A DNA stretch of 64,000 nt from Halomonas eurihalina (GTDB lineage Bacteria; Pseudomonadota; Gammaproteobacteria; Pseudomonadales; Halomonadaceae): positions 248,001 to 312,000 of the forward strand of contig NZ_VTPU01000001.1 of NCBI RefSeq assembly GCF_008274785.1. Direction: 5' to 3'. The position numbers were made by a program, and so were the translations under genes. The notes under the pieces are model-generated. The model ran no database searches. It was given only the letters and a program-made list of their open reading frames with translations, and was not told where the DNA came from. Numbering within the stretch: the first letter of the stretch is position 1; the number at the start of each line of letters is the position of its first letter. Positions 1 to 64,000 of this stretch are shown in pieces.

Positions 1-662
1 TCCTGGCGTGGCGTGTCGAGCTTGCCGATCAGGCGAAAGTCGTCGGGATCCTTGAGCGTCACGTCCTCCGGCACCGGCAACTCGGCAGCCGCTTCGACCA
101 GCTCACCGAAACCGCTCTCGTTACCGGATGGCTCGTGGCGCAAGCGCCCCTCGCGCACATGGATCTCCTCGGCAGGCACCTGCCAGCGTTCAGCGGCGGC
201 CGCCACCAGCATGGCACGGGCCGTCGCGCCGGCATGCCGCATCTGCTCGTAGGAATTGGTAATGGCGGTACTGCCACCGGTGCCCTGCATGCCGAACGCC
301 AAGTTCTTGTAGCGCTCGGCATCCGCCGGAGCCCCCTCCACGGATACATCGCGCCAGTCGGCGTCGAGCTCTTCGGCCACCAGGGTGGCGAGGCCGGTGT
401 AGGTGCCTTGTCCCATTTCCAGATGCTTGGCGACCACGACCACCGCGCCATCGGTGCCAATGCGCACGAAGGCATTGGGGGAAAAGTCATCGCCTTCACC
501 GGCTGCGGCCTCCTCCGCCTGCACCCGGCCGCCGCGCATCAGCAGGGGCGACAGGTAGACGCCCAGTGCCAGTCCGGCAGAACCCTGCAGGAAGTGACGA
601 CGACTGATGTTGACGACCTCGGTGCGGGGCCGGGACGTCGGTTTGGGGTCGAAAATGCCCAT
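1..662 (-). CDS. iorB: Molybdopterin-dependent oxidoreductase large subunit, isoquinoline 1-oxidoreductase beta type (partial)
   Basis: This is the N-terminal 220 residues of a xanthine-oxidase-family large subunit, cut by the window edge. A twin-arginine signal (SRRHFLQG, residues 20-27) precedes a hydrophobic stretch, so export by Tat is expected. The mature part opens with the pattern typical of IorB-like subunits (NAFVRIGTDG, then LEMGQGTYTGLATLVAEEL), where the molybdenum cofactor domain begins. It starts 11 bases after the iron-sulfur subunit, so the two are co-transcribed and form a two-subunit hydroxylase without its own FAD subunit. The family oxidises N-heterocycles or aldehydes; the substrate cannot be told from this fragment. 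Start chosen at the ATG giving the Tat motif near the N-terminus. Confidence 0.85.
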   Translation of the reverse strand, partial: MGIFDPKPTSRPRTEVVNISRRHFLQGSAGLALGVYLSPLLMRGGRVQAEEAAAGEGDDFSPNAFVRIGTDGAVVVVAKHLEMGQGTYTGLATLVAEELDADWRDVSVEGAPADAERYKNLAFGMQGTGGSTAITNSYEQMRHAGATARAMLVAAAAERWQVPAEEIHVREGRLRHEPSGNESGFGELVEAAAELPVPEDVTLKDPDDFRLIGKLDTPRQ

Positions 663-673
663 CGTCGATCTCC

Positions 674-1132
674 TCATGCCAGGGAAGTGGCGGCTTCATG
701 AATGGCGGCGCGAATGCGTACATAAGTCGCGCAGCGGCAGATGTTGCCGTTCATCACCGAATCGATGTCGTCGTCGCTGGGATCGGCGTTTTCACTGAGC
801 AGTGCCACGGCCGCCATGATCTGTCCGGACTGGCAATAACCGCACTGAACGACATCGAGCTTGCGCCAGGCCGCCTGCACCGCCTCGCCGATGCGCTCGT
901 CACCCACTGCCTCGATCGTGGTGATCTCGCGCTCCCCCACCGCCGAGACGGGCGTGACACAGGAACGCGTCGCCTCACCGTCCAGATGCACGGTACAGGC
1001 GCCGCACAACGACATGCCGCAGCCATACTTGGTACCGGTCAGGCCCACCACATCGCGCAATGCCCACAGCAAGGGCATTTCGTCAGGCACATCCAGCTCA
1101 TGGGTCTGTCCATTGATCGTCAAGGTCGCCAT
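674..1132 (-). CDS. iorA: (2Fe-2S)-binding small subunit of molybdenum hydroxylase
   Basis: 152 residues, the usual length for the small subunit of isoquinoline 1-oxidoreductase-type enzymes. The plant-ferredoxin cluster is formed by Cys38, Cys43, Cys46 and Cys58 ([16 protein letters not shown]), and the second, all-helical cluster by Cys97, Cys100, Cys132 and Cys134 (CGYCQSGQ and ICRC). It passes electrons from the molybdenum site of the downstream iorB product to an acceptor. A GAGGAG ribosome site lies upstream of the ATG. First gene of the pair; modABC at 49-52 kb would supply molybdate. Confidence 0.93.
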
Positions 1133-1295
1133 TTGCGCGTCTCCTCATCGCGTCTTGTTATTCTCGGCGCTTGCTGCACCGAAAACTGTCAGGCGACTAG
1201 ACAAGATAGCAGCTCGTGCCATTCACGCGGTCTACTTCAGGCATCCAGCCAGGGATCGTAGCGGCCAAAATCGACACTGCCCCGCGTCAGGCCAT
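1133..1295. other. Gap upstream of iorA
   Basis: Noncoding on both strands as far as I can see. It should contain the iorA promoter reading leftward, but I find no convincing -35/-10 pair. It ends at the duplicated terminator that marks the left border of the island. Confidence 0.5.
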
Positions 1296-1441
1296 AAAAA
1301 AGCGGCGGGCAAGGCCCGCCGCAGGCGGCATCATCAGTACCGGCGGCCAGGGCACTTCCTTGGCCTGCTTCACGGCGTGGGCGAACAGGTAGGCGAGCGT
1401 CACATAACCGGAGTACATCAGGTAGTCGACGCTGGCCGCGC
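1296..1441. repeat. Left copy of direct repeat: rearranged 3' end of acyl-CoA dehydrogenase gene plus its terminator
   Basis: Bases 1296-1323 repeat 11697-11724 exactly: six A followed by the nine-base-pair hairpin GCGGCGGGC/GCCCGCCGC. Bases 1323-1441 then repeat 11944-12060 with only a two-base insertion and two substitutions that I can see. The roughly 220 bases that lie between these two parts in the right-hand copy are missing here. The fragment cannot code for a protein. Both copies are in the same orientation and border the island that begins just inside. Confidence 0.9.
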
Positions 1442-1531
1442 TACCTTCCGCTCACGTGCCCAGAAGAACATCACCTTGCTGGTCAGCTCAGGTTCGTTGC
1501 CGCAAACAATCAAAGTAGACAGTGGGCGTTG
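1442..1531. other. Junction sequence between the duplicated border and the IS3 remnant
   Basis: About 90 bases of unrecognised sequence between the end of the repeat homology and the broken 3' end of the IS3 orfB remnant. No gene is visible. It contains the left island junction. Confidence 0.4.
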
Positions 1532-2037
1532 CTACGTGATCACGTCCAGGAACCGAGCCAAGTGACGCCCGGATAGGGACGTATCCACCAGTTGACCGAC
1601 ACACTCCCGGCTGAAGTCATCCACGATGTTCAGCACGCGGAATCGATGCCCCGAGGCCAACTGATCCGAAACGAAGTCCATCGACCAGCGCTGGTTGAGC
1701 CTGTTCGGTAGCGCCATCGGCGTCCTTGGCCACACCAGCCATTTGCACCGGCGGGTCCGAACTTAATAGGCCATCCTCGCAGTACAAGCCGGTAGGTACG
1801 CTTGCGCGTTGATCACTAGCCCCTCCTGACGCAACAGCGCATGCAGTAGCAAGTAGCCGTATCGGGGGTAGCCCGTCGCTAAAGCTTGAAGGCATGTCCG
1901 AAGCAGCGCATCGTCTCGCGGTATCGCCTGATACCGAGCCACTGGTCGTGCCAGGCCCAGTAGTCGGCAGGCCCTTCGCTGGCAGAGCCAGCCGCCTATC
2001 ACCAGGTGCTTTACCGCCCGCCGCTTCGCTTCGGGCG
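1532..2037 (-). pseudogene. IS3-family transposase orfB remnant (frameshifted and truncated)
   Basis: Fragments of an IS3-family integrase read in shifting frames on the minus strand. First comes a VTPEAKRRAVKHL segment through PRYGYLLLHALLRQEGLVIN, then GLYCEDGLL in another frame, then QRWSMDFVSDQLASGHRFRVLNIVDDFSRECV in a third, which includes the first two acidic positions of the DDE domain (MDFVSD and NIVDDFSRE). The sequence stops after FLDVIT, before the remaining DDE region. At least two frameshifts plus loss of the C-terminal third make it inactive. The VTPEAKR and RRACRLLGL signatures suggest the IS407-like group. Confidence 0.8.
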
Positions 2038-2304
2038 TCACCACTTTCCCGAGACGACCTCTTTGAGCGCGGCATTGTCGAGGGCGCTTTCCGCCAACAG
2101 CTTCTTCAGTCGGGCATTCTCTGTCTCCAGCTCGCACAGGCGCTTGGCCTCCGAAACTTCCATGCCGCTGTACTTGGCCTTCCAGTGGTAGAAAGTCTGT
2201 TCGGTCACGCCGTTCTACCGGGCCAGTTCGGCGAACGATACGCCGCGCTCGCTGGCCTTGAGGATGCTGATGATCTGCTCTTCGATATATCGGTTGCACT
2301 TCAT
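2038..2304 (-). pseudogene. IS3-family orfA remnant (in-frame stop)
   Basis: An 88-residue reading frame begins MKCNRYIEEQIISIL, has the helix-turn-helix region FAELARxNGVTEQTFYHWK, and ends in a leucine-zipper-like stretch (LCELETENARLKKLL) typical of IS3 OrfA. A TAG at 2215-2217 sits inside the helix-turn-helix where a sense codon is expected, so it is broken. It abuts the orfB remnant in the usual orfA-orfB order. Confidence 0.82.
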
Positions 2305-2449
2305 CGCAATGATCTCCTGCTATCAGAGTAAACATCGCGGAAATCTCACATTGTCGGTGGACCGGTTTCTGGCGGAATGTCAGCATATGGCTCAGGGCCT
2401 TTCCCCAAGGTTGGGCCACCGGAACCTAGAGTTTTCAGGGGGCAGAGCA

Positions 2450-2650
2450 AGTTCGTGGCACGCAAGTAGAATTCGTGCCACCGCTAAGATAGCGGTGGTG
2501 TCGTTCACTTTGCCGAGGATCAGACAGCCATTGGGGAGCACCGTCAAGGTGTCGATGGCTGAGGCGTTGTCCCTGCCCTTGATCAAGTCACTACCCAATG
2601 GCCAGGCATTCATGTTTCTCAACCTTGACCAGAACCAGGTCGATGATCCT
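2450..2650 (-). pseudogene. IS30-family transposase fragment
   Basis: A short minus-strand stretch encodes GSDLIKGRDNASAIDTL and ILGKVNDTTA, which resembles the start of the IS30 DDE domain (usually WEGDLIKG followed by a second strand with a KM/KV-D motif). No start, upstream DNA-binding domain or later catalytic residues remain. It lies between the IS3 remnant and the end of the sugar operon, consistent with repeated insertions at this island edge. Family assignment is from memory of the motif only. Confidence 0.5.
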
Positions 2651-2661
2651 TGGTGTATATT

Positions 2662-3942
2662 TTAAAGGGTAGAATTATCGCATCCATAGCGATAGCGCTT
2701 GAGTACCGCGAATAGTTTCTGCTCCAGCAGCCGGACTGGTAGGTCCTGTTGCTGCGCTCCGTGGGAAGGCGCTTTCCAACTGTGGGATTCAAGGCCGAAG
2801 TATTGCTGAAGTAATGGCATGGGAATATCGATGGCTCGCAGGTTAGCCATCAGCTTATTGACCGCTACTGAGACAATGGGATGGTTCCAGTAGTAACGAA
2901 TTCGATCCGAATAGCTGAACCCTCTCAACCATTTCTGTGTCTGCGCATCGCCGTGGTAATAAGCTTGCCAGGCAGCGGGTTCGTCACACATCACTTGCTC
3001 GATGACGTTACGAAGATGTGAGCGGGAGCTCGGCTCGATCAGTTCCTGTTCGATCGCTGCAAGGGCGAATAGGCCTTCCCTGTAAGCGAAGGTCAACTCC
3101 GGACCGACTTTCAGAATAACAAAACCCTGGTGGACCAAGGCCGCCAACGACTCGGTCGATTGATAGTCGGTGGAGTGCGCCTCAAAGACATAGCTGGGCT
3201 CCTCAGTGCTTGCCGTGATGAGCTCTCGTGCCGCGATGGGATCAAAGGGCATGATATCCTGATCGGAAAAGTCCACCCCAGGCTGCACGACGACGGCAAG
3301 GACCCTGTCCAGAGCGGACATCAGCTCTGCGGCTTGAAAGGCATCACGATGAGTTGCCACCGTTTCCTGAAACCGCGCTGACGTCGTGACAGAAACCGCT
3401 TCCAGTCCCTCGGTCTCACCGCCGGGAATCGGAACCTCGGTGCCGATAATGTAAACCGGCGGAGACTCCGCAGAAGCAGCAGCCTCTGCCACGCGACACA
3501 GGCGCGCCGCACGCTCAGCGACCAAGCGAGCATCCAGCGGAATCTCATCGCCACCCAGAGGCATGGAGGCATCCAGGTGAATCTTGGTAAACCCGGCCTC
3601 GACGTACTCCCGCACCATGGCTTCGGCCAATTGCATGGCCTCTTCAGCAGGTTTACTGCTCCAGGGGTTGGGCCCCAGATGATCCCCTCCGAGCCAAAGC
3701 CTTTGCGTGTCGAAACCTACGATTTCGGCAATCCTTTCGACATACGCGCGGAAATCAGCTGGGCGCATAGACGTGTACCCCCCGAACTGATTGACCTGAT
3801 TGGACGTGGCCTCGATCAGTACGGTACGCTTTGTATCACGGTCAAACGCCAGCGAGGCTTCGATGACTGCAGGGTGTGCTGAGCAAACGGAGCAGATTCC
3901 GGCCTGTTCAGGGGTCAGATATCTCTGCAAGTGGATATTCAT
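2662..3942 (-). CDS. gatZ: GatZ/KbaZ-family tagatose-6-phosphate protein (likely 4-epimerase)
   Basis: 426 residues, full length for the GatZ/KbaZ family (D-tagatose-bisphosphate aldolase class II, non-catalytic subunit). Recognisable features are GICSVCSAHPAVIEASL near the N-terminus, LIEATSNQVNQFGGYTSMRP, LGGDHLGPNPW and FEAHSTDYQ. In E. coli the family works with a catalytic GatY/KbaY partner, which is absent here. I recall that standalone members act as tagatose-6-phosphate 4-epimerases in a galactitol pathway of Agrobacterium, and that role fits better next to a kinase and a polyol dehydrogenase. Last gene of the operon, 39 bases after the kinase. GC is low compared with flanking chromosome. 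Confidence 0.87.
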   Translation of the reverse strand: MNIHLQRYLTPEQAGICSVCSAHPAVIEASLAFDRDTKRTVLIEATSNQVNQFGGYTSMRPADFRAYVERIAEIVGFDTQRLWLGGDHLGPNPWSSKPAEEAMQLAEAMVREYVEAGFTKIHLDASMPLGGDEIPLDARLVAERAARLCRVAEAAASAESPPVYIIGTEVPIPGGETEGLEAVSVTTSARFQETVATHRDAFQAAELMSALDRVLAVVVQPGVDFSDQDIMPFDPIAARELITASTEEPSYVFEAHSTDYQSTESLAALVHQGFVILKVGPELTFAYREGLFALAAIEQELIEPSSRSHLRNVIEQVMCDEPAAWQAYYHGDAQTQKWLRGFSYSDRIRYYWNHPIVSVAVNKLMANLRAIDIPMPLLQQYFGLESHSWKAPSHGAQQQDLPVRLLEQKLFAVLKRYRYGCDNSTL

Positions 3943-3981
3943 GGGCGTACTTCCCTCCTGTCTGAAGGCGTAATGGGTGGG

Positions 3982-4935
3982 CTAGTGAATGTCGGCAGCG
4001 TGTTGTTCGATGAACTCATCCAACTCCGCCATGCTGGAGGCGCCCTCCATCGGGCCCATGCACGTCACGGCACGCGCCCCGGCGGCATTGGCGTAGCGCA
4101 GGCGCTCTTCGATCGACAGGTCATCGCCGAAAAGAGCGATATATGTAGCCCCGAAGCAGTCGCCGGCACCGGTAGGATCGCACTCTTCCACCGTGAAACC
4201 GGGAGCATCGATATGGCGGCCGGAGCGATCATGATAGCGGCCCCCCTTACTGCCGAGTTTGACGATCACCTCATTGACGCCAAGACGAAAAACCTCATCC
4301 AATGCCTGTTGCTCAGTTGCCGTACCAAGTAGTGTGACCAGCTCCCCTTCACTGGGCAGCAGAATGTCAGTGAGCTCGAGAATATAGTTCAGCGCGTCGC
4401 GCATCTCCGGCAAACCCAGCATCTCCTTGCGAATATTGGGATCGAAGGAGACGAGTCCGCCATTCGCTTTGACGCCGCGGATGGCTTTTTGGGTCGCCTC
4501 GATAACTCGGAAAGAGAACAGCGACGTTCCCATGACATGCAAGATTTGGCAGTCCGACAAGCTATCACGGGTAATCTGATTTGGCGTGATCTGGGAACAG
4601 GCCGCGTTGGTGATGTTGTAGATGAAGTCGCGTGAACTGTCCTGATGGTAGGTCACGAAGGCACTACCTGTGGTGGCATTGTTCAACACGCGAATATGCT
4701 CGATATCGACGCCGTCACGTTTCAGGCGTTCGCGATTTAACTCCCCGAATCCATCATCGCCGACACTGCCAAACATGCCGCAGCTTTTACCCAGACGACC
4801 CACTTGGTCGATGAAGATGGCGGGGGCACCGCTGGGATAGGGACCGAGAAACTGGCCCGGCGCATTGAAGGGTTGGCCGCGTTCGGCCGCGATGAATTCC
4901 ACTAGCACCTCGCCGATTGTCATGATCTTGGACAT
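3982..4935 (-). CDS. PfkB-family sugar kinase (candidate tagatose/ketohexose kinase)
   Basis: 317 residues from an ATG preceded by AGGGGAAA. The ribokinase fold is shown by the N-terminal GEVLVEF, a substrate-side GSVGDDGFGE (about residues 56-65) and the C-terminal signature DPTGAGDCFG (253-262), where Asp259 is the catalytic base. It phosphorylates a sugar or keto-sugar with ATP in the cytoplasm. Between a GldA-like dehydrogenase (14-base gap) and a GatZ-family protein, phosphorylation of a ketose such as tagatose is the natural guess, but PfkB substrates cannot be assigned from sequence alone. An upstream in-frame GTG would add six residues and is less well placed. Confidence 0.88.
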   Translation of the reverse strand: MSKIMTIGEVLVEFIAAERGQPFNAPGQFLGPYPSGAPAIFIDQVGRLGKSCGMFGSVGDDGFGELNRERLKRDGVDIEHIRVLNNATTGSAFVTYHQDSSRDFIYNITNAACSQITPNQITRDSLSDCQILHVMGTSLFSFRVIEATQKAIRGVKANGGLVSFDPNIRKEMLGLPEMRDALNYILELTDILLPSEGELVTLLGTATEQQALDEVFRLGVNEVIVKLGSKGGRYHDRSGRHIDAPGFTVEECDPTGAGDCFGATYIALFGDDLSIEERLRYANAAGARAVTCMGPMEGASSMAELDEFIEQHAADIH

Positions 4936-4949
4936 GGCATCTTTCCCCT

Positions 4950-6062
4950 TCACTGGGCCGCGGTGGGCAACGTCTTGAACGCGCGGCCGTAGGCATCAGC
5001 GGCTTTCAGCGCATCGAGGTAGTCCTTATTCTCGTACTGGACGGGCTCGTTGAAGGTGCACTCTCCCGGCCGCATCATACGTTCGACGGCGACCATCAGA
5101 TAGCTGTCGCTGATGTCCTCCACGCCAAGATCCGCCAGCGTCAGAGGCAGGTTGACGGCATGGCACAATTGATAGGTCCGTTCGATCAGATCACTCCCCT
5201 TGTCGGTCAGAAATAGCGACGCCAGGATGCCGAAGGCAACTTTCTCGCCATGCAGTAATCCGTGGGTTTCGTGCCATTCGGCAATACCCTGATGAAAACC
5301 ATGAGCGGCCCCCAGTCCGCCGCTTTCAAAGCCGATCGTGCTCATCAGTGTGGCCGCCTCGACGACACGCTCGAGAGCAGGGGTCACCAGTTTCGCCTCG
5401 CAGTGCGATAGCGCCAGCGGCGCGTATTCGGTCAAGGTCTCGTAGCAGGCGTTGGCGATAACGTACGCCGTGTGGGTCGGGGCATAGCCGGTGAAGTTGC
5501 GGTGACGAGTGGCCCAGGCGGACTCGGCCTCGAACCAGGTAGCCAGGGCATCGGCAATACCCGCACTCAGAAAGCGCGAAGGGGCATTGGCAACGATCCG
5601 GGTATCGATAATGACCATATCGGGGTTATTGCGTCCGTGCAGGTCTCTGGCAACCGAGTGATCTTCGTTGTAGATCACCGCATTCTTGCTGCATGGCGCA
5701 TCCGAGGCAGCAATCGTGGGAATGGCGATGATGCGCGTTCCCGGCGCATAATGAGCCGCGCCCTTGGCGGTGTCGATGGCCTTGCCACCGCCGAGACCAA
5801 TCACGAGATGATGTCCACCGGCCTGGAGCTGCTCGCTCGCGGCGCGCATGGCGTGCTCGGTCGATTCGCCCTCGAAGTCGAAGAACTGAAGAGTGAGTTT
5901 ACCTTGGCAGATATTCTCGATATGCGGGCGCATCCACTCACCGATACCGGGATCGAGCACGACGAGTGCCGTATCGCCCAAAGGAGCTGCCAGGGCGGGC
6001 AGTTCATGTAATGCATCTCGGCCTTGCACGTAGCGAGCGGGGAAGACGGCGCTGGTAATCAT
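4950..6062 (-). CDS. GldA-type polyol dehydrogenase (glycerol dehydrogenase family)
   Basis: 370 residues of the iron-containing/GldA dehydrogenase family. The N-terminal domain has the NAD-binding GLGGGKAIDTAKG (89-101). The metal site is complete: Asp171 (GIADAL), His254 (AAHGFHQG) and His271 (LLHGEKVAFG) match the zinc ligands of bacterial glycerol dehydrogenase. It should oxidise a polyol hydroxyl to a ketone with NAD. Its position between the regulator and a ketose-type kinase suggests the substrate is the desulfated sugar alcohol of this operon rather than glycerol. Ribosome site AAGGAA sits about five bases before the ATG. Confidence 0.88.
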   Translation of the reverse strand: MITSAVFPARYVQGRDALHELPALAAPLGDTALVVLDPGIGEWMRPHIENICQGKLTLQFFDFEGESTEHAMRAASEQLQAGGHHLVIGLGGGKAIDTAKGAAHYAPGTRIIAIPTIAASDAPCSKNAVIYNEDHSVARDLHGRNNPDMVIIDTRIVANAPSRFLSAGIADALATWFEAESAWATRHRNFTGYAPTHTAYVIANACYETLTEYAPLALSHCEAKLVTPALERVVEAATLMSTIGFESGGLGAAHGFHQGIAEWHETHGLLHGEKVAFGILASLFLTDKGSDLIERTYQLCHAVNLPLTLADLGVEDISDSYLMVAVERMMRPGECTFNEPVQYENKDYLDALKAADAYGRAFKTLPTAAQ

Positions 6063-6104
6063 GTATGTTCCTTTATAGTGACGATGAGACCATGGAATTG
6101 AATA

Positions 6105-6914
6105 TCACGGAGCTGAAGTGGCGGCGGTGCGAAAGCGAGCACGCTTGAACTGTAGGGTTTGTCCCTGGATCTGCTGTTGCTGGAATCCGTGCTCAATCAG
6201 GGTTTCGCTCCAGACGTCTTTGAGTTGCGCGAGTAACAGCACCTCGGTGAGGTGCTCGAGTACGCGGAGATGAGCGGCTGGAATACCCGGGCGGCGGATG
6301 ATCCCAATGTTGCGGTCACTCAGGCCACATAGAGCGATGTAATCCTTGCTGGCGGGGTGGTACCCGTCCGGGTCGCCGCCCAGATCGATGAAGCTGCAAT
6401 CAATGCCTCGGCATGTATTGGCCAGCGCCTCTCCCCAGCCGTACAGGACCTCTGCCGCGCTGTCGTAAATGCCCCCCGTCAGTTGAACCCCTTCCAAAGG
6501 CGTATGGTTCTGGACTGATACCAGGGCGGGTGCATCGCTGATTATGTGCAGTTCCGGTATCCCGGACAGCAGAACGGCCATGCGCTGAGCCAGCACGGAT
6601 CCCGCAAGGAAAACATGGTCGCCGGGTTTCACTTGCAACGCAGCCTGATAGGCGACCGGGTAGGCCTGGCGAAAGCGTGATTCGAGCAGACTGAAAGCGT
6701 CGGTCCCGGCGGCGGGATCATCGATGCAGCGGGCGCCCCCAAAAGAGCGAATCAAGTAGCCTTGATCTTCCAGGTACTGGAGATCGGTACGAATGGTGAC
6801 GGTGGTTACACCGTACTGTTCGGCCAGTTCGTTGACGTTGGCATCGCCCTTATCCCTGACATGCTCGGCAATGCTCAGCCGCCGTTTGAGTGCGTTATGA
6901 AGTGATCTTGGCAT
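6105..6914 (-). CDS. DeoR-family transcriptional regulator
   Basis: 269 residues with the DeoR layout. An N-terminal helix-turn-helix (about 12-60: RRLSIAEHV, VNELAEQYGVTTVTIRTDLQYLEDQGYLIR, then GGAR) is followed by a sugar-phosphate-isomerase-like sensor domain with the usual GSV, TGG and IDLGG-type motifs. Members generally repress sugar operons and are released by a phosphorylated intermediate. Its start overlaps the sulfatase-modifying gene by one base (TAATG), so the regulator is made from the operon it probably controls. TTTC-rich sequence upstream of the operon is a candidate binding region. Confidence 0.9.
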   Translation of the reverse strand: MPRSLHNALKRRLSIAEHVRDKGDANVNELAEQYGVTTVTIRTDLQYLEDQGYLIRSFGGARCIDDPAAGTDAFSLLESRFRQAYPVAYQAALQVKPGDHVFLAGSVLAQRMAVLLSGIPELHIISDAPALVSVQNHTPLEGVQLTGGIYDSAAEVLYGWGEALANTCRGIDCSFIDLGGDPDGYHPASKDYIALCGLSDRNIGIIRRPGIPAAHLRVLEHLTEVLLLAQLKDVWSETLIEHGFQQQQIQGQTLQFKRARFRTAATSAP

Positions 6915-7933
6915 TAAGTCGTCTCTGTTGACTGTGTCGAGCAGCCGACTCGTCCGTCTCGAAAAACCGTCCTGAATCCGATATTGGAAGCCGAGGATTC
7001 CGGAGTATTGGAAGAGCGAGCGGAGTTGCGATAACGATTGCAGTAGGAGTCATGGCAAAGGAAAGAGCCTCCACGCATGGTGCGTCGTGTGCCTTGTTCG
7101 GGGCCGCGGGGGTTGCTGAGCGGAGAGGCATCGTAAAAACGAGCATCGAACCAGTCTGCGCACCACTCCCAGACATTGCCGATCATCTGATGCAAACCAT
7201 AGTCGTTCGGTGCGAAGTGATTGGCAGGTGCCGTCGCATCCCAGCCATCCTCGCAGCGATTGAAATGGGGAAACTGGCCTTGCCAAATATTGCAGGGCCA
7301 TGCACCGTTCTGGCCGGTGTCGAGTGTGTCGCCCCAAGGGTAGCGCATCCCCCGCCCCCCTCCCCCACGGCAGGCCCGCTCCCATTGAGCCTCGGTGGGC
7401 AACTGTCGATGGGCCCAACAACAGTACGCCATGGCATCATTCCAGCTCACATGCACCACCGGATGACTTTCGATCCCTTCGAGGGACGATAGCGGACCGG
7501 CAGGATGGCGCCAGTCGGCCCCACGGACGCTCAGCCACCACGAGGTGCCGGGAAAGGCGCCCTCCACATCGCTTGGTTCGGCTTTTAGGTGAGCGTCGAA
7601 GACCGCCGAAGCGCCATGGTGTTCGGCGTCGGTCACGTAGCCGGTGGCCGCGACGAAGGCAGCATAGTCGCGATTGGTAACCGTGGTGATATCTATTGCA
7701 AAAGCATCAAGATAGACGGCGTGTTCTGGCGTTTCTCCATCCTCGTGTGCCCCCTCGTCGAAAGCATCACCCATCCAGAATGCACCATCATCGATTCGAG
7801 CCTGGGCAATGCTGTGACGGCCGGAACCTGCTGCAACAGTCATATCGACTGTTCGTCGCTTTTCCTCCACCACCCGTGAGGGAGTGCAGCAGTCTATTTT
7901 GGAGTTCTCTTTGTGATCGTCCGAATGGCTCAT
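6914..7933 (-). CDS. Formylglycine-generating enzyme (sulfatase-modifying factor)
   Basis: 339 residues of the SUMF1/FGE-sulfatase family. It oxidises the active-site cysteine of Cys-type sulfatases to formylglycine. The C-terminal catalytic pair is Cys293 and Cys298 (RGGSFLCHDSYCNRYR), followed by NTPESSASNIGFR, all as in verified FGEs. ERACRGGGGRGMRYPWGD and MIGNVWEWCADWF are further signatures. There is no signal peptide, so it acts in the cytoplasm on the sulfatase encoded 22 bases upstream. The start at 7933 keeps it clear of the sulfatase gene; a longer frame to 8155 would run into that gene. Unusual: residues 16-20 read CTPSR, which itself fits the sulfatase modification motif. Confidence 0.93.
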   Translation of the reverse strand: MSHSDDHKENSKIDCCTPSRVVEEKRRTVDMTVAAGSGRHSIAQARIDDGAFWMGDAFDEGAHEDGETPEHAVYLDAFAIDITTVTNRDYAAFVAATGYVTDAEHHGASAVFDAHLKAEPSDVEGAFPGTSWWLSVRGADWRHPAGPLSSLEGIESHPVVHVSWNDAMAYCCWAHRQLPTEAQWERACRGGGGRGMRYPWGDTLDTGQNGAWPCNIWQGQFPHFNRCEDGWDATAPANHFAPNDYGLHQMIGNVWEWCADWFDARFYDASPLSNPRGPEQGTRRTMRGGSFLCHDSYCNRYRNSARSSNTPESSASNIGFRTVFRDGRVGCSTQSTETT

Positions 7934-7955
7934 TGTCGCGTTACCTATTACCCAG

Positions 7956-9398
7956 TTATCGATAAGGCGCTGACCAGGTGGCCGTGCGCAGGGCGCTTTC
8001 GGCTCTCCAGTGTGCGATGACTTCCTGTAGGTGCTGGCGAATGGCAGCAACGGTCTCGTCATCCCATAGGTTATACATCTCTCCCGGATCGCGCTGCATG
8101 TCGAAGAGTTGCCCTTCATCACTGTCGATGAATTCAACGAGTTTCCAGCGTTCATCTCTCACCATCGTCATCAGTTCGGTGCCACTGAAAATGAAATCAT
8201 AGGCATGCTCCGAAAAGACGAAATCGCGGCCAGAAAACTGTTCGCCTCGAATCGCCGGCAGCAGCGTTTTCGCCTCCATCCATGGCGGCGGTTCGATACC
8301 GGCCAGCTCCAAGATGGTCGGACCAAAATCAATCAGCGACGTCAGTCCATCGACGCGCTGATTCCGGGCAACGCCGCGTCCCCAAACGATGGCGGGAACG
8401 TGTACACTCTCTTCGTACATCGTCCACTTCTGACTGTGCCAATGATCATTGAGACAGTCTCCATGGTCGGACGTGAAGATGATGACCGTATTGTCGAGCA
8501 CACCACGTGATTCCAGTGCCGACATCAATTCGCCAACCTGGTGATCGATCATGGTGACGTTGGCGTAATAATAACGGCGCTGACGTTCGATCTGATCCAT
8601 ACCGGGATTATCCTGATGAACGATGGCGTCGTGATCGTCGTCAATATGATTTTTACGCAAGGTTCGAAGCGGTTTCGGCTGGCTTTCGAGCTCTTCTCGG
8701 CTCAATTCCGGTAGTGGTATTTCACGGCTTTCGTAGCGTTTCAGCGCTTCCTTTGTCGGGTCGTATGGAGGGTGTGGTCCCGGGAAGCCCACCTCGAGGA
8801 AAAAGGGTTCGTCTGCCTTTATTTTGTAGCGATCGATCCATTCATGGGCCAAATTTCCCACGAAGTTGTCGGAGTGAAGATCATCTGCAGCAGGCCATTC
8901 GAATGCGCCAAGGCGCTGCGAGTAGTCGGGGATATCCCGTTTGTAGGTCGCACGCCCAGGCTTTTCGACGCCCCTGACCCATAGGGCCTTGTCCCATTGA
9001 TCTAGGAAGAAAGGCTGAGAGGGATGGTTGCGATCCTTGTTTTCCACGACATGACGCTCGTGAAAGCCCAGCGGGGTCTCATAGGGATAGGTGTGCATCT
9101 TGCCAATGTTGACGCAGCGGTAGCCGTCATCTGCTAGCTGCTCGACCCAAGAGTGGCGCCAAGGATCCTCATTGCGCAAGACGCCGCTACTGTGGGGATA
9201 GAGACCACTGAATAGCGCGGCACGAGAGGGCGCGCAGGAGGGAGCAGCGGCATAGGTGCGTGTGAAGGTGGTCCCCTCTTTAACCAATCGATCCAGGTTC
9301 GGGGTAATGACGTGATCGTGTCCCAATGCGGCAATGGTATCGAAGCGTTGCTGGTCGGTAATGATGAAAACGATATTGGGCTTGGACTCGGTTTTCAT
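7956..9398 (-). CDS. Type I (Cys-type) sulfatase, cytosolic
   Basis: 480 residues of the alkaline-phosphatase/sulfatase superfamily. The N-terminus NIVFIITDQQRFD supplies metal-binding Asp15, and the modification motif is Cys55-Ala-Pro-Ser-Arg59 (SCAPSRAALFSGLYPHSSGV), which needs conversion to formylglycine. FTSDHGDCLNDHW provides further metal ligands. The absence of a signal peptide means the substrate, a sulfate ester, must be imported first, matching the adjacent transporter. The small N-terminal core and total length suit enzymes acting on small sulfated sugars or related esters rather than on polymers. Start ATG has GAGG eight bases upstream. Exact substrate unknown. Confidence 0.94.
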   Translation of the reverse strand: MKTESKPNIVFIITDQQRFDTIAALGHDHVITPNLDRLVKEGTTFTRTYAAAPSCAPSRAALFSGLYPHSSGVLRNEDPWRHSWVEQLADDGYRCVNIGKMHTYPYETPLGFHERHVVENKDRNHPSQPFFLDQWDKALWVRGVEKPGRATYKRDIPDYSQRLGAFEWPAADDLHSDNFVGNLAHEWIDRYKIKADEPFFLEVGFPGPHPPYDPTKEALKRYESREIPLPELSREELESQPKPLRTLRKNHIDDDHDAIVHQDNPGMDQIERQRRYYYANVTMIDHQVGELMSALESRGVLDNTVIIFTSDHGDCLNDHWHSQKWTMYEESVHVPAIVWGRGVARNQRVDGLTSLIDFGPTILELAGIEPPPWMEAKTLLPAIRGEQFSGRDFVFSEHAYDFIFSGTELMTMVRDERWKLVEFIDSDEGQLFDMQRDPGEMYNLWDDETVAAIRQHLQEVIAHWRAESALRTATWSAPYR

Positions 9399-9414
9399 GA
9401 ATGGTGCCTCGTGA

Positions 9415-10731
9415 CTATTTGAGAATGGACGAGCGATAAGTTTCTGTCAGGAAAAGCGTGCAGATGAAGCTCATGATCGCAATTGCCGTGACATAGACAG
9501 CAGCACCCCAGTAGCTTCCTGCGATGCCTACCAGTGTCAGGGCAATGAGAGGTGTCGGAGCTCCACCGATCAGTGATGATCCTTGATACACCACACCCAG
9601 CGCGGTATAGCGAACCTTGGTGGTAAACAGTTCGGCAAAGAAGGTTCCCTGGATCGAAAACATCAACCCGGTTCCTACGGCCTGCGTCAGAATGATGGCT
9701 AGCCAGGCTATCCATACACTGTTGAGAGACAGCATGGGGAAATAGGCCAATCCCGCCATGGCACAGACGATCGTGCCACTGAGGTAGACGGGGCGACGCC
9801 CGATACGATCGGATAGCGTGCCGAAGATAGGGATGAGTCCTATCTGAATACCGGCCGATATTACGAATCCCGTCAACATCACTTCGTTAGCCAAGCCTAA
9901 TTCTCGTGTGGCGTAGGCGATACCGAAGACATTGACGATATTGAAGGTAACCGCGTCGCACATACGTGCGCCTACCGCCAGAAGCAGTGCGCCGGGATGC
10001 TGGCGTAGCAGGGAAATGAAAGGTATTTGCTTGGCCCCTTTCGTGTCTTCGGAACGCTGGAAGACTTCGGTTTCGGGCAGCTTGTCGCGGATATACAGCG
10101 CCAGGACCAAGAACAGGCCTGATAGAAAGAAAGGAAGCCGCCAGGCCCAATCCATCACGGTCTCCTGTGGCAGTAACATGACCAGGGAGAAAACCCCGGT
10201 GGCGACTAGAATCCCCGCTGGCGTCCCCATCTGGTGAAAGCTCCCCATCAGTCCACGCTTTTGGCTTGGCGCATTCTCTAGCGCGACCAGGGCTCCTCCG
10301 CCAAATTCGCCACCAATGCCGAACCCCTGCACCGTGCGCAGCAGAACCAACAGGGCCGGCGCAAGCCAACCAGATGATTGATAGGTGGGGAGAAGGCCTA
10401 TCAATAACGTGCACATCCCCATGATGAGCACACTGAGTAACAACATTTTCTTGCGTCCATAACGATCACCAAGATGACCAAAGACCAGCGCGCCGACCGG
10501 ACGCGCAAGAAAACCGGCGGCGAAAGAACCAAACGCTCCAACCAGTCCCGCCCCTTCAGGAAAGAACAGTTGAGGAAAGACGACTGCGGCAGCGGTCCCA
10601 TACAAGGAATAGTCATACCATTCTATGAATGATCCGCTAAACGCAGCGAAGCTGGCATGCTTCGATGACGTGGTATGAACAGTACCAGGAGGCGTTCTGC
10701 TGCCGCTGGTGGCTTCGGATATGGTATCCAT
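9415..10731 (-). CDS. MFS transporter, metabolite:H+ symporter type
   Basis: About 438 residues with twelve predicted membrane segments. The N-terminal SGSFIEWYDYSLYG and the loop GHLGDRYGRKK after FLARPVGALVFG are hallmarks of the MHS group (ShiA/ProP-like) that imports organic metabolites with protons. First gene of the operon, 16 bases before the sulfatase, so it most likely imports the sulfated substrate. The start at 10731 has AGGAG upstream at a slightly long spacing; an in-frame ATG at 10800 would add a charged 23-residue extension and is less likely. Confidence 0.9.
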   Translation of the reverse strand: MDTISEATSGSRTPPGTVHTTSSKHASFAAFSGSFIEWYDYSLYGTAAAVVFPQLFFPEGAGLVGAFGSFAAGFLARPVGALVFGHLGDRYGRKKMLLLSVLIMGMCTLLIGLLPTYQSSGWLAPALLVLLRTVQGFGIGGEFGGGALVALENAPSQKRGLMGSFHQMGTPAGILVATGVFSLVMLLPQETVMDWAWRLPFFLSGLFLVLALYIRDKLPETEVFQRSEDTKGAKQIPFISLLRQHPGALLLAVGARMCDAVTFNIVNVFGIAYATRELGLANEVMLTGFVISAGIQIGLIPIFGTLSDRIGRRPVYLSGTIVCAMAGLAYFPMLSLNSVWIAWLAIILTQAVGTGLMFSIQGTFFAELFTTKVRYTALGVVYQGSSLIGGAPTPLIALTLVGIAGSYWGAAVYVTAIAIMSFICTLFLTETYRSSILK

Positions 10732-11019
10732 GGCTGTGACGGTGCTCCTAGTTTTGTAATTTTTCAAATGAAAGTTTTCAAAGCGTGTCAGCTCGTGCAA
10801 GGCTGTGTCACTTAGACATTAGTCGTTAATTTATCCGTGACGGGCAATTATTTTTTTCTTTTCGAAAGCATAGTCGCGATTTTCGAGGCTTATTTAGGTT
10901 CAGCGCAGATCAGCGTGAAACCAGCAAGGCTGGTGGCGAGGGCAAGAAAGAGAAACGGCGGTAAATCTGAGTAAGCTGATATTCGCTAAAACGTCAGCCT
11001 ACGGACATCGCCGTTACCA
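10732..11019. promoter_or_regulatory. Upstream region of the sulfatase/sugar operon
   Basis: AT-rich noncoding stretch, in contrast to the GC-rich chromosome. On the minus strand TTGAAA (10781-10776) and TACAAA (10758-10753) are 17 bases apart and could form a promoter, but the resulting leader would be very short. Several TTTC/GAAA half-sites, including the palindrome TTTCGAAA near 10860, could be bound by the DeoR-family regulator. All assignments here are pattern-based and tentative. Confidence 0.35.
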
Positions 11020-11692
11020 TGGATACTCCCCTGCTCCCTCAAGGTGAGACGCTTACGCTGTCCGGCTTGTGGCCCAACACGAGAGCGCATCGACTGGTTG
11101 CCCGGGCGCTCGCCGGTCACCACCGCGCTGAGCTAGTGGGTGGAGCGTTTGGTCACGTTGCTGCCGATCCGGCATGTCGCGGACCGGGTTCGCTTGCATT
11201 GGCATACCGTCAAGACCATCGACAAGCAGTGCCTGCAACGAGACCTGATGGCACCGGACCCGACACACAGCGGCTAATGATGGACGAGTTAAGTTTGCAC
11301 AAGGGGCACCGCTACGCCACCGTGGTCGCCTGCACTGATACCCAGCAGGTGGTCTGGGTCGGTAAAGGCCGCTCCCACGGAGCGATCCACCCGTTCTTCG
11401 AGTGGCTGGGCGAGGCACGAGAACAGATCGAGGCCATCGCCATGGACATGAATTCGGTCTTCGATCTCGAAGTGAAGGACCAATGTCTCACGCAGAGGTG
11501 GTCTACGATCTCTTCCATGTGGTGGCCAAATATGGGCGTGAGGTGGTAGACCGGGTGCGCGTCGACCAAGCCAATCAGCTGCGCAATGACAAAGCGGCCC
11601 GCAAGGCCATCAAGCGGATGGCCTACGGGTACCGCGATACGGCATGCTTCTTCCTGAATATTCGTGCCGCGTTTCCCGGCAAAGTGCGATGA
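11020..11692 (+). pseudogene. ISL3-family transposase remnant
   Basis: Homology continues through several frames. CPACGPTRERIDWLPGR comes first, then an in-frame stop, then WVERLVTLLPI and the ISL3 helix-turn-helix region LHWHTVKTIDKQ. A second frame carries MDELSLHKGHRYATVV and AMDMNSVFDLEVK. A third carries VVYDLFHVVAKYGREVVDRVRVDQANQLR. It ends shortly after this, without the C-terminal domain. With stops, two frameshifts and truncation it cannot be active. It marks the right side of the island, opposite the IS3 and IS30 remnants. Confidence 0.85.
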
Positions 11693-11696
11693 ACCT

Positions 11697-11723
11697 AAAA
11701 AAGCGGCGGGCAAGGCCCGCCGC
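11697..11723 (-). terminator. Rho-independent terminator of the acyl-CoA dehydrogenase gene
   Basis: On the minus strand a perfect nine-base-pair stem GCGGCGGGC/GCCCGCCGC with a three-base loop is followed directly by six T. It lies about 75 bases after the acyl-CoA dehydrogenase stop. An identical copy is at 1296-1322. Confidence 0.9.
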
Positions 11724-12060
11724 AACACCGATCAGAGCGCCCGATCAGAGAGAGTCACAGGAAAGAGAACGTCACAGGAAAGAAAAAGCCACGGGAATCA
11801 GATTTCGAACCCACGACCAAAGTCGTCGGGAGACAGCGCCATCAGCGACTCGCCACCGGCCTGGATCATCTGGACGTGGGCGCGGGTGCGCGGCAGCAGC
11901 CGTTCATAGTAGAAACGCGCGGTGTTGACCTTGGCACGGTAGAAGGCGGCATCATCAGTACCGGCGGCCAGGGCACTCTTGGCCTGCTTCGCGGCGCGGG
12001 CGAACAGGTAGGCGAGCGTCACATAACCGGAGTACATCAGGTAGTCGACGCTGGCCGCGC
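11697..12060. repeat. Right copy of island-border direct repeat
   Basis: Intact source of the rearranged copy at 1296-1441: the terminator (11697-11724) and part of the coding sequence (11944-12060) recur there in the same orientation. Here the acyl-CoA dehydrogenase gene is whole, so this copy is taken as the original. Recombination between the copies would remove the intervening sulfatase island. Confidence 0.88.
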
Positions 12061-13609
12061 CCACTTCCTCACGGTCGTTCATGGCCTTCATGCCCACGCC
12101 CATGGTCAACTCGCCCCACTCAGCATTGAGCTTGGCCAACGGACGCACGAACTCGGCCATGTCGGGATTGCCTTCTTCGGCCTGGCAGAACTTGTGGATC
12201 TCCTTGGTGAAGACCTTGAGCGTCTCACCCTGGCTCATCAACACCTTGCGACCCAGCAGGTCGAGAGCCTGGATACCGGTGGTGCCTTCATAGAGACGAG
12301 TGATACGGGCATCGCGCACCAGTTGCTCCATGCCCCATTCCTGGATGAAGCCGTGGCCGCCGAACACCTGTACGCCCTCATTGGTCGCCTCAAACCCGAC
12401 CTCGGTGAGAAACGCCTTGACGATGGGCGTCAGCAGGCCGAGCAGGGTCTCGGCACGCTCGGTCTGCTCGGCATCGTCACTGCGCTCCACCACATCGACC
12501 ATCTGCGCCGCATAGAGCACCAGCATGCGGCCACCCTCGGCGAAGGCCTTCTGGGTCAGCAGCATGCGGCGGACATCCGGGTGCACAATGATCGGATCGG
12601 CAGGCTTGTCTTCGGCCTTGGCGCCGGACAGTGCACGCATCTGCAGGCGATCCCGTGCATAGGCCAGAGCGTTCTGGAAGCTGGCCTCGGTGAGACCGAG
12701 CCCCTGGATGCCCACCCCGATGCGCGCGGCATTCATCATGGTGAACATGCAGGCCAGCCCCTTGTGGGGCTTGCCGACCAGAAAGCCACGGGCGCCATCG
12801 AAGTTCATCACGCAGGTGGCGTTGCCATGGATGCCCATCTTGTGCTCAAGCGAGCCGCAACTCACACCGTTGCGCGCTCCCGGATTGCCGTCGGCATCCG
12901 GCAGGAACTTCGGCACCACGAACAACGAGATACCCTTGGAACCGGCCGGAGCATCCGGCAGCTTGGCCAGCACCAGGTGCACGATATTCTCGGCCAGGTC
13001 ATGGTCGCCGGCGGAGATGAAGATCTTGGTGCCGCTGAGCGTGTAGCTGTCGTCCTCGTTGGGTACCGCCCGAGTCTTGATCAGTCCCAGGTCGGTGCCG
13101 CAATGCGGCTCGGTCAGGCACATGGTGCCGGTCCACACGCCCTCGACCAGCTTGCTCAGGTAGGTGGCTTGCTGTGCTTCGGTGCCATGATGACGCAAGG
13201 CATCGGCGGCCCCATGGGACAGCCCCGGATACATGCCCCAAGCCAGATTGGTGGCACAAATCATCTCCGAGAGCACCATGGCAAGCGACGGCGGTAGCCC
13301 CTGCCCACCCTGCTCCGGGTCGGCGGCCAGGCTCGGCCAGCCACCTTCCACATAGCGGCTATACGCCTCCTTGAAGCCCTTCGGCGTCTTGACCTCACCG
13401 CCCTCCAGCAAACAACCTTCCAGGTCGCCGCTCTGGTTCAGTGGCAGCAGCTCTTCGCGTGCGAAGCGCGCCCCCTCCTCGAGGATCGCCCCAACCACAT
13501 CGGGCGTTGCCTCCTCGCCACCGGGCAATCCCGCATAATGGGTCGGATAGTCGAGCATCTCGTCCATGACGAAGCGCAGATCACGCAAGGGGGCCTGGTA
13601 GTCGGGCAT
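11798..13609 (-). CDS. Acyl-CoA dehydrogenase with C-terminal extension domain
   Basis: 603 residues, the length of the large acyl-CoA dehydrogenases (FadE5/DmdC-like) that add a C-terminal domain to the three usual ones. CLTEPHCGTDLG is the FAD-contact signature, VFGGHGFIQEWGMEQLVRDARI contains the late family signature, and RLYEGTTGIQALDLLGRK is characteristic of this subgroup. It introduces the alpha-beta double bond in an acyl-CoA and passes electrons to ETF. Start at the ATG with AGGAGAGAG upstream. A strong terminator follows the stop. A heptad repeat separates it from the next gene, so it is probably its own transcription unit. Confidence 0.92.
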   Translation of the reverse strand: MPDYQAPLRDLRFVMDEMLDYPTHYAGLPGGEEATPDVVGAILEEGARFAREELLPLNQSGDLEGCLLEGGEVKTPKGFKEAYSRYVEGGWPSLAADPEQGGQGLPPSLAMVLSEMICATNLAWGMYPGLSHGAADALRHHGTEAQQATYLSKLVEGVWTGTMCLTEPHCGTDLGLIKTRAVPNEDDSYTLSGTKIFISAGDHDLAENIVHLVLAKLPDAPAGSKGISLFVVPKFLPDADGNPGARNGVSCGSLEHKMGIHGNATCVMNFDGARGFLVGKPHKGLACMFTMMNAARIGVGIQGLGLTEASFQNALAYARDRLQMRALSGAKAEDKPADPIIVHPDVRRMLLTQKAFAEGGRMLVLYAAQMVDVVERSDDAEQTERAETLLGLLTPIVKAFLTEVGFEATNEGVQVFGGHGFIQEWGMEQLVRDARITRLYEGTTGIQALDLLGRKVLMSQGETLKVFTKEIHKFCQAEEGNPDMAEFVRPLAKLNAEWGELTMGVGMKAMNDREEVGAASVDYLMYSGYVTLAYLFARAAKQAKSALAAGTDDAAFYRAKVNTARFYYERLLPRTRAHVQMIQAGGESLMALSPDDFGRGFEI

Positions 13610-13730
13610 TGTCTCTCTCCTCGAACGCGGACGCATGAAGCGGCCGAACCGCTTGCAAACAGCCTTTCAAACAATTGTTTGAAATTACGCCCACGAGACA
13701 GGGCAGTCAAGCGTTCGTTTAAACCAAGCC

Positions 13731-13928
<198 letters not shown>

Positions 13929-13951
13929 GGCATAGCCGCGTTCTTCCTGCT

Positions 13952-14731
13952 TCAGCTCATCCGAATCCCGCCGTCCAGGCGGATCACTTCGCCGTTGAGC
14001 ATCGGGTTGGTGACGATCTGTTCGGCCAAGCGGGCGTATTCATCGGGCTTGCCGAGCCGCTTGGGGAAGGGAATGGAAGCGGATAACGACGCCACGGCGT
14101 CCTCCGGAATGTCGCTCATCATCGGTGTTTCGAACACTCCGGGAGCAATCGCCATGACACGGATCCCATGCCGCGAGAGCTCGCGGGCCGCCGGCAGGCT
14201 CATGCCGACCACGCCCGCCTTGGAGGCACTGTAGGCGCACTGCCCCACCTGACCATCGAAGGCAGCGACCGAAGCGGTGTTGATGATCACGCCCCGTTCG
14301 CCGTCCTCGCCCGGCGCATTCCTGGACATCGCCGCCGCGGCCAGGCGCATCACGTTGAAGGTGCCTACCAGGTTGATCTGCACGGTACGCGCATAGGCAT
14401 CGAGATCGGCGGGGTTGCCTTCGCGATCGAGCAGCTTGGCCACGCTGACCACACCGGCGCAATGGATCACCCCGGCCAGGCCACGCTCGCCCTCTTCTCC
14501 TCCTCCCAGGGCGACGGCCGCCTCCACGGCAGCTTGCATGTCATCCTCGCGGGTGACATCCCCGCGAACCGCACGGGCCGCTTCGCCGAGCCGGGCGGCA
14601 TGCGACTCGACCGCCTCGCTGAGGTCGCACAGCACCACGCGGCCGCCGGCGGCAACGATACGCTCCGCCGTGGCGGCGCCCAGCCCGGATGCGGCACCGG
14701 TGATCAGAAAGGCGTTGTCCTTCAATTGCAT
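13952..14731 (-). CDS. SDR-family 3-hydroxyacyl-CoA dehydrogenase (type II-like)
   Basis: 259 residues. The NAD-binding motif [14 protein letters not shown] is near the N-terminus, the NAG-like region is replaced by HCAGVVS, and the catalytic Ser-Tyr-Lys set is in [11 protein letters not shown] and [19 protein letters not shown]. The pattern [14 protein letters not shown] and the C-terminal [14 protein letters not shown] match the HSD10 type of 3-hydroxyacyl-CoA dehydrogenase used in fatty- or branched-acid oxidation. It starts 16 bases after the acyl-CoA synthetase stop and has GGAG at normal spacing. Likely the third oxidation step of the cassette. Confidence 0.88.
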
Positions 14732-14747
14732 CGCTACATCTCCATGG

Positions 14748-16418
14748 TCATTGAGCGGTCGTCTCCGCCTTGTCGGCGGCATCCGCGCGCAGCTTGAAGC
14801 GTTGGATCTTGCCGCTGGGTGTCTTGGGCAGGGTGTCGACGAATTCGATCACCCTGGGAAAAGCGTGGGTTGAGAGACGCTTGCGCACCTGCTGGCGGAT
14901 CTCGTCGGCGAGCGTATCGCTGGCCTCGACGCCGTCTCGCAGCACCACATAGGACTTGATGATCTCGCCGCGAATCTCGTCGGGCTGGCCCACCGCGGCC
15001 GACTCCGCCACGGCCGGATGCATGAGCACCGAGTTCTCCACATCGGTGGGCCCGACCCGATAACCGGCGGTGGTGATGATGTCGTCGTCGCGACCGGCGA
15101 ACTGGAAGCTGCCATCCTCATTGCGCTGCACCACGTCACCGGTCAGATAATAGCCCCCGACGAAGGGTTCCTTCTCCTGCCAGGTATAGCCGGGGAAGAA
15201 ATGTGCCGGAGAACGGGCGATGTCGACCGCCAGCACGCCGGGTTCCCCTGGCGGAAGCTCGTTGTACTCGGCATCGAGGATCGCCAGGCGATAGCCGGGC
15301 ATCGGCACGCCCATGCCACCGACATGCTTGGGATGCGCCAGGGCGTGATGGTTGCAGCAGGTCATGCCGGTCTCGGTCTGGCCATAGTGGTCCATCACCG
15401 AACAGCCCAGCGCCGTTTCCACCCAGGTGACCACCTCGGTATTGAGCGGCTCGCCGGCGGAACTGGCACGCCGCAAGGAAAGCCGCTCCCGGGCGTCGTC
15501 GAACAGTCCCGATGCCTTCATCAATCGGTAGGCGGTGGGCGCGGCGGCGAAATTGGTGATGCCATGACGCTCCATGAAGCTCAGCGCACCCTCGGCACTG
15601 AAGCCGGACTCGCAGAAGTGCGTGGTCACACCCAGCAACAGCGGGCCGGCGATAGCGTAGTAAAGGCCATAGGCCCAGCCGGGATCGGCCATGTTCCAGA
15701 AACGGTCGCTGTCATCGAGACCGATGGCCAGTTCCATGTAGAGCGCGAAGGCCGGCATGGCGGCAAGCGGCACGGCAACGCCCTTGGGCTTGCCCACGGT
15801 GCCGGAGGTGAACATCTGCAGGAAGGGAGCATCCGGCGACTGCCGCGGTGCCGCTGTCTCGATGGGCGAGTGCGCCAGGGCCGAGGCCCAATCCAGGTCA
15901 TCGCCATGCTCGGTATCGGGCCCACCCACGACGAGTACCGGCGGACACTGAGCCAGGCCATCGAACTTGGCGCGATTGTCGCCATCGGTGATCACCAGCC
16001 GGGTATCGGCACGCTCCAGCCGATACGCCACCGAATCGGATCCGAAGGCGGTGAACAGCGGCTGGTAGACCGCGCCGATGCGCCAGCTAGCCAGTATCGC
16101 GATCAATAGCTGTGGCGAGCGAGGCAGCATGCAGGCGATACGCTCACCCTCGCCCAGGCCGCGCTCGACGAGCCAGCCGGCGAGCTTCTCACTCTCGGTG
16201 GCCAGTTCGCCATAACTCAGCGTCGTGATCCGTCCTCGAGTGTCCTCGTGGACCAGGGCCGTCACCTCGCCGCGCCCTTCGCGCAAGTGGCGCCCGCAAC
16301 AAGCCTCGAAGGCATTCAACCGGCCATCGCGATGGTCGTCGAGCCGGGCGACGACATCGTCGATGGCAAAGGTCTCGAGATAGGCATGATAGTCGGGAAG
16401 GGTCGTGGTCGTGGTCAT
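14748..16418 (-). CDS. AMP-forming acyl-CoA synthetase (medium-chain type)
   Basis: 556 residues of the ANL superfamily. The phosphate loop is TSGTVGKPKGV, the adenine motif DHYGQTETGM, the hinge GRDDDIITTAGYRVGP and the catalytic lysine region PKTPSGKIQRFKLR. It activates a carboxylic acid to its CoA thioester at the cost of ATP to AMP. The overall pattern resembles medium-chain acyl-CoA synthetases rather than FadD. Start at ATG after AGGGGGCAAGCCC. First gene of a two-gene unit with the SDR; upstream lies a candidate site for the neighbouring TetR regulator. Confidence 0.9.
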   Translation of the reverse strand: MTTTTTLPDYHAYLETFAIDDVVARLDDHRDGRLNAFEACCGRHLREGRGEVTALVHEDTRGRITTLSYGELATESEKLAGWLVERGLGEGERIACMLPRSPQLLIAILASWRIGAVYQPLFTAFGSDSVAYRLERADTRLVITDGDNRAKFDGLAQCPPVLVVGGPDTEHGDDLDWASALAHSPIETAAPRQSPDAPFLQMFTSGTVGKPKGVAVPLAAMPAFALYMELAIGLDDSDRFWNMADPGWAYGLYYAIAGPLLLGVTTHFCESGFSAEGALSFMERHGITNFAAAPTAYRLMKASGLFDDARERLSLRRASSAGEPLNTEVVTWVETALGCSVMDHYGQTETGMTCCNHHALAHPKHVGGMGVPMPGYRLAILDAEYNELPPGEPGVLAVDIARSPAHFFPGYTWQEKEPFVGGYYLTGDVVQRNEDGSFQFAGRDDDIITTAGYRVGPTDVENSVLMHPAVAESAAVGQPDEIRGEIIKSYVVLRDGVEASDTLADEIRQQVRKRLSTHAFPRVIEFVDTLPKTPSGKIQRFKLRADAADKAETTAQ

Positions 16419-16466
16419 GGGCTTGCCCCCTTGTGATTGTTGTCGGAAACCGCTCGCCATGTTTTC

Positions 16467-16498
16467 GTTGACGTAAGCGTCAACCTATCAAGCGCTAG
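16467..16498. promoter_or_regulatory. Candidate TetR operator upstream of the acyl-CoA synthetase gene
   Basis: Contains the inverted repeat GTTGACG-TAAG-CGTCAAC (16467-16484). Reading on the minus strand, CTAGCGCTTGATAGGTTGAC (16498-16479) agrees at 17 of 20 positions with a block at 17184-17203 in front of the thiolase gene. Shared sequence at two promoters on either side of a TetR gene suggests one regulator binds both. Confidence 0.5.
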
Positions 16499-16593
16499 GG
16501 TCAAGCTAGAGGCTCGGGCTCAGCAGGGCAAGCGCCGAAGACGCAAATGGGGCTAGACCATGGTCGACGCCATGGCCAAACAACAAGCGCCTA

Positions 16594-17172
16594 TCAGCCG
16601 GCGGGATGGGTCAACATGGCGACGAGCTCCCCGGCGAGTTCGTCCGGCGTCCGTTCACCATCGGGGTCATACCAGCGCACGGTCCAGTTGAGCGCGCCCA
16701 TCACGAAACGCGAGACCAGAAAACGATCGCCCCGGATCAGGCCGGCGGCCAGGGCATCGTCGATCACCTCTTCCCAGAGTGCCTCGTAGGCATCGCGCAG
16801 GTGGCTGAGATGGGCTCTCGCCGGCGCGTCCAGGCGTCGCCATTCGTACAGCGCCACTACATGGGCGTTGCGGTCGGTGAGCAGCGTCTCCAGATGGGCC
16901 CGGGCCATGGCGTGCAACCTCGAGGCGGGGTCGCTGTCGCAGTCATCAAGGGCTGCCCGTGCGATACCCAGCGCGTTTTCCGTGCCTTCCTCGATCACCG
17001 CGGCCAGGATCTCTTGCTTGTCGCGGAAATGGTGGAACAGGCTGCCGGACTTGATGCCCATCTCCTGGGCCAGCATGCGCACCGTGGTACGGTCGAAGCC
17101 TTCCTGAACGAAGAGCTGGGCGGCCTGGCGCGTCAGTTCCTTGCGGCGCGGAGAGTCATTCATTACATTCAT
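16594..17172 (-). CDS. TetR-family transcriptional repressor of fatty-acid degradation genes
   Basis: 192 residues (189 if the second ATG at 17163 is used). The helix-turn-helix is typical TetR: RQAAQLFVQEGFDRTTVRMLAQEMGIKSGSLFHHFRDKQEIL at about 15-55. The C-terminal ligand domain (LETLL, LFPEC-type helices) is of the acyl-CoA-responsive kind by context only. It lies divergent to the thiolase and in line with the synthetase, with shared operator-like sequence at both promoters. No clear ribosome site distinguishes the two starts. Confidence 0.88.
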   Translation of the reverse strand: MNVMNDSPRRKELTRQAAQLFVQEGFDRTTVRMLAQEMGIKSGSLFHHFRDKQEILAAVIEEGTENALGIARAALDDCDSDPASRLHAMARAHLETLLTDRNAHVVALYEWRRLDAPARAHLSHLRDAYEALWEEVIDDALAAGLIRGDRFLVSRFVMGALNWTVRWYDPDGERTPDELAGELVAMLTHPAG

Positions 17173-17183
17173 CGAGATTTACA

Positions 17184-17250
17184 CTAGCGCTTGCTTGGTT
17201 GACCCTGAGAAGATCATAGCCCCGCCGACGGGTCAACGCCGTTGACCAAC
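17184..17250. promoter_or_regulatory. Candidate TetR operators between the regulator and thiolase genes
   Basis: CTAGCGCTTGCTTGGTTGAC (17184-17203) matches the block upstream of the synthetase at 17 of 20 positions. About 30 bases further comes GGTCAACG-C-CGTTGACC, with eight-base arms around one base. The divergent gap would let one repressor control itself and the thiolase. Confidence 0.5.
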
Positions 17251-17292
17251 GCGCCCTCACAATCACAACCATCACTGATCGGGAGATACCCC

Positions 17293-18480
17293 ATGAGCCA
17301 CGCCGACGATATCGTATTCCTCTCCGCGACCCGCACGCCCATGGGCGGGATGCTCGGCAGCCTAGCATCGCTCAGTGCACCGGAGCTCGCCGCCACTGCC
17401 ATTCGTGCTGCCATCGAACGCGCCGGCATCGAGGCCTCCGCCATCGACGAGGGCATCCTGGGCTGTGTGCTACCCGCCGGTGTCAAGCAAGGGCCGGCTC
17501 GGCAGGCCATGCGTCAGGCCGGCATTCCTGACACCATCGGTGCCACCACCATCAACAAGCTGTGCGGCTCGGGCATGAAGGCCACCATGCTGGCCCATGA
17601 CCTGATCCGCGCCGGCAGTGGCGAGATCCTGCTCGCCGGCGGCATGGAATCCATGTCCAACGCCCCGCATGTACTGACCCGGGCGCGCACCGGCTACCGC
17701 CTGGGGCACGGCGAGTTAAAGGACCACATGTTCCTCGATGGCCTGGAAGACGCCGAGACCGGCCAGTTGATGGGCGGCTTCGCCCAGCAGATCGCCAGCG
17801 AGCGTGGCTATTCCCGCGAGCGGCTCGATGACTTCGCCATCGCCTCGCTGGAACGCGCCATGCAGGCCACCGATGCCGGCCACCTGGATGCCGAGATGGC
17901 ACCGGTCACGGTCAAGGATCGCAAGGGCGAGACCCGGGTCGAGCACGACGAGCAGCCCTTTCAGGCCCGGCTCGACAAGATTCGCGAACTGCGCCCGGCG
18001 TTCGCCAAGGAGGGCACCATCACGGCAGCCAACTCGAGCTCGATCTCCGATGGCGCCTCGGCGCTGATCCTGGCCAGCCAGGCGGCGGCGGACCGGGCCG
18101 GCGCCAAGCCCATCGCCCGCATGCTGGGCCACAGCACCCATTCGCGCCATCCAAGCGAGTTCACCATCGCTCCGGTGGGCGCCATCGACAAGCTGATGAA
18201 AAAACTCGGTTGGGGCGTCGACGACGTGGACCTGTTCGAGATCAACGAGGCCTTCGCCGTGGTCACCCTGATGGCCATGGACGACCTTGGCCTGCCCCAT
18301 GACAAGGTCAACGTCTTCGGCGGTGCCTGCGCCCAGGGCCACCCCGTCGGCTCTACCGGCTCGCGGATCATCGCCACCCTGATCCACGCCCTGCGCACCA
18401 AGGGCGGCAAGCGCGGCATCGCCAGCCTGTGCATCGGCGGCGGTGAAGCCACCGCCGTGGCCGTGGAGCTGATCGACTGA
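17293..18480 (+). CDS. Acetyl-CoA C-acyltransferase (thiolase)
   Basis: 395 residues, standard thiolase length. The catalytic residues are Cys91 (NKLCGSGMKA), His350 (GGACAQGHPVGSTGSR) and Cys380 (SLCIGGGEATA). It cleaves 3-ketoacyl-CoA to acetyl-CoA or condenses two acyl-CoAs. The start MSHADDIVFL follows GGGAG at good spacing; a longer in-frame start at 17242 falls in the operator region. Divergent from the TetR gene and probably co-regulated with the synthetase and SDR. Confidence 0.93.
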   Translation: MSHADDIVFLSATRTPMGGMLGSLASLSAPELAATAIRAAIERAGIEASAIDEGILGCVLPAGVKQGPARQAMRQAGIPDTIGATTINKLCGSGMKATMLAHDLIRAGSGEILLAGGMESMSNAPHVLTRARTGYRLGHGELKDHMFLDGLEDAETGQLMGGFAQQIASERGYSRERLDDFAIASLERAMQATDAGHLDAEMAPVTVKDRKGETRVEHDEQPFQARLDKIRELRPAFAKEGTITAANSSSISDGASALILASQAAADRAGAKPIARMLGHSTHSRHPSEFTIAPVGAIDKLMKKLGWGVDDVDLFEINEAFAVVTLMAMDDLGLPHDKVNVFGGACAQGHPVGSTGSRIIATLIHALRTKGGKRGIASLCIGGGEATAVAVELID

Positions 18481-18510
18481 GGCGCTTCGTCCGCCGCCCC
18501 TTGCTAGTGG

Positions 18511-19314
18511 CTAGTTTCTGGGGGCGGCCAGGCGCTCCAGCCGCAGCCGCTGGCGATCGTCGAACAATCGCCGGCTCCCCGCTGCCACCGCCACCAGGGT
18601 GCCGAACCCGGTGCCCAGGGTCAGGGTGAACATCACCAGGATCTGATACTTGACCGCCAGTGCCGGCGGGCTGCCGGCCAGTATCTGGCCGGTCATCATG
18701 CCCGGCAGGCTGACCACGCCAGCGGCGGCCATGGCATTGATGGTGGGCATCAGGCCACTGCGCATCGCTTCGCGGCGGATATCACCAACCGCTTCCTGCC
18801 AGCGCTGCCCGAGCATCAGGCGATTCTCGATCACCGCCCGCTGACGCCAGGCCGTGTCGGTCAGGCGATCCAGCGCCAGGGCCACGCCGGTCATGGTATT
18901 GCCGAGCATCATGCCCAACAGCGGGATGGCGTACTGGGGCCGGTACCAGGGATCCGGCCCGATGATCACGGTCAGGGTCAGCACGGCCACGCTGAACGAG
19001 GACACAAACATCGCCAGTGTGCCGATGCCGAACGCCCAGCCGCCTACCAGGCGACGCTTCTGGCGTGCCATCACCTCGCGCCCGGCAATCAGCAGCATGC
19101 CGAACGCCATCAGCGCCACCCAATGCAATGCCGATGCCGCGAACAGCGCCTCCAGCACCAGCCCCACCAGGGATAACTGAATCACGGTGCGCACAGCGAC
19201 GATCAGCAGGCTTCTGGCCATGCCAAGCCGCGCGACGACCGTGCACCCCGCCAGCGCCACCACCAGCAGTGCCGCCAGGGCCAATTGCCACCAGGTGAGC
19301 ACGATCACGTCCAT
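18511..19314 (-). CDS. fetB: ABC transporter permease, FetB/YbbM family (UPF0014)
   Basis: 267 residues with about seven membrane helices. Family hallmarks are ARLGMARSLLIVAVRTVIQLSLVG, PQYAIPLLGMMLGNTMTG and GLMPTINAMAAAGVVSLPGMMTGQI. In E. coli FetAB exports iron and protects from oxidative stress. The start overlaps the ATPase gene by ten bases, so the pair is translationally linked. Convergent with the thiolase gene. Confidence 0.88.
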   Translation of the reverse strand: MDVIVLTWWQLALAALLVVALAGCTVVARLGMARSLLIVAVRTVIQLSLVGLVLEALFAASALHWVALMAFGMLLIAGREVMARQKRRLVGGWAFGIGTLAMFVSSFSVAVLTLTVIIGPDPWYRPQYAIPLLGMMLGNTMTGVALALDRLTDTAWRQRAVIENRLMLGQRWQEAVGDIRREAMRSGLMPTINAMAAAGVVSLPGMMTGQILAGSPPALAVKYQILVMFTLTLGTGFGTLVAVAAGSRRLFDDRQRLRLERLAAPRN

Positions 19315-19970
19315 GCGCTCGCCTCCTCCTCTTCCACCAATTGCCCATCGCGGATGCACCAGTGACGATCCGCCACCCGTGCGATCTGGCCCGTGTCGTG
19401 GGCCACCCAGAGCGTCGGCCAGCCTCTAGAACGGATGCGCTCGGCCAGCCAGGTCTCCACGCGCCGGATCGTGGCTTCGTCGAGATTGGCGGTGGGTTCG
19501 TCGAGCAGCAAGGCTTCAGGATCGCGGGCAACCGCACGCAATAGCGCCAGACGCTGCTTCTCCCCGGAAGAAAGCCGCGCCACCTGCCAATCGAGCACAT
19601 CCGGGGTAAAGCCCAGCGCCTCCAGATCGGCCGGGGCGACTCTCGGCAGGTGATCGCCGACACGATCGGCCCACCAATGACTCTCCGCCGGCACCAGCAT
19701 CACCCGGGCCCGCCATTCATGGGCCGGGGTCATCGACTGCGCCCGTTCGCCCAGCCACGCCTCCCCTTCGTGAGGATCGAGGTCCGCCAGGGCACGCAAC
19801 AGGCGGCTCTTTCCCGAACCGCTGGCCCCCGAGAGGCAAAGAATCTCGCCAGGGGCGAGATTCAGATCGACGTCGCTTAGTTCACCTACGGCGAAGCGCT
19901 CGAGACTCAGAGAATGAGAGCACACAAGTGATGGCTCCTGAGCGGGGGCGACGAAAGTCGGCAATAGCAT
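19305..19970 (-). CDS. fetA: ABC transporter ATP-binding protein, FetA/YbbL family
   Basis: About 221 residues. Walker A is SGASGSGKSRLL, the signature LSSGEKQRLALLRA, Walker B ALLLDEPTANLD, and the switch histidine is in LWVAHDTGQ. Paired with the FetB-type permease immediately downstream, for metal (probably iron) export. The start is uncertain: the ATG at 19970 lacks a good ribosome site, and homology begins only around SLERFAVGELS. Divergent from phnD. Confidence 0.85.
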   Translation of the reverse strand: MLLPTFVAPAQEPSLVCSHSLSLERFAVGELSDVDLNLAPGEILCLSGASGSGKSRLLRALADLDPHEGEAWLGERAQSMTPAHEWRARVMLVPAESHWWADRVGDHLPRVAPADLEALGFTPDVLDWQVARLSSGEKQRLALLRAVARDPEALLLDEPTANLDEATIRRVETWLAERIRSRGWPTLWVAHDTGQIARVADRHWCIRDGQLVEEEEASAWT

Positions 19971-20202
19971 TCGTATATCAAGAAAACACGATAATGCCTC
20001 ACTATCCGGCTCTCTGGACAGCACCGCCGGAAAGCCGGACACCCATTCGGGTCTCGATGACGGTAATCCCCCGACTCTCTCTTTGGATCTCTCTTCGCGG
20101 TCACCGAACCTTCATCGACACGACTTCCCCTCGACCCACCGTTGTCATGATGCCAGACCAAGCTATTGCCCGTGCTCCCGTTTCCCGACACAGGTGATTT
20201 CC

Positions 20203-21165
20203 ATGCAGCCACTGACCCGCTCCATGATGACCGGTGCCATCGCCCTCGCCGCCCTGACCGCTGGCCAGGCCCAGGCAGAATTCCAGCTCAGCGAGCGATT
20301 TACCGACACCGACGGTGACCTGGTGGCCGACATCCCCGAAGACGAGTCCCAGTGGCTCGACCCGGATACCCTGATATTCGCTTATACACCGGTCGAGGAT
20401 CCCGCCGTCTATGCCGAGGTGTGGGCCGGTTTCCTGAAGCACATGGAAGAGGTCACCGGCAAGCAGGTGCAATTCTTCCCGGTGCAGTCCAACGCCGCCC
20501 AGATCGAGGCGATGCGTGCCGGTCGCCTGCACGTGGCTGGCTTCAACACCGGCTCCAATCCGCTGGCCGTGGCCTGTGCCGGCTTTCGCCCCTTCGCCAT
20601 GATGGCCGCCGAGGATGGCTCTTTCGGGTACGAAATGGAGATCATCACCTATCCGGATTCCGGCATCGACGAGGTGGAAGACATTCGCGGCAAGACCCTG
20701 ACGCACACCTCCGAAACCTCCAACTCCGGCTTCAAGGCCCCCACTGCTCTGATGGCCTCGGAGTTCGGCATGACCTCCGGCGAGGACTACGAGGTCGATT
20801 TCTCCGGCAAGCACGACAACTCGGTGCTCGGCGTGGCCAACGAGGACTACGAGGTCGCCACCGTTGCCAACTCGGTGAAGAACCGCATGATCGACCGCGG
20901 CGTCATCGACGCCGATCAGCTCGAGGTGATCTACCAATCCGACACCTTTCCCACCACCGGCTATGGTACTGCCTACAACCTGGCCCCCGAACTGCAGGAA
21001 GCGATCAAGGAAGCTTTCTTCAGCTTCGACTGGGAAGGCAGTGAGCTGGCCGAGGAATTCGGCCGCAACGGAGAGGAACAGTTCATCCCCATCAGTTTCA
21101 AGGAACACTGGGCGGTGATCCGCCAGATCGACGACGCCAACGGCGTCGAATACGACTGCAGCTGA
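20203..21165 (+). CDS. phnD: Phosphonate/phosphite ABC transporter, periplasmic binding protein
   Basis: 320 residues with a Sec signal peptide cleaved after AQA at residue 25. PhnD-family motifs are clear: FAYTPVEDPAVYAEVWAGFLKHMEEVTGKQV, QIEAMRAGRLHVAGFNTGS and TLTHTSETSNSGFKAP, the last contributing the binding-pocket serines and threonines. It captures phosphonate, phosphite or a phosphate ester for the transporter encoded downstream. The start ATG follows AGGTGA. No C-P lyase or phosphite dehydrogenase is nearby, so the ligand is open. No clear Pho box was seen in the upstream 230 bases, which I find otherwise featureless. Confidence 0.92.
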   Translation: MQPLTRSMMTGAIALAALTAGQAQAEFQLSERFTDTDGDLVADIPEDESQWLDPDTLIFAYTPVEDPAVYAEVWAGFLKHMEEVTGKQVQFFPVQSNAAQIEAMRAGRLHVAGFNTGSNPLAVACAGFRPFAMMAAEDGSFGYEMEIITYPDSGIDEVEDIRGKTLTHTSETSNSGFKAPTALMASEFGMTSGEDYEVDFSGKHDNSVLGVANEDYEVATVANSVKNRMIDRGVIDADQLEVIYQSDTFPTTGYGTAYNLAPELQEAIKEAFFSFDWEGSELAEEFGRNGEEQFIPISFKEHWAVIRQIDDANGVEYDCS

Positions 21166-21170
21166 GCCTT

Positions 21171-21218
21171 TCCGGCCACTCGGCCGGATCATGGATGCGG
21201 GCGGCCTGCCGTCCGCAT
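21171..21218 (+). promoter_or_regulatory. Two tandem hairpins between phnD and phnC
   Basis: TCCGGCC-ACTC-GGCCGGA (21171-21188) and ATGCGGGCGG-CCTG-CCGTCCGCAT (21195-21218, one G-T pair). No T-run follows, so they are not classical terminators. In this position after a binding-protein gene they probably protect the upstream message or reduce read-through, giving more PhnD than transporter. Confidence 0.65.
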
Positions 21219-21241
21219 TCTCGTATTGAAGAGGATGCCGT

Positions 21242-22078
21242 GTGCTGAGCATCGACCGTCTATCCAAGACTTATGGCACCCAGGGCGGCGCTTCAGGCGA
21301 CACCGCCCTGAACAACGTGACCTTCCAGGTGCCGCAAGGCCAGGTGCTGGGGCTGATCGGCCCTTCCGGCGCCGGCAAGTCCACCCTGATCCGCTGCATC
21401 AACCGCCTGGTAGAGCCCTCTTCCGGGACGATCCGGTTGGGCGAGACCGACCTGGCCGCCGTGCGCGGCCGCGACTTGCGCCGGGCACGGCGGCGGATCG
21501 GCATGATCTTCCAGGAATATGCCCTGGTGGAGCGTCTCACCGTGATGGAGAACGTACTCTCCGGCCGGCTCGGCTATGTGCCCTTCTGGTGCAGCTTTAC
21601 CCGTCGCTTTCCGGGCCACGACATCGAAAACGCCTACCGCCTGCTGGACCGGGTCGGCCTGCTCGACCACGCCGACAAGCGCGCCGATGCCCTGTCCGGC
21701 GGTCAGCGACAACGCGTGGGTATCGCCCGCGCCCTGTCGCAGGAGCCAGAACTTCTGCTGGTGGATGAACCTACGGCCAGCCTCGACCCCCGGACCAGCC
21801 GACAGATCATGCGCCTGATCAGCGAGATTTGCCGGGAGCGTGAATTGCCGGCCATCGTCAATATCCACGACGTTCCCCTGGCACAGCAGTTCATGCACCG
21901 CATCGTCGGGTTACGTCGCGGCGAGATGGTCTTCGATGGTGCGCCCGACGATCTCGACGACGCCATGCTCACCGAAATCTATGGCGCCGAAGACTGGACC
22001 GCCATGCGCCAGGAACACGAGGACGACACAACCGCCGAGCAGGACACCCGACTGCAACTGGCGGGAGGCGCCGGATGA
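21242..22078 (+). CDS. phnC: Phosphonate ABC transporter ATP-binding protein
   Basis: 278 residues from a GTG start with GAGG eight bases upstream. Walker [10 protein letters not shown], a Q-loop in [25 protein letters not shown] (a PhnC hallmark), the signature [15 protein letters not shown] and Walker [14 protein letters not shown] are all present. It energises import through the two PhnE-type permeases, the first of which overlaps its stop by four bases. Confidence 0.93.
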
Positions 22079-22884
22079 ATCACGCCCGGCAGTACCCGCG
22101 CCACTGGCGACGGCCGCCGCAGATCATTACCGACCGTCGTTGGCGACGCATTCTGCCACTCGCGATTCTTGCCTATCTGATACTGGCACTGGGTTCGCTG
22201 GAGATCGACGGCGCCCGCTTGATCGAGGGTCTGGAACGCGGGGCACGCTTCGCTCATGGCTTTCTACAGCCGGATTTCACCAGTCGCTGGGGCGACATCC
22301 GCCAGGGCCTGATCGAAAGCCTGACCATGACACTCACCGCTACCGTGGTGGGCATTCTGGTCTCGGTACCCATCGGCATCGGCGCGGCGCGCAACCTGGT
22401 GCCACGCCCCATCTACCTGGTGTGTCGTTCGATCATCGCGGTGAGCCGTTCGCTGCAGGAGATCATCATCGCCATCTTCCTGGTGGCCATGTTCGGTTTC
22501 GGCCCCTTCGCCGGCTTCGTCACCCTGGCCTTCGCCTCCATCGGCTTTCTCGCCAAGCTGCTCGCCGACGACATCGAGGAAATCGATGCCAGCCAGGCCG
22601 AGGCCATACGCGCCACCGGCGCCAGTTGGTGGCAATTGATCCACTATGCCGTACAGCCCCAGGTGATGCCGCGCCTGCTCGGCCTGTCGCTGTATCGGCT
22701 GGACATCAATTTCCGCGAGAGCGCGGTGATCGGGATCGTCGGCGCCGGCGGCATCGGCGCCACGCTCAACACCGCCATTGACCGTTACGAGTACGACAGT
22801 GCCGGGGCCATCCTGCTGATCGTCATTGCCATCGTCATGCTGGCGGAATACGCCTCCAGCTATCTGAGGAAAACCCTGCAATGA
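22075..22884 (+). CDS. phnE: Phosphonate ABC transporter permease 1
   Basis: 269 residues, several membrane helices. The permease coupling loop reads [28 protein letters not shown], and [23 protein letters not shown] is the PhnE signature. It overlaps phnC and the second permease by ATGA, so translation is coupled. The two permeases probably form a heterodimer. Confidence 0.92.
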
Positions 22885-23714
22885 GCAAGCTCGCCCCCCG
22901 GGTCGGCGAGCCGACCCACTACTCGCGGATCTGGACCTTCCGCACGCCCCGCGCCAGGCTGGCGCTATGGTTCGGGTGGCTGGCCCTGGTCGCCCTGTTC
23001 GTGTGGTGCTGGCAATTGATGAACGAAGGCACAATGTGGATGTTCGTCGCCGACGCTCCACGCCAGGCCGCCGACATCGGCAGTCGGCTGTTCCCGCCGA
23101 AACTGGGTTACTTGCCCGAATTGCTGGCCCCGTTGTGGGACACCCTCAACATCGCGACCCTGGGCACCCTGGGCGGCGTCATCATGGCAGTGCCGGTAGC
23201 CTTTCTGGCGGCGCGCAACACCACGCCCTCGGCCACGCTGATACGGCCCGTGGCACTACTGGTGATCGTGACCTCGCGCTCGATCAACTCGCTGATCTGG
23301 GCCCTGCTGCTGGTGGCGATCATCGGGCCGGGCTTGCTGGCCGGCATCGTCGCCATCGCCCTGCGTTCCATCGGCTTCGTCGGCAAGCTGTTGTACGAAG
23401 CCATCGAAGAGACCGATGCACGCCAGATCGAGGCCGTGGCCGCTACCGGCGCCCGCTCTTCCCAGGTCATCCATTACGGCATCGTTCCTCAGGTGCTACC
23501 CGCCTTCTGGGGCATTTCAGTGTTCCGCTGGGACATCAACATCCGCGAAAGCACCATCCTAGGCCTGGTGGGCGCCGGCGGTATCGGCATGAAGCTGCAG
23601 TCCTCCATCGACACCCTGGCCTGGTCCCAGGTGGCCACCATCCTGCTCGTCATACTGGCGACCGTGGTGGTCAGCGAAGCGATCTCGGCACGCATGCGGC
23701 GCGCCTTGATCTAG
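22881..23714 (+). CDS. phnE: Phosphonate ABC transporter permease 2
   Basis: 277 residues, a divergent paralogue of the preceding permease with the same landmarks (TDARQIEAVAATGARSSQVIHYGIVPQV and WDINIRESTILGLVGAGGIGMKL). The N-terminus carries an extra helix with a longer periplasmic loop. Last gene of the phnDCEE operon; convergent with arsR, and no terminator is obvious in the 65-base gap. Confidence 0.92.
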   Translation: MSKLAPRVGEPTHYSRIWTFRTPRARLALWFGWLALVALFVWCWQLMNEGTMWMFVADAPRQAADIGSRLFPPKLGYLPELLAPLWDTLNIATLGTLGGVIMAVPVAFLAARNTTPSATLIRPVALLVIVTSRSINSLIWALLLVAIIGPGLLAGIVAIALRSIGFVGKLLYEAIEETDARQIEAVAATGARSSQVIHYGIVPQVLPAFWGISVFRWDINIRESTILGLVGAGGIGMKLQSSIDTLAWSQVATILLVILATVVVSEAISARMRRALI

Positions 23715-23779
23715 GTCCTGGCTCGGAGGTCGAGGAATAGACGCCCGGCGGCCCTAGCCAAGGCAGGGTCGACGGATCG

Positions 23780-24133
23780 TCAGCACAAGGCCGCGCGACG
23801 CTCGGGACGCTTGCCCATGTGAGCGAGCCGCGCCTGGAGCGCCGCAAGGCGTTCGACCTCTCCTCTCGCCCCGGCCGTCAGTACATCCGATGCCCAACCG
23901 GGCAGGTCAGGCGAGATGCCGTAATAGACCCATTGCCCTGCGCGTCGATCCACCAGCAGGCCGCACTGGCGCAACTGGGCCAGGTGACGCGATATCTTGG
24001 GCTGCGACAGCTCCAGGGAATGGGTCAACTCGCAGACGCACAATTCTCCCTCGCCCCGAATAAGCAACATCAGCATCAATCGGGTCTCGTCGGCCAGGCA
24101 CTTGAAGACGTGCAGAGGTTCCAGTGTGTTCAA
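23780..24133 (-). CDS. arsR: ArsR-family arsenite-responsive repressor
   Basis: 117 residues. The winged helix reads TRLMLMLLIRGEGELCVCELTHSLELSQPKISRHLAQLR; Cys32-Val-Cys34 at the start of the DNA-binding helix is the arsenite site as in E. coli ArsR. It represses the ars operon until trivalent arsenic binds. Placed last in the operon, 24 bases after arsJ, rather than first. The palindrome at 26889-26908 in front of arsC is its likely operator. Confidence 0.92.
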   Translation of the reverse strand: MNTLEPLHVFKCLADETRLMLMLLIRGEGELCVCELTHSLELSQPKISRHLAQLRQCGLLVDRRAGQWVYYGISPDLPGWASDVLTAGARGEVERLAALQARLAHMGKRPERRAALC

Positions 24134-24157
24134 GAGCGTCGCCCTCCTCGATGGCTT

Positions 24158-25387
24158 TCAACCGGCCTGCTGCTGGCTCGGCAACGCCAGGGCCATCAAG
24201 GCGCTGGCTGCCACTAGCGCCGCCGACACCCATAGGCAGGCGGAAAGGCCATACACCTGATACAGCCAGCCGGACAGCACCGTTCCCGCAAGCCGCCCCA
24301 TGGCGTTGGCCATATAGTAGAAGCCCACGTCCATGGAGACGCCGTCGGAACGGGCGAAATGCACGATGAGATAGCTGTGCCAACTAGAGTTGATGGCGAA
24401 CAGCACGCCGAAGGCCAAAAGGCCCGCCACCAGCCAGCCCACCTCGGCCAGCGACAACAGGGCCAGCAATGCCGGCAGCCCGGCCAGCGCGAGGGCCCAG
24501 AACGCCGTGACGACGCGCGGGCCGCCCTTGATCAAGCCGGTGAGTCGCGGAGCCTGGGTCTGCACGCCGCCATAGCCGATCACCCAGATGGCCAGCAGGC
24601 CGCCTACCGTCCAGTGACTCCAGCCATGCTGGTCATACAGGAACACCGGCAACGCCACCACGAACCATACGTCCCGGGCCGCGAAGAGGCAGAAGCGCGC
24701 CGCCGAAAGTACATTGATGGCCCGCGACTTGGAGAACACCTCGGTGAATTTCGGCTTGTGCTTGCCGCGGCCCAGGTCGGCCTTGAGCCTGACCAGCGAC
24801 AATCCCAGCACGATGGCCAGCATCACCGCCATGGCGATGACGGCACCACGGAAGCCGATCCACGTCAGCAGTGCCCCACCCAGGAAGAAACCGGCGCCCT
24901 TGAGCGCGTTCTTGGAACCGGTGAGGATCGCCACCCAATGATAGAGAGCGCTGCCGGCATTGGCACTGTCCTTGGGCACCAGCACCTTGACCGCGCTCTT
25001 GGCGCTCATCTTATTGAGATCCTTGGCGATCCCCGAGAGCGCCTGGGCGGCCATCACCCAGGGCACGCTCAAGGCGGCGGACGGCACCATCAGCATGCCC
25101 AGTGCCACGAGCTGCAGGCCGAGCCCGACGTTCATGGTGCGATTGAGCCCCAGGCGCGCGCCCAGCCAGCCTCCAACCAGGTTGGTGACCACACCGAAGG
25201 CCTCGTAGAAGAGAAACAGCAGGGCCACTTCCAGAGGCGAATATCCCAACTGGTGAAAGTGCAGCACCACCAGCATGCGCAGGGCCCCGTCGGTCAGGGT
25301 GAAGGCCCAGTAATTGCCGGTGATCAGCAGGTATTGCCGAATCTCAAAGGGCAGTGCCTTGAAACGTGCACCGAGCGATTCAGTCAC
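24158..25387 (-). CDS. arsJ: Organoarsenical efflux MFS transporter ArsJ
   Basis: About 409 residues, twelve membrane segments, with the ArsJ-like opening [31 protein letters not shown] and [18 protein letters not shown]. With a neighbouring GAPDH it exports 1-arseno-3-phosphoglycerate, which then falls apart outside, removing arsenate from the cell. The GTG at 25387 has AGGTGG just upstream and overlaps the GAPDH stop by eight bases; a GTG at 25402 is also possible. Confidence 0.9.
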
Positions 25388-26411
25388 TTGCCACCTGCTC
25401 ACCGCCGACCTTCAGCGCCAGCTCGGCGGTTCGGTTGGCATAGCCCCACTCGTTGTCGTACCAGGCGTAAAGTTTGAGCTGGGTGCCGTTCACCACCATG
25501 GTCGAGAGCGCATCGATGATCGAGCTGCGCGGGTCGGTACGATAGTCGATGGACACCAGCGGGCGTTCCTCGTAGCCCAGGATACCGGTCAGCTCGCCCT
25601 CGGCGGCGACCTTCAGGGCGGCATTGACCTCATCCACCGTGACCTCGCGCTCGAGCTCGAAGACCATATCGGTCAGCGAGGCATTGGCCAGCGGCACACG
25701 TACGGCGTGGCCGTTCAGCTTGCCCTCGAGTTCCGGGAAGATCGCGGTGATCGCCTTGGCCGAACCGGTGGTGGTGGGGATCAGGCTCATGCCGCAGGCC
25801 CGCGCCCGCCGCAGATCCTTGTGGGGAGCATCGAGAATGGTCTGGGTATTGGTGATGTCGTGCACCGTGGTCATCGAGCCGTGACGGATGCCGAAGCCCT
25901 CCTGGATAACCTTGACCACCGGTGCCAGGCAATTGGTGGTACAGCTCGCGGCGGTGACAATGCGATGTACGTCAGGATCATAACGATCTTCATTGACGCC
26001 CATCACCACATTGAGCACATCATCGTCCTTGAGCGGCGCGCTCACGACGACACGCGCCACGCCCTGCTCGAAATACGGCGCCAATTGCGCGCTTTGCTTG
26101 GCAGTGCCAGAGGCCTCGATCACCACCTCGCATGCGGACCAATCGCTTGCGCCATAGTCTCGCCCGCCGCTGTAGGCGATGCGTCGACCATCCACGACCA
26201 GGGCGTCATCCTCGGCCTGGATCCCTCGCCCCGGCGCCCAGTGGCCATGCACCGAGTCGAATTCCAGCAGATGGGCAAAGGTCGCAGCGTCGCCGCCCGG
26301 ATCGTTGATACGGACGATCTCGGCCTCACCGGCCTCGATGCGGGGCCAGAGGCTGCGCAGGGTCAGGCGACCGATGCGCCCGAAACCATTGATACCGATG
26401 CGTAGCGTCAT
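25380..26411 (-). CDS. ArsJ-associated glyceraldehyde-3-phosphate dehydrogenase
   Basis: 343 residues with the Rossmann motif [10 protein letters not shown] at the N-terminus and catalytic Cys157 in [23 protein letters not shown] near the C-terminus is a GAPDH signature. In ars operons the enzyme uses arsenate instead of phosphate to make 1-arseno-3-phosphoglycerate for ArsJ. The operon position between arsC and arsJ supports this specialised role over glycolysis. Confidence 0.93.
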
Positions 26412-26449
26412 GGAGGTTGGTCCTCTAATGTGGTGGCGGTCGTCTCCGA

Positions 26450-26872
26450 TCAACGCCGATCGTCGTGAGCCTTGAGTTGCAACCATAGCGAGAGCCGCTG
26501 GCGAATTTCCTGCAGCGCCTGCTCATAGGCGTTATCGCGCTGGATGTGGCGAGGGTCGCGGATATCCCAGTAGAGATGTTCATCACGGCTGCCTTGCCAG
26601 TCGCGGCACGCCTGCTGCGCCTTGTCGCAGAGCACGATCACCGTATCGAAGTGCTGACCGGCGACGTCATCCAGCGATTTGCTGGCCAGGCCCGAAGTCT
26701 CGATGTTCTGCTTGCGCAATGCCTCGAGGGTCATTTCGTGGGGCCGGTCCGGCTCGGTACCAGCACTGAAGGCCTCGAAACGATCGCCGGCCAGGTGCCT
26801 CAGCAGGGCTTCGCCCATCAGCGAACGGGCGGAATTGGCATTGCACAGAAAAAGGACGCGCAGTTTGGCCAT
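26450..26872 (-). CDS. arsC: Arsenate reductase, thioredoxin-coupled (low-molecular-weight phosphatase type)
   Basis: 140 residues. The phosphatase loop is Cys10-x5-Arg16 ([10 protein letters not shown]). Cys82 and Cys89 ([11 protein letters not shown]) complete the redox triad at the same numbering as the S. aureus type enzyme, which reduces arsenate to arsenite using thioredoxin. First gene of the operon; ATG follows GGAG at seven bases. No arsenite efflux pump (ArsB or Acr3) is in the window. Confidence 0.9.
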
Positions 26873-26888
26873 CTCGGGGCTCCAAAGG

Positions 26889-26908
26889 ATATATGGAATT
26901 TCATATAT
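26889..26908. promoter_or_regulatory. Candidate ArsR operator
   Basis: Perfect seven-base inverted repeat ATATATG-GAATTT-CATATAT, sixteen bases upstream of the arsC start. An AT-rich palindrome at this place is the expected ArsR target overlapping the promoter. Confidence 0.7.
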
Positions 26909-27160
26909 AACGCGTGAGGATGTCAATCGCATGACAGCCAGAACGACAACGGGGAAGCGATCTCTCGCTTACCCGTTTCCGATGCCTTACGCGACGGCTC
27001 CTTCAGAGCGTATTTCGGGCCATGGAAGGCCAGGCCCTGCACGCGAAGCAGGAGGCGGGAGCGCCCAAGGGAGGTTCACAGCGCCCTCGCGATGGCCCGA
27101 CACTTCGGGGCTTGTCGCCGGAAAAGCTCACCTCCAGCCAGTGGATTGTGAAGCGAACCC
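26909..27160. other. Gap between arsC promoter and the end of pstB
   Basis: About 250 bases with no gene I can support. It should hold the start of the ars transcript on its right side and the end of the pst transcript on its left. I see no clear terminator hairpin with a T-run for pstB and no phoU gene. Confidence 0.4.
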
Positions 27161-28006
27161 TTAACCGTAACGCCCGGTGATGTAATCCTCGGCCTTCTTG
27201 GTGGCCGGGTTGGAGAACATCGTCTTGGTGTCGTTGTACTCGACGATTTCGCCCAGATGGAAAAACGCCGTGTAGTCGGCCACCCGGGCGGCCTGCTGCA
27301 TGTTGTGAGTCACGGTGATGATGGTGAACTGCTGCTTCAGCTTGTCCATCAGATCCTCGATGGTCGCCGTGGAGATCGGGTCCAGGGCCGACGTCGGCTC
27401 GTCCATCAGGATGACATCGGGACGCACGGCGATGGCCCGGGCAATGCACAAGCGCTGCTGCTGACCGCCGGACAGCGAGGTGCCTGGCTCCTGCAGCTTG
27501 TCCTTGACCTCTTCCCACAGACCGGCATCGCGCAGGGCGCGCTCGACCAGCTCATCGGAATCGGCCTTGCGGCTGACCAGATCGTGCATGCGCGGCGCAT
27601 AGGCGACGTTTTCATAGATCGACTTGGGAAAGGGATTGGGCTTCTGGAAGACCATTCCCACCCGGCGACGCAGTGCGACCTCGTCCATCTTGGCCTCATT
27701 GACGTCACGGCCGTCCATTTCCACCAGCCCCTTGATGCGCACGCTGGGGATCAGATCGTTCATGCGATTGAGGCAGCGCAGAAAGGTCGACTTGCCGCAA
27801 CCGGAAGGGCCGATCAATGCCGTGACGTTCTTCTGGTAGACATCAATGTCGAGACTCTTGAGCGCCTGAGTCGTGCCATACCAGAGATCGAGTCCGCGCA
27901 CGCGAATGCTCAGCTCATGGTTAGCGTCTTCATTACGTGTCACCGGCTCTCCGGCAGTGTGACCGGTCATGGGCGTAATACTCCGCTCGGCAACTTGAAT
28001 ATTCAT
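27161..28006 (-). CDS. pstB: Phosphate ABC transporter ATP-binding protein
   Basis: 281 residues. Walker [36 protein letters not shown] (PstB hallmark), signature [14 protein letters not shown] and Walker [14 protein letters not shown] are intact. It drives high-affinity phosphate import with PstC and PstA. Last gene of pstSCAB; phoU, which often follows, is not here. Confidence 0.96.
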
Positions 28007-28036
28007 GACGATGGATTCCTGTGTCGTGCCGCGAGA

Positions 28037-29203
28037 TTACCAGCGACGTTCGAATTTCTTGCGCAGAATGACAGCCGAGGCATTCAGGAAGATCAGGATT
28101 GCCAGCAACACCAGAATGCCCCCGGCAGTCTTCTCCACGAAGGCCTTGTCCGGCTCCCCCGCCCAGGTGAAAACCTGTGCCGGCAACACGGTGGCAGCTT
28201 CGGCAAAGGAGGCCGAGACGTCGGGAATGAAGGCCACCATGCCGACGATGATCAGTGGCGCCGTTTCCCCCATGGCCTGAGCCAGCCCGATGATGGAGCC
28301 GGTCATGATCCCCGGCATGGCCAGCGGCAACACATGGTCGCGCACCACCTGCCACTGCGAGCAGCCCACGCCGAAGGCGGCGTGGCGGATGGAATCCGGC
28401 ACGCTGCGCAATGCTGTACGGGTGGCGATGATAATCACCGGCAGGGTCATCAGCGCCAGCGTCATACCGCCGACCAGCGGCGATGAGCGCGGCACCCCGA
28501 AGAAGTTGATGAAGATAGCCAGCCCCAACAGACCGAACAGGATCGACGGAATCGCTGCCAGATTATTGATATTGATCTCGATGATCTGGGTCAAGCGGTT
28601 GTCCGGGGCGAACTCTTCCAGGTAGACCGCCGTCATGACCCCGATGGGAAAAGCGATGGCCAGGGTCACCAGCATGGTCAACACCGTCCCCACGGCGGCG
28701 GAGAGAATACCCGAGGCCTCGGGCATCTTGGAATCGCCGGTAGTAAAGAAGGTGGTATTGAACTTCAGTTCCGCCCGGCCCTGTTCCACCAGTGCGTCCA
28801 CGGTAGCCTTCTGGGACTCGCTGAGCTTGTGGCGATGCCCCTTGAGATATTGATCGACCTGGCTGTCTGCCAGTACCCAGCGGGTCTCGGTGGTGCCCAG
28901 CAACTCGGGGTTGTCACGTATCTGGCCGGGAATCAGTCGCTCAAAGGTGCGACTCACCAAGCGCGATACCTCAGGGTCCAGGGCGGCACGCCCCATGCGC
29001 TGGGCATCCTCGTTGTAGTCGATCTCCACCTGAACCTGCGCTTGCTGAAAGGCGGGCATGCCCTTGCCCAGCATATCGGCGAAGAACAGCACCAGAAACA
29101 GGCCGGCCAGCCCCAGGGCGCCCATGGAGATCCATTTCAACCGCGCCGACTTGCGGTGGCGACGCCGGAGCTGGGCGCTGATTTCGTCGAAGGATTGACT
29201 CAT
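28037..29203 (-). CDS. pstA: Phosphate ABC transporter permease
   Basis: 388 residues, longer than E. coli PstA because of an extended N-terminal periplasmic region after the first helix (residues about 50-160). The permease core carries LAIFINFFGVPRSSPLVGGMTLALMTLPVIIIATRTALRSVP and HVLPLAMPGIMTGSIIGLAQAMGETAPL, typical of PstA. It starts 18 bases after pstC. Confidence 0.94.
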   Translation of the reverse strand: MSQSFDEISAQLRRRHRKSARLKWISMGALGLAGLFLVLFFADMLGKGMPAFQQAQVQVEIDYNEDAQRMGRAALDPEVSRLVSRTFERLIPGQIRDNPELLGTTETRWVLADSQVDQYLKGHRHKLSESQKATVDALVEQGRAELKFNTTFFTTGDSKMPEASGILSAAVGTVLTMLVTLAIAFPIGVMTAVYLEEFAPDNRLTQIIEININNLAAIPSILFGLLGLAIFINFFGVPRSSPLVGGMTLALMTLPVIIIATRTALRSVPDSIRHAAFGVGCSQWQVVRDHVLPLAMPGIMTGSIIGLAQAMGETAPLIIVGMVAFIPDVSASFAEAATVLPAQVFTWAGEPDKAFVEKTAGGILVLLAILIFLNASAVILRKKFERRW

Positions 29204-29221
29204 CTCGGCGATTCCTCGGGA

Positions 29222-30478
29222 TTAAAGATTGTTGACGCGATACTTCTCGCGGAAACGACGGATCATCAGCACCGACACCAGGTTCAGCGTCAGGGTCACG
29301 GCGAACAGCACCAGGCCGAGAGCAAACGCGGAGAGCGTCTCGGCACTCTCGAACTCGAGATCACCGGTGAGCGCGGCGACAATGCGTACCGTCACCGTGG
29401 TCATGTCCTCCAGCGGGTTGGCGGTAAGGTTGGGTCGCATGCCCGCCGCCATCACCACGATCATGGTCTCGCCAAGCGCTCGGGAGACCGCCAGCAGCGA
29501 GGCGGAAATAATCCCCGGCAAGGCCGCCGGCACCACCACATCACGGATCGTTTCGCCCTTGGTCATGCCCAGTGCCAGTGACCCCTGGCGCATGCTGTCG
29601 GGTACCGAGTTGATCACGTCATCGGACAGTGAGGAGATGAAGGGAATGATCATGATGCCCATGACAATCCCTGGCGCCACGGCGTTGTTGAAGGAAGCAT
29701 CGAGGCCGAAGAAGCCGGCCACGCTGACGATGATCGGCGCCACCGTGATGGCGGCGAAAAAGCCGTAGACCACGGTAGGAATGCCGGCCAGGACCTCCAG
29801 GGTCGGCTTGGCCAGGGTCCGCACTCGCTGAGGAGCGAACTCGGCCATGTAGATGGCCGACAGCAGACCGACAGGAATCGCCACCAGCATGGCGATGGCG
29901 GTGATCATGAAGGTGCCGGCGAACAGTGGCACCGAGCCGAACTGGGCGGCGCTGGCCCCCTCCTCGGCACGGCCGGCCGCCGCCAGGAAACTGGCCCCCG
30001 GATTCCATACCGTTCCGGTAATGAATTCCCAGAAGCTGTGCATCTTAAAGAAGCGCAGCGCCTCGAAGACAATGGAGAAGAGGATGCCGAAGGTGGTGAA
30101 GATGGAGATCAGCGCCGCCCCCACCAGAATGAAGCGGATCACCCGCTCGATGGCCTGTCGGGCATGGAAGTCAGGGCGCACCTGGCGCACGCCGACCGTC
30201 AAGCCCACAGCAGCCACGACCAGGCTGCCGGCCAGCAGATAAAGCGGCGGAATCTTGGCACCCAGCAACAGCATCAGGATAGCGCCCAGGATGCCCACGG
30301 TGATAGCGGGTCCAGCGGTAGCCAGCACGGCGAACCAGGCGTATTGATCAGGTTGGGCGAACATGGCCGTGCCGGTAGCGCGCACTCGCGTGGCCTTGGC
30401 ACGGCCAATGAAGAAGGCTATCAGACCCAGCAGCAGCAGAATGCCACTGAACAGTGCGAGGAGTTGGTCGGTCTGCAT
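29222..30478 (-). CDS. pstC: Phosphate ABC transporter permease
   Basis: 418 residues, longer than E. coli PstC owing to added N-terminal membrane segments. The core shows LLSAIYMAEFAPQRVRTLAKPTLEVLAGIPTVVYGF and VVVPAALPGIISASLLAVSRALGETMIVV. It pairs with PstA. The gap from pstS holds two strong hairpins. Confidence 0.94.
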   Translation of the reverse strand: MQTDQLLALFSGILLLLGLIAFFIGRAKATRVRATGTAMFAQPDQYAWFAVLATAGPAITVGILGAILMLLLGAKIPPLYLLAGSLVVAAVGLTVGVRQVRPDFHARQAIERVIRFILVGAALISIFTTFGILFSIVFEALRFFKMHSFWEFITGTVWNPGASFLAAAGRAEEGASAAQFGSVPLFAGTFMITAIAMLVAIPVGLLSAIYMAEFAPQRVRTLAKPTLEVLAGIPTVVYGFFAAITVAPIIVSVAGFFGLDASFNNAVAPGIVMGIMIIPFISSLSDDVINSVPDSMRQGSLALGMTKGETIRDVVVPAALPGIISASLLAVSRALGETMIVVMAAGMRPNLTANPLEDMTTVTVRIVAALTGDLEFESAETLSAFALGLVLFAVTLTLNLVSVLMIRRFREKYRVNNL

Positions 30479-30502
30479 AGAAAACTCTCGGTGGCTGTCG
30501 GC

Positions 30503-30554
30503 GGCAGCTTGGCTGCCATAACATGCGACGGCCGGCAGCCTGAGCTGCCGGCCG
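30503..30554 (-). promoter_or_regulatory. Two tandem hairpins between pstS and pstC
   Basis: CGGCCGGCAGC-CTGA-GCTGCCGGCCG (30529-30554, eleven perfect pairs) followed by GGCAGC-TTG-GCTGCC (30503-30517). No T-run follows on the minus strand. They probably stabilise the pstS message or lower expression of the transporter genes relative to the binding protein. Confidence 0.7.
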
Positions 30555-30583
30555 GGTCAGGCATCCTTGCCCAAGGAAATGCC

Positions 30584-31609
30584 TTACAGGTCGGACACCT
30601 GCAGCGAGGCACGGTCAGCGACCTTCTGGCGAGTCGTTTCGCGCTCAGCTTCGGGCAGCGGGATCAAGCCGATATCCATCAGATAACCGCCCTCACCGAT
30701 CATGGCCTCTGAGATAAACATGTCGACATAGTCATACAGCGGCGGCACATCTTCGGCGTGCTGGTTCTTGACGTAGAAGAACAGCGAACGGGCGATCGGA
30801 TAGTCACCGGCACTGATGGCCTCGGCCTCAGGCGCCACGCCTTCGATGCTGGAAGCTCCCAGAGCATCGGGGTTCTCGACCAGGAAGGAGTAGCCGAAGA
30901 TGCCGAAAGCGTTGGTGTCCTCGGTCAGGCGCTGAACGATCAGATTGTCGTTCTCGCCGGCATCGATATAGACACCGTCGGAGCGAATCTCGGTGTAGCC
31001 CTCACCGCCGTAAGCTTCCATTTCCTCGGAAGGAACTTCCATGGCGAGCTCTTCGAAGGCATCACGGGTACCGGAGGTGCTGGGCGGACCATAGATGGAG
31101 ATCTCGCGATCCGGCAGGCTGGAATCGATGTCGCTCCAGTTGGTATAGGGATTGTCGACCAGCTCACCATCCACGGGCACCTGGGCAGCCACGGCCAGGA
31201 ACAGCTGCTCGAGGGTCAGATCCATCTCCTCGTTCTCGCTGGACTGGGCAAAGACAATGCCGTCAGAGCCGATCTTGACCTCGGTGACATCGGTCACGCC
31301 GTTCTCCGCGCAGCGCTCCAGCTCGGAAGCCTTGATGCGACGCGAGGCGTTGGAGATGTCGGGCGTACCCTCACCGACACCGTTACAGAACAGGCGGATA
31401 CCACCGCCGGAACCGGTGGACTCGATGACCGGTGTCGGATACTCGGTGGTCGCACCGAATTCCTCGGTCACGTAACTGGCGAACGGATAAACGGTGCTGG
31501 AACCAACGATACGAATCTGATCACGTGCCTGGGCAACGCCGGCCACGCCCACGACAGCAGCGGCGATGACAGTAGTCTTGAAAGTGCGGCTCTTGAGGAT
31601 GCGATTCAT
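30584..31609 (-). CDS. pstS: Periplasmic phosphate-binding protein
   Basis: 341 residues with a Sec signal peptide ending AQA at about residue 28. Phosphate-contact segments are clear: RIVGSSTVYPFASYVTEEF, ESTGSGGGIRLFCNG, DISNASRRIK and STSGTRDAFEELA. Start at the ATG behind AGGAGC. First gene of pstSCAB, controlled by the upstream Pho box. Confidence 0.95.
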   Translation of the reverse strand: MNRILKSRTFKTTVIAAAVVGVAGVAQARDQIRIVGSSTVYPFASYVTEEFGATTEYPTPVIESTGSGGGIRLFCNGVGEGTPDISNASRRIKASELERCAENGVTDVTEVKIGSDGIVFAQSSENEEMDLTLEQLFLAVAAQVPVDGELVDNPYTNWSDIDSSLPDREISIYGPPSTSGTRDAFEELAMEVPSEEMEAYGGEGYTEIRSDGVYIDAGENDNLIVQRLTEDTNAFGIFGYSFLVENPDALGASSIEGVAPEAEAISAGDYPIARSLFFYVKNQHAEDVPPLYDYVDMFISEAMIGEGGYLMDIGLIPLPEAERETTRQKVADRASLQVSDL

Positions 31610-31671
31610 GGAGTAGAGCTCCTGTTCATGGAAGTGTTCATCCTGCGCGAGACACAAGATGCCCCACAAAA

Positions 31672-31689
31672 ATGACAACTTCATGACAG
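31672..31689 (-). promoter_or_regulatory. Pho box upstream of pstS
   Basis: CTGTCATGAAGTTGTCAT on the minus strand is two direct half-sites eleven bases apart, close to the PhoB consensus. It is about 60 bases before the pstS start, where it would replace a -35 element. It predicts induction of pst under phosphate limitation. Confidence 0.85.
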
Positions 31690-31720
31690 TCACTCGATGT
31701 AAAACCTCGAGAACCTGTTC

Positions 31721-32926
31721 TCAGCACTCCTGGCGCGCCGGCGCCGGTCGACCAGCATGACCGGCCAGCACGCGCAGCGCGAAATTGCCACTCAGCGAGA
31801 CACACAGCATGGTCAACACCATCGGCCAGGCACTGTCGATCTCGAAGGCGGTCACGATCACGCCGGCCAAGGCCCCGCAGGTGAACTGGATGCTACCCAG
31901 CAGTGCCGTGGCCGTGGCGCTCATATGACTAAAGTGTTCGAGCATCGAGGAAATGGCGTTGGGCGTGATCAAGCCGACCATACCCATGAACACCATGATC
32001 AAAGGCACCACGCTGATAGGCGAATCGAGCCCGGTGGCCACCAGCAGAATCAGGCTCAGTGCCACTGCCAGTTGCACGCCCATGCCTAGCCGCATGTTCT
32101 GTTGCGGGGTACGGCGGCGCAGCAAACGGATATTGAGGCGATTGGAGCCCGCCATGACGACGACGTTGGCGCCGAAGACCACCGGATAGAGCGCCGGCGA
32201 AAGGCCATAGTGCGTCATGTAGAGAAACGGCGAGGCGGTGATGAAGGCGAACATGCCCGCGAAGGTCGAGGCCACCGACAGCACATATCCCATGGCCTCG
32301 CGATGGCGCAGCACACTGGCGTAATTGCGCAGCACCTGGCGCGGCGAGGCACTGGGCGCATCCGGCGAGCGGGTTTCCGGCAGCCGGGTTCCCATCAACC
32401 ACAGCAGAAAGGCGGCATAAGCGGCCAGGAAGACGAAAATCAGCCACCAGTCGGCCAGATACAACAAGCCACTGCCCACCGCCGGTGCCGCCAGCGGCGC
32501 CAGCATCATGATCATCGCCATGGTCGACATGACCTTGGCGGCTTCCCGGCCACTGAAACAATCGCGCACGATGGCCGCGGAGTTGACCACACAGGCACCG
32601 CCACCCAACGCCTGTACGAAGCGTAGGCCGAGAAGTTCGGCAAGCGAATCGACCTGGGTGATCATCAAGCTGGCCAGCAGAAACACCACCAGCCCCGACA
32701 ACAGCACCGGCCGGCGGCCAAAGCGATCGGACATGGGGCCACCGGTCAGTTGCCCGAGGGCGAACCCCAGCAGGAAGAAGCTGATCGACAGCTCGGTATG
32801 GTGAACACTCGCCCCCACCGCCTCGGCCAGCGCCGGCATTGCCGGCAGATAGGCATCAATGGCGAAGGGAGCCAGGGCGGTATTGGCCGCGACCAGCAGG
32901 GCGGTGCGTCTAGCATTGAGGATCAA
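31721..32926 (-). CDS. Bcr/CflA-family multidrug efflux MFS transporter
   Basis: About 401 residues, twelve membrane segments. Family landmarks are FAIDAYLPAMPALAEAVGAS, ALGQLTGGPMSDRFGRRPVLL and RFVQALGGGACVVNSAAIVRDCF. It is expected to export drugs or metabolites with proton exchange. No suitable ATG exists near the start of homology; a TTG at 32926 behind GGAGG gives the normal length. An ATG further upstream would add about 29 poorly conserved residues. Confidence 0.85.
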   Translation of the reverse strand: MILNARRTALLVAANTALAPFAIDAYLPAMPALAEAVGASVHHTELSISFFLLGFALGQLTGGPMSDRFGRRPVLLSGLVVFLLASLMITQVDSLAELLGLRFVQALGGGACVVNSAAIVRDCFSGREAAKVMSTMAMIMMLAPLAAPAVGSGLLYLADWWLIFVFLAAYAAFLLWLMGTRLPETRSPDAPSASPRQVLRNYASVLRHREAMGYVLSVASTFAGMFAFITASPFLYMTHYGLSPALYPVVFGANVVVMAGSNRLNIRLLRRRTPQQNMRLGMGVQLAVALSLILLVATGLDSPISVVPLIMVFMGMVGLITPNAISSMLEHFSHMSATATALLGSIQFTCGALAGVIVTAFEIDSAWPMVLTMLCVSLSGNFALRVLAGHAGRPAPARQEC

Positions 32927-33103
32927 GAAGCCTCCGGCAATCTTCCATGACAAGCCATCAATGATAACGTCAATTCGGTTTTCTTGCCGGTCGCTGTACC
33001 TTGCCCAGCGCACTTAGCCTGTATATTCGATCATTCGGCCTTGTTAGAGTGAAAGGCCAGTTCGAACGATCCACCCTGAATCCAGGCACACAAGGGACGC
33101 CCC

Positions 33104-34042
33104 ATGGCAGACGACCTGCTTTCACAACTCAAGACCATGACCACTGTGGTAGCTGACACCGGTGACCTCGAGGCGATTCGCCGCTTCCAGCCCACCGATG
33201 CCACCACCAACCCTTCGCTGATCCTGCAGGCCGCCCAGCAGCCGGAGCGTCGCGCACGGCTGGCGGAAATCGCCCGTAGTGCCACCGACATCAACGACGC
33301 TCTGGACGCCGTGGCCGTCGAGATCGGAAGCGAAATCAGCGAGCTGGTGCCCGGCTATGTTTCCACCGAGGTCAGCGCCCGCCTGTCCTTCGACACCGGG
33401 GCCACCCTCGCTCGGGCCCGCTCGCTGATCGAGCGCTACGGCCGCCAGGGCATCGCCCCCGAGCGCATTCTGATCAAGGTCGCTGCCACCTGGGAAGGCA
33501 TCCAGGCCGCCAAGGTGCTCGAACGCGAGGGCATCCACACCAACCTGACGCTACTGTTCAGTTTCGCCCAGGCTCAGGCCTGCGCCGACGCCGGCGTCAC
33601 CCTGGTATCACCCTTCGTCGGCCGAATCCTCGACTGGCACAAGGCCCAAGAGCCCGACACCGACTTCAGCGGCGAGCGCGATCCCGGCGTGCAATCCGTA
33701 CGGCGTATCTACGAACTCTTCAAGGGACATGGCTACGAGACCGTAGTGATGGGGGCCAGCTTCCGCAACAGCGGCGAGATCCTGGCGTTGGCCGGTTGCG
33801 ATCGCCTGACCATTTCCCCCGCCCTGCTAGGCGAGCTCGCCGATACCAAGGCGCCACTGCAGCGCCAGTTGACGCCGCTGGAGGCCGAAACCGAGGCCCC
33901 CGAGCCCCAGGACGAGGCAGAATTCCGCTGGGCATTGAACGAAGACGCCATGGCCACCGAGAAACTGGCCGAAGGCATCCGCAAGTTCATGGCCGATCAG
34001 CGCAAGCTGGAAACCCTGCTCGGGGAACTCCGCCAGTCATGA
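33104..34042 (+). CDS. tal: Transaldolase
   Basis: 312 residues. [14 protein letters not shown] is the N-terminal signature and Lys125 in [16 protein letters not shown] is the Schiff-base lysine. It transfers dihydroxyacetone units in the pentose phosphate pathway. ATG follows AAGGGA. Convergent with the STAS gene; the tal/STAS/phosphatase/mlaA neighbourhood resembles the one I recall from Pseudomonas. Confidence 0.95.
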
Positions 34043-34120
34043 ACCCAGGCGCTGGTGTGCCCCGGCGACACGGCGGGGTGCATCAGCAATCTCGGGGTCG
34101 GTTTCGGTAAAGCACAGGCT

Positions 34121-34630
34121 TCAGCGGTGCTCGAAGGTCGCGCCCTGCGCCTCCAGCATCTCCACTAGAGGCTGGAACTGCTCGCGATTGTGCTCGCTCA
34201 TATGCATCAGGATACGGTGGGCTTCGAGCACGCGCTGACGCGTATCCGCCTCATCGGCGGGTACCTCGGTCAGATCACGCAACTCATGGGGCTCGGTGAT
34301 CGGCGACTCGACCAATGTGTAATAACTGGCAAAGCCCATGACATCAAGCATGCGCCGCACGTCGGGATTATCGACCACGATGGTGGGCGCCTGCTCGAGT
34401 CGTCCGCGCAGCGCCATGGCGACCTTGGCCAAAAAGCCAAGGGCGGTGGAGTCAACATTGGTCGCCTCGCGCAGATCGACCATTACCGCCTCGAGTCCCG
34501 GGGTATCGGCCAATTGCTGCGCTTGTTGATCGAGGGTCGCACACAGTGTCAGGCGCACATCGCCACTCAGCTTGAGCACGAAGACACCGGAATCGAACGC
34601 CGCCTGAAGGCGGCCTTCATGAATCATCAT
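34121..34630 (-). CDS. STAS-domain anti-sigma-factor antagonist (HsbA-like)
   Basis: 169 residues. The STAS domain spans about 1-100 (FVLKLSGDVRLTL, VDLREATNVDSTALGFLAKV); Ser in NVDSTALGF is the usual phosphorylation site of anti-anti-sigma factors. A C-terminal helical tail follows (residues 110-169). It overlaps the PP2C phosphatase gene by 14 bases, so the phosphatase most likely dephosphorylates this protein. Start taken at ATG 34630 behind GAGCGGA; a neighbouring ATG is three bases later. Confidence 0.85.
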   Translation of the reverse strand: MMIHEGRLQAAFDSGVFVLKLSGDVRLTLCATLDQQAQQLADTPGLEAVMVDLREATNVDSTALGFLAKVAMALRGRLEQAPTIVVDNPDVRRMLDVMGFASYYTLVESPITEPHELRDLTEVPADEADTRQRVLEAHRILMHMSEHNREQFQPLVEMLEAQGATFEHR

Positions 34631-35810
34631 CGCCAAATCCGCTCAACATCATGATCGTCAGGTCGTCGGGCAGCTCGTCGTGTTCGGGCGCATCCGCGGC
34701 GATATCTCCATCGTCCTCCGCCACCTTGCCCAACGCAAGCCCCGCCTTGAGTCCCCTCAGGGTCTCATTGGCCAGTACGCGGCGTTCGAGTTCTCCCAAC
34801 CTGTCGTTGAGCGTCTCGCCCGGCAGGCACTCCAGGATGCCATCGGAGCATAGCCAGAGTCTGAAACGCTCGGGCAATGGACACCCCAAGCAAGGATATT
34901 CGACATCCGGGAAAAGCCCTACCGGCATGCCTTCGCCGGCCAGCAGCGAGACATCACCGCCAGCAACCAGCACGGGCATGGGAAGCTGCGCGCCGAGCGA
35001 ATAGTGCAGATAGCGACGCTCGCGGTCAATCACCCCGACGAACAGGGTCGCATGCTTACCGATACCGGTATCGAGCAACTCCCGGTTGAGCGCCGCCAGC
35101 CAGCGCGGTCCTAGCGCCTCGGGATCGCGGCCATCCCATTCATTCTGCCAGCGGTTGAATAGATATTTGAGCAGCACGGTCACGAAAGCCGATGAAGCAC
35201 CATGGCCCGAGACATCGGCGAAGTAGAACAACGTGTAGCGATCATCGTAGTGCTGGAAATCCAGGAAATCCCCGGAGAGATACAAGGAAGGTGCGAGCCA
35301 GTAGTCGCAGCGGACGCTGCCCGAGTACTGCGGACGCGGCGGCAGCAGCTTGCGCTGGATCTGCCCGCCGGCCTGCTGGTCGAGCCGCAACATGGCCAGG
35401 TGAGTCTCGAGATGCTCGTTGAGTTCGGCCAGCCGTTGACGGTCCTGTTCCCGCTCCTCGGCCAGCCGGTTAATCTCGATGACCCGACGAATCATCCGCC
35501 GTAACAGATGACCATGGCGCAGCGGATCGACGACATAATCCACCAGGCCGGCATCCACCGCCGAGATCAACTCATCGTTGTGTCGATCATCGCTGACCAC
35601 CAGCGTCGGCAATCGTCGGCACAACTCGGGCCATGCCTCCGGCGGCACCGCACGCGAGTGCGCCACCACCAGTGCGGTCTCCTCGGGCAATTGCTCGACA
35701 CTCGTCACCGCAAGCACCGCCAAGCCGTCCTTGGCGATAGTTTCGGCCAGGGCATCGCGCTGCTCGCCCGGCACATCGACCACTCCGATCAACTGATTGT
35801 CGCTCGGCAT
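34617..35810 (-). CDS. PP2C (SpoIIE-type) phosphatase with degenerate receiver domain
   Basis: 397 residues in three parts. The receiver-like domain (1-115) lacks the phospho-accepting aspartate: where it is expected the sequence reads LVVAHSRAV. A coiled coil (about 115-150, INRLAEEREQDRQRLAELNEHLE) leads into the SpoIIE-type phosphatase (160-390: SGDFLDFQHYDDRYTLFYFADVSGHGASSAFVTVLL, LWLCSDGILE, DDLTIMMLS), with its metal-binding aspartates intact. It probably dephosphorylates the STAS protein encoded next. Similar to HsbR-type regulators, but its input cannot be ordinary Asp phosphorylation. Confidence 0.85.
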   Translation of the reverse strand: MPSDNQLIGVVDVPGEQRDALAETIAKDGLAVLAVTSVEQLPEETALVVAHSRAVPPEAWPELCRRLPTLVVSDDRHNDELISAVDAGLVDYVVDPLRHGHLLRRMIRRVIEINRLAEEREQDRQRLAELNEHLETHLAMLRLDQQAGGQIQRKLLPPRPQYSGSVRCDYWLAPSLYLSGDFLDFQHYDDRYTLFYFADVSGHGASSAFVTVLLKYLFNRWQNEWDGRDPEALGPRWLAALNRELLDTGIGKHATLFVGVIDRERRYLHYSLGAQLPMPVLVAGGDVSLLAGEGMPVGLFPDVEYPCLGCPLPERFRLWLCSDGILECLPGETLNDRLGELERRVLANETLRGLKAGLALGKVAEDDGDIAADAPEHDELPDDLTIMMLSGFGDDDS

Positions 35811-35822
35811 TCCGTCATCGCC

Positions 35823-36629
35823 TCATTCGGCGAAGGCATCGTCGAAGTCGGTGCCTTCCAGATCGAAACCGTCGCTGGCGAAGGGGTCCTCCCCCAGTTC
35901 TCCATCGCTGACCTCGAAGCGTCGGCGCTGCAACCAGGTGTCGCGGATGAAACTGTAGCGATCGCCGCGGATCAGATCTTCCTGGTCGAGCAGCCCCGCC
36001 CGGGTATCAATGAGCCGCAGCCCGGTCAGCGAATAGCGTACCGTATCGTCCTCGACATAAGTCACCGGATAAGTGTAGAAGTCCACCGGCAAGCCACCGG
36101 TGTCACGCACGGTGCTCGGCCCCAGGAAGGGCAGCACCAGGTAAGGCCCGGAATCCACCCCCCAGACAGCCAGGGTCTGCCCGAAATCCTCCTCCCGGGC
36201 CGTCAAGTCCATGTGTGACGCCACATCGAAGATCCCGAGCACGCCTACGGTGGAGTTGATCAGGAAACGTCCCGTGGAGGCGCCGGCATTGGCACCTTTG
36301 CCCTGCAACAGGCTGTTGAGCGTGGTGCGAATCTCACCGAGATTCGAGAAGAAATTGCCCACGCCGGTCTGCACCGGGTCCGGTGTCACGAAGTGATACC
36401 CCTGCGCCACCGGCTTCAGGGCATAACGGTCGAGCGTGTCGTTGAAGGCGAAGACGCCACGGTTGAAACCTTCCCAGGGGTCTTCGGGATTCGCCTCGGT
36501 ACCGCCCGACGTCGTGGCACAGCCAGACAGCACGGCGAGCGTCAGCCCTGCCAACAGGACGCGCCCAAGCCCCGGAACGAATTGCGTGGATGGTCGATTC
36601 ATTGACTCTGCGGTCTCCCTACACATCAT
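35823..36629 (-). CDS. mlaA: MlaA/VacJ-family outer-membrane lipoprotein
   Basis: About 268 residues with a lipoprotein signal ending LSGC (Cys37, or Cys28 from the second start). The MlaA signature DPWEGFNRGVFAFNDTLDRYALKPVAQGY follows, then LGPSTVRDTGGLPVDFYTYPV. It removes misplaced phospholipids from the outer leaflet of the outer membrane with porins and the Mla system. AAGGA six bases before the ATG at 36629 favours this start; an ATG at 36602 gives a shorter signal peptide. The C-terminus is strongly acidic. Twelve bases separate it from the PP2C gene. Confidence 0.92.
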   Translation of the reverse strand: MMCRETAESMNRPSTQFVPGLGRVLLAGLTLAVLSGCATTSGGTEANPEDPWEGFNRGVFAFNDTLDRYALKPVAQGYHFVTPDPVQTGVGNFFSNLGEIRTTLNSLLQGKGANAGASTGRFLINSTVGVLGIFDVASHMDLTAREEDFGQTLAVWGVDSGPYLVLPFLGPSTVRDTGGLPVDFYTYPVTYVEDDTVRYSLTGLRLIDTRAGLLDQEDLIRGDRYSFIRDTWLQRRRFEVSDGELGEDPFASDGFDLEGTDFDDAFAE

Positions 36630-36644
36630 GTTGATTCCTTGCCA

Positions 36645-37766
36645 TCAGCGGCGACGCACCACGACATTGCCGGCACTGTAGCCCGCGCCGAAGGAACACA
36701 CCACCCCCAGGGCTCCCGCTGCCAGATCATCGCGATGCAGGTGGAAGGCGATGATGGAACCGGCCGAGCTGGTGTTGGCATAGCGATCGAGAATGATCGG
36801 CGCTTCTTCCGGCGTAGGGTCCCGCCCCAGCACGCGTCGCGCTATCAGGTCGTTCATGTGGCGGTTGGCCTGGTGCAGCCACAGGCGCGACAGATCGTCG
36901 CCGCCCAGTGAAAGGCTCGCCAGGTGCTCGCCGATCAAAGCCGCGACCAGGGGGCAGACTTCCTTGAACACTCGACGCCCTTCCTGGACGAACAGCTTGT
37001 CGGCGCCCAGCGGGTCGCTGTCGGTGACTCGGTTGAGAAAGCCCGCGTTATTGCGAATGGCATTGGAAAAATGCGTCACCAGACGCGTGCCGAGCACCTC
37101 GAAGCGCGATGCAACCGTCGCCACGGTCTCATCCTCCAGCACGATAGCCGTGCAGGCATCGCCGAAGATGAAGTGGCTGTCACGGTCGCGGAAGTTGAGG
37201 TGCGCCGAGCAGATCTCGGGGCTGACCACCAGCACGCGGCTGGCCGAGCCGGCGCGAATGGCATTGGTCGCGGCATCGATGGCGAAGGTAGCCGATGAAC
37301 AGGCAACGTTCATGTCGTAGGCATGGCCACCGGCACCCAGCGCCGCCTGCAGCTCCACCGCCACGGCCGGATAGGCACGCTCCAGGTTGGAGCAGGCGAC
37401 GATCACCAGGTCGATATCGGCAGCCGCCACGTCGGCGGCCAGCAGGGCTTCGTTGGCGGCAGCAACGCCCATCTCGGCCTGTATGGAAAGCGCCTCGTCA
37501 TCGCGCGCCGGCAGATTTGGCCGCATCCGCTCGGGGTCGAGGATGCCTTCGGCATCCAGCACATAGCGGCTGTGAATACCTGAGGCCTTGACGATAAACT
37601 CCTCGCTGGACGGCTGCAACGGCTCCCGCTCGCCTGCCGCGATGGCCTCGGCCTGACGGGCATTTTCGGCGTCCACCCAGGTGTTGAAGGTCTTCACCAG
37701 GGCGGCGTTGTCGATCGCCTGTGCCGGCGTGAAAAGTCCCGTACCGGTAATCACCACTCGGGTCAT
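36645..37766 (-). CDS. Beta-ketoacyl-ACP synthase III-like enzyme
   Basis: 373 residues, longer than housekeeping FabH. The catalytic triad is Cys156 (NVACSSATFAID), His298 (WLHQANRHMNDL) and Asn331 (RYANTSSAGS). It condenses an acyl-CoA with malonyl-ACP. The insert around residues 30-60 and total length resemble the Pseudomonas enzyme I recall as diverting medium-chain acyl-CoA from beta-oxidation into fatty-acid synthesis. ATG follows GGGAG. Confidence 0.88.
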   Translation of the reverse strand: MTRVVITGTGLFTPAQAIDNAALVKTFNTWVDAENARQAEAIAAGEREPLQPSSEEFIVKASGIHSRYVLDAEGILDPERMRPNLPARDDEALSIQAEMGVAAANEALLAADVAAADIDLVIVACSNLERAYPAVAVELQAALGAGGHAYDMNVACSSATFAIDAATNAIRAGSASRVLVVSPEICSAHLNFRDRDSHFIFGDACTAIVLEDETVATVASRFEVLGTRLVTHFSNAIRNNAGFLNRVTDSDPLGADKLFVQEGRRVFKEVCPLVAALIGEHLASLSLGGDDLSRLWLHQANRHMNDLIARRVLGRDPTPEEAPIILDRYANTSSAGSIIAFHLHRDDLAAGALGVVCSFGAGYSAGNVVVRRR

Positions 37767-37801
37767 GCAATGCTCCCTTTTTGCGGCTCATGGGCCGCAT
37801 C

Positions 37802-40800
37802 TCAGCCGCGGCCGGTGATCTCCGCCCAGCGCTTTTCAAGGCGCTTGGCCGATACCGGCATTCGGGTACCCAATTGCTGGGCGAACAGCGAGACCCGCAA
37901 CTCCTCGATCCACCAGCCGAACTCAACCAGTGCCGGGTCTTCCACCTCGCCTCGTCGCTCGCTTTCGCGTCGCGCGGCCAGGCGCGCCTCAAAATCCTGT
38001 ATCTCCTGCATATGCATCTGATCGCGCATGCGTTCCCGCGGCGCCTTCTCCAGGCGAATCCGAGCGGCTTCCATGTAACGAGGATACTCCTCCAGCCACT
38101 CCCCCGCCTCGCTGACGAAGCCAGGATGCACCAGACGCTGCATCTGTGCCTTTAAATCACTGTAAACCAGTGCCAGCGACAGGTTGAGATTCCCCTTCAA
38201 CGCCTTGGTCACTGCCAGGTGTCCCTCGAGGGCCTGCTCCAGGGTCGTCAGCAGCGCCTCCGCCTTCGGCACCAGTTCCGCGCGACACGCCGCCAAGCGC
38301 TGCTCGAGCTCATCCGCCGAGCGTGGCAGCGGGTCCACCGCCACGACCTGGCGGAAGGCCGCCGCCACGACATCGTCACTGAGCTGGCGCTTGCTGCCGA
38401 CCTTGGTGAACAGCAAGGCGCAGGGTTTCATGCTGCCAAGACGCTCGATGGCCCTGGCCTGATCGGGCAGGCGTGCCATGGCGGCCCACACCACGCCCCG
38501 GCGATGCGCCTCTCGCGCCTTGTCGGGATGATCGAAGAGCTCGACGTCCAGGGCATCGCCGCGAGGCACCACCGCCGGGAAGGCCTCGACGCGGATGCCC
38601 GCTTGAGTCGTCACCCGGGATTCGGGAAGTGCCGTTTCCGGCAGGCTATCGAGCGCGCGTCCTTCGCTGGCCTGTTCGGCCAGCGCCTGGGCGCCCTGCC
38701 CCGCCGCTTCTTCGAAGCGTCGCTCAAGCTCGCGGACATCACGCCCCTGTCCGAGCTCCCGCCCTTCGTGATCGACCACCCGCAGATTCATGATCAGATG
38801 GGGCTCGAGCTGATCGAGCCGCCAGTCGTCGGGATGCGGGCGCGCGCCGGTCTTGCGCCGCAGGAACTCGCCCAGCGCCTCGGTGAGCGGCGTGTCGTCC
38901 GGCGTCATGGTCCGCAGGGCGGCGTCCACCCAGTCGGGGATCGGCACCACCTGGCGGCGTATGGACTTGGGCAGTGACTTGAGCAGGCTGATGCACTTCT
39001 CGCGCAGCAGTCCCGGTACCAGCCACTCCAGACGCCCCGCGGGCAACTGCGGCAGCATGGCCGCCGGCACAGTCAGCGTCACGCCGTCGTCCTCGGCGCC
39101 GGGCGCGAAATGATAGCTCAGCGGATAACGCACCCCACCCAGGGAGAGTTCGTCGGGATAGTCTGCCTCGGTGACCTCCTCGGCCTGACGGGCGAACAGC
39201 GCCTGGCGATCGAACTTGAGGATATCGGGATCATCGCGCTCAGCCTTCTTGCGCCAGGCCTCGAACCCCTTGCCGTTGACCACATCCTCGGGAATCCGGG
39301 CATCGTAGAAATCGAACAGCGTCTCCTCGTCGACCAGGATGTCGCGCTTGCGGGCCCGGTCCTCGAGGTCCTCGACCTCTTCGATCAGCGACCGGTTATG
39401 GGCAAAGAACTCGCCGCGCGTCTTGAACTCGCCCTCGACCAGCGCCCGGCGAATGAACAGTTCCCTGGATTCCTGCGGCGCGATGGGGCCGTAATGGACA
39501 CGCCGGCGGGCAACGATGGGCAGGCCGAACAGGGTCACCTGCTCGAAGGCCACCACCTGGGCACGCTTCATTTCCCAGTGCGGCTCGCTGTAGCTGCGCT
39601 TGACCAGGTGCTCGGCCGCGGGCTCGATCCACGCCGGATCGATGCGCGCCACGGTACGGGCGAACAGCCGCGAGGTCTCGACCAGCTCGAAAGCCATCAG
39701 CCACTTGGGTGTCTTCTTCGCCAGCCCCGAGCCGGGGTGGATCATGAACTTGCGGTTGCGTGCGCCCAGATACTCGCGATTCTCGAGAAACTGGCCCAGA
39801 TGCGAGAGCAGGCCCGGCAGCAGCGCCTGGTGCAAGCGCGCGGCGTTCTCGCGACGTGCCTGCCGGGCGGCTTCGTCATCCGCCTTGTCATCGGCAATGG
39901 CGGCGGGTTCCGGGGGCTTGGCCGGTACCTCAATGTCCATGTCGCGCAGCAACTGGCGAAGCTGGCGGAAGGTGTCGTGCCACTCCCGCAGCCGCAGATA
40001 ATTCAGGTAGTGATCGCGGCACCAGCGACGCAGGCGATTGCCAGACAGCTCGTCCCTGGCGGCCTCGAAGCCGTTCCAGAGGTTGAGCAGTGCCACGAAG
40101 TCGGAATCCGCATCCTGCCAGCGCCGATGCGCCTGATCGGCGGCCTGGCGCTTGTCGGCCGGCCGTTCCCGAGGATCCTGGGTGGCCAACGCCGAGACCA
40201 CGATCAGCACCTCGCGCAAGCTGCCCTGCTCGGCACCGGCCAGCAGCATGCGCGCCAGGCGAGGATCGATAGGCAGGCGCGCCAGACGCTTGCCCATGGG
40301 CGTGAGGCGCTGCCCGCCATCTACCGCGCCGAGCTCAAACAGCAGGCGGAAGCCGTCAGTGACGAAGCGCGAATCCGGTGGATCAACGAAGGGAAAGGCC
40401 GAGATGTCACCGAGCTTGAGCGACAGCATCGAGAGGATCACCGAGGCCAGGTTGGTGCGCCGGATCTCCGGATCGGTGAATTCCGGACGCCCCAGGAAAT
40501 CCTCCTCATCGTAGAGACGAATGCACACGCCCTCCGCGATACGCCCGCAGCGGCCCTTGCGCTGATTGGCGCTGGCCTGGCTGATCGGCTCCACGGGCAG
40601 ACGCTGGATCTTGGCGCGGTAGCTGTAACGGCTGATGCGCACCAGTCCCGGGTCGATCACATAACGGATACCCGGCACAGTGAGCGAGGTCTCGGCGACA
40701 TTGGTCGACAGCACGATGCGTCGCCCCTTGTGGGGCGCGAAGACGCGGTTCTGCTCGGCGTTGGAAAGCCGCGCATAGAGCGGCAGGATCTCGGTGTCGC

Positions 40801-41839
40801 GCAGATCGGCGCGGCGCAGGGTGTCAGCGGTCTCGCGAATCTCGCGCTCGCCGGGCAGAAACACCAGGATGTCGCGGGGGCCATGGAACCAGCGCTTCTC
40901 GCGCTCGATGGTCTCGATCTCCTCCACCGCGTGCAGGATGCCCTCCTGAAGAGTGCGATCCTCCTCGTCTTCCTCATCGCGAATCAGCGGACGATAATGC
41001 ACCTCCACCGGATGGGCGCGCCCGGACACTTCCACCACCGGCGCCGGTCGTGTCTTGCCCTCGGCATCCTCGGTGGCGAAATGCGCGGCGAAGCGCTCCA
41101 CGTCAATGGTCGCCGAGGTGATGATCACCTTGAGGTCGGGGCGGCGCGACAGCAGACGCTTGAGATAGCCGAGCAGGAAATCGATGTTGAGGCTGCGCTC
41201 GTGCGCCTCATCGATGATGATCGCCTCGTAACGGGAAAGATCCGGGTCGTTGCGCGTCTCGGCCAGCAGGATGCCATCGGTCATCAGCTTGACCCGGGTG
41301 GCCTCTGCCGTCTGGTCGGTGAAGCGCACCTGATAGCCGACCTGCTCGCCGAGCGGCACCTGCATTTCCTCAGCCAGGCGAGTCGCCACGGAGCGCGCCG
41401 CCAGCCGCCTCGGCTGGGTGTGGCCGACGAGGCCGCGCTGGCCGAGCCCGAGTTCCAGGCACAGCTTGGGCAACTGGGTGGTCTTGCCCGAGCCGGTCTC
41501 GCCGGCCACCACCACCACCTGATGGTCACGCAGGGCCGCGAGGATGTCCTCGCGGCGCTCGGAAACCGGCAACTGTTCGGGATAGTCCAGATGCACCGGA
41601 CGCGCGGCACGGGCCTCAACCTTCTCCCGCGACCGTTCGATCTCACGGCGTATCTCGGCAAACCCGCGATCCACGGGCTTGCCTTGGCGAAAGCGTCGGG
41701 TCAACCCGGCGAGACGCTTGCTCAAACGAGGAGCGTCCCGCAACTGAACGCCATCGAGCTCGCTCTGCAGGGCCTTCAGGGCATCGAGATCGATTCGGGA
41801 AGCGTCGGCGGCTCGGTCGGTCTGGGGGCTACTACTCAC
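37802..41839 (-). CDS. hrpA: ATP-dependent RNA helicase HrpA
   Basis: 1345 residues, full length for HrpA. Walker A is GETGSGKT (113-120), the DEAH box is at 210-213 (IIIDEAHERS), motif III is SATID, and motif VI falls in QRKGRCGRI. HA2 and OB-like domains follow, then the long C-terminal region (DUF3418) special to bacterial HrpA. It is implicated in mRNA processing and in resolving stalled ribosomes. The start is GTG, with only a weakly placed ribosome site. Confidence 0.95.
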   Translation of the reverse strand: MSSSPQTDRAADASRIDLDALKALQSELDGVQLRDAPRLSKRLAGLTRRFRQGKPVDRGFAEIRREIERSREKVEARAARPVHLDYPEQLPVSERREDILAALRDHQVVVVAGETGSGKTTQLPKLCLELGLGQRGLVGHTQPRRLAARSVATRLAEEMQVPLGEQVGYQVRFTDQTAEATRVKLMTDGILLAETRNDPDLSRYEAIIIDEAHERSLNIDFLLGYLKRLLSRRPDLKVIITSATIDVERFAAHFATEDAEGKTRPAPVVEVSGRAHPVEVHYRPLIRDEEDEEDRTLQEGILHAVEEIETIEREKRWFHGPRDILVFLPGEREIRETADTLRRADLRDTEILPLYARLSNAEQNRVFAPHKGRRIVLSTNVAETSLTVPGIRYVIDPGLVRISRYSYRAKIQRLPVEPISQASANQRKGRCGRIAEGVCIRLYDEEDFLGRPEFTDPEIRRTNLASVILSMLSLKLGDISAFPFVDPPDSRFVTDGFRLLFELGAVDGGQRLTPMGKRLARLPIDPRLARMLLAGAEQGSLREVLIVVSALATQDPRERPADKRQAADQAHRRWQDADSDFVALLNLWNGFEAARDELSGNRLRRWCRDHYLNYLRLREWHDTFRQLRQLLRDMDIEVPAKPPEPAAIADDKADDEAARQARRENAARLHQALLPGLLSHLGQFLENREYLGARNRKFMIHPGSGLAKKTPKWLMAFELVETSRLFARTVARIDPAWIEPAAEHLVKRSYSEPHWEMKRAQVVAFEQVTLFGLPIVARRRVHYGPIAPQESRELFIRRALVEGEFKTRGEFFAHNRSLIEEVEDLEDRARKRDILVDEETLFDFYDARIPEDVVNGKGFEAWRKKAERDDPDILKFDRQALFARQAEEVTEADYPDELSLGGVRYPLSYHFAPGAEDDGVTLTVPAAMLPQLPAGRLEWLVPGLLREKCISLLKSLPKSIRRQVVPIPDWVDAALRTMTPDDTPLTEALGEFLRRKTGARPHPDDWRLDQLEPHLIMNLRVVDHEGRELGQGRDVRELERRFEEAAGQGAQALAEQASEGRALDSLPETALPESRVTTQAGIRVEAFPAVVPRGDALDVELFDHPDKAREAHRRGVVWAAMARLPDQARAIERLGSMKPCALLFTKVGSKRQLSDDVVAAAFRQVVAVDPLPRSADELEQRLAACRAELVPKAEALLTTLEQALEGHLAVTKALKGNLNLSLALVYSDLKAQMQRLVHPGFVSEAGEWLEEYPRYMEAARIRLEKAPRERMRDQMHMQEIQDFEARLAARRESERRGEVEDPALVEFGWWIEELRVSLFAQQLGTRMPVSAKRLEKRWAEITGRG

Positions 41840-41943
41840 GATGGCTCGATGACTCCGGTGATCGTTGGCGGGGAGATTGTAACGCCCCGCCGGGTGCGCC
41901 GCCTAATCGAACCGGCCCAACCCCGGAGCCTCGACCACAACAC

Positions 41944-43614
41944 TCACGAACTTTCGCTATCCTCGTCGCGCAACTGGCGGCGCAGCACCTTGCCAACGTT
42001 GGTCTTCGGCAGCTCGTCGCGGAATACGACCTGGCGCGGCACCTTGTAGGCAGCAAGCTCCTGCTTGCACCAGCGGCGCAGGGTCTCGGCATCAAGCTCG
42101 GGGTCCTTGGCCACCACGAACAGCTTGATCGCCTCGCCGCTCTCCTCGTCCGGCACGCCCACCGCAGCGGATTCCACGACACCGGGATGCATGGCCACTA
42201 CATCCTCGATCTCGTTGGGATACACATTGAAACCGGACACCAGGATCATGTCCTTCTTGCGATCGACGATGCGGATATAGCCATCATCCTGCAACAGAGC
42301 AATATCGCCGGTATGGAACCAGCCATCAGCATCGATCGCCTTGGCGGTCTCATCGTCGCGCTTCCAGTAGCCCTTCATCACCTGGGGACCACGAACGCAC
42401 AGTTCACCAGCCTCGCCCCAAGGCAGATCGTGGCCCTCGAGATCCACTACCTTCACCTCAGTGCCGGCCGCCGGCTTGCCGATGGTGCCGAGCTGAATGG
42501 CATCGATCGGATTGAAGCTGACGATGGGCGAGGTTTCCGTCAGGCCATAGCCCTCCGCCACCGCACAGCCGGTCACCTCTTCCCAGCGCTTGGCCGCCGC
42601 CTGGGTCAAGGCCATGCCACCGGAGATGGTCAGCTTCAGCGACGAGAAGTCCAGGGCGCGAAAATCCTCACGATTGCACAGAGCATTGAACAGGGTGTTG
42701 AGGCCAACAAACCCGGAAAAATTTAGCGACTTCAGCTCCTTGACGAAGGCATCCAGGTCGCGGGGGTTGGTGATCAGCACCGAGTGGTTGCCCGTCTCCA
42801 GCATGAACAGGCAATTCACCGTAAAGGTGTAGATATGGTAGACGGGCAATGGCGCGATGATGATCTCGCCGCCCTCGCGCAGTCCCTTGCCGATGGCCTG
42901 ACGCGCCTGAAGCATGTTGGCCACCAGGTTGCCATGGGTCAGCATGGTGCCCTTGGCCAGCCCCGTGGTACCGCCGGTGTACTGCAGGACCGCGATATCG
43001 TCGGCGCCCCGGCTCGCCTCGCGATGCTCCAGGCCGGCACCGAGGCGCAGGGCACGCCGCAAGGGCACCGCCTGGGGCAGGCTATAGGCCGGCACCATCT
43101 TCTTGACGTACTTGACCACGGCATTGATCAACTGGCGCTTGGGGAAGCTGTGCAGATCGCCCAGCTCGGTCACCACCAGGTGCTCGATGTCGGTACGCTC
43201 CAGCACCCGTTCCAGCTTGTCGGCCATATTGGCCAGGATGACGATAGCCCGCGCTCCCGAGTCCTTGAACTGGTGGGCCATTTCCCGCTCGGTGTACAGG
43301 GGATTGGTATTGACCACTACCAGGCCAGCTCGCAGGGCGCCGAATACCGCCACGGGGAACTGCAGCGTATTGGGGAGTTGGATGGCGATGCGGTCGCCGG
43401 GCTCGAGGCTCGTCTCGTGCTGCAACCAGGCGGCGAAGTTGCCGGAAAGGCGGTCCAGCTCGGCATAGCTGAGCGTCTGCCCCATGCAGCTGAAAGCGAT
43501 ATTGTCGGCAAAGCGCTCGACGCTGGCGTGAAAGACATCCAGCACCGAGGTGTAGTCGCCGGTGCCTTCCATCTCGGGGCCATTGAGAATGGCCGGGTTG
43601 GCGTGCTCGTTCAT
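41944..43614 (-). CDS. fadD: Long-chain fatty-acid--CoA ligase
   Basis: 556 residues. The phosphate loop is LQYTGGTTGLAKGTM, the adenine motif EGYGLTETSP, the FACS signature region DGWFHTGDIALLQDDGYIRIVDRKKDMILVSGFNVYPNEIE, and the catalytic lysine lies in KTNVGKVLRRQLR. It activates imported long-chain fatty acids. Start at the ATG behind GGAG; a GTG twelve bases upstream is in frame. Confidence 0.94.
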   Translation of the reverse strand: MNEHANPAILNGPEMEGTGDYTSVLDVFHASVERFADNIAFSCMGQTLSYAELDRLSGNFAAWLQHETSLEPGDRIAIQLPNTLQFPVAVFGALRAGLVVVNTNPLYTEREMAHQFKDSGARAIVILANMADKLERVLERTDIEHLVVTELGDLHSFPKRQLINAVVKYVKKMVPAYSLPQAVPLRRALRLGAGLEHREASRGADDIAVLQYTGGTTGLAKGTMLTHGNLVANMLQARQAIGKGLREGGEIIIAPLPVYHIYTFTVNCLFMLETGNHSVLITNPRDLDAFVKELKSLNFSGFVGLNTLFNALCNREDFRALDFSSLKLTISGGMALTQAAAKRWEEVTGCAVAEGYGLTETSPIVSFNPIDAIQLGTIGKPAAGTEVKVVDLEGHDLPWGEAGELCVRGPQVMKGYWKRDDETAKAIDADGWFHTGDIALLQDDGYIRIVDRKKDMILVSGFNVYPNEIEDVVAMHPGVVESAAVGVPDEESGEAIKLFVVAKDPELDAETLRRWCKQELAAYKVPRQVVFRDELPKTNVGKVLRRQLRDEDSESS

Positions 43615-43713
43615 GGCGTTCTCCACGATTCGTGCCGACCCAAGGGTCGGCCATTGTTATTCTGGAACTACCCTATACCAGCATGACTCGACAGTAAAAC
43701 AGCCGATTGAAAC

Positions 43714-44496
43714 TTACGTTTGATAGCGCCCTTGAATCTCGCCATCACGCCAGACCAGCAACTCGCCGGGCGCCATGCGTACCCAGTCCTCGTTGTCGGT
43801 GAGCGGTTCGGTGGCGATGACCGACACCACATCGTTGGGCGTGGTGTGCTCGGCGAAGTTCACTGCCAGCTCGGCATCGGAAAGGCTCGCCCGGCCGAAG
43901 GGCGCCCGCCGGGTGATGTGCGCCAGCTTGGTTGAACAGTAAGTGTAGAGATACTCGCCATCGGCCAGCAGTAGATTGAAGACACCAAGTGTCCGCAGGT
44001 GCTCGCACAGCGTATGCAGGTAATGCCACAGGGCGTCACGGTCTGCCGGCGGCTCGGGGAAGGCGCGACGCAGCTCGCCCATCAGCCAGCAGAAGGCATG
44101 TTCGCTATCGGTGTCGCCCACGGGCTGATAGAACGACAGCGGCAGCTGCTGCCATTCGTGGCTGAGCTGGCCATTGTGGGCATAGCACCATGGGCGTCCC
44201 CACATCTCGCGGGTGAAGGGATGGGTGTTGGCCAGCCGCACCTGCCCGACGTTGGCCTGGCGGATATGGCTGATGACGACGTGGGACTTGATCGGATAGT
44301 CGCAGATCAAGCGCGCGATCGGCGAGTCGACCGACGGATGGGGATCGCGGAAATCGCGATAGCCGCCGGCTTCGTAGAAGGCGATGCCCCAGCCATCGCG
44401 ATGCGGCCCGGTGCCGCCGCCGCGATGCAGGAATCCGGAGAAACTGAAACAGATGTCGGTGGGCACATTGGCGCTCATGCCGAGCAGTTCACACAT
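43714..44496 (-). CDS. Class II glutamine amidotransferase-like protein (YafJ type)
   Basis: 260 residues. After removal of the first Met the nucleophile is Cys2 (MCELLGMSANVPTD), and GWGIAFYE, ISHIRQANVG, TREMWGRPWCYAHNGQL and GDTDSEHAFCWLM are the Ntn-hydrolase amidotransferase motifs seen in the YafJ group. No synthetase domain is attached; the acceptor is unknown. The start overlaps the stop of the von Willebrand protein by eight bases, so both are made together. Confidence 0.88.
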   Translation of the reverse strand: MCELLGMSANVPTDICFSFSGFLHRGGGTGPHRDGWGIAFYEAGGYRDFRDPHPSVDSPIARLICDYPIKSHVVISHIRQANVGQVRLANTHPFTREMWGRPWCYAHNGQLSHEWQQLPLSFYQPVGDTDSEHAFCWLMGELRRAFPEPPADRDALWHYLHTLCEHLRTLGVFNLLLADGEYLYTYCSTKLAHITRRAPFGRASLSDAELAVNFAEHTTPNDVVSVIATEPLTDNEDWVRMAPGELLVWRDGEIQGRYQT

Positions 44497-46324
44497 GCGG
44501 TTCTTCCCTCGTTTTGCCCCGTGACCGACGGCGACGGCGCCATCCCATGGCCACCAGCCACAGCAGCAGCAACGCTCCGATGACGATCCATATCCGCGGG
44601 TCCCTGCCGTGCTTCGCGACGGCGCGCTCCACGCCGGGCCAGCCGGCCTGCCAAGCATCACGCATAAGCGTCGGCACGGCATTGACCCACTCGACGAAGC
44701 GATCGGCGATCGTGTCATCGGGCTCACTGGTCGTCGCTTCGTCCGCTTCCGCGAAGCGTTCGGCGGACAACGTCGGCCCGGCCATGTCGGGTCGACCAAT
44801 TCCCACCTCGCTATCAGCGTTGAGGGTCACGGTCGGCAACGTCAATTCACGGGTCTCGCCGTCCAGGGTCACCGTCGCCACCAGGCGCAGCGGCTGGCTT
44901 GTATCGTCCTCCAGCTCGGGCAAGGACAACCGCCATCGAGTCTCGTCCACCGCGGCGGCCTTGAGGCGCTGCCCCTGAAAGTCGCCATGGATCTCGGTGT
45001 TGTCGCGATTGAGCCGGGGATGCTCGGCGGCCAGCACCAAGTCGTTGCTGGCCGGATCATGCACCACACCGATTGCCGGCAGAATATTGACGGCCTGGCC
45101 CCGCTGCCGCTCGAAACCCTCGCCTCGGGCCCGAATCAGCAAGCGGGCATTGCCGGTCTGCATCGGCGCCGACAGCCGGCCCCGGAAGCGACCATCGGCC
45201 GTGGCGTCGAGCTGTTCCGAGGTAATCGTTGCATCGTCATCTCCCACCAGCGTCACGGAAAAACGCAGCTCGTCGGGCAACGGCGTCTCGGCATCCTCAT
45301 GCTCGAGCCAGGCCTCCACCGGTACCGGAAAGCCGCGGTACAGCGTCGTTGGCAGCCCCGACGTACTCAGCCGCCAGGGCGAGGTCACGCTGACCCGGCT
45401 CTTCGGCCCCACCGGCCCCTCGAGGCGCCATTCGCCGGCCTCGGGGTCGGGCACGCGAATCAGGTCGAAGTGCGGCTCCACCTGCCAGCGGATGTCGTCG
45501 GGAGCGGTCTCGGCGGTGTAGCGAGTGCCGTCCGGTGCCACCAGGGTCACCGGTTCCTCGTCGGGGCCGTGGAAGACCAGCGCCGAGAGATTCTCCACAC
45601 TCGGATCGACGACGAAGCGGTCGTCCTCTTCCAGCGGCAGCTGGTCGGCCGGAAAGATTCGCTCGATGATGTCCAGGAAGGCACCCAGCAGGCTCTCCGG
45701 CGACTTGGCCACGCTGGCCAGCCCGCTGGTGCGCTGCGCCAGTTGCTCGACCAGGGCCAGATCGGCCTCGTCGGAAAAGGCGATGGCATGCACCACCACG
45801 CCCCGGTCGGCGAAGCGCGATGCCATGCTCTCCACCAGCCGCTGCCGGGATGCCGAGTCGATGCCGGGCTTGTTGCCCCGCGACGGCGGCAGGTCGATGA
45901 CCCCATCGGTCATCAGGATCAGATGTCGCCAGCCATTGGCCTCGGCCGAGGCAGCCTGATCGAGCGCCGTCTCGATATCGGTATACTGCTGATAGTCACG
46001 CAGCGCGGGCGGCAACGCCAACGCCCGCTCGCGCCACTGCTCGGACACCTCACCCAGGGGAAGCGGATTGTCGACCCGCTCACCGAAGGTCCAGACGCCG
46101 GCACTCACGCCTCCCGGCAGCAGCGACACCAGAAGCTCCATGGCACTGGCCGCCAACTGGTCGGGATCGTTGCGCTTCATGCTGCCGGAGACATCGACCA
46201 CCACCCGCACATCCGGGCGCTGCTCCGGCACCTGAGCCAGAGCCGCCCCGCCCCACCCCAGGCAACTTACCAACAGCGACATCACGAGGTAGATGGAGGA
46301 AGCGCGGCAACCGAATCTGGCCAT
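44489..46324 (-). CDS. von Willebrand factor A-domain membrane protein
   Basis: 611 residues. Signal peptide (1-30, ending ALA), then a VWA domain (about 38-220) with an intact metal site, Asp44-x-Ser46-x-Ser48 (VVVDVSGSMKRND) and LILMTDGVIDLPP. A long beta-rich region follows, and a single C-terminal membrane helix (WIVIGALLLLWLVAMGW) ends in an arginine-rich cytoplasmic tail. It is thus anchored with the VWA domain in the periplasm. ATG is preceded by AAGGAA. Partner and function unknown; flanked by a small membrane protein and an amidotransferase-like gene in one operon. Confidence 0.85.
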   Translation of the reverse strand: MARFGCRASSIYLVMSLLVSCLGWGGAALAQVPEQRPDVRVVVDVSGSMKRNDPDQLAASAMELLVSLLPGGVSAGVWTFGERVDNPLPLGEVSEQWRERALALPPALRDYQQYTDIETALDQAASAEANGWRHLILMTDGVIDLPPSRGNKPGIDSASRQRLVESMASRFADRGVVVHAIAFSDEADLALVEQLAQRTSGLASVAKSPESLLGAFLDIIERIFPADQLPLEEDDRFVVDPSVENLSALVFHGPDEEPVTLVAPDGTRYTAETAPDDIRWQVEPHFDLIRVPDPEAGEWRLEGPVGPKSRVSVTSPWRLSTSGLPTTLYRGFPVPVEAWLEHEDAETPLPDELRFSVTLVGDDDATITSEQLDATADGRFRGRLSAPMQTGNARLLIRARGEGFERQRGQAVNILPAIGVVHDPASNDLVLAAEHPRLNRDNTEIHGDFQGQRLKAAAVDETRWRLSLPELEDDTSQPLRLVATVTLDGETRELTLPTVTLNADSEVGIGRPDMAGPTLSAERFAEADEATTSEPDDTIADRFVEWVNAVPTLMRDAWQAGWPGVERAVAKHGRDPRIWIVIGALLLLWLVAMGWRRRRRSRGKTREEPHV

Positions 46325-46374
46325 AGTGGTTCCTTAGGTCTTGTACGAAAATCGACCACTTGTTCGTACTGACC

Positions 46375-46824
46375 TTAACCGACGACCGGCTCCCGGCGCG
46401 CCTTGTCATCCCGTCCGCGATCGGCATGCGACGTTGTCCCGGTCCGATCACCCTGCGAATCGCCGTTTGAGCGGCGCTTGGATACCCGGCCACGCCGCCA
46501 CAGCAGCAGCCCCAACAGACCGCCCAGAGCAGCTGCCACCGCTACCAGCAACAGCGCCGAAGCCATGGTGCCGCCATCCTTCTCGAGGAAAGCCAGGCCT
46601 CCCACCACCACTGCCGGCGCCATGCCGGTATAGGCATCGCCGGCATCGTTCAGCGGCGTACTAAAGCTGGAAGGCACCCACATCACCCCGGCCACCGCCC
46701 AGGTGATCACCAGTCGCGGCAGGCGTGGCAGGAAGGCCAGCCCCAGATAGCCCGTGCCGAGCACCACCAGCGACAATACGCCGTAGCTCAGCCATAGTAG
46801 AGATATAGAATCCGAAATCAGCAT
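46375..46824 (-). CDS. Small membrane protein of unknown function
   Basis: 149 residues. Hydrophobic helices lie at about 8-30, 38-52 and 92-112, with a possible fourth near 70-82 (GMAPAVVVGGLAFL). The last 35 residues are charged and rich in Arg, Asp and Ser. I do not recognise a family. First gene of the unit with the VWA protein (50-base gap) and the amidotransferase-like protein; divergent from the S9 peptidase. Start at ATG 46824 with GGGG upstream; an ATG twelve bases further up is possible. Confidence 0.7.
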   Translation of the reverse strand: MLISDSISLLWLSYGVLSLVVLGTGYLGLAFLPRLPRLVITWAVAGVMWVPSSFSTPLNDAGDAYTGMAPAVVVGGLAFLEKDGGTMASALLLVAVAAALGGLLGLLLWRRGRVSKRRSNGDSQGDRTGTTSHADRGRDDKARREPVVG

Positions 46825-46906
46825 CGATAACCCCATCGGCGTATGGTAAAGCTTCCCCAGTGACGCACCTTATTGAATTCATTCCGAGTATGGTACATCC
46901 AGCAGC

Positions 46907-48994
46907 ATGAAAGCACAGCCGCCACGTGATCAAAACGTCGATAGCGACATCAACGCTCGCCCCATCCAGCGCTTCCGGCGCCCCGACGACCCCGACTGGC
47001 ACTGGCTGGAGCAGCGTGACGCTCCCGAGGTGACAGCCTTCCTCGAGGCCGCCAACGATGAGGCTCGCCGCTGGTTCTCGACGCTCGAGGGCCTCACCGA
47101 GCGGCTCTATCACGGCCACCTCGCACGTCGCGAACTGGCCGTCCACGGCCTGCCGACAGCGCTGGACCATTTCACCGTATGGAGCGAAACGGCGGCGGAT
47201 GCCGATCATCCGGTGTGGTGGCGCCATGCCAACGACGCGCCGGAAACCACCGAGCCCTTCTTCGACATTCAAGCCCGGGCCCGCGACAGCGCCTTCTTCG
47301 AGATCGGCGACATGGCGCTCTGCCCCGACGAGACCTGGCTGGCCTGGACGGAGGACACTCAGGGCAACGAGACATTCACCCTCTGGCTGCAGCACTTGCC
47401 CGATGGCGAACCGCTCAAGTTGCTCGACGACATCGGCCCGGAGCTCTGCTGGGCGGAGGATGGCACGACACTGCTGTTCACGCGCTTCGATGCCACCCAG
47501 CGCCCGGAGAGCATCTGGCGCCTGTCGTTACGGCTCACGGCGCCCTCTCCGAGTATCGACCACGAGGCGCTGATACTGCGCGAGACGGATCCGGAGTTCT
47601 GGCTCGGGCTGGGCAAGACACGCTCCCGGGAGTGGCTGGTGCTGGAGTCCGCCTCCAAGGACACCAGCGAGACCCACCTGGTTCCCGCCCGGACCCCGAA
47701 TCGTCCGCCATGGCGATTCCAGCCCCGGGAAGCCGGCGTCGAATATGCCCTCGATCATCGCCCCGGCCACTTCTATGTGCTGCACAACCGCCACGCGCCT
47801 CACTTCCGGCTCGACCGGCTCGACGAAATCGCGCCGGATTCGGCCGGTGAGACGCTGATCGAACATCGTGACGACACCACCCTGGAGGGCGTCGACGCCT
47901 TCTCCTGGGGACTGGTGCTCACCGAACGCGACCATCAAGAAGCCCAGGTCCGGCTACGCGTCATCGAACTCGACGCGGCCCACGCCCGACAGCGGGACAG
48001 CTGGCTGCCGTTAAACGAGACACCCTGCAGCCAGGCGCTGGACGCCACGCCCCACTTCGACACTCGCCGCCTCAGATTGCACGAGGAATCCTTCACCCAA
48101 CCGCCGAGCTGGACGGAAATCGACCTGGACAGCGGCCAACGCCGCCTGCTCAAGCGCCAGGCCATATATGGCGATCTACAACCCGAACAACTGACCTGCC
48201 AGCGCCTCTGGGCCCATTCCCACGACGGCGAACGAGTACCGGTCTCGGTGGTGATGCGCGCGGACCTGACGGGACACCCGCTGCCCACGCTGCTGCACGG
48301 TTACGGCGCCTACGGCGAAGTACTCGATGCCTGGTTTTCGCCCGCTCGCCTGGAGCTGCTGGCCCGGGGCGTCGCCTTCGTCGTCGCTCATGTGCGCGGC
48401 GGTGGCGAGCGCGGCGAACCCTGGTACCTGGCTGGCAAGCTCGAGCACAAGACCAACAGTTTTCAGGACTTCCTCGCCGCCCGGGATGCCCTGGTCGAGC
48501 AAGGCATCAGCGACGGCGAACGTATCGTGGCCCATGGCGCCAGTGCCGGCGGACTGCTGGTCGGCGCCAGCCTCAACCTGTCTCCCGAGCGTTTTCGTGC
48601 GGCGGTTCTCGACGTGCCTTTCGTCGATGTTCTGCGCACCATGCAGAATCCTGACCTGCCGTTGACCACCGCCGAATACAGCGAATGGGGCGACCCGCGC
48701 GACCCGGCCGTACGCCAGCGCCTCCAAGCCTACTCTCCCCTGGACAACCTGCCCGAGCGCCCCTGGCCACCCGTCTTCCTGCAGGGCAGCTGGCACGACA
48801 CCCGAGTCGCCTACTGGGAGCCGGCCAAGCTCTACGCCCGCCTCAGCGAGCTGGCTGGTCCCGGCAACACACCTCCGCCGCTGCTGCGCACCGACATGGA
48901 TTCCGGCCACGGCGGTGCATCCGGACGCTTCAAGGCCTGGCATGACCACGCGCGGGAGGATGCCTTCATTCTCTGGGCGCTGGGCAAGGCTTGA
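46907..48994 (+). CDS. Prolyl oligopeptidase family (S9A) peptidase, oligopeptidase B-like
   Basis: 695 residues. An N-terminal beta-propeller (about 90-410, DMALCPDETWLAWTED and following blades) precedes an alpha/beta-hydrolase domain. The catalytic triad is Ser546 (HGASAGGLLVG), Asp631 (SWHDTRV) and His668 (DSGHGGASGR). HGYGAYG forms the oxyanion loop. It has no signal peptide, so it is cytosolic and should trim short peptides, likely after basic residues as oligopeptidase B does. Confidence 0.92.
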   Translation: MKAQPPRDQNVDSDINARPIQRFRRPDDPDWHWLEQRDAPEVTAFLEAANDEARRWFSTLEGLTERLYHGHLARRELAVHGLPTALDHFTVWSETAADADHPVWWRHANDAPETTEPFFDIQARARDSAFFEIGDMALCPDETWLAWTEDTQGNETFTLWLQHLPDGEPLKLLDDIGPELCWAEDGTTLLFTRFDATQRPESIWRLSLRLTAPSPSIDHEALILRETDPEFWLGLGKTRSREWLVLESASKDTSETHLVPARTPNRPPWRFQPREAGVEYALDHRPGHFYVLHNRHAPHFRLDRLDEIAPDSAGETLIEHRDDTTLEGVDAFSWGLVLTERDHQEAQVRLRVIELDAAHARQRDSWLPLNETPCSQALDATPHFDTRRLRLHEESFTQPPSWTEIDLDSGQRRLLKRQAIYGDLQPEQLTCQRLWAHSHDGERVPVSVVMRADLTGHPLPTLLHGYGAYGEVLDAWFSPARLELLARGVAFVVAHVRGGGERGEPWYLAGKLEHKTNSFQDFLAARDALVEQGISDGERIVAHGASAGGLLVGASLNLSPERFRAAVLDVPFVDVLRTMQNPDLPLTTAEYSEWGDPRDPAVRQRLQAYSPLDNLPERPWPPVFLQGSWHDTRVAYWEPAKLYARLSELAGPGNTPPPLLRTDMDSGHGGASGRFKAWHDHAREDAFILWALGKA

Positions 48995-49014
48995 CACCGC
49001 AAGCTTCGAGCTTC

Positions 49015-49088
49015 GAAATGCGAGCTTCACCCCCCGAAGTATGCCGCTCGCATCTCGCGGCCCGCAGCTCGTATCTCGGGTCTCGCGA
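49015..49088. repeat. CGAG-heptad fold-back repeat, element C
   Basis: The left arm is decayed (GCAAGCTTCGAGCTTCG, then ATGCGAGCTTC). After about 15 bases the right arm has six heptads: CTCGCAT, CTCGCGG, CCCGCAG, CTCGTAT, CTCGGGT and CTCGCGA (49047-49088). It occupies the gap between the S9 peptidase stop and the modC stop, both of which read into it. Confidence 0.75.
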
Positions 49089-49089
49089 A

Positions 49090-50184
49090 TCAGACATCGC
49101 GCGAGCTGAAGGCGACGGTGCGGACCAGCGCCGTCACTTCCTGGCCCACGACCAGGCCGAGCTCGTCGTAGGATTTGCGGGTCAAGCGGGCGCCCAACAT
49201 CTGGCTACCCAGGCGCAGGCGAAGTTCCATGGTGGCCGCATCGCCGGGCGGCACCCAGGCCTGCTCGATGACCGTGACCAGTTGGTTGCGATAACTGAGC
49301 TCGGCACTCGGTGCACGCGCCAGCGCCACTTCGCGCACCGGTACGCGTAGCCGCACGCGTTGCCCCAGCGAGGCCGTCATGCCGGGCACGATAAGCACCT
49401 GACCATCATCGAGGCCCAAGCGGGTCAGTCCGTAGGCCCCATCGTGCGCCTGGACGCTGGCCTCGAGGGGCATGGCAGCATCGAAGCCCCCCAGCGCATC
49501 GGTGAGATCGCAGCGTTCCATCAAGGCGTCCAGCTTGCCCTGGGCACGTACGCGCCCCTGCTCCATCAGGATCAGCGTATCGGCGACCTCGACCAGCTCG
49601 GCGGGTTCATGGCTGACATAGACGATGGGAATATCGACCTCGTCGGCCAGACGCTGGATATAGCGCAGCAGCTCCCGCTTGCGCGCCCCATCCAGGCCGG
49701 TCAACGGCTCGTCCATCAGCAACAGGCAAGGATCGCTGAGCAGGGCTCGCCCGATAGCCACGCGACGCGCCTCGCCGCCGGACAGCGTGGCCGGGTAGCG
49801 CGCCAGCAGATGATCGATGCCCAGCAAACCGACGACGGCCTCGAAGCGCGACGCCATGTGCGCCGGCATGGCGTAGGCCAGGTTGCCGCGCACCCGATAG
49901 TGCGGAAACAACCGGGCCTCCTGGAAGACCACGCCGAGGCGGCGGCGGTGGGCCGGCACGAAGTGACGCGTGGCGGTATCCACCAAGGGTTCACCATCCA
50001 GCTCAATGCGGCCGCGATCCGGCCTGTCGAGGCCGGCAATCAGGCGCAGCAGGCTGGTCTTTCCGCTGCCGGAAGCGCCGAACAGCGCCGTCACGCCACG
50101 CCCGGGCAGGGTCAGGTCGGCCTCCAGGGAGAACGCCCCGAGCCGATGGCTCACCTCCAGGATCAGGCCGTTGTCGTGATTCAT
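49090..50184 (-). CDS. modC: Molybdate ABC transporter ATP-binding protein
   Basis: 364 residues. Walker A FGASGSGKTSLLR, the ModC-typical VFQEARLFPHYRVRGNLAYAM, signature LSGGEARRVAIGRAL and Walker B LLLMDEPLTGLD are present. The C-terminal 130 residues form the molybdate-binding TOBE domain. It overlaps modB by four bases (ATGA). Confidence 0.94.
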   Translation of the reverse strand: MNHDNGLILEVSHRLGAFSLEADLTLPGRGVTALFGASGSGKTSLLRLIAGLDRPDRGRIELDGEPLVDTATRHFVPAHRRRLGVVFQEARLFPHYRVRGNLAYAMPAHMASRFEAVVGLLGIDHLLARYPATLSGGEARRVAIGRALLSDPCLLLMDEPLTGLDGARKRELLRYIQRLADEVDIPIVYVSHEPAELVEVADTLILMEQGRVRAQGKLDALMERCDLTDALGGFDAAMPLEASVQAHDGAYGLTRLGLDDGQVLIVPGMTASLGQRVRLRVPVREVALARAPSAELSYRNQLVTVIEQAWVPPGDAATMELRLRLGSQMLGARLTRKSYDELGLVVGQEVTALVRTVAFSSRDV

Positions 50185-50876
50185 GCGTCCCGCCCCTGGA
50201 GTCGTGCTCGTGCGCGCCTGGCCAGCCACTCGGACGCCACCAGGGAGATCATCGCAATCACGACCGACAAGGCGCAGAGCCGGGCCGCCGCCGCCTCGCC
50301 GCCGGGCGTCTGGATCAACGAATAAAGCGCCAACGGCAAGGTGCGCGTCTCGCCGGGAATGTTCGAGGCGAAGGTGATGGTGGCACCGAACTCCGAGAGG
50401 GCCCGCGCAAAGGCCAGCACGCTGCCGGTCAACAATCCCGGCAGCGTCAGTGGCAACGTGATGGTGGCAAAGACCCGCCAGCGCCCGGCGCCCAGTGTGC
50501 TGGCGGCGGCCTCCAGACGCGGATCGACCGCTTCAAGGGAGAGCCGCAGGGCGCGCACCAGCAGCGGAAAGGCCATGACACCACCGGCCACGGCGGCCCC
50601 TTGCCAGGTGAACGGCAGGCGCACACCCCACCACTCGTTGAGCCATGTTCCCAAAAGGCCCCGGCTGCCCAGCGACATCAATAGCAAGTAGCCCACCACC
50701 ACCGGCGGTAGAACCAGTGGGAGATGCAGCAGGCCATCAAGCAGTGCCTTGCCGCGAAACTCGTGACGCGCCATCAGCCAGGCCACGGCGATGCCGGGAA
50801 GCAGGATCCAGGCCACGGCAACACCCGCGACCCGCAGACTGATCAGGATGGCTTCGATTTCGGCATCGCTCAGCAT
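50181..50876 (-). CDS. modB: Molybdate ABC transporter permease
   Basis: 231 residues, five to six helices. LPLVLPPVVVGYLLL, AVDPRLEAAASTLGAGRWRVFATITLPLTLPGLL and ARALSEFGATITFASNIPGETRTLPLALY are ModB hallmarks. It is separated from modA by 169 bases filled with a heptad repeat, and coupled to modC. Confidence 0.94.
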   Translation of the reverse strand: MLSDAEIEAILISLRVAGVAVAWILLPGIAVAWLMARHEFRGKALLDGLLHLPLVLPPVVVGYLLLMSLGSRGLLGTWLNEWWGVRLPFTWQGAAVAGGVMAFPLLVRALRLSLEAVDPRLEAAASTLGAGRWRVFATITLPLTLPGLLTGSVLAFARALSEFGATITFASNIPGETRTLPLALYSLIQTPGGEAAAARLCALSVVIAMISLVASEWLARRARARLQGRDA

Positions 50877-50896
50877 TCAATACGCTCCACACGATT

Positions 50897-51038
50897 CGAG
50901 ACGCGAGACGCGAGACGCGAGACGCGAGACGCGAGACGCGAGACGCGAGACGCGAGACGCGAGACGCGAGACGCGAGCAGGATGGTGCCGCCGCCCTCTA
51001 AGCCGTCAACCCTTCAGCTCGTCGCTCGTCGCTCGTAG
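50897..51038. repeat. CGAG-heptad fold-back repeat, element B (inside the mod operon)
   Basis: Eleven perfect copies of CGAGACG (50897-50973) and one CGAGCAG, a 37-base spacer, then CTCGTCG twice and CTCGTAG (51018-51038). The forward arm ends with the same heptad, CGAGCAG, as element A, and its reverse arm is the complement of the CGAGCGA unit of element A. It sits between modA and modB. Confidence 0.95.
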
Positions 51039-51045
51039 CGCGAGT

Positions 51046-51819
51046 CTAGGCTCCGAACCCCTCTGCCCGAAATATCGCCTTGGCGTCGTCGCTCTCCAAC
51101 CAGCGGCGGAATGTCAGAGCACCTTCAGAGGGATTCGCGCCGATCACGGCGATGGGATAGATGATCGGCTCGTGAGCATCGGACGGGAACAAGCCCAACA
51201 GCCTGACGCCGTCGCTGGCCTCGGCATCGGTGCGATAGACCACGCCCAAAGGTGCCTCGCCGCGTTCGACCAGGGCCAGCGCCGCCCGCACGTTATCGGC
51301 ACGCGCCAGGCGCGGCGCCAGCGCTTCCCACTCCCCCAGCGATTGCAGCGCCTGCCGGGCGTAGATACCAGCCGGCACATGCGCCGGGTCGCCGGCGGCC
51401 AGACGTTCGCTCTCGCCCAGTCGCGCGGCGAGCGGCTCCCCGTCTCCCGGAGTGAACGGCTTGCGCGACGTGTCAGCCGGCGCCACCAGCGCCAGACGAT
51501 TGTGGGCCAGGTCGGCGCGTTCGCTCAGCGTCACTCCCTGCTCGCCCAGCCAGTCCATCCACTCGACATTGGCGGAGATGCAGAGCTCGGCAGGTGCACC
51601 GTTGGCGATCTGCCGCGCGAGCGTGGAAGAAGCCGCATAGACCGGCACCACGTCCACGTCATGCGTCGCCTCGAAGCGCGCCACCGCACGGTCGATGGCA
51701 TCGGTCATCGATGCCGCCGCGAACAGTTCGACCCGCTCGCCCGCCGACGCCGATGACGCCAACATCAACAGCATCGTTCCGAGCAGGACGGCGGCCATGC
51801 ACCTGCATCGTCGCTTCAC
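51046..51819 (-). CDS. modA: Periplasmic molybdate-binding protein
   Basis: 257 residues from a GTG with GGGAG six bases upstream. Signal peptide ends SSASA at residue 26. The mature protein begins VELFAAASMTDAIDRAVARF, and YAASSTLARQIANGAPAELCISANVEWMD and GEAPLGVVYRTDA are ModA motifs for oxyanion binding. A start further upstream would run through the ycgN stop region and lose the signal peptide. 19 bases follow ycgN. Confidence 0.92.
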   Translation of the reverse strand: MKRRCRCMAAVLLGTMLLMLASSASAGERVELFAAASMTDAIDRAVARFEATHDVDVVPVYAASSTLARQIANGAPAELCISANVEWMDWLGEQGVTLSERADLAHNRLALVAPADTSRKPFTPGDGEPLAARLGESERLAAGDPAHVPAGIYARQALQSLGEWEALAPRLARADNVRAALALVERGEAPLGVVYRTDAEASDGVRLLGLFPSDAHEPIIYPIAVIGANPSEGALTFRRWLESDDAKAIFRAEGFGA

Positions 51820-51838
51820 GGCAAGCTCCCGGAATGCC

Positions 51839-52285
51839 TCAGTTATCGACGGGAATAATAGCGATGATATGGTCTTCAAGTGCTTCCTCCGGAATGCCTT
51901 GCTGCGAAACGGCGAAGCTGCGCACACTGATCCCCTTGCGATGGACACGCTCTGGGTCACCGGAAATCAACGGGTGCCAGCCGGCAAGCTTGCGCCCCTC
52001 GGCCAGGCGGCGATAGGCGCAGGAGCCCGGCAGCCAACTGAACTGTTCGACGCGATCCGGCGTCAGTTGCTGGCAGTCCGGCACACGCTCGAAGCGGTTC
52101 TCATAGTCACCGCACCGGCAACTGCCGATATCCAGCAACTCACAGGCCACGTTGAGCACCGCCAGATCCCCATCATCGTCCTGAAGCTTCATCAGGCAGC
52201 ACTGGCCACAGCCATCGCACAGCGCCTCCCACTCCTCGTCGGTCAATTCCTCGAGGGGGAAGCGTTCCCAAAAACGTTCTCTCAT
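51839..52285 (-). CDS. ycgN: YcgN-family cysteine-cluster protein
   Basis: 148 residues of the UPF0260/YcgN family. Cysteines cluster as [30 protein letters not shown] and SCAYR, suggesting a metal or iron-sulfur site. Function is not established. It lies just upstream of modA; ycgL and rnd are further upstream, as in other gammaproteobacteria. Confidence 0.92.
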
Positions 52286-52293
52286 GATTCTCC

Positions 52294-52376
52294 CGAGCTA
52301 CGAGCGACGCGAGCAGCGAGGTTCGAGGTGACGAGCTGCGCGTCTTGGTTTTCGAGTCTCGCGGCTCGCCGCTTGT
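52294..52376. repeat. CGAG-heptad fold-back repeat, element D
   Basis: A degenerate forward arm (CGAGCTA, CGAGCGA, CGAGCAG, CGAGGTT, CGAGGTG, CGAGCTG; units 7-9 bases apart) is followed by a short loop and a reverse arm (CTCGCGG, CTCGCCG). It lies between ycgL and ycgN and looks like an aged version of elements A and B. Confidence 0.75.
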
Positions 52377-52380
52377 GTCC

Positions 52381-52437
52381 TTCCCTCTCCCTTCTTCCCT
52401 CTCCCTTCTTCCCTCTTCCCTCTTAATCTCTTCCCAC
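52381..52437. repeat. Polypyrimidine heptad tract
   Basis: Six consecutive heptads of TTCCCTC or TCCCTTC (52381-52422), then a decayed continuation up to the ycgL stop. Almost no purines on the plus strand. It has the same seven-base period as the adjacent CGAG element. Confidence 0.85.
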
Positions 52438-52438
52438 T

Positions 52439-52741
52439 TCAGTACTTCGCTTCCGTCGGTGCACGATAGAGATCCAGCAGGTACTCATTCTTGGCCGGCG
52501 GCAGCTGCAAGTAATAGCCCTTCTCCTCGATGGCCGCCATGATGTCAGCCCCCGAGGTACGCGCCAGCCTCTTATCGGGGGTGAGCAGCAGGGTCATGGC
52601 CGAGACGGGTTCGCCGAAGCGCTCGAGCAGGGCTTCGGGCACCTCGGCAAGCCCCCGGGTCTTGTCCACGAAAAGATACATTTCGTCCTTGCGCGAACTC
52701 TTGAAGACTTCGCACAGCAGCTTGCCCTTGAAATAGGTCAT
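52439..52741 (-). CDS. ycgL: YcgL-family protein
   Basis: 100 residues of the YcgL/DUF709 family: KLLCEVFKSSRKDEMYLFVDK, VPEALLERFG and YYLQLPP. A small conserved protein often next to rnd, with no settled biochemical role. Its ATG overlaps the rnd stop by four bases. Confidence 0.93.
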   Translation of the reverse strand: MTYFKGKLLCEVFKSSRKDEMYLFVDKTRGLAEVPEALLERFGEPVSAMTLLLTPDKRLARTSGADIMAAIEEKGYYLQLPPAKNEYLLDLYRAPTEAKY

Positions 52742-53871
52742 GACGTTTCCGATGTTTCGTGAAGGACGGTCTCGAGCGCTTCGGCAAGCCGCTCGCCTCG
52801 CCAGCCGTCGGGCATGGGCAGCGGCTCACCCCGCAACGAGGCACTCACCAGGGCCTCCAGATCGCGGCGACGCAGCAATACCTCCGGTGCCATTCCCAGG
52901 GCTTCGGCCTCACGACTGACCACTTTCTTGAGTGCCTTGTAACGCTTCTTGAAAGCGGGCTCCATGGGCGACCAAGGCGGTGTCGGCAGATGCGCTTCCT
53001 CGACGTGGCGCGCCTCGCGCACCAACGCCAGCAAGGTATCTCCCTCGCGCTTGACCAAGGGTGGCTTCATGCCTTCCACACCGGCCAGTTCGTAGCGATT
53101 TTCGGGCATCCGTTCGGCAATGCCATAAAGCAGCTTGTCGCTGACCAGCCAGCCGCGCGGCAAGTCGCGCCGACGAACTTCGCCCTCGCGCCAGATGGTG
53201 AGCCGCCGATATGCCTCGATCTGGCGAGGCGAGAGCCGCCATAGCTGACGCTGTCGCAGGTACCACTGGCCATCGCTATGCTCGTCGCGCGCCGCTTGTT
53301 CGACCAGTTTCCGGCACTCTTCCTCCAGCCAGCCCAACCTGCCGTAACGCTCCAGGGCATCGCGCTGGGCCTGCCATACCTCCAGCAGATAGATCACATC
53401 GAGGGCGGCATAGGTCGTCTGCGTTTCGCTCAACGGCCGCTCCAGCCAGTTCGAGCGCGTTTCGTCCTTGGGCAAGGTTTCGCCGACCCAGAATTCGACC
53501 AGCTTCTGATAGCCCATTGCCGGCACCTCGCCGAGCAACGCCTGGGCGATCTGGGTATCCACCAGTGGCGATACCGTCACGCCGGCCCAGTGGAGGAAGA
53601 CCTCCAGGTCCTCGCTGGATGCATGCAGCAGCTTCACCGGCCCTTCGCCGAGCAGCCGGCGAAAGGCGTCGGTGCAGGCCACCACCGTCGGATCGACCAG
53701 GTAGGCCGCACCGCCGACACAGAACTGGACCAGGGCGGGCACGGGGTGAAAGGTCTTCTCGCGGAAGAACTCGGTGTCCAGGGCGATGACATCGGCCTCG
53801 GCCACTTCGGCGCAGGCCTCGTTCAGGGCCTCCGGTGTGTCGATCCAGCGAATCTCGGGAGTCAGGGGCAT
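52738..53871 (-). CDS. rnd: Ribonuclease D
   Basis: 377 residues. The DEDDy exonuclease site is Asp32 and Glu34 (ALDTEFFREKTF), Asp88 (HASSEDLEVF), and Tyr154 with Asp158 (TTYAALDVIYL). An HRDC domain follows (RQIEAYRRLTIWRE). It trims the 3' ends of tRNA and other small RNAs. Start MPLTPEIRW is the family start; 25 bases separate it from recR. Confidence 0.94.
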   Translation of the reverse strand: MPLTPEIRWIDTPEALNEACAEVAEADVIALDTEFFREKTFHPVPALVQFCVGGAAYLVDPTVVACTDAFRRLLGEGPVKLLHASSEDLEVFLHWAGVTVSPLVDTQIAQALLGEVPAMGYQKLVEFWVGETLPKDETRSNWLERPLSETQTTYAALDVIYLLEVWQAQRDALERYGRLGWLEEECRKLVEQAARDEHSDGQWYLRQRQLWRLSPRQIEAYRRLTIWREGEVRRRDLPRGWLVSDKLLYGIAERMPENRYELAGVEGMKPPLVKREGDTLLALVREARHVEEAHLPTPPWSPMEPAFKKRYKALKKVVSREAEALGMAPEVLLRRRDLEALVSASLRGEPLPMPDGWRGERLAEALETVLHETSETS

Positions 53872-53896
53872 GCAGGATTCCGGTGGGAAAATGAGA

Positions 53897-54502
53897 TCAC
53901 TCGCTCTCGAAAGGCAAACGACCATTGAAGGCTCGGCTCAGGGTGCCGCCGTCGACGTACTCCAGCTCGCCTCCCATGGGCACGCCATAGGCGAGCCGCG
54001 ACAGCTTCACGCCGCGCGGCCCCAGTTGAGAGGCTATGTAGTGGGCAGTGGCTTCGCCCTCCACGGTGGGGTTGGTGGCGAGAATCACCTCTTCGACACC
54101 GTCCTCAGCTACACGGGCATCGAGCTGGTCGAGCCCGATGTCCTCGGGGCCGATGCCATCCAGCGGCGAGAGATGGCCATGCAGCACGAAATAGCGTCCC
54201 CGATAGCCCCTGGCGTCCTCGATGGCCAGCAGATCGGCGGGCGATTCCACCACGCACAGCACGCTGTCGTCACGGCGGTCGCTTTCGCACAGCGCGCAGA
54301 TCGTCTCTTCGGTCAGGGTACGACAGCGCTGGCAATAGCCGACCTGCTCGAGCGCCACGCCCAGCACCTCGGCCAGACGCTGACCGCCCTCGCGATCACG
54401 CTCGAGCAGATGCATGGCCATGCGCTGGGCGGTCTTGGGCCCTACCCCGGGCAACACCCGAAACGACTCCATCAACCGATCAACCAGAGGGGAAAAGCTC
54501 AT
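53897..54502 (-). CDS. recR: Recombination protein RecR
   Basis: 201 residues: helix-hairpin-helix ([19 protein letters not shown]), four-cysteine zinc finger ([16 protein letters not shown]) and Toprim domain ([15 protein letters not shown] through [16 protein letters not shown]). It loads RecA on gapped DNA with RecF and RecO. 190 bases separate it from ybaB, and I see nothing else in that stretch. Confidence 0.96.
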
Positions 54503-54692
54503 ATGATGTCTAGCATCCTGCTGTCCAGGGAAGGCGACCAATGATTCCAGATGGTGCGCTGATTCATGTCGCGAGCGAAGACAGGCCGGCCGCCGCCGGC
54601 ACGCAAGCCCCGCAGTTTACACGACAGTAAATGAGGACGCTGAGTACCGCCGGCAGCCGGGATGTCGAGCGCAGCAATGAATCAGTGCATCA

Positions 54693-55019
54693 TCAGAAGG
54701 GCATCTTGAAACCCGGCGGCAGATTCATCCCAGCCGTCGCCTCTTCCATCAGCTCCTTGGAGCTGGACTCGACCTTGCGCACGGCATCATTGACCGCGGC
54801 GGCGAGCAGGTCCTCGAGCAGTTCCTTGTCTTCTTCCATGACGCTCGGGTCGATATCGACCGAGATCACGTCGTGGCGACCGTTCATGGTCACCTTGATC
54901 ATGCCGGCCCCGGCTTCGCCCTGGACTTCGGCCTTGGCGACCTCTTCCTGGGCCTTCTGCATCTTGTCCTGCATTTCCTGGGCCTGCTTCATCAGGTTGC
55001 CCATTCCACCCTTCATCAT
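54693..55019 (-). CDS. ybaB: YbaB/EbfC nucleoid-associated protein
   Basis: 108 residues: [23 protein letters not shown] coiled helix, [19 protein letters not shown] and PPGFKMPF, all typical. It binds DNA as a dimer. ATG (first of two in tandem) follows GAGGA. Conserved position between dnaX and recR. Confidence 0.95.
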
Positions 55020-55136
55020 GGCGGTATCCTCGTCTCGTGAATTATGTCGGCGCGGTGGCGGCATTTCACCACCGACGCGCGTTGTCTCGTCAATACGCTC
55101 GTCAATACATTGGGCCGGACCCAAGGCAGCTTGCGC

Positions 55137-57209
55137 TCAGCCCCGAGCGTGCTCGCCGGACGGCTTGACCGATGCCTCGACCAGGCGCGCACCGAATGCC
55201 TGCTGTAACTGCTTAACATGGGGGTCGGCCTTCAGGGCGTCAACCGCCTGGGCATGACGCTCGGCGGCGAGCCGGTCGGCACGCTGTTTGGGCGTTTCCA
55301 CCGAATCGGGCAATTCACCATCGCTGATCACCAGGCGCCGCTCGACCCCCGCCCCGGCCAGGGCCTCCCGGATGCGCTCCACGTGCACCTCGGCCTGCAT
55401 CGCGGCCTGGGAGGGATCCAGGCGCAACTGCAGGACCTCGCCGTCATCATGTTCGACCATGCAGTGGGCCGCCAGGTTGCGCGTGAGTCCGGACAATCCC
55501 AGGGTATCGAAGCTCGCCAGCCAGGCATCGTGGGTCAGGGCGCCATCGGCCACGACAGGCTCGGCGGCGGGTGTCGGTGACTCTTCCTCGATCGCCTCGG
55601 CAGGCGCCGGCTCCGCTGCCTCAGTCGCGACCTCGAGCGGCGGAGCGCTATCGATATCGGGGGCCGACGCAACGGATGATGCCACCTCGTTGGGTTCGAG
55701 GGCCTGCGCTTCGACGCTCTCTTCCGGCTCGGCTGGAGCCGGCTCAGCGGAGGCTTCCGGATTCGCGGGCATGTCCTCCCAGGGCGGCGTCGAAGCCGGC
55801 TGGGGCGACGCTTCGGGAGATTCTGGAGGCTCGACAGCCGGTTCGGGCACCGCTTCCAGGGTGGGATCAGGTGCTGCAGTGGGCTCCGGTGGCCTGGCCG
55901 ATTCCTCCGCAGCAGGCGGCTCGGGCGCCGAGGTCTCGGTGCTGGCAGGCGCATTCTCCTCCCTGGCAGGCGCGGCGGAAGACTCGCCACTCGGAACACC
56001 TGCTCCGCCACTGCTTTCTCCACCGCTTTCTCCACCGCTTTCGCCGCCACTCTCGCTACGGCTTTCGCCACGCATCGGCAGCGGCGTTTTGGCGGGCCTG
56101 GGCACGCCCTGGGGACGGAAGGCCAGCATGCGCAGCAGCGTCATTTCCAGCGCGGTGCGCAGATCCGGCGCGTGGCCCATGTCGCCCCGCCCCTGCACAC
56201 CGATCTGGTAATAGAGCTGGATATCCTCGGCGGTGAAGCGCGCCGCCAGTGCCAGCAGGTCATCCCGGTCGCCGTGTCCGTTGTCCAGCGCATCCGGCAC
56301 CATCTGGGCGATTGCCAGCCGGTGCAGGATGGCGGTGACATCGTCGAGCACGGCGGCGAAATCCGGCCCCTGCTCGGCCAGCGCGGCGACCTCGGCCAGC
56401 AACCGGGCGGCATCCGCCTCGGCCAGGGCCTCGATCAACGCCAGTACGTGTCGATGATCGAGAGTGCCCAGCATGGCTGCCACATCGCCATGACGAACCT
56501 CGCCCTGACCAAAGGCGATGGCCTGGTCGGTGAGACTCATGGCGTCGCGCATCGAGCCCTCGGCTGCCTTGCCGAGCAGCCACAGCGCGCGCTCCTCGAA
56601 GGGAACGGACTCGGCCTCGAGCACCATCGAGAGATGACCAACGATGCGCTCCGGCGGCATGTGCTTGAGCGTGAACTGCAGGCAGCGCGACAACACCGTG
56701 GGCGGCAGCTTCTGCGGATCGGTGGTCGCCAGCAGGAACTTCACGTGGGGCGGCGGTTCCTCCAGCGTCTTCAGCAGGGCGTTGAAACTGCTGGTCGACA
56801 ACATGTGTACCTCGTCGATGAGATACACCTTATAGCGCCCCTGGGTCGGCGCGTACTGCACGTTGTCGAGCAGTTCGCGAGTGTCCTCCACCTTGGTGCG
56901 CGAGGCGGCGTCGACCTCGAGCAGATCGACGAAGCGCCCCTGATCGATGGCCTGGCAGTTCGCGCATTGCCCGCATGGTTGCGAGGTCACGGCCTCGTCG
57001 CCCGGGCCACCCGCCGTGCAGTTCAGGCACTTGGCCAGTATGCGCGCCAGGGTGGTCTTGCCCACGCCCCGAGTACCGGTGAACAGGTAGGCATGATGCA
57101 GCCGCCCCTGGTCCAGGGCATTGACCAGCGCGCGCTGGACATGCTCCTGCCCGACCAGTTCATGGAAGGTGCGCGGCCGCCATTTGCGGGCCAGTACCTG
57201 ATAGCTCAT
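55137..57209 (-). CDS. dnaX: DNA polymerase III subunits gamma and tau
   Basis: 690 residues. Clamp-loader ATPase with Walker A FTGTRGVGKTTLARILAK, zinc-binding cysteines (CLNCTAGG, CGQCANC), Walker B YLIDEVHML and the sensor SRCLQF. Between about 385 and 560 is a long acidic linker rich in Glu, Pro, Ala and Ser that contains ESGGESGGESGG. The C-terminal tau domain that binds the polymerase follows. I find no A6G slippery site, so a frameshifted gamma form is not supported. Start MSYQVLARKWRP is the family start. Confidence 0.95.
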   Translation of the reverse strand: MSYQVLARKWRPRTFHELVGQEHVQRALVNALDQGRLHHAYLFTGTRGVGKTTLARILAKCLNCTAGGPGDEAVTSQPCGQCANCQAIDQGRFVDLLEVDAASRTKVEDTRELLDNVQYAPTQGRYKVYLIDEVHMLSTSSFNALLKTLEEPPPHVKFLLATTDPQKLPPTVLSRCLQFTLKHMPPERIVGHLSMVLEAESVPFEERALWLLGKAAEGSMRDAMSLTDQAIAFGQGEVRHGDVAAMLGTLDHRHVLALIEALAEADAARLLAEVAALAEQGPDFAAVLDDVTAILHRLAIAQMVPDALDNGHGDRDDLLALAARFTAEDIQLYYQIGVQGRGDMGHAPDLRTALEMTLLRMLAFRPQGVPRPAKTPLPMRGESRSESGGESGGESGGESSGGAGVPSGESSAAPAREENAPASTETSAPEPPAAEESARPPEPTAAPDPTLEAVPEPAVEPPESPEASPQPASTPPWEDMPANPEASAEPAPAEPEESVEAQALEPNEVASSVASAPDIDSAPPLEVATEAAEPAPAEAIEEESPTPAAEPVVADGALTHDAWLASFDTLGLSGLTRNLAAHCMVEHDDGEVLQLRLDPSQAAMQAEVHVERIREALAGAGVERRLVISDGELPDSVETPKQRADRLAAERHAQAVDALKADPHVKQLQQAFGARLVEASVKPSGEHARG

Positions 57210-57355
57210 GCGGCTCGGAATCCTTGCAGCTGGGCCGGCTGGCAGCCGGAAACGTCTGATTCGCCGATCACGGCGAATACTTGGAAGTCGGCTCATTCTA
57301 CCGGGTGGCGACCGGGGCGCAAAGTCGCGGCAAGGGCCGGCGTTTTCCATGCCGA

Positions 57356-58402
57356 TCACTCGGAAGTCGCCGCTCTGCCCTCGAAGCCGCTCAGCACGTT
57401 GACGACGTTGATGCCGATCTCCTCCACCGCGTAACCGCCTTCAAGCAGGAAGGTCGTCGGCAATCCCAGACCGGACAGACGGCGACCGACCTCGCTGAAG
57501 TCGTCGCTGGTCAGCTTGAACTCGCTGATCGGGTCGTTCTCGAAGGCATCCACACCGAGCGAGACGATCAGCAGTTCGCAGCCGGCGGCGCGAATGCGCG
57601 CCAGGGCATCGTCCAGCGCCCTCGCCCAAGTTGCAAAATCGGTGCCCGGCGGCAACGGATAGTTGGCATTGAAGCCCTCGCCCTTGCCCCGACCGGTCTC
57701 CTCGGCATGACCGAGAAAATACGGGAAGCATTGGCGCGGATCGCCATGCAGCGACAGGAAGAGCACATCATCACGCTCGTAGAAGATCTGTTGGGTGCCG
57801 TTGCCGTGGTGAAAATCGATATCCAGCACCGCCACCCGGACGAGGCCGTGATCCAGCGCGTACTGGGCGGCAATGGCGGCATTGTTGAAGAAGCAGTAGC
57901 CGCCGAACTGGTCGGTAGCGGCGTGATGGCCCGGCGGCCGGCACAGGCCGAATGCCGGCTCGCCTGTGGTCAGGCTATGACGAACGGCGGACAGGGCGAT
58001 GTCCTTGCTCGCCTGGGCCGACTCGAAGGTGCCCTCGCAGATCGAGGTGTCCGCCGAGAGCGCATAGTGGCCGAGCCGCCCATCGAGATGCTCGGGAATG
58101 ACATCGCCCGGCATGGTGCGTGTCGGCCAGATCCAGGCGATCACCTCGCCCTGGCGCCCCAGGGCTTGCCATTCGTCCCAGCATCCGGCCAGAAAGTCCA
58201 CGTAGTCACGATCATGGATCGCCAGGACCGGCGCGAGCCCGAAGTCATCGGGCTCGCGTACTTCTCCAAGCGCTGTCCTGTGCACTCGCTCGAGTACCAG
58301 ATCGACGCGTTCGGGGCACTCATAGGGCGTCACCAGGACGCCGCCATCCAGCTCTGTACGCGCTCGCCGCTGCTGGGTAGCGACACTGTGGAAGGTCAAC
58401 AT
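57356..58402 (-). CDS. Acetylpolyamine amidohydrolase (histone-deacetylase family)
   Basis: 348 residues of the HDAC fold. The active-site sequence is CRPPGHHAATDQFGGYCFFNNAAIAA; metal ligands lie in LDIDFHHGNGTQQ and LGVDAFENDPIS. GGYAVEEIGINVVNVL at the C-terminus strongly matches the Pseudomonas acetylpolyamine deacetylases I recall, more than AcuC. It removes acetyl groups from acetylated putrescine or cadaverine. Single gene on the minus strand before dnaX. Confidence 0.9.
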   Translation of the reverse strand: MLTFHSVATQQRRARTELDGGVLVTPYECPERVDLVLERVHRTALGEVREPDDFGLAPVLAIHDRDYVDFLAGCWDEWQALGRQGEVIAWIWPTRTMPGDVIPEHLDGRLGHYALSADTSICEGTFESAQASKDIALSAVRHSLTTGEPAFGLCRPPGHHAATDQFGGYCFFNNAAIAAQYALDHGLVRVAVLDIDFHHGNGTQQIFYERDDVLFLSLHGDPRQCFPYFLGHAEETGRGKGEGFNANYPLPPGTDFATWARALDDALARIRAAGCELLIVSLGVDAFENDPISEFKLTSDDFSEVGRRLSGLGLPTTFLLEGGYAVEEIGINVVNVLSGFEGRAATSE

Positions 58403-58445
58403 CGGCGTATCGACTCCTTGAGCATCTCAGAGAGCTGACAGGATA

Positions 58446-59153
58446 TCAGGAAGCTACCGCCTGCTGCTCCAGTTCGCGCTTGAGCGAATCATCGAGCCCC
58501 AGCGCGGACGCCAGCTGATCGAGCCAGGCACGCTCCATGGGATTGTCGTCGTCGATCACCGCGACGCTGACCAGGTACATTTCCCGGGCCGCCTGGGGCG
58601 AGTCTGCCTGGCGTGCCAAGGCCAGCGCGTCGAGCGGCGCCTTGAGCTGACGTTCCACCCAGTCGTGCAGCTCGTCATCGGCCCCCATTTCATCGATTTG
58701 CTCGGCGAGCATGACACGCTCCCGCTCGTCGACATGACCGTCGGCCCGGGCCGCCATGATCATCGCCTGCAGCAACTCCAGGCTGCGTTGTTCCTGCTGG
58801 CTGCCCTCGAGATGATCCATGGGCCGGCCTTCACGCGCCTCATCGCCATCGGCACCGCCCCGGGAATTCTGCCAGGCCTTCCAGGCCAGCATGCCGACAC
58901 CGGCGATGGCGCCATACTTGAGCGCCTTGCCGCCCATCTTGCGCCCCCGCTTGGAGCCGATCAGCATGCCCAGGGCACCACCGCCCAGCAATTGCTTCGG
59001 GTCGAAACCGCCCTTCTGGCCTCCGCTCTGGCCACTGCCGCTTGAGAACTGGGACGACAGGTTATCGACCATGCCCTTGAGATCCGTGCCGCCCGTTCCG
59101 GAGCTGCCGCCGGCCTGCTTCATCAACTGATCGAGAATGCGCTTGGCGTTCAT
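58446..59153 (-). CDS. TerB-like/DUF533 inner-membrane-associated protein
   Basis: 235 residues. The N-terminal half is glycine- and serine-rich (SSQFSSGSGQSGGQKGGF) with one weak hydrophobic segment (LKYGAIAGVGMLAWKAW). The C-terminal half (about 115-230) is the helical TerB-like domain (LLQAMIMAARADGHVDERERVMLAEQI). Resembles E. coli YebE; function unknown. ATG follows GGAGG. Confidence 0.85.
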   Translation of the reverse strand: MNAKRILDQLMKQAGGSSGTGGTDLKGMVDNLSSQFSSGSGQSGGQKGGFDPKQLLGGGALGMLIGSKRGRKMGGKALKYGAIAGVGMLAWKAWQNSRGGADGDEAREGRPMDHLEGSQQEQRSLELLQAMIMAARADGHVDERERVMLAEQIDEMGADDELHDWVERQLKAPLDALALARQADSPQAAREMYLVSVAVIDDDNPMERAWLDQLASALGLDDSLKRELEQQAVAS

Positions 59154-59351
59154 CCTGGCCTCCTTTTCGAGTTCGCCACTGCCTTGGATGATCGGCTCGC
59201 CACTTCGTTTCATCAAGCCGTAAATACGCAGGCAGGATGAGCCACGTACAAGCAGGATGAGCACGGAAGAATGGCGCAAAAAAGCAGAAGGGGGAGGACA
59301 GGATAGGGGAAGGAGAAAGAATGGGGAAATAACTCGGGCCAGAATGGAGGC

Positions 59352-59455
59352 GGCCCCGACAGCCACATCCCGGCACACGCGTCCATCACTACCGTTGCTC
59401 CCTTCCGGGCCTGGCGGGGTTCGCGATCTAGCGTTGCGGGAGGACCGACGGGGCC
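59352..59455 (-). ncRNA. ffs: 4.5S RNA, signal recognition particle RNA
   Basis: On the minus strand the ends GGCCCCG and CGGGGCC pair, and the apical domain has the invariant GGAAGG loop flanked by GGGAGCAACGG and CCAGGCCC, with TCCCGCAACGCT and GCGTGTGCCGGGATG as in E. coli ffs. About 104 nucleotides. It scaffolds Ffh for co-translational membrane targeting. Confidence 0.95.
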
Positions 59456-59519
59456 ACCACAGACGACACATTTTGCTGTCGAACTCGACGGGCGATCAAG
59501 TGCTTATCGAGCGGTGCGC

Positions 59520-59548
59520 ACTATAACAAGCACACGTCCTCCGGACAA
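59520..59548 (-). promoter_or_regulatory. Promoter of ffs
   Basis: On the minus strand TTGTCC (59548-59543), 17 bases, then TATAGT (59525-59520), followed by a GC-rich discriminator (GCGCACCGC) as in stringently controlled stable-RNA promoters. It implies a 5' leader of roughly 55 bases removed during maturation. Confidence 0.75.
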
Positions 59549-59679
59549 GTCATGAAAGCTGTCGCGCCTTGCGTTGGTACGGATCGTCACAGGATGGCGC
59601 GGGTCTCGACTATGCTGAGGGATAGCATCATTCGAAGGGCGAGCGCCGATGCCTCGTCCATCGCACCATGGAGGTAGCT

Positions 59680-60903
59680 ATGAAAAAGGATCCCGACAAG
59701 GGCTACATCGCTCTGCTGGGCTGGAGCCTGAACGCCATCGAGGCTGCCGAGAATTTCGACCGCCGCTACGTGATCGTGGCACCCGACTGGGCAGAGGAAT
59801 ATTGCCAGCAGCACGACCTGCCCTACGTTTCCTGGAACTTCGAGCGCCTCAACGACCGCTCCATGGAGATCGCCGAGACGCTCAAGGACATGGGCGTCAA
59901 CGTCGCCATCCCGCTGTACGAGGAAACCGTGGAATGGGCCGGCGCCATCAACTCAGTGCTGCTCGACAATCCGCGCCTCTACGGCCAGTCGCTGTTGCTG
60001 CGCGACAAGGCGCTGATGAAACGACGCGCGCAGCTCGGCGGCATCCGTGTCGGCATCTTCGAGGAAGCCCACGACAAGGACGACGTCATCCGTTTTCTCA
60101 AGCGGGTCAACCAGACGCTGCTCAAGCTCGATGGCGACCCCAACGACCCCATCCACCTCAAGGCCTTCGACAAGGCGGGCTGCCTGGGCCACCGGGTCAT
60201 TCGCACGCCGGATGAAGTCGACACCATCCCGGAAGAAGAATTTCCGGTACTGATGGAGTCCCACCTGGACGGCTGGGAGTTTGCCGTCGAGGCGTGGGTC
60301 CACAACGGCAAGATCGCCTTTCTCAATATCTCCGAATACGTGACCCTGGGCTACTCGGTGTTCGTGCCTGCCTCTCCCGAGCTCGAGCGCTACCGTCCGC
60401 AGATCACCGCCCAGATCGAGAAGCTGATCAAGACCTTCGATATCGAGTTCGGCCTGATCCACCCGGAATACTTCGTCACCAGCGACGGCGAGATGTATTT
60501 CGGTGAGGTCGCCTACCGACCACCCGGCTTCAAGGTTTTCGAACTGCTAGAGCGCGTCTATGGCTTCAATGCCTACCAGGCCAGCATGCTGGTCTTCGAT
60601 CCCAAATCGACGCCCGAGGATGTAGCCGCCTTCTTCCCGAAGGAGGTTGTCGACGCCGACGGTTACGCCGGCTGCTTCGGCGTCTACCCGCGCCTGAGGG
60701 TCGTCAACCGTCTGGAAATCCCCGAGGAAGTGGAAGATCACCCCTATTTCGAATCCCACGAACTCGCGCCTCCTCAGCAGGAAACCGTCACCAAGCGCAC
60801 GGCCTTCGGCACGCACTGGGGGCTGGTCTACTTCAAGGGCGACGATCCCCATCGCCTGCGCGATCTGCTCAAGACACTGGAAGAACTTGATTTCTATGTC
60901 TGA
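59680..60903 (+). CDS. ATP-grasp domain enzyme of unknown substrate
   Basis: 407 residues. An N-terminal pre-ATP-grasp region (1-95) ends in NVAIPLYEETVEWAG. The ATP-grasp core includes LLRDKALMKRRAQLGG, FPVLMESHLDGWEFAVEAWVHNGKIAF and the metal-binding strand MYFGEVAYRPPG. This layout belongs to the carboxylate-amine/thiol ligase superfamily, which joins an acid to an amine through an acyl-phosphate. The C-terminal 100 residues (CFGVYPRLRVVNRLEIPEEV) resemble the PurK-type tail. ATG is chosen for the GGAGG five bases upstream. It is followed after 39 bases by a large protein with a papain-like site, suggesting a joint peptide-related job. Substrate unknown. Confidence 0.88.
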   Translation: MKKDPDKGYIALLGWSLNAIEAAENFDRRYVIVAPDWAEEYCQQHDLPYVSWNFERLNDRSMEIAETLKDMGVNVAIPLYEETVEWAGAINSVLLDNPRLYGQSLLLRDKALMKRRAQLGGIRVGIFEEAHDKDDVIRFLKRVNQTLLKLDGDPNDPIHLKAFDKAGCLGHRVIRTPDEVDTIPEEEFPVLMESHLDGWEFAVEAWVHNGKIAFLNISEYVTLGYSVFVPASPELERYRPQITAQIEKLIKTFDIEFGLIHPEYFVTSDGEMYFGEVAYRPPGFKVFELLERVYGFNAYQASMLVFDPKSTPEDVAAFFPKEVVDADGYAGCFGVYPRLRVVNRLEIPEEVEDHPYFESHELAPPQQETVTKRTAFGTHWGLVYFKGDDPHRLRDLLKTLEELDFYV

Positions 60904-60942
60904 ACGGGGCGTCATGACGAAAAGTGATGATCGGGAGTCCGC

Positions 60943-62991
60943 GTGACGACGCAATCGAACAACCCTCACAACGGTGGGCCGCCCAATGACGATGGCAAGC
61001 TCGCCGCCCTGCTGACCAAGCTGGATACCGCCATCGGTCAGCTGGCCGAGGCCCCGGACTTCGCCAAACCCGGCAAGCTCCCCCAGGTACTGGACACGGC
61101 TCGGCGGGCGATGCTTCAGGAAGGCGGGTGCGCGGCGGTCGAGTGGCGCGCCATGGAGATGGAACAAGCGGGCCTCTTCCAGGGTTCCGACTGGGCCACG
61201 CCCCAGTTCCTGCTGCCCTCGCTGACCGTTCAGGCATTGCAGAGTCCCGATCCGAATACCGTCGTTGTCGAGGCCTTGAGCGAGTTGCGCCTGCTGCCCG
61301 TGGCCAAGGGTGAAACACGCCATGCGCTGATCTCCGCGGAGCAGGCGCACCATTACCTGACCCAAGTCATGGCCTTGAACCTATCGCTGCTGTTCGGTGC
61401 CCCCACCGAGGCGGAACGCGCCACCCAAGGACGACTGGCCAACCTGCCCCGCCAGCTGTTCCAGCACCTGGCGACGCGCATCGGCTACGAGCACATCATC
61501 GACAGGCTGATCGAAGAGATCTGGCGCATCCTCAACCAGCGACCGATCCAGGTCGAGCCGGTCAAGCGCATGATCACCCAGATCGCCATCTGCCAGGCCG
61601 ATCCCGCTATCGACCTGGGCGCCAGTGGCCAAGGCGCCGATCGTCTCGTCAGCTCGCTGTTCGGCCCTACCCAGGCCTGTCGCGAGGATCCCGGTCTCGA
61701 CATCTATCGTGAACGCCTGGCGAGCATGGATGCTACCGCCCTGCAGGCGGAGGCCACGGGCTTCGCACGGGCCATGCACGATACGGGGCTGGTGTCGCCT
61801 TATCATGCCGTGCTGCTTCAGCACCTCACCGATCACGGCGACCACCTGCTCGCCGAAGCCTTGGGGCTCTCCGCCACGGGGCGCGACTGCCTGCTGTGCT
61901 ATCAGGAACTGGTGCGCACCCTGATTCGCGATGCCATCCTGCCGGAAACGGCCCAGGCGGCCTATGGCCTGGCATTGATGCTCGAGCGCGGCATTCTCTA
62001 TCAACCGCCGGTGGCACCGGCCATGTGGCGCCAGCTCGGCCTGCCGCTTTCGGAATGGTCCAGGGCGCGCCTCAACCTGGCCTACGGCGAGGCCGTCTCA
62101 CCGAGCGCCAGACTCCTGGAAGGCGTACTCTGCATGCTCGGGCAGCCGCTCGGGGTCGGCCAGGGCAACAACCCGACCTGCCAGTCGGCCCGCGCCCTGT
62201 CGATGTGGGCCTACAACGATCCAGACTATCTACTGCAGATGGTGGCCTGGGCGGCCCGGGACGACGAGATCATCATGCACTTCGAGGGCCAGCCGATCTC
62301 GTCCATGGCGAGCCTCTCCGGCGTGGCCAGCGAATTGCCCATGGACCTCGACCCGGTCTCGCTGATCGTGGTGCCTCACCTGGACCGCATCTACGCCGAA
62401 ATGGGCCGACGCTGCATCGGCCGGGAAGGCGATCCCCATCGCTGGGTCAATCCCGAATTCCATGGCTGGTGGTCGGGACGAGGCTTTCGCATCAATGTCG
62501 ATGTGGCCAGTGGCCAGTTGACCGAGCTGGACACCTTCCTGCGCCACTTCTATGCCAGCTACCACCCCGACTACAACGGCAACCAGCCGTTGATCCATCC
62601 CCAGCCGGCAGGCATCGCCGTGACCGACAGCGCCGCCCGTTTCATCGGCTGGCACGCCATCACCATCCTGCGCGCCGGACTCGATCCCGACGGCACTACC
62701 CGCGTCTATTTCTACAACCCCAATAACGACAGCGGCCAGGACTGGGGCGATGACGTCAAGGTCAGCACCGCCGGTCGCGGCGAACGCTTCGGCGAGGCCT
62801 CGCTGCCCTTCGATCAGTTCGCCTCCCGACTCTACATCTTCCACCACGACCCGCTAGAGCGTGGCGAACTGGCCCAAGTGCCCCAGTCGGAGCTCGAGCG
62901 TGTCATCAGCTATATCGAGCGCAGCTGGGGGGCCGACCGCCTGCCTCCGGCCGGCCTGCAGGCCGCCGAGAGCAACACGCCTCACTCGTGA
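60943..62991 (+). CDS. Uncharacterised protein with candidate papain-type active site
   Basis: 682 residues from a GTG with GGGAG five bases upstream. I recognise no family. The N-terminal 380 residues look all-helical. The C-terminal part contains Gln407 and Cys413 (GVGQGNNPTCQSARAL), six residues apart as in papain, then His571 (GWHAITIL) and Asn592 (YFYNPNNDSGQDW), in the papain order. HWAITI-like and strand-rich sequence around His and Asn supports a C-terminal papain-like fold. There is no signal peptide or membrane helix. Encoded right after an ATP-grasp enzyme, probably in one operon. Whether it is a peptidase, amidase or transferase is open. Confidence 0.75.
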   Translation: MTTQSNNPHNGGPPNDDGKLAALLTKLDTAIGQLAEAPDFAKPGKLPQVLDTARRAMLQEGGCAAVEWRAMEMEQAGLFQGSDWATPQFLLPSLTVQALQSPDPNTVVVEALSELRLLPVAKGETRHALISAEQAHHYLTQVMALNLSLLFGAPTEAERATQGRLANLPRQLFQHLATRIGYEHIIDRLIEEIWRILNQRPIQVEPVKRMITQIAICQADPAIDLGASGQGADRLVSSLFGPTQACREDPGLDIYRERLASMDATALQAEATGFARAMHDTGLVSPYHAVLLQHLTDHGDHLLAEALGLSATGRDCLLCYQELVRTLIRDAILPETAQAAYGLALMLERGILYQPPVAPAMWRQLGLPLSEWSRARLNLAYGEAVSPSARLLEGVLCMLGQPLGVGQGNNPTCQSARALSMWAYNDPDYLLQMVAWAARDDEIIMHFEGQPISSMASLSGVASELPMDLDPVSLIVVPHLDRIYAEMGRRCIGREGDPHRWVNPEFHGWWSGRGFRINVDVASGQLTELDTFLRHFYASYHPDYNGNQPLIHPQPAGIAVTDSAARFIGWHAITILRAGLDPDGTTRVYFYNPNNDSGQDWGDDVKVSTAGRGERFGEASLPFDQFASRLYIFHHDPLERGELAQVPQSELERVISYIERSWGADRLPPAGLQAAESNTPHS

Positions 62992-63133
62992 ACACTCGGG
63001 CGCTGCGGCGCCCTTTCCGTGGCCTGGCAAGCGTCAGTCCGGTAGTTCGAGTCACATCCGGCCTCATCGGTATCCGACGAATCAATGCCTTGTGTCATAA
63101 TACCGCCATACCCGCTGCCGGAACCGATGCACC

Positions 63134-63889
63134 ATGCCACGCCTCGATCAACTCCTGCTCGGCCAGGGCTTGGCCCGCTCACGCACCCGCGCCCAGCGGC
63201 TGATTCGCCATGGACGGGTACGCCGCGCCGACGACGGTAAGGTGCTGATGCGCCCCGGCGAAAAGCTCGCCGAGACGGTGGAGTTGATGGTCGATGAGGA
63301 TCCCGAGGAGCGCTATGTCTCCCGGGCTGGCCTCAAGCTCGAAGCTCTGCTGGAGACGCTGTCGCTCGATCTTCACGGCCGGAGCGTCCTCGACGTGGGG
63401 CAATCCACCGGCGGCTTCACCGACTGTGCACTGCGCCATGGCGCTCGTCATGTGATCGGCGTGGAGGTGGGACGCGACCAGTTGGATGCCCGCCTGCGCG
63501 CAGACCAGCGTGTCCTCTACCTGGAAGGCCTGAATGCCCGCGCCATGCGCGATGATGCCCGCCTCCAGGCGGCACTGCGTTCACATCCGGTGGATGTCGC
63601 CGTCATGGATGTCGCCTTCATTTCCCAGACCCTGATTCTGCCGGAGTTAGCCGCCATCCTGCCCACGGGAAGTGAGCTACTGTCGCTGGTCAAGCCACAG
63701 TTCGAAGTCGGCCCCGAGGGCGTCAACGCCCAAGGCCTGGTCACCGAAACACACCGCTACGCCGACGTTGAAACGAAACTGCGCGCCGCCTGCGCGTCCA
63801 CTGGCTTCGAGATCCACTACTGGCGTGAAAGCCCGATTCGCGGCGGCGATGGCAACCGAGAGTTTCTTCTCTACGCCCGGCGACGTTGA
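63134..63889 (+). CDS. tlyA: TlyA-family rRNA methyltransferase
   Basis: 251 residues. An N-terminal S4 RNA-binding domain (MPRLDQLLLGQGLARSRTR) leads into an FtsJ-like methyltransferase with the SAM motif LDVGQSTGGFTDCALRHGA and RYVSRAGLKLEALLE. By homology it 2'-O-methylates cytidines in rRNA; the family is also annotated as hemolysin A. 142 bases downstream of the preceding gene. Confidence 0.93.
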   Translation: MPRLDQLLLGQGLARSRTRAQRLIRHGRVRRADDGKVLMRPGEKLAETVELMVDEDPEERYVSRAGLKLEALLETLSLDLHGRSVLDVGQSTGGFTDCALRHGARHVIGVEVGRDQLDARLRADQRVLYLEGLNARAMRDDARLQAALRSHPVDVAVMDVAFISQTLILPELAAILPTGSELLSLVKPQFEVGPEGVNAQGLVTETHRYADVETKLRAACASTGFEIHYWRESPIRGGDGNREFLLYARRR

Positions 63890-64000
63890 GAACGTCACAT
63901 ATGCCTACAACGACCCCATATCTATCACACGATCCGTCATGGCGAGTGTTGAAGGGCGGTGCGCGATCACGACCCGAGTGATGGATAACGTCTGTATCGC
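63890..64000. other. Right edge of window
   Basis: 111 bases after tlyA with no gene or terminator that I can recognise. Confidence 0.4.

Follow-up and report, generated by a model that had tools for sequence, protein, structure and literature searches.

A candidate horizontally acquired operon for the catabolism of a small sulfated polyol in Halomonas eurihalina

Organization and borders of the locus

The window analysed here comprises 64,000 nucleotides of contig NZ_VTPU01000001.1 (positions 248,001 to 312,000) of the salt-loving bacterium Halomonas eurihalina. Seven open reading frames between positions 2662 and 10731 of this window all lie on the minus strand and are spaced by 42 bases or less (Table 1). 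A sequence-only reading had described them as genes for an MHS-type importer, a Cys-type sulfatase without signal peptide, a formylglycine-generating enzyme (FGE) with both catalytic cysteines, a DeoR regulator, a GldA-like dehydrogenase with a complete metal site, a PfkB kinase and a standalone GatZ/KbaZ protein. Place, strand, spacing and all seven assignments were confirmed by inspection of the junctions and by family and alignment searches. The first four junctions measure 16, 22, -1 and 42 bases in order, the third being a 1-base overlap in which the DeoR start lies on the FGE stop. The dehydrogenase and kinase genes overlap in a GTGA if the kinase starts at GTG 4953 and are 14 bases apart if it starts at ATG 4935; a gap of 39 bases follows between the kinase and GatZ genes. 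ATG 7933 is the preferred start of the FGE gene; the longest FGE reading frame (413 aa) would run into the sulfatase gene.

The insert that carries the operon is GC-poor and sits between decayed IS transposases. At the corresponding site, four congeners contain nothing that aligns to its interior, while alignment of the backbone to these genomes begins at 11693-11795 and extends rightward. The pieces of a partial repeat to the left of the insert also align to the 3' region of the acyl-CoA dehydrogenase gene in relatives.

Table 1 Genes and border features of the operon in the window
Feature	Position	Strand	Evidence
Partial repeat left of insert (terminator and acyl-CoA dehydrogenase 3' end)	1295..1449		95-100% identity to parts of 11696-12068
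Decayed IS3-type transposase, left edge	1535..2304	-	HTH_Tnp_1 and rve fragments in different, stop-containing frames
Standalone GatZ/KbaZ protein, proposed tagatose 6-phosphate 4-epimerase	2662..3942	-	PF08013, 562 bits
PfkB kinase, tagatose-kinase-like	3982..4953 (GTG 4953) or start ATG 4935	-	PfkB, 137 bits; NF049991, 409.5 bits
GldA-type dehydrogenase, proposed hexitol 2-dehydrogenase	4950..6062	-	Fe-ADH, 104 bits; PRK09423
DeoR-family regulator	6105..6914	-	PF08220 (HTH_DeoR), 54.6 bits
Formylglycine-generating enzyme, 339 aa	6914..7933	-	FGE-sulfatase domain, 253 bits; 351 bits to FGE 6muj
Cytosolic Cys-type sulfatase, 480 aa	7956..9398	-	PF00884, 190.8 bits; C-A-P-S-R; without signal peptide
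MHS-type MFS importer, 438 aa, first gene	9415..10731	-	TIGR00883, 387.8 bits; PRK09952
Decayed ISL3-type transposase, right edge	10980..11689	+	DDE_Tnp_ISL3 split over two frames
Right-hand counterpart of the left repeat, at conserved-backbone boundary	11696..12068		Congener alignment starts at 11693-11795

Predicted functions of the gene products

The top family matches of the importer are models of metabolite:H+ symporters (MHS) within the MFS. Its score against TIGR00883 stays below the cut-off of 443.45, hence the designation MHS-type, and the shikimate-transporter model PRK09952 yields 365.6 bits. The motif C55-A-P-S-R of the sulfatase (Cys55 codon at 9234-9236) corresponds to the C-x-P-x-R of type I (formylglycine) sulfatases, and Cys55, Pro57 and Arg59 are invariant across 27 relatives. 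In an AlphaFold model with a pLDDT of 86.6 only seven residues precede the first strand, which leaves no space for a signal peptide. The nearest solved folds identified by Foldseek are SpAS2 and the S1_46 enzyme BT1918; the structure search thus returns the general S1 sulfatase fold and gives no clue to the substrate.

Choline-sulfatase structures are also among the nearest folds, and MHS carriers often transport organic acids and betaines. Both points would fit a choline-sulfatase-like or aryl-sulfatase enzyme acting on a non-sugar ester. We regard this as extremely improbable, however, since the protein scores far below the cut-offs of the choline-sulfatase model TIGR03417 (210.8 versus 433.45 bits) and of the arylsulfatase model PRK13759 (328.3 versus 481 bits) and was rejected as a member of either family. 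Moreover, it is another sulfatase of this genome, adjoining a BCCT carrier, that resembles choline sulfatase.

The enzyme required for sulfatase maturation is the sole PF03781 match in the genome. Its two catalytic cysteines (C-x4-C, within SFLCHDSYC) align with those of the aerobic FGE 6muj and of the FGE from Streptomyces coelicolor. For the regulator, AgaR is the top NCBIfam model with 73.7 bits. The dehydrogenase exceeds the cut-off of the subfamily PRK09423 (390.4 versus 336 bits), and its residues D171, H254 and H271 align with the positions that are conserved in the metal site of Thermotoga GlyDH 1kq3. GldA-type enzymes are promiscuous, glycerol or propanediol being the usual substrates.

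The kinase is named tagatose-kinase-like because its NF049991 score falls short of the cut-off of 420. The next family reaches 136 bits, the match to the tagatose kinase model is far better than that to ribokinase or KDG kinase models, and a relative's kinase residing in a polyol cluster scores just 339 on NF049991. Within its own genome the protein is the best match of this type (runner-up 126 bits).

The GatZ protein is covered by PF08013 from residue 6 to 421. In the alignment with E. coli GatZ (2fiq), C20, E44 and D87/H88 are identical, as are the Glu, His and Lys that complete the proposed site. Judged by sequence, every residue proposed for C4 epimerisation, i.e., the metal ligands and catalytic residues listed in PMC11907403, is kept. 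E. coli GatZ and KbaZ support conversion of fructose 6-phosphate to tagatose 6-phosphate in vivo (PMC11907403). An assignment as the non-catalytic subunit of a tagatose-bisphosphate aldolase was rejected: the TIGR02810 score is 558.4 versus 568.8 bits, and no GatY/KbaY partner in this genome passes the family cut-off (top match 165 versus 443.55 bits). The margins by which the kinase, MHS and GatZ-aldolase-subunit models miss their curated cut-offs are small or moderate.

Gene neighbourhoods and distribution in relatives

In 18 of 80 related loci an MHS gene (50-64% identical) lies immediately upstream of the orthologous sulfatase gene, and sugar ABC genes take the upstream position in 12 of the 80. 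Altogether, importers of the MHS, sugar ABC, SsuABC-like and TTT types are found beside this sulfatase clade. In two Labedella loci and in Microbacterium, the gene immediately downstream of the sulfatase encodes a polyol-type dehydrogenase. After at least one ABC gene, MDR dehydrogenases occur in Salipiger and Paenibacillus, and an L-iditol 2-dehydrogenase (414.6 > 338) occurs downstream of the sulfatase in Martelella. The Paenibacillus locus contains an FGGY kinase and a ScrK-like fructokinase as well, and a kinase together with a LacD-type aldolase is present near the sulfatase in Neorhizobium and Nakamurella. GatZ adjoins the sulfatase in three Rhizobium, two of which also have the tagatose kinase there. 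This proximity may be accidental, because the genes lie on the strand opposite to the sulfatase and, where both are present, have their own ABC transporter adjacent.

The polyol dehydrogenases near the sulfatase in unrelated taxa belong to families other than GldA. The recurring neighbours are alcohol dehydrogenases and not isomerases. Of the hexitol or hexose originally suggested as the sulfated substrate, these genes favour the sugar alcohol. It is very unlikely that the substrate is instead a sulfated hexose or ketohexose, e.g., galactose or tagatose sulfate, with GldA as an accessory enzyme or reductase. The closest solved sulfatase by both sequence and Foldseek, BT1918, is a glycan enzyme, and red-algal galactans commonly contain sulfated sugars, which would agree with such a substrate. 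The operon, however, lacks an aldose isomerase, in addition to the recurrence of alcohol dehydrogenases noted above.

Some neighbour enzymes in relatives resemble idonate, gluconate and inosose dehydrogenases, such that the substrate may be a sulfated cyclitol or aldonate; a gluconate symporter and an FGGY kinase similar to xylulokinase also reside near related sulfatases. The same logic might apply to a different skeleton: the ester could be that of a pentitol, a cyclitol or an aldonate, and kinase and GatZ would then use a different pair of ketoses distinguished at C4. We consider this quite unlikely in view of the kinase, which fits the tagatose model far above the ribokinase and KDG kinase models, and of the fructose 6-phosphate/tagatose 6-phosphate epimerase site kept in GatZ.

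GldA has a single close relative (59-60%) among 274 other genomes of the family. It is encoded in Salinicola corii in the order DeoR-TRAP-sulfatase-GldA-SDR. No member of the GldA clade was detected in 368 other sampled genomes of the class, and for plasmid glycerol dehydrogenase matches (41-46%) no sulfatase was listed nearby in the three loci examined. Among 84,980 species genomes, the best sulfatase matches (69-70%) stem from Salinicola, and in none is the tagatose half part of the same operon; in 391 genomes of the order, only the genome studied here and Salinicola were found. The sulfatase was recovered beside polyol genes elsewhere, and the complete seven-gene combination in this genome only. 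Since a GatZ match at E<=1e-60 is absent from four Salinicola with a 69% sulfatase, the desulfated product need not pass via tagatose there. The originally proposed route of import, desulfation and conversion to a ketose phosphate is supported by families, active sites, lack of GatY/KbaY above the cut-off and the sulfatase and GldA neighbourhoods, whereas the sulfatase is not generally accompanied by the tagatose branch.

The halves of the operon also occur separately. Salinicola has an MHS-sulfatase-FGE unit, and the DeoR-kinase-GatZ half is present in another relative, where an SDR and a pair of MFS sugar porters accompany it and mark it as a sugar cassette. Together with the decayed transposases that flank the island, this would be compatible with two unrelated modules joined by IS shuffling, of which MHS-sulfatase-FGE scavenges ester sulfate and DeoR-GldA-kinase-GatZ degrades a free polyol. 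Such an origin is nevertheless unlikely: the FGE and DeoR genes overlap, the tagatose half comes without a dedicated sugar importer in this operon, the nearest GldA relative sits in another sulfatase operon, and other taxa place the same sulfatase beside polyol dehydrogenases and ketose kinases.

Proposed route and relation to known systems

With moderate confidence, we read the operon as acquired by horizontal transfer and as serving the catabolism of a small sulfated polyol. The most likely candidate is a hexitol sulfate, for instance one of galactitol or of D-altritol/D-talitol. The MHS-type carrier, paired with the sulfatase in relatives, would import the anionic ester intact. The operon's own FGE would then convert Cys55 to formylglycine and enable the sulfatase, the catalytic parts of both being in place, to free sulfate in the cytosol. 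GldA, consistent with its family and metal site, may oxidise the released hexitol; the product would be a ketohexose, probably D-tagatose, which the tagatose-kinase-like PfkB protein would phosphorylate to tagatose 6-phosphate. C4 epimerisation by GatZ, an activity known for E. coli GatZ/KbaZ, would yield fructose 6-phosphate for glycolysis. DeoR presumably responds to a sugar phosphate of the pathway, and the bacterium would gain both carbon and sulfate.

Most studied bacterial carbohydrate sulfatases act outside the cytosol and on polymers. The FGly-type sulfatases of Bacteroides carbohydrate-sulfatase loci act on sulfated sugars (PMC10154612), as proposed for the operon. Their action takes place outside the cytosol and on glycans, whereas the operon would import first and desulfate a monomer. 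BT1918 (7oz8), an S1_46 3-O-sulfo-GlcNAc sulfatase and the best solved relative (~30% identity, Z 42), degrades glycans in the periplasm and has an N-acetyl pocket (PMC10154612), while the operon sulfatase is predicted to be cytosolic. Intact import followed by cytosolic cleavage through a Cys-type sulfatase of related fold is the feature that the proposed route shares with the choline-O-sulfate/BetC system; the downstream genes of the operon, however, are sugar-type and not betaine-type. In choline-O-sulfate utilisation, a small ester is imported intact and cleaved in the cytosol by the Cys-type sulfatase BetC.

The E. coli galactitol system relies on PTS uptake and tagatose-bisphosphate aldolase. 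The GatZ family is common to E. coli gat, GatYZ/KbaYZ and the operon, but the latter lacks a PTS, has an added sulfatase and is found in a genome without GatY/KbaY above cut-off. Tagatose kinase and a GatZ-type epimerase are parts of the altritol/galactitol pathway of Agrobacterium tumefaciens. The operon shares the kinase and GatZ families with this pathway. It is not of the same type by its dehydrogenase and importer families, as Agrobacterium employs SDR/MDR dehydrogenases and a polyol ABC importer in place of GldA-type and MHS-type proteins and a sulfatase-FGE front end. The D-altritol/galactitol pathways of strain C58 were reportedly the subject of Wichelecki et al. 2015, J Biol Chem 290:28963, as cited in PMC12193009. 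In this strain, D-altritol dehydrogenase forms D-tagatose (PMC12193009), and a fructose 6-phosphate/tagatose 6-phosphate epimerase has been reported from A. tumefaciens (PMC11907403).

The route combines known enzyme families in a way that is apparently undescribed so far, as the sequence-only reading had supposed: a literature search of partial coverage found nothing relevant on sulfates of hexitols, on sugar sulfatases of the cytoplasm or on an operon that joins a sulfatase to tagatose genes. If the assignment is correct, carbon and sulfur cycling in marine and saline habitats would gain a further route, the use of a sulfated monomer by a self-sufficient operon; sulfated sugar alcohols would be nutrients, and a large group of sulfatases annotated merely as arylsulfatase would acquire a function. 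Relatives with ABC-type importers, among them Salipiger, Paenibacillus and Martelella mediterranea (WP_018066800.1), provide binding proteins and thereby a direct way to the substrate. More tentatively, and at somewhat less than even likelihood, cytosolic polyol-sulfate catabolism could be a widespread undescribed trophic strategy, in which one sulfatase clade (Actinomycetota, Pseudomonadota, Bacillota, Planctomycetota, haloarchaea) recruits varied importers, polyol dehydrogenases and ketose kinases or aldolases, the operon representing its tagatose-branch version. Nature would then contain a pool of sulfated sugar alcohols that has so far gone unrecognised.

Composition and genomic setting of the operon

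Open reading frames and family matches bear out the sequence-only reading of seven minus-strand genes at 2662-10731 with gaps of no more than 42 bases, the FGE/DeoR and GldA/kinase junctions overlapping or nearly touching. Chance family assignment is excluded because the matches in family profile searches are strong (E-values down to 1e-168).

Genes of the operon in order of transcription
Gene	Position	Strand	Order
Metabolite:H+ symporter (MHS)-type carrier	10731-9415	minus	first
Sulfatase	9398-7956	minus	second
Formylglycine-generating enzyme (FGE)	7933-6914	minus	third
DeoR regulator	6914-6105	minus	fourth
GldA-type dehydrogenase	6062-4950	minus	fifth
PfkB kinase	4953 or 4935 to 3982	minus	sixth
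GatZ	3942-2662	minus	seventh, last

The operon looks like a recent acquisition. At about 54-59%, its G+C content is below the 62-67% found over most of the surrounding sequence, and it is bordered by broken transposases of the IS3 type (left) and ISL3 type (right). Neither 1450-11690 nor the left flank (1-1258) aligns to the corresponding site in four congeners, so the variable region may reach further left; sequence conserved with them begins at 11693-11795 and extends rightwards through an acyl-CoA dehydrogenase, and a partial copy of the 3' end of that gene, together with its terminator, is found at 1258-1449, to the left of the insert. A tandem array of the 7-base unit GCGAGAT and its variants occupies 13717-13828, closely upstream of the point where the acyl-CoA dehydrogenase gene begins.

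Among 275 genomes of the family, the sulfatase occurs in five (E<=1e-60), GatZ in 24 and the GldA clade in two; all three occur together only in the window's genome.

Sulfatase, FGE and their relatives

As read from the sequence, the sulfatase is of the Cys type (C55-A-P-S-R) and lacks a signal peptide. Its AlphaFold model (mean pLDDT 86.6) shows the fold common to S1 sulfatases, and among solved structures SpAS2 and BT1918 S1_46 come closest (Z 42-43). Both catalytic cysteines of the FGE align with FGE 6muj (351 bits), and the metal site of the GldA-like dehydrogenase is complete in alignment with 1kq3, again as read from the sequence. Other contigs of the genome encode two more Cys-type sulfatases without signal peptide (L002:1309-2892 and L003:832-2406), one adjoining a BCCT carrier (choline-sulfatase-like), the other a TRAP permease with an IclR regulator. 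All three may be matured by the operon FGE, the sole FGE-domain protein in this genome.

Scanning 84,980 species genomes turned up 328 relatives of the sulfatase, and the neighbours of the best 80 were counted by translated search. Eighteen of these 80 loci have an MHS carrier gene immediately upstream of the sulfatase (four Salinicola, 11 Actinomycetota, three Rhizobiales), 15 of them with a divergent SorC-type regulator bearing a sugar-binding domain; in 12, genes for a sugar ABC binding protein and its permeases precede the sulfatase, and SsuABC-like or tripartite tricarboxylate transporters occur at others. In a tree of 81 sulfatases the window's protein groups with Salinicola in a clade also holding Actinomycetota, and transporter type tracks the tree (4 changes versus 22 expected by shuffling). 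Since unrelated inner-membrane importers repeatedly stand beside signal-peptide-free sulfatases, import before desulfation fits.

Two further arrangements were observed. Related rhizobial loci (including L047, L048 and L042) carry two divergent sulfatases, about 50% identical, with an FGE, an SsuABC-like ABC transporter and a LacI regulator, a recurring cluster that probably serves the use of some sulfate ester. On a Halococcus dombrowskii plasmid (L134, 5413-9455), an FGE, a gluconate-type symporter and a sulfatase with 54% identity follow one another between archaeal IS elements, which suggests transfer of the module into haloarchaea.

The catabolic neighbours point to polyol substrates. In two Labedella species and Microbacterium the gene right after the sulfatase encodes a sorbitol/idonate-type MDR dehydrogenase. 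The order is ABC-sulfatase-ATPase-MDR in Salipiger, ABC-sulfatase-ATPase-L-iditol 2-dehydrogenase in Martelella (last enzyme 414.6 bits versus a cut-off of 338), sulfatase-ABC-MDR-FGGY kinase-ScrK-like fructokinase in Paenibacillus and sugar kinase-LacD-type aldolase-SDR-...-FGE-sulfatase in Neorhizobium. Nakamurella endophytica (L030:11334-16879) has sulfatase-GFO/IDH oxidoreductase-DeoR-ADP-dependent-type kinase-LacD-type aldolase-FGE, possibly another complete sulfated-sugar route. In three related Rhizobium, GatZ lies 1.5-4 kb from the sulfatase on the opposite strand, accompanied in two by tagatose kinase. Differing enzyme families with similar chemistry thus argue that the released alcohol is putatively oxidised to a ketose and then phosphorylated.

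Putative tagatose half and dehydrogenase

The PfkB kinase falls just short of the tagatose kinase model, with 409.5 bits against a cut-off of 420 (next family 136 bits; next-best match in the genome 126 bits). The kinase from the Rhizobium polyol cluster reaches 503 bits and one from a Halomonadaceae polyol cluster 339, and the model is therefore a guide rather than proof. GatZ retains the complete set of residues that has been proposed to form the C4-epimerase site in its E. coli counterpart and, as the sequence-only reading had it, stands alone, with no GatY/KbaY above the family cut-off in a profile search of the genome. The formation of tagatose from glucose by way of fructose 6-phosphate was restored in vivo by GatZ and KbaZ of E. 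coli, whereas GatY, KbaY and FbaA did not restore it (PMC11907403).

Nearest to the operon's GatZ and kinase (58 and 60%) are those of a relative (G005) with DeoR-kinase-GatZ-SDR between two MFS sugar porters and no sulfatase; other Halomonadaceae have, by gene names read from their sequences, ABC-SDR-kinase-GatZ-mannitol dehydrogenase clusters. In view of these cassettes, the operon looks like a standard polyol cassette in which MHS-sulfatase-FGE replaces the importer and GldA serves as dehydrogenase.

A search for close relatives of GldA in the other 274 genomes of the family gave a single one (59-60%), from Salinicola corii, whose genome likewise carries an orthologue of the operon sulfatase. 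It is part of the gene series DeoR-TRAP (three genes)-sulfatase-GldA-SDR (L158:4010-11290), in which the sulfatase is a different one, also of the Cys type and lacking a signal peptide; no NCBIfam model matched it at E<=1e-40. The GldA clade is thus linked with another, separate cytosolic sulfatase as well; this link, which the sequence-only reading did not include, counts against an accidental joining of the operon's parts.

Proposed route

A reading that employs every gene is that a sulfated hexitol would enter the cell and lose its sulfate, the hexitol would be oxidised to D-tagatose, and this would be converted via tagatose 6-phosphate to fructose 6-phosphate. On stereochemical grounds, the hexitols from which tagatose should arise are galactitol and D-altritol/D-talitol (PMC12193009). 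Of the hexitol or hexose originally envisaged, the polyol is favoured by the polyol-type dehydrogenases and ketose kinases beside the sulfatase. Three results call for caution: the Salinicola that carry the sulfatase gave no GatZ match at E<=1e-60, kinase and MHS-type carrier both fall below their model cut-offs, and no natural hexitol sulfate was found in the literature searched, which gave partial coverage. A pentitol, cyclitol or aldonate sulfate may be the substrate instead. The same partial literature held no description of the operon's combination, in keeping with the initial impression that it was not a described system. Every protein of the operon falls in a known family, and its apparent newness lies in their combination.
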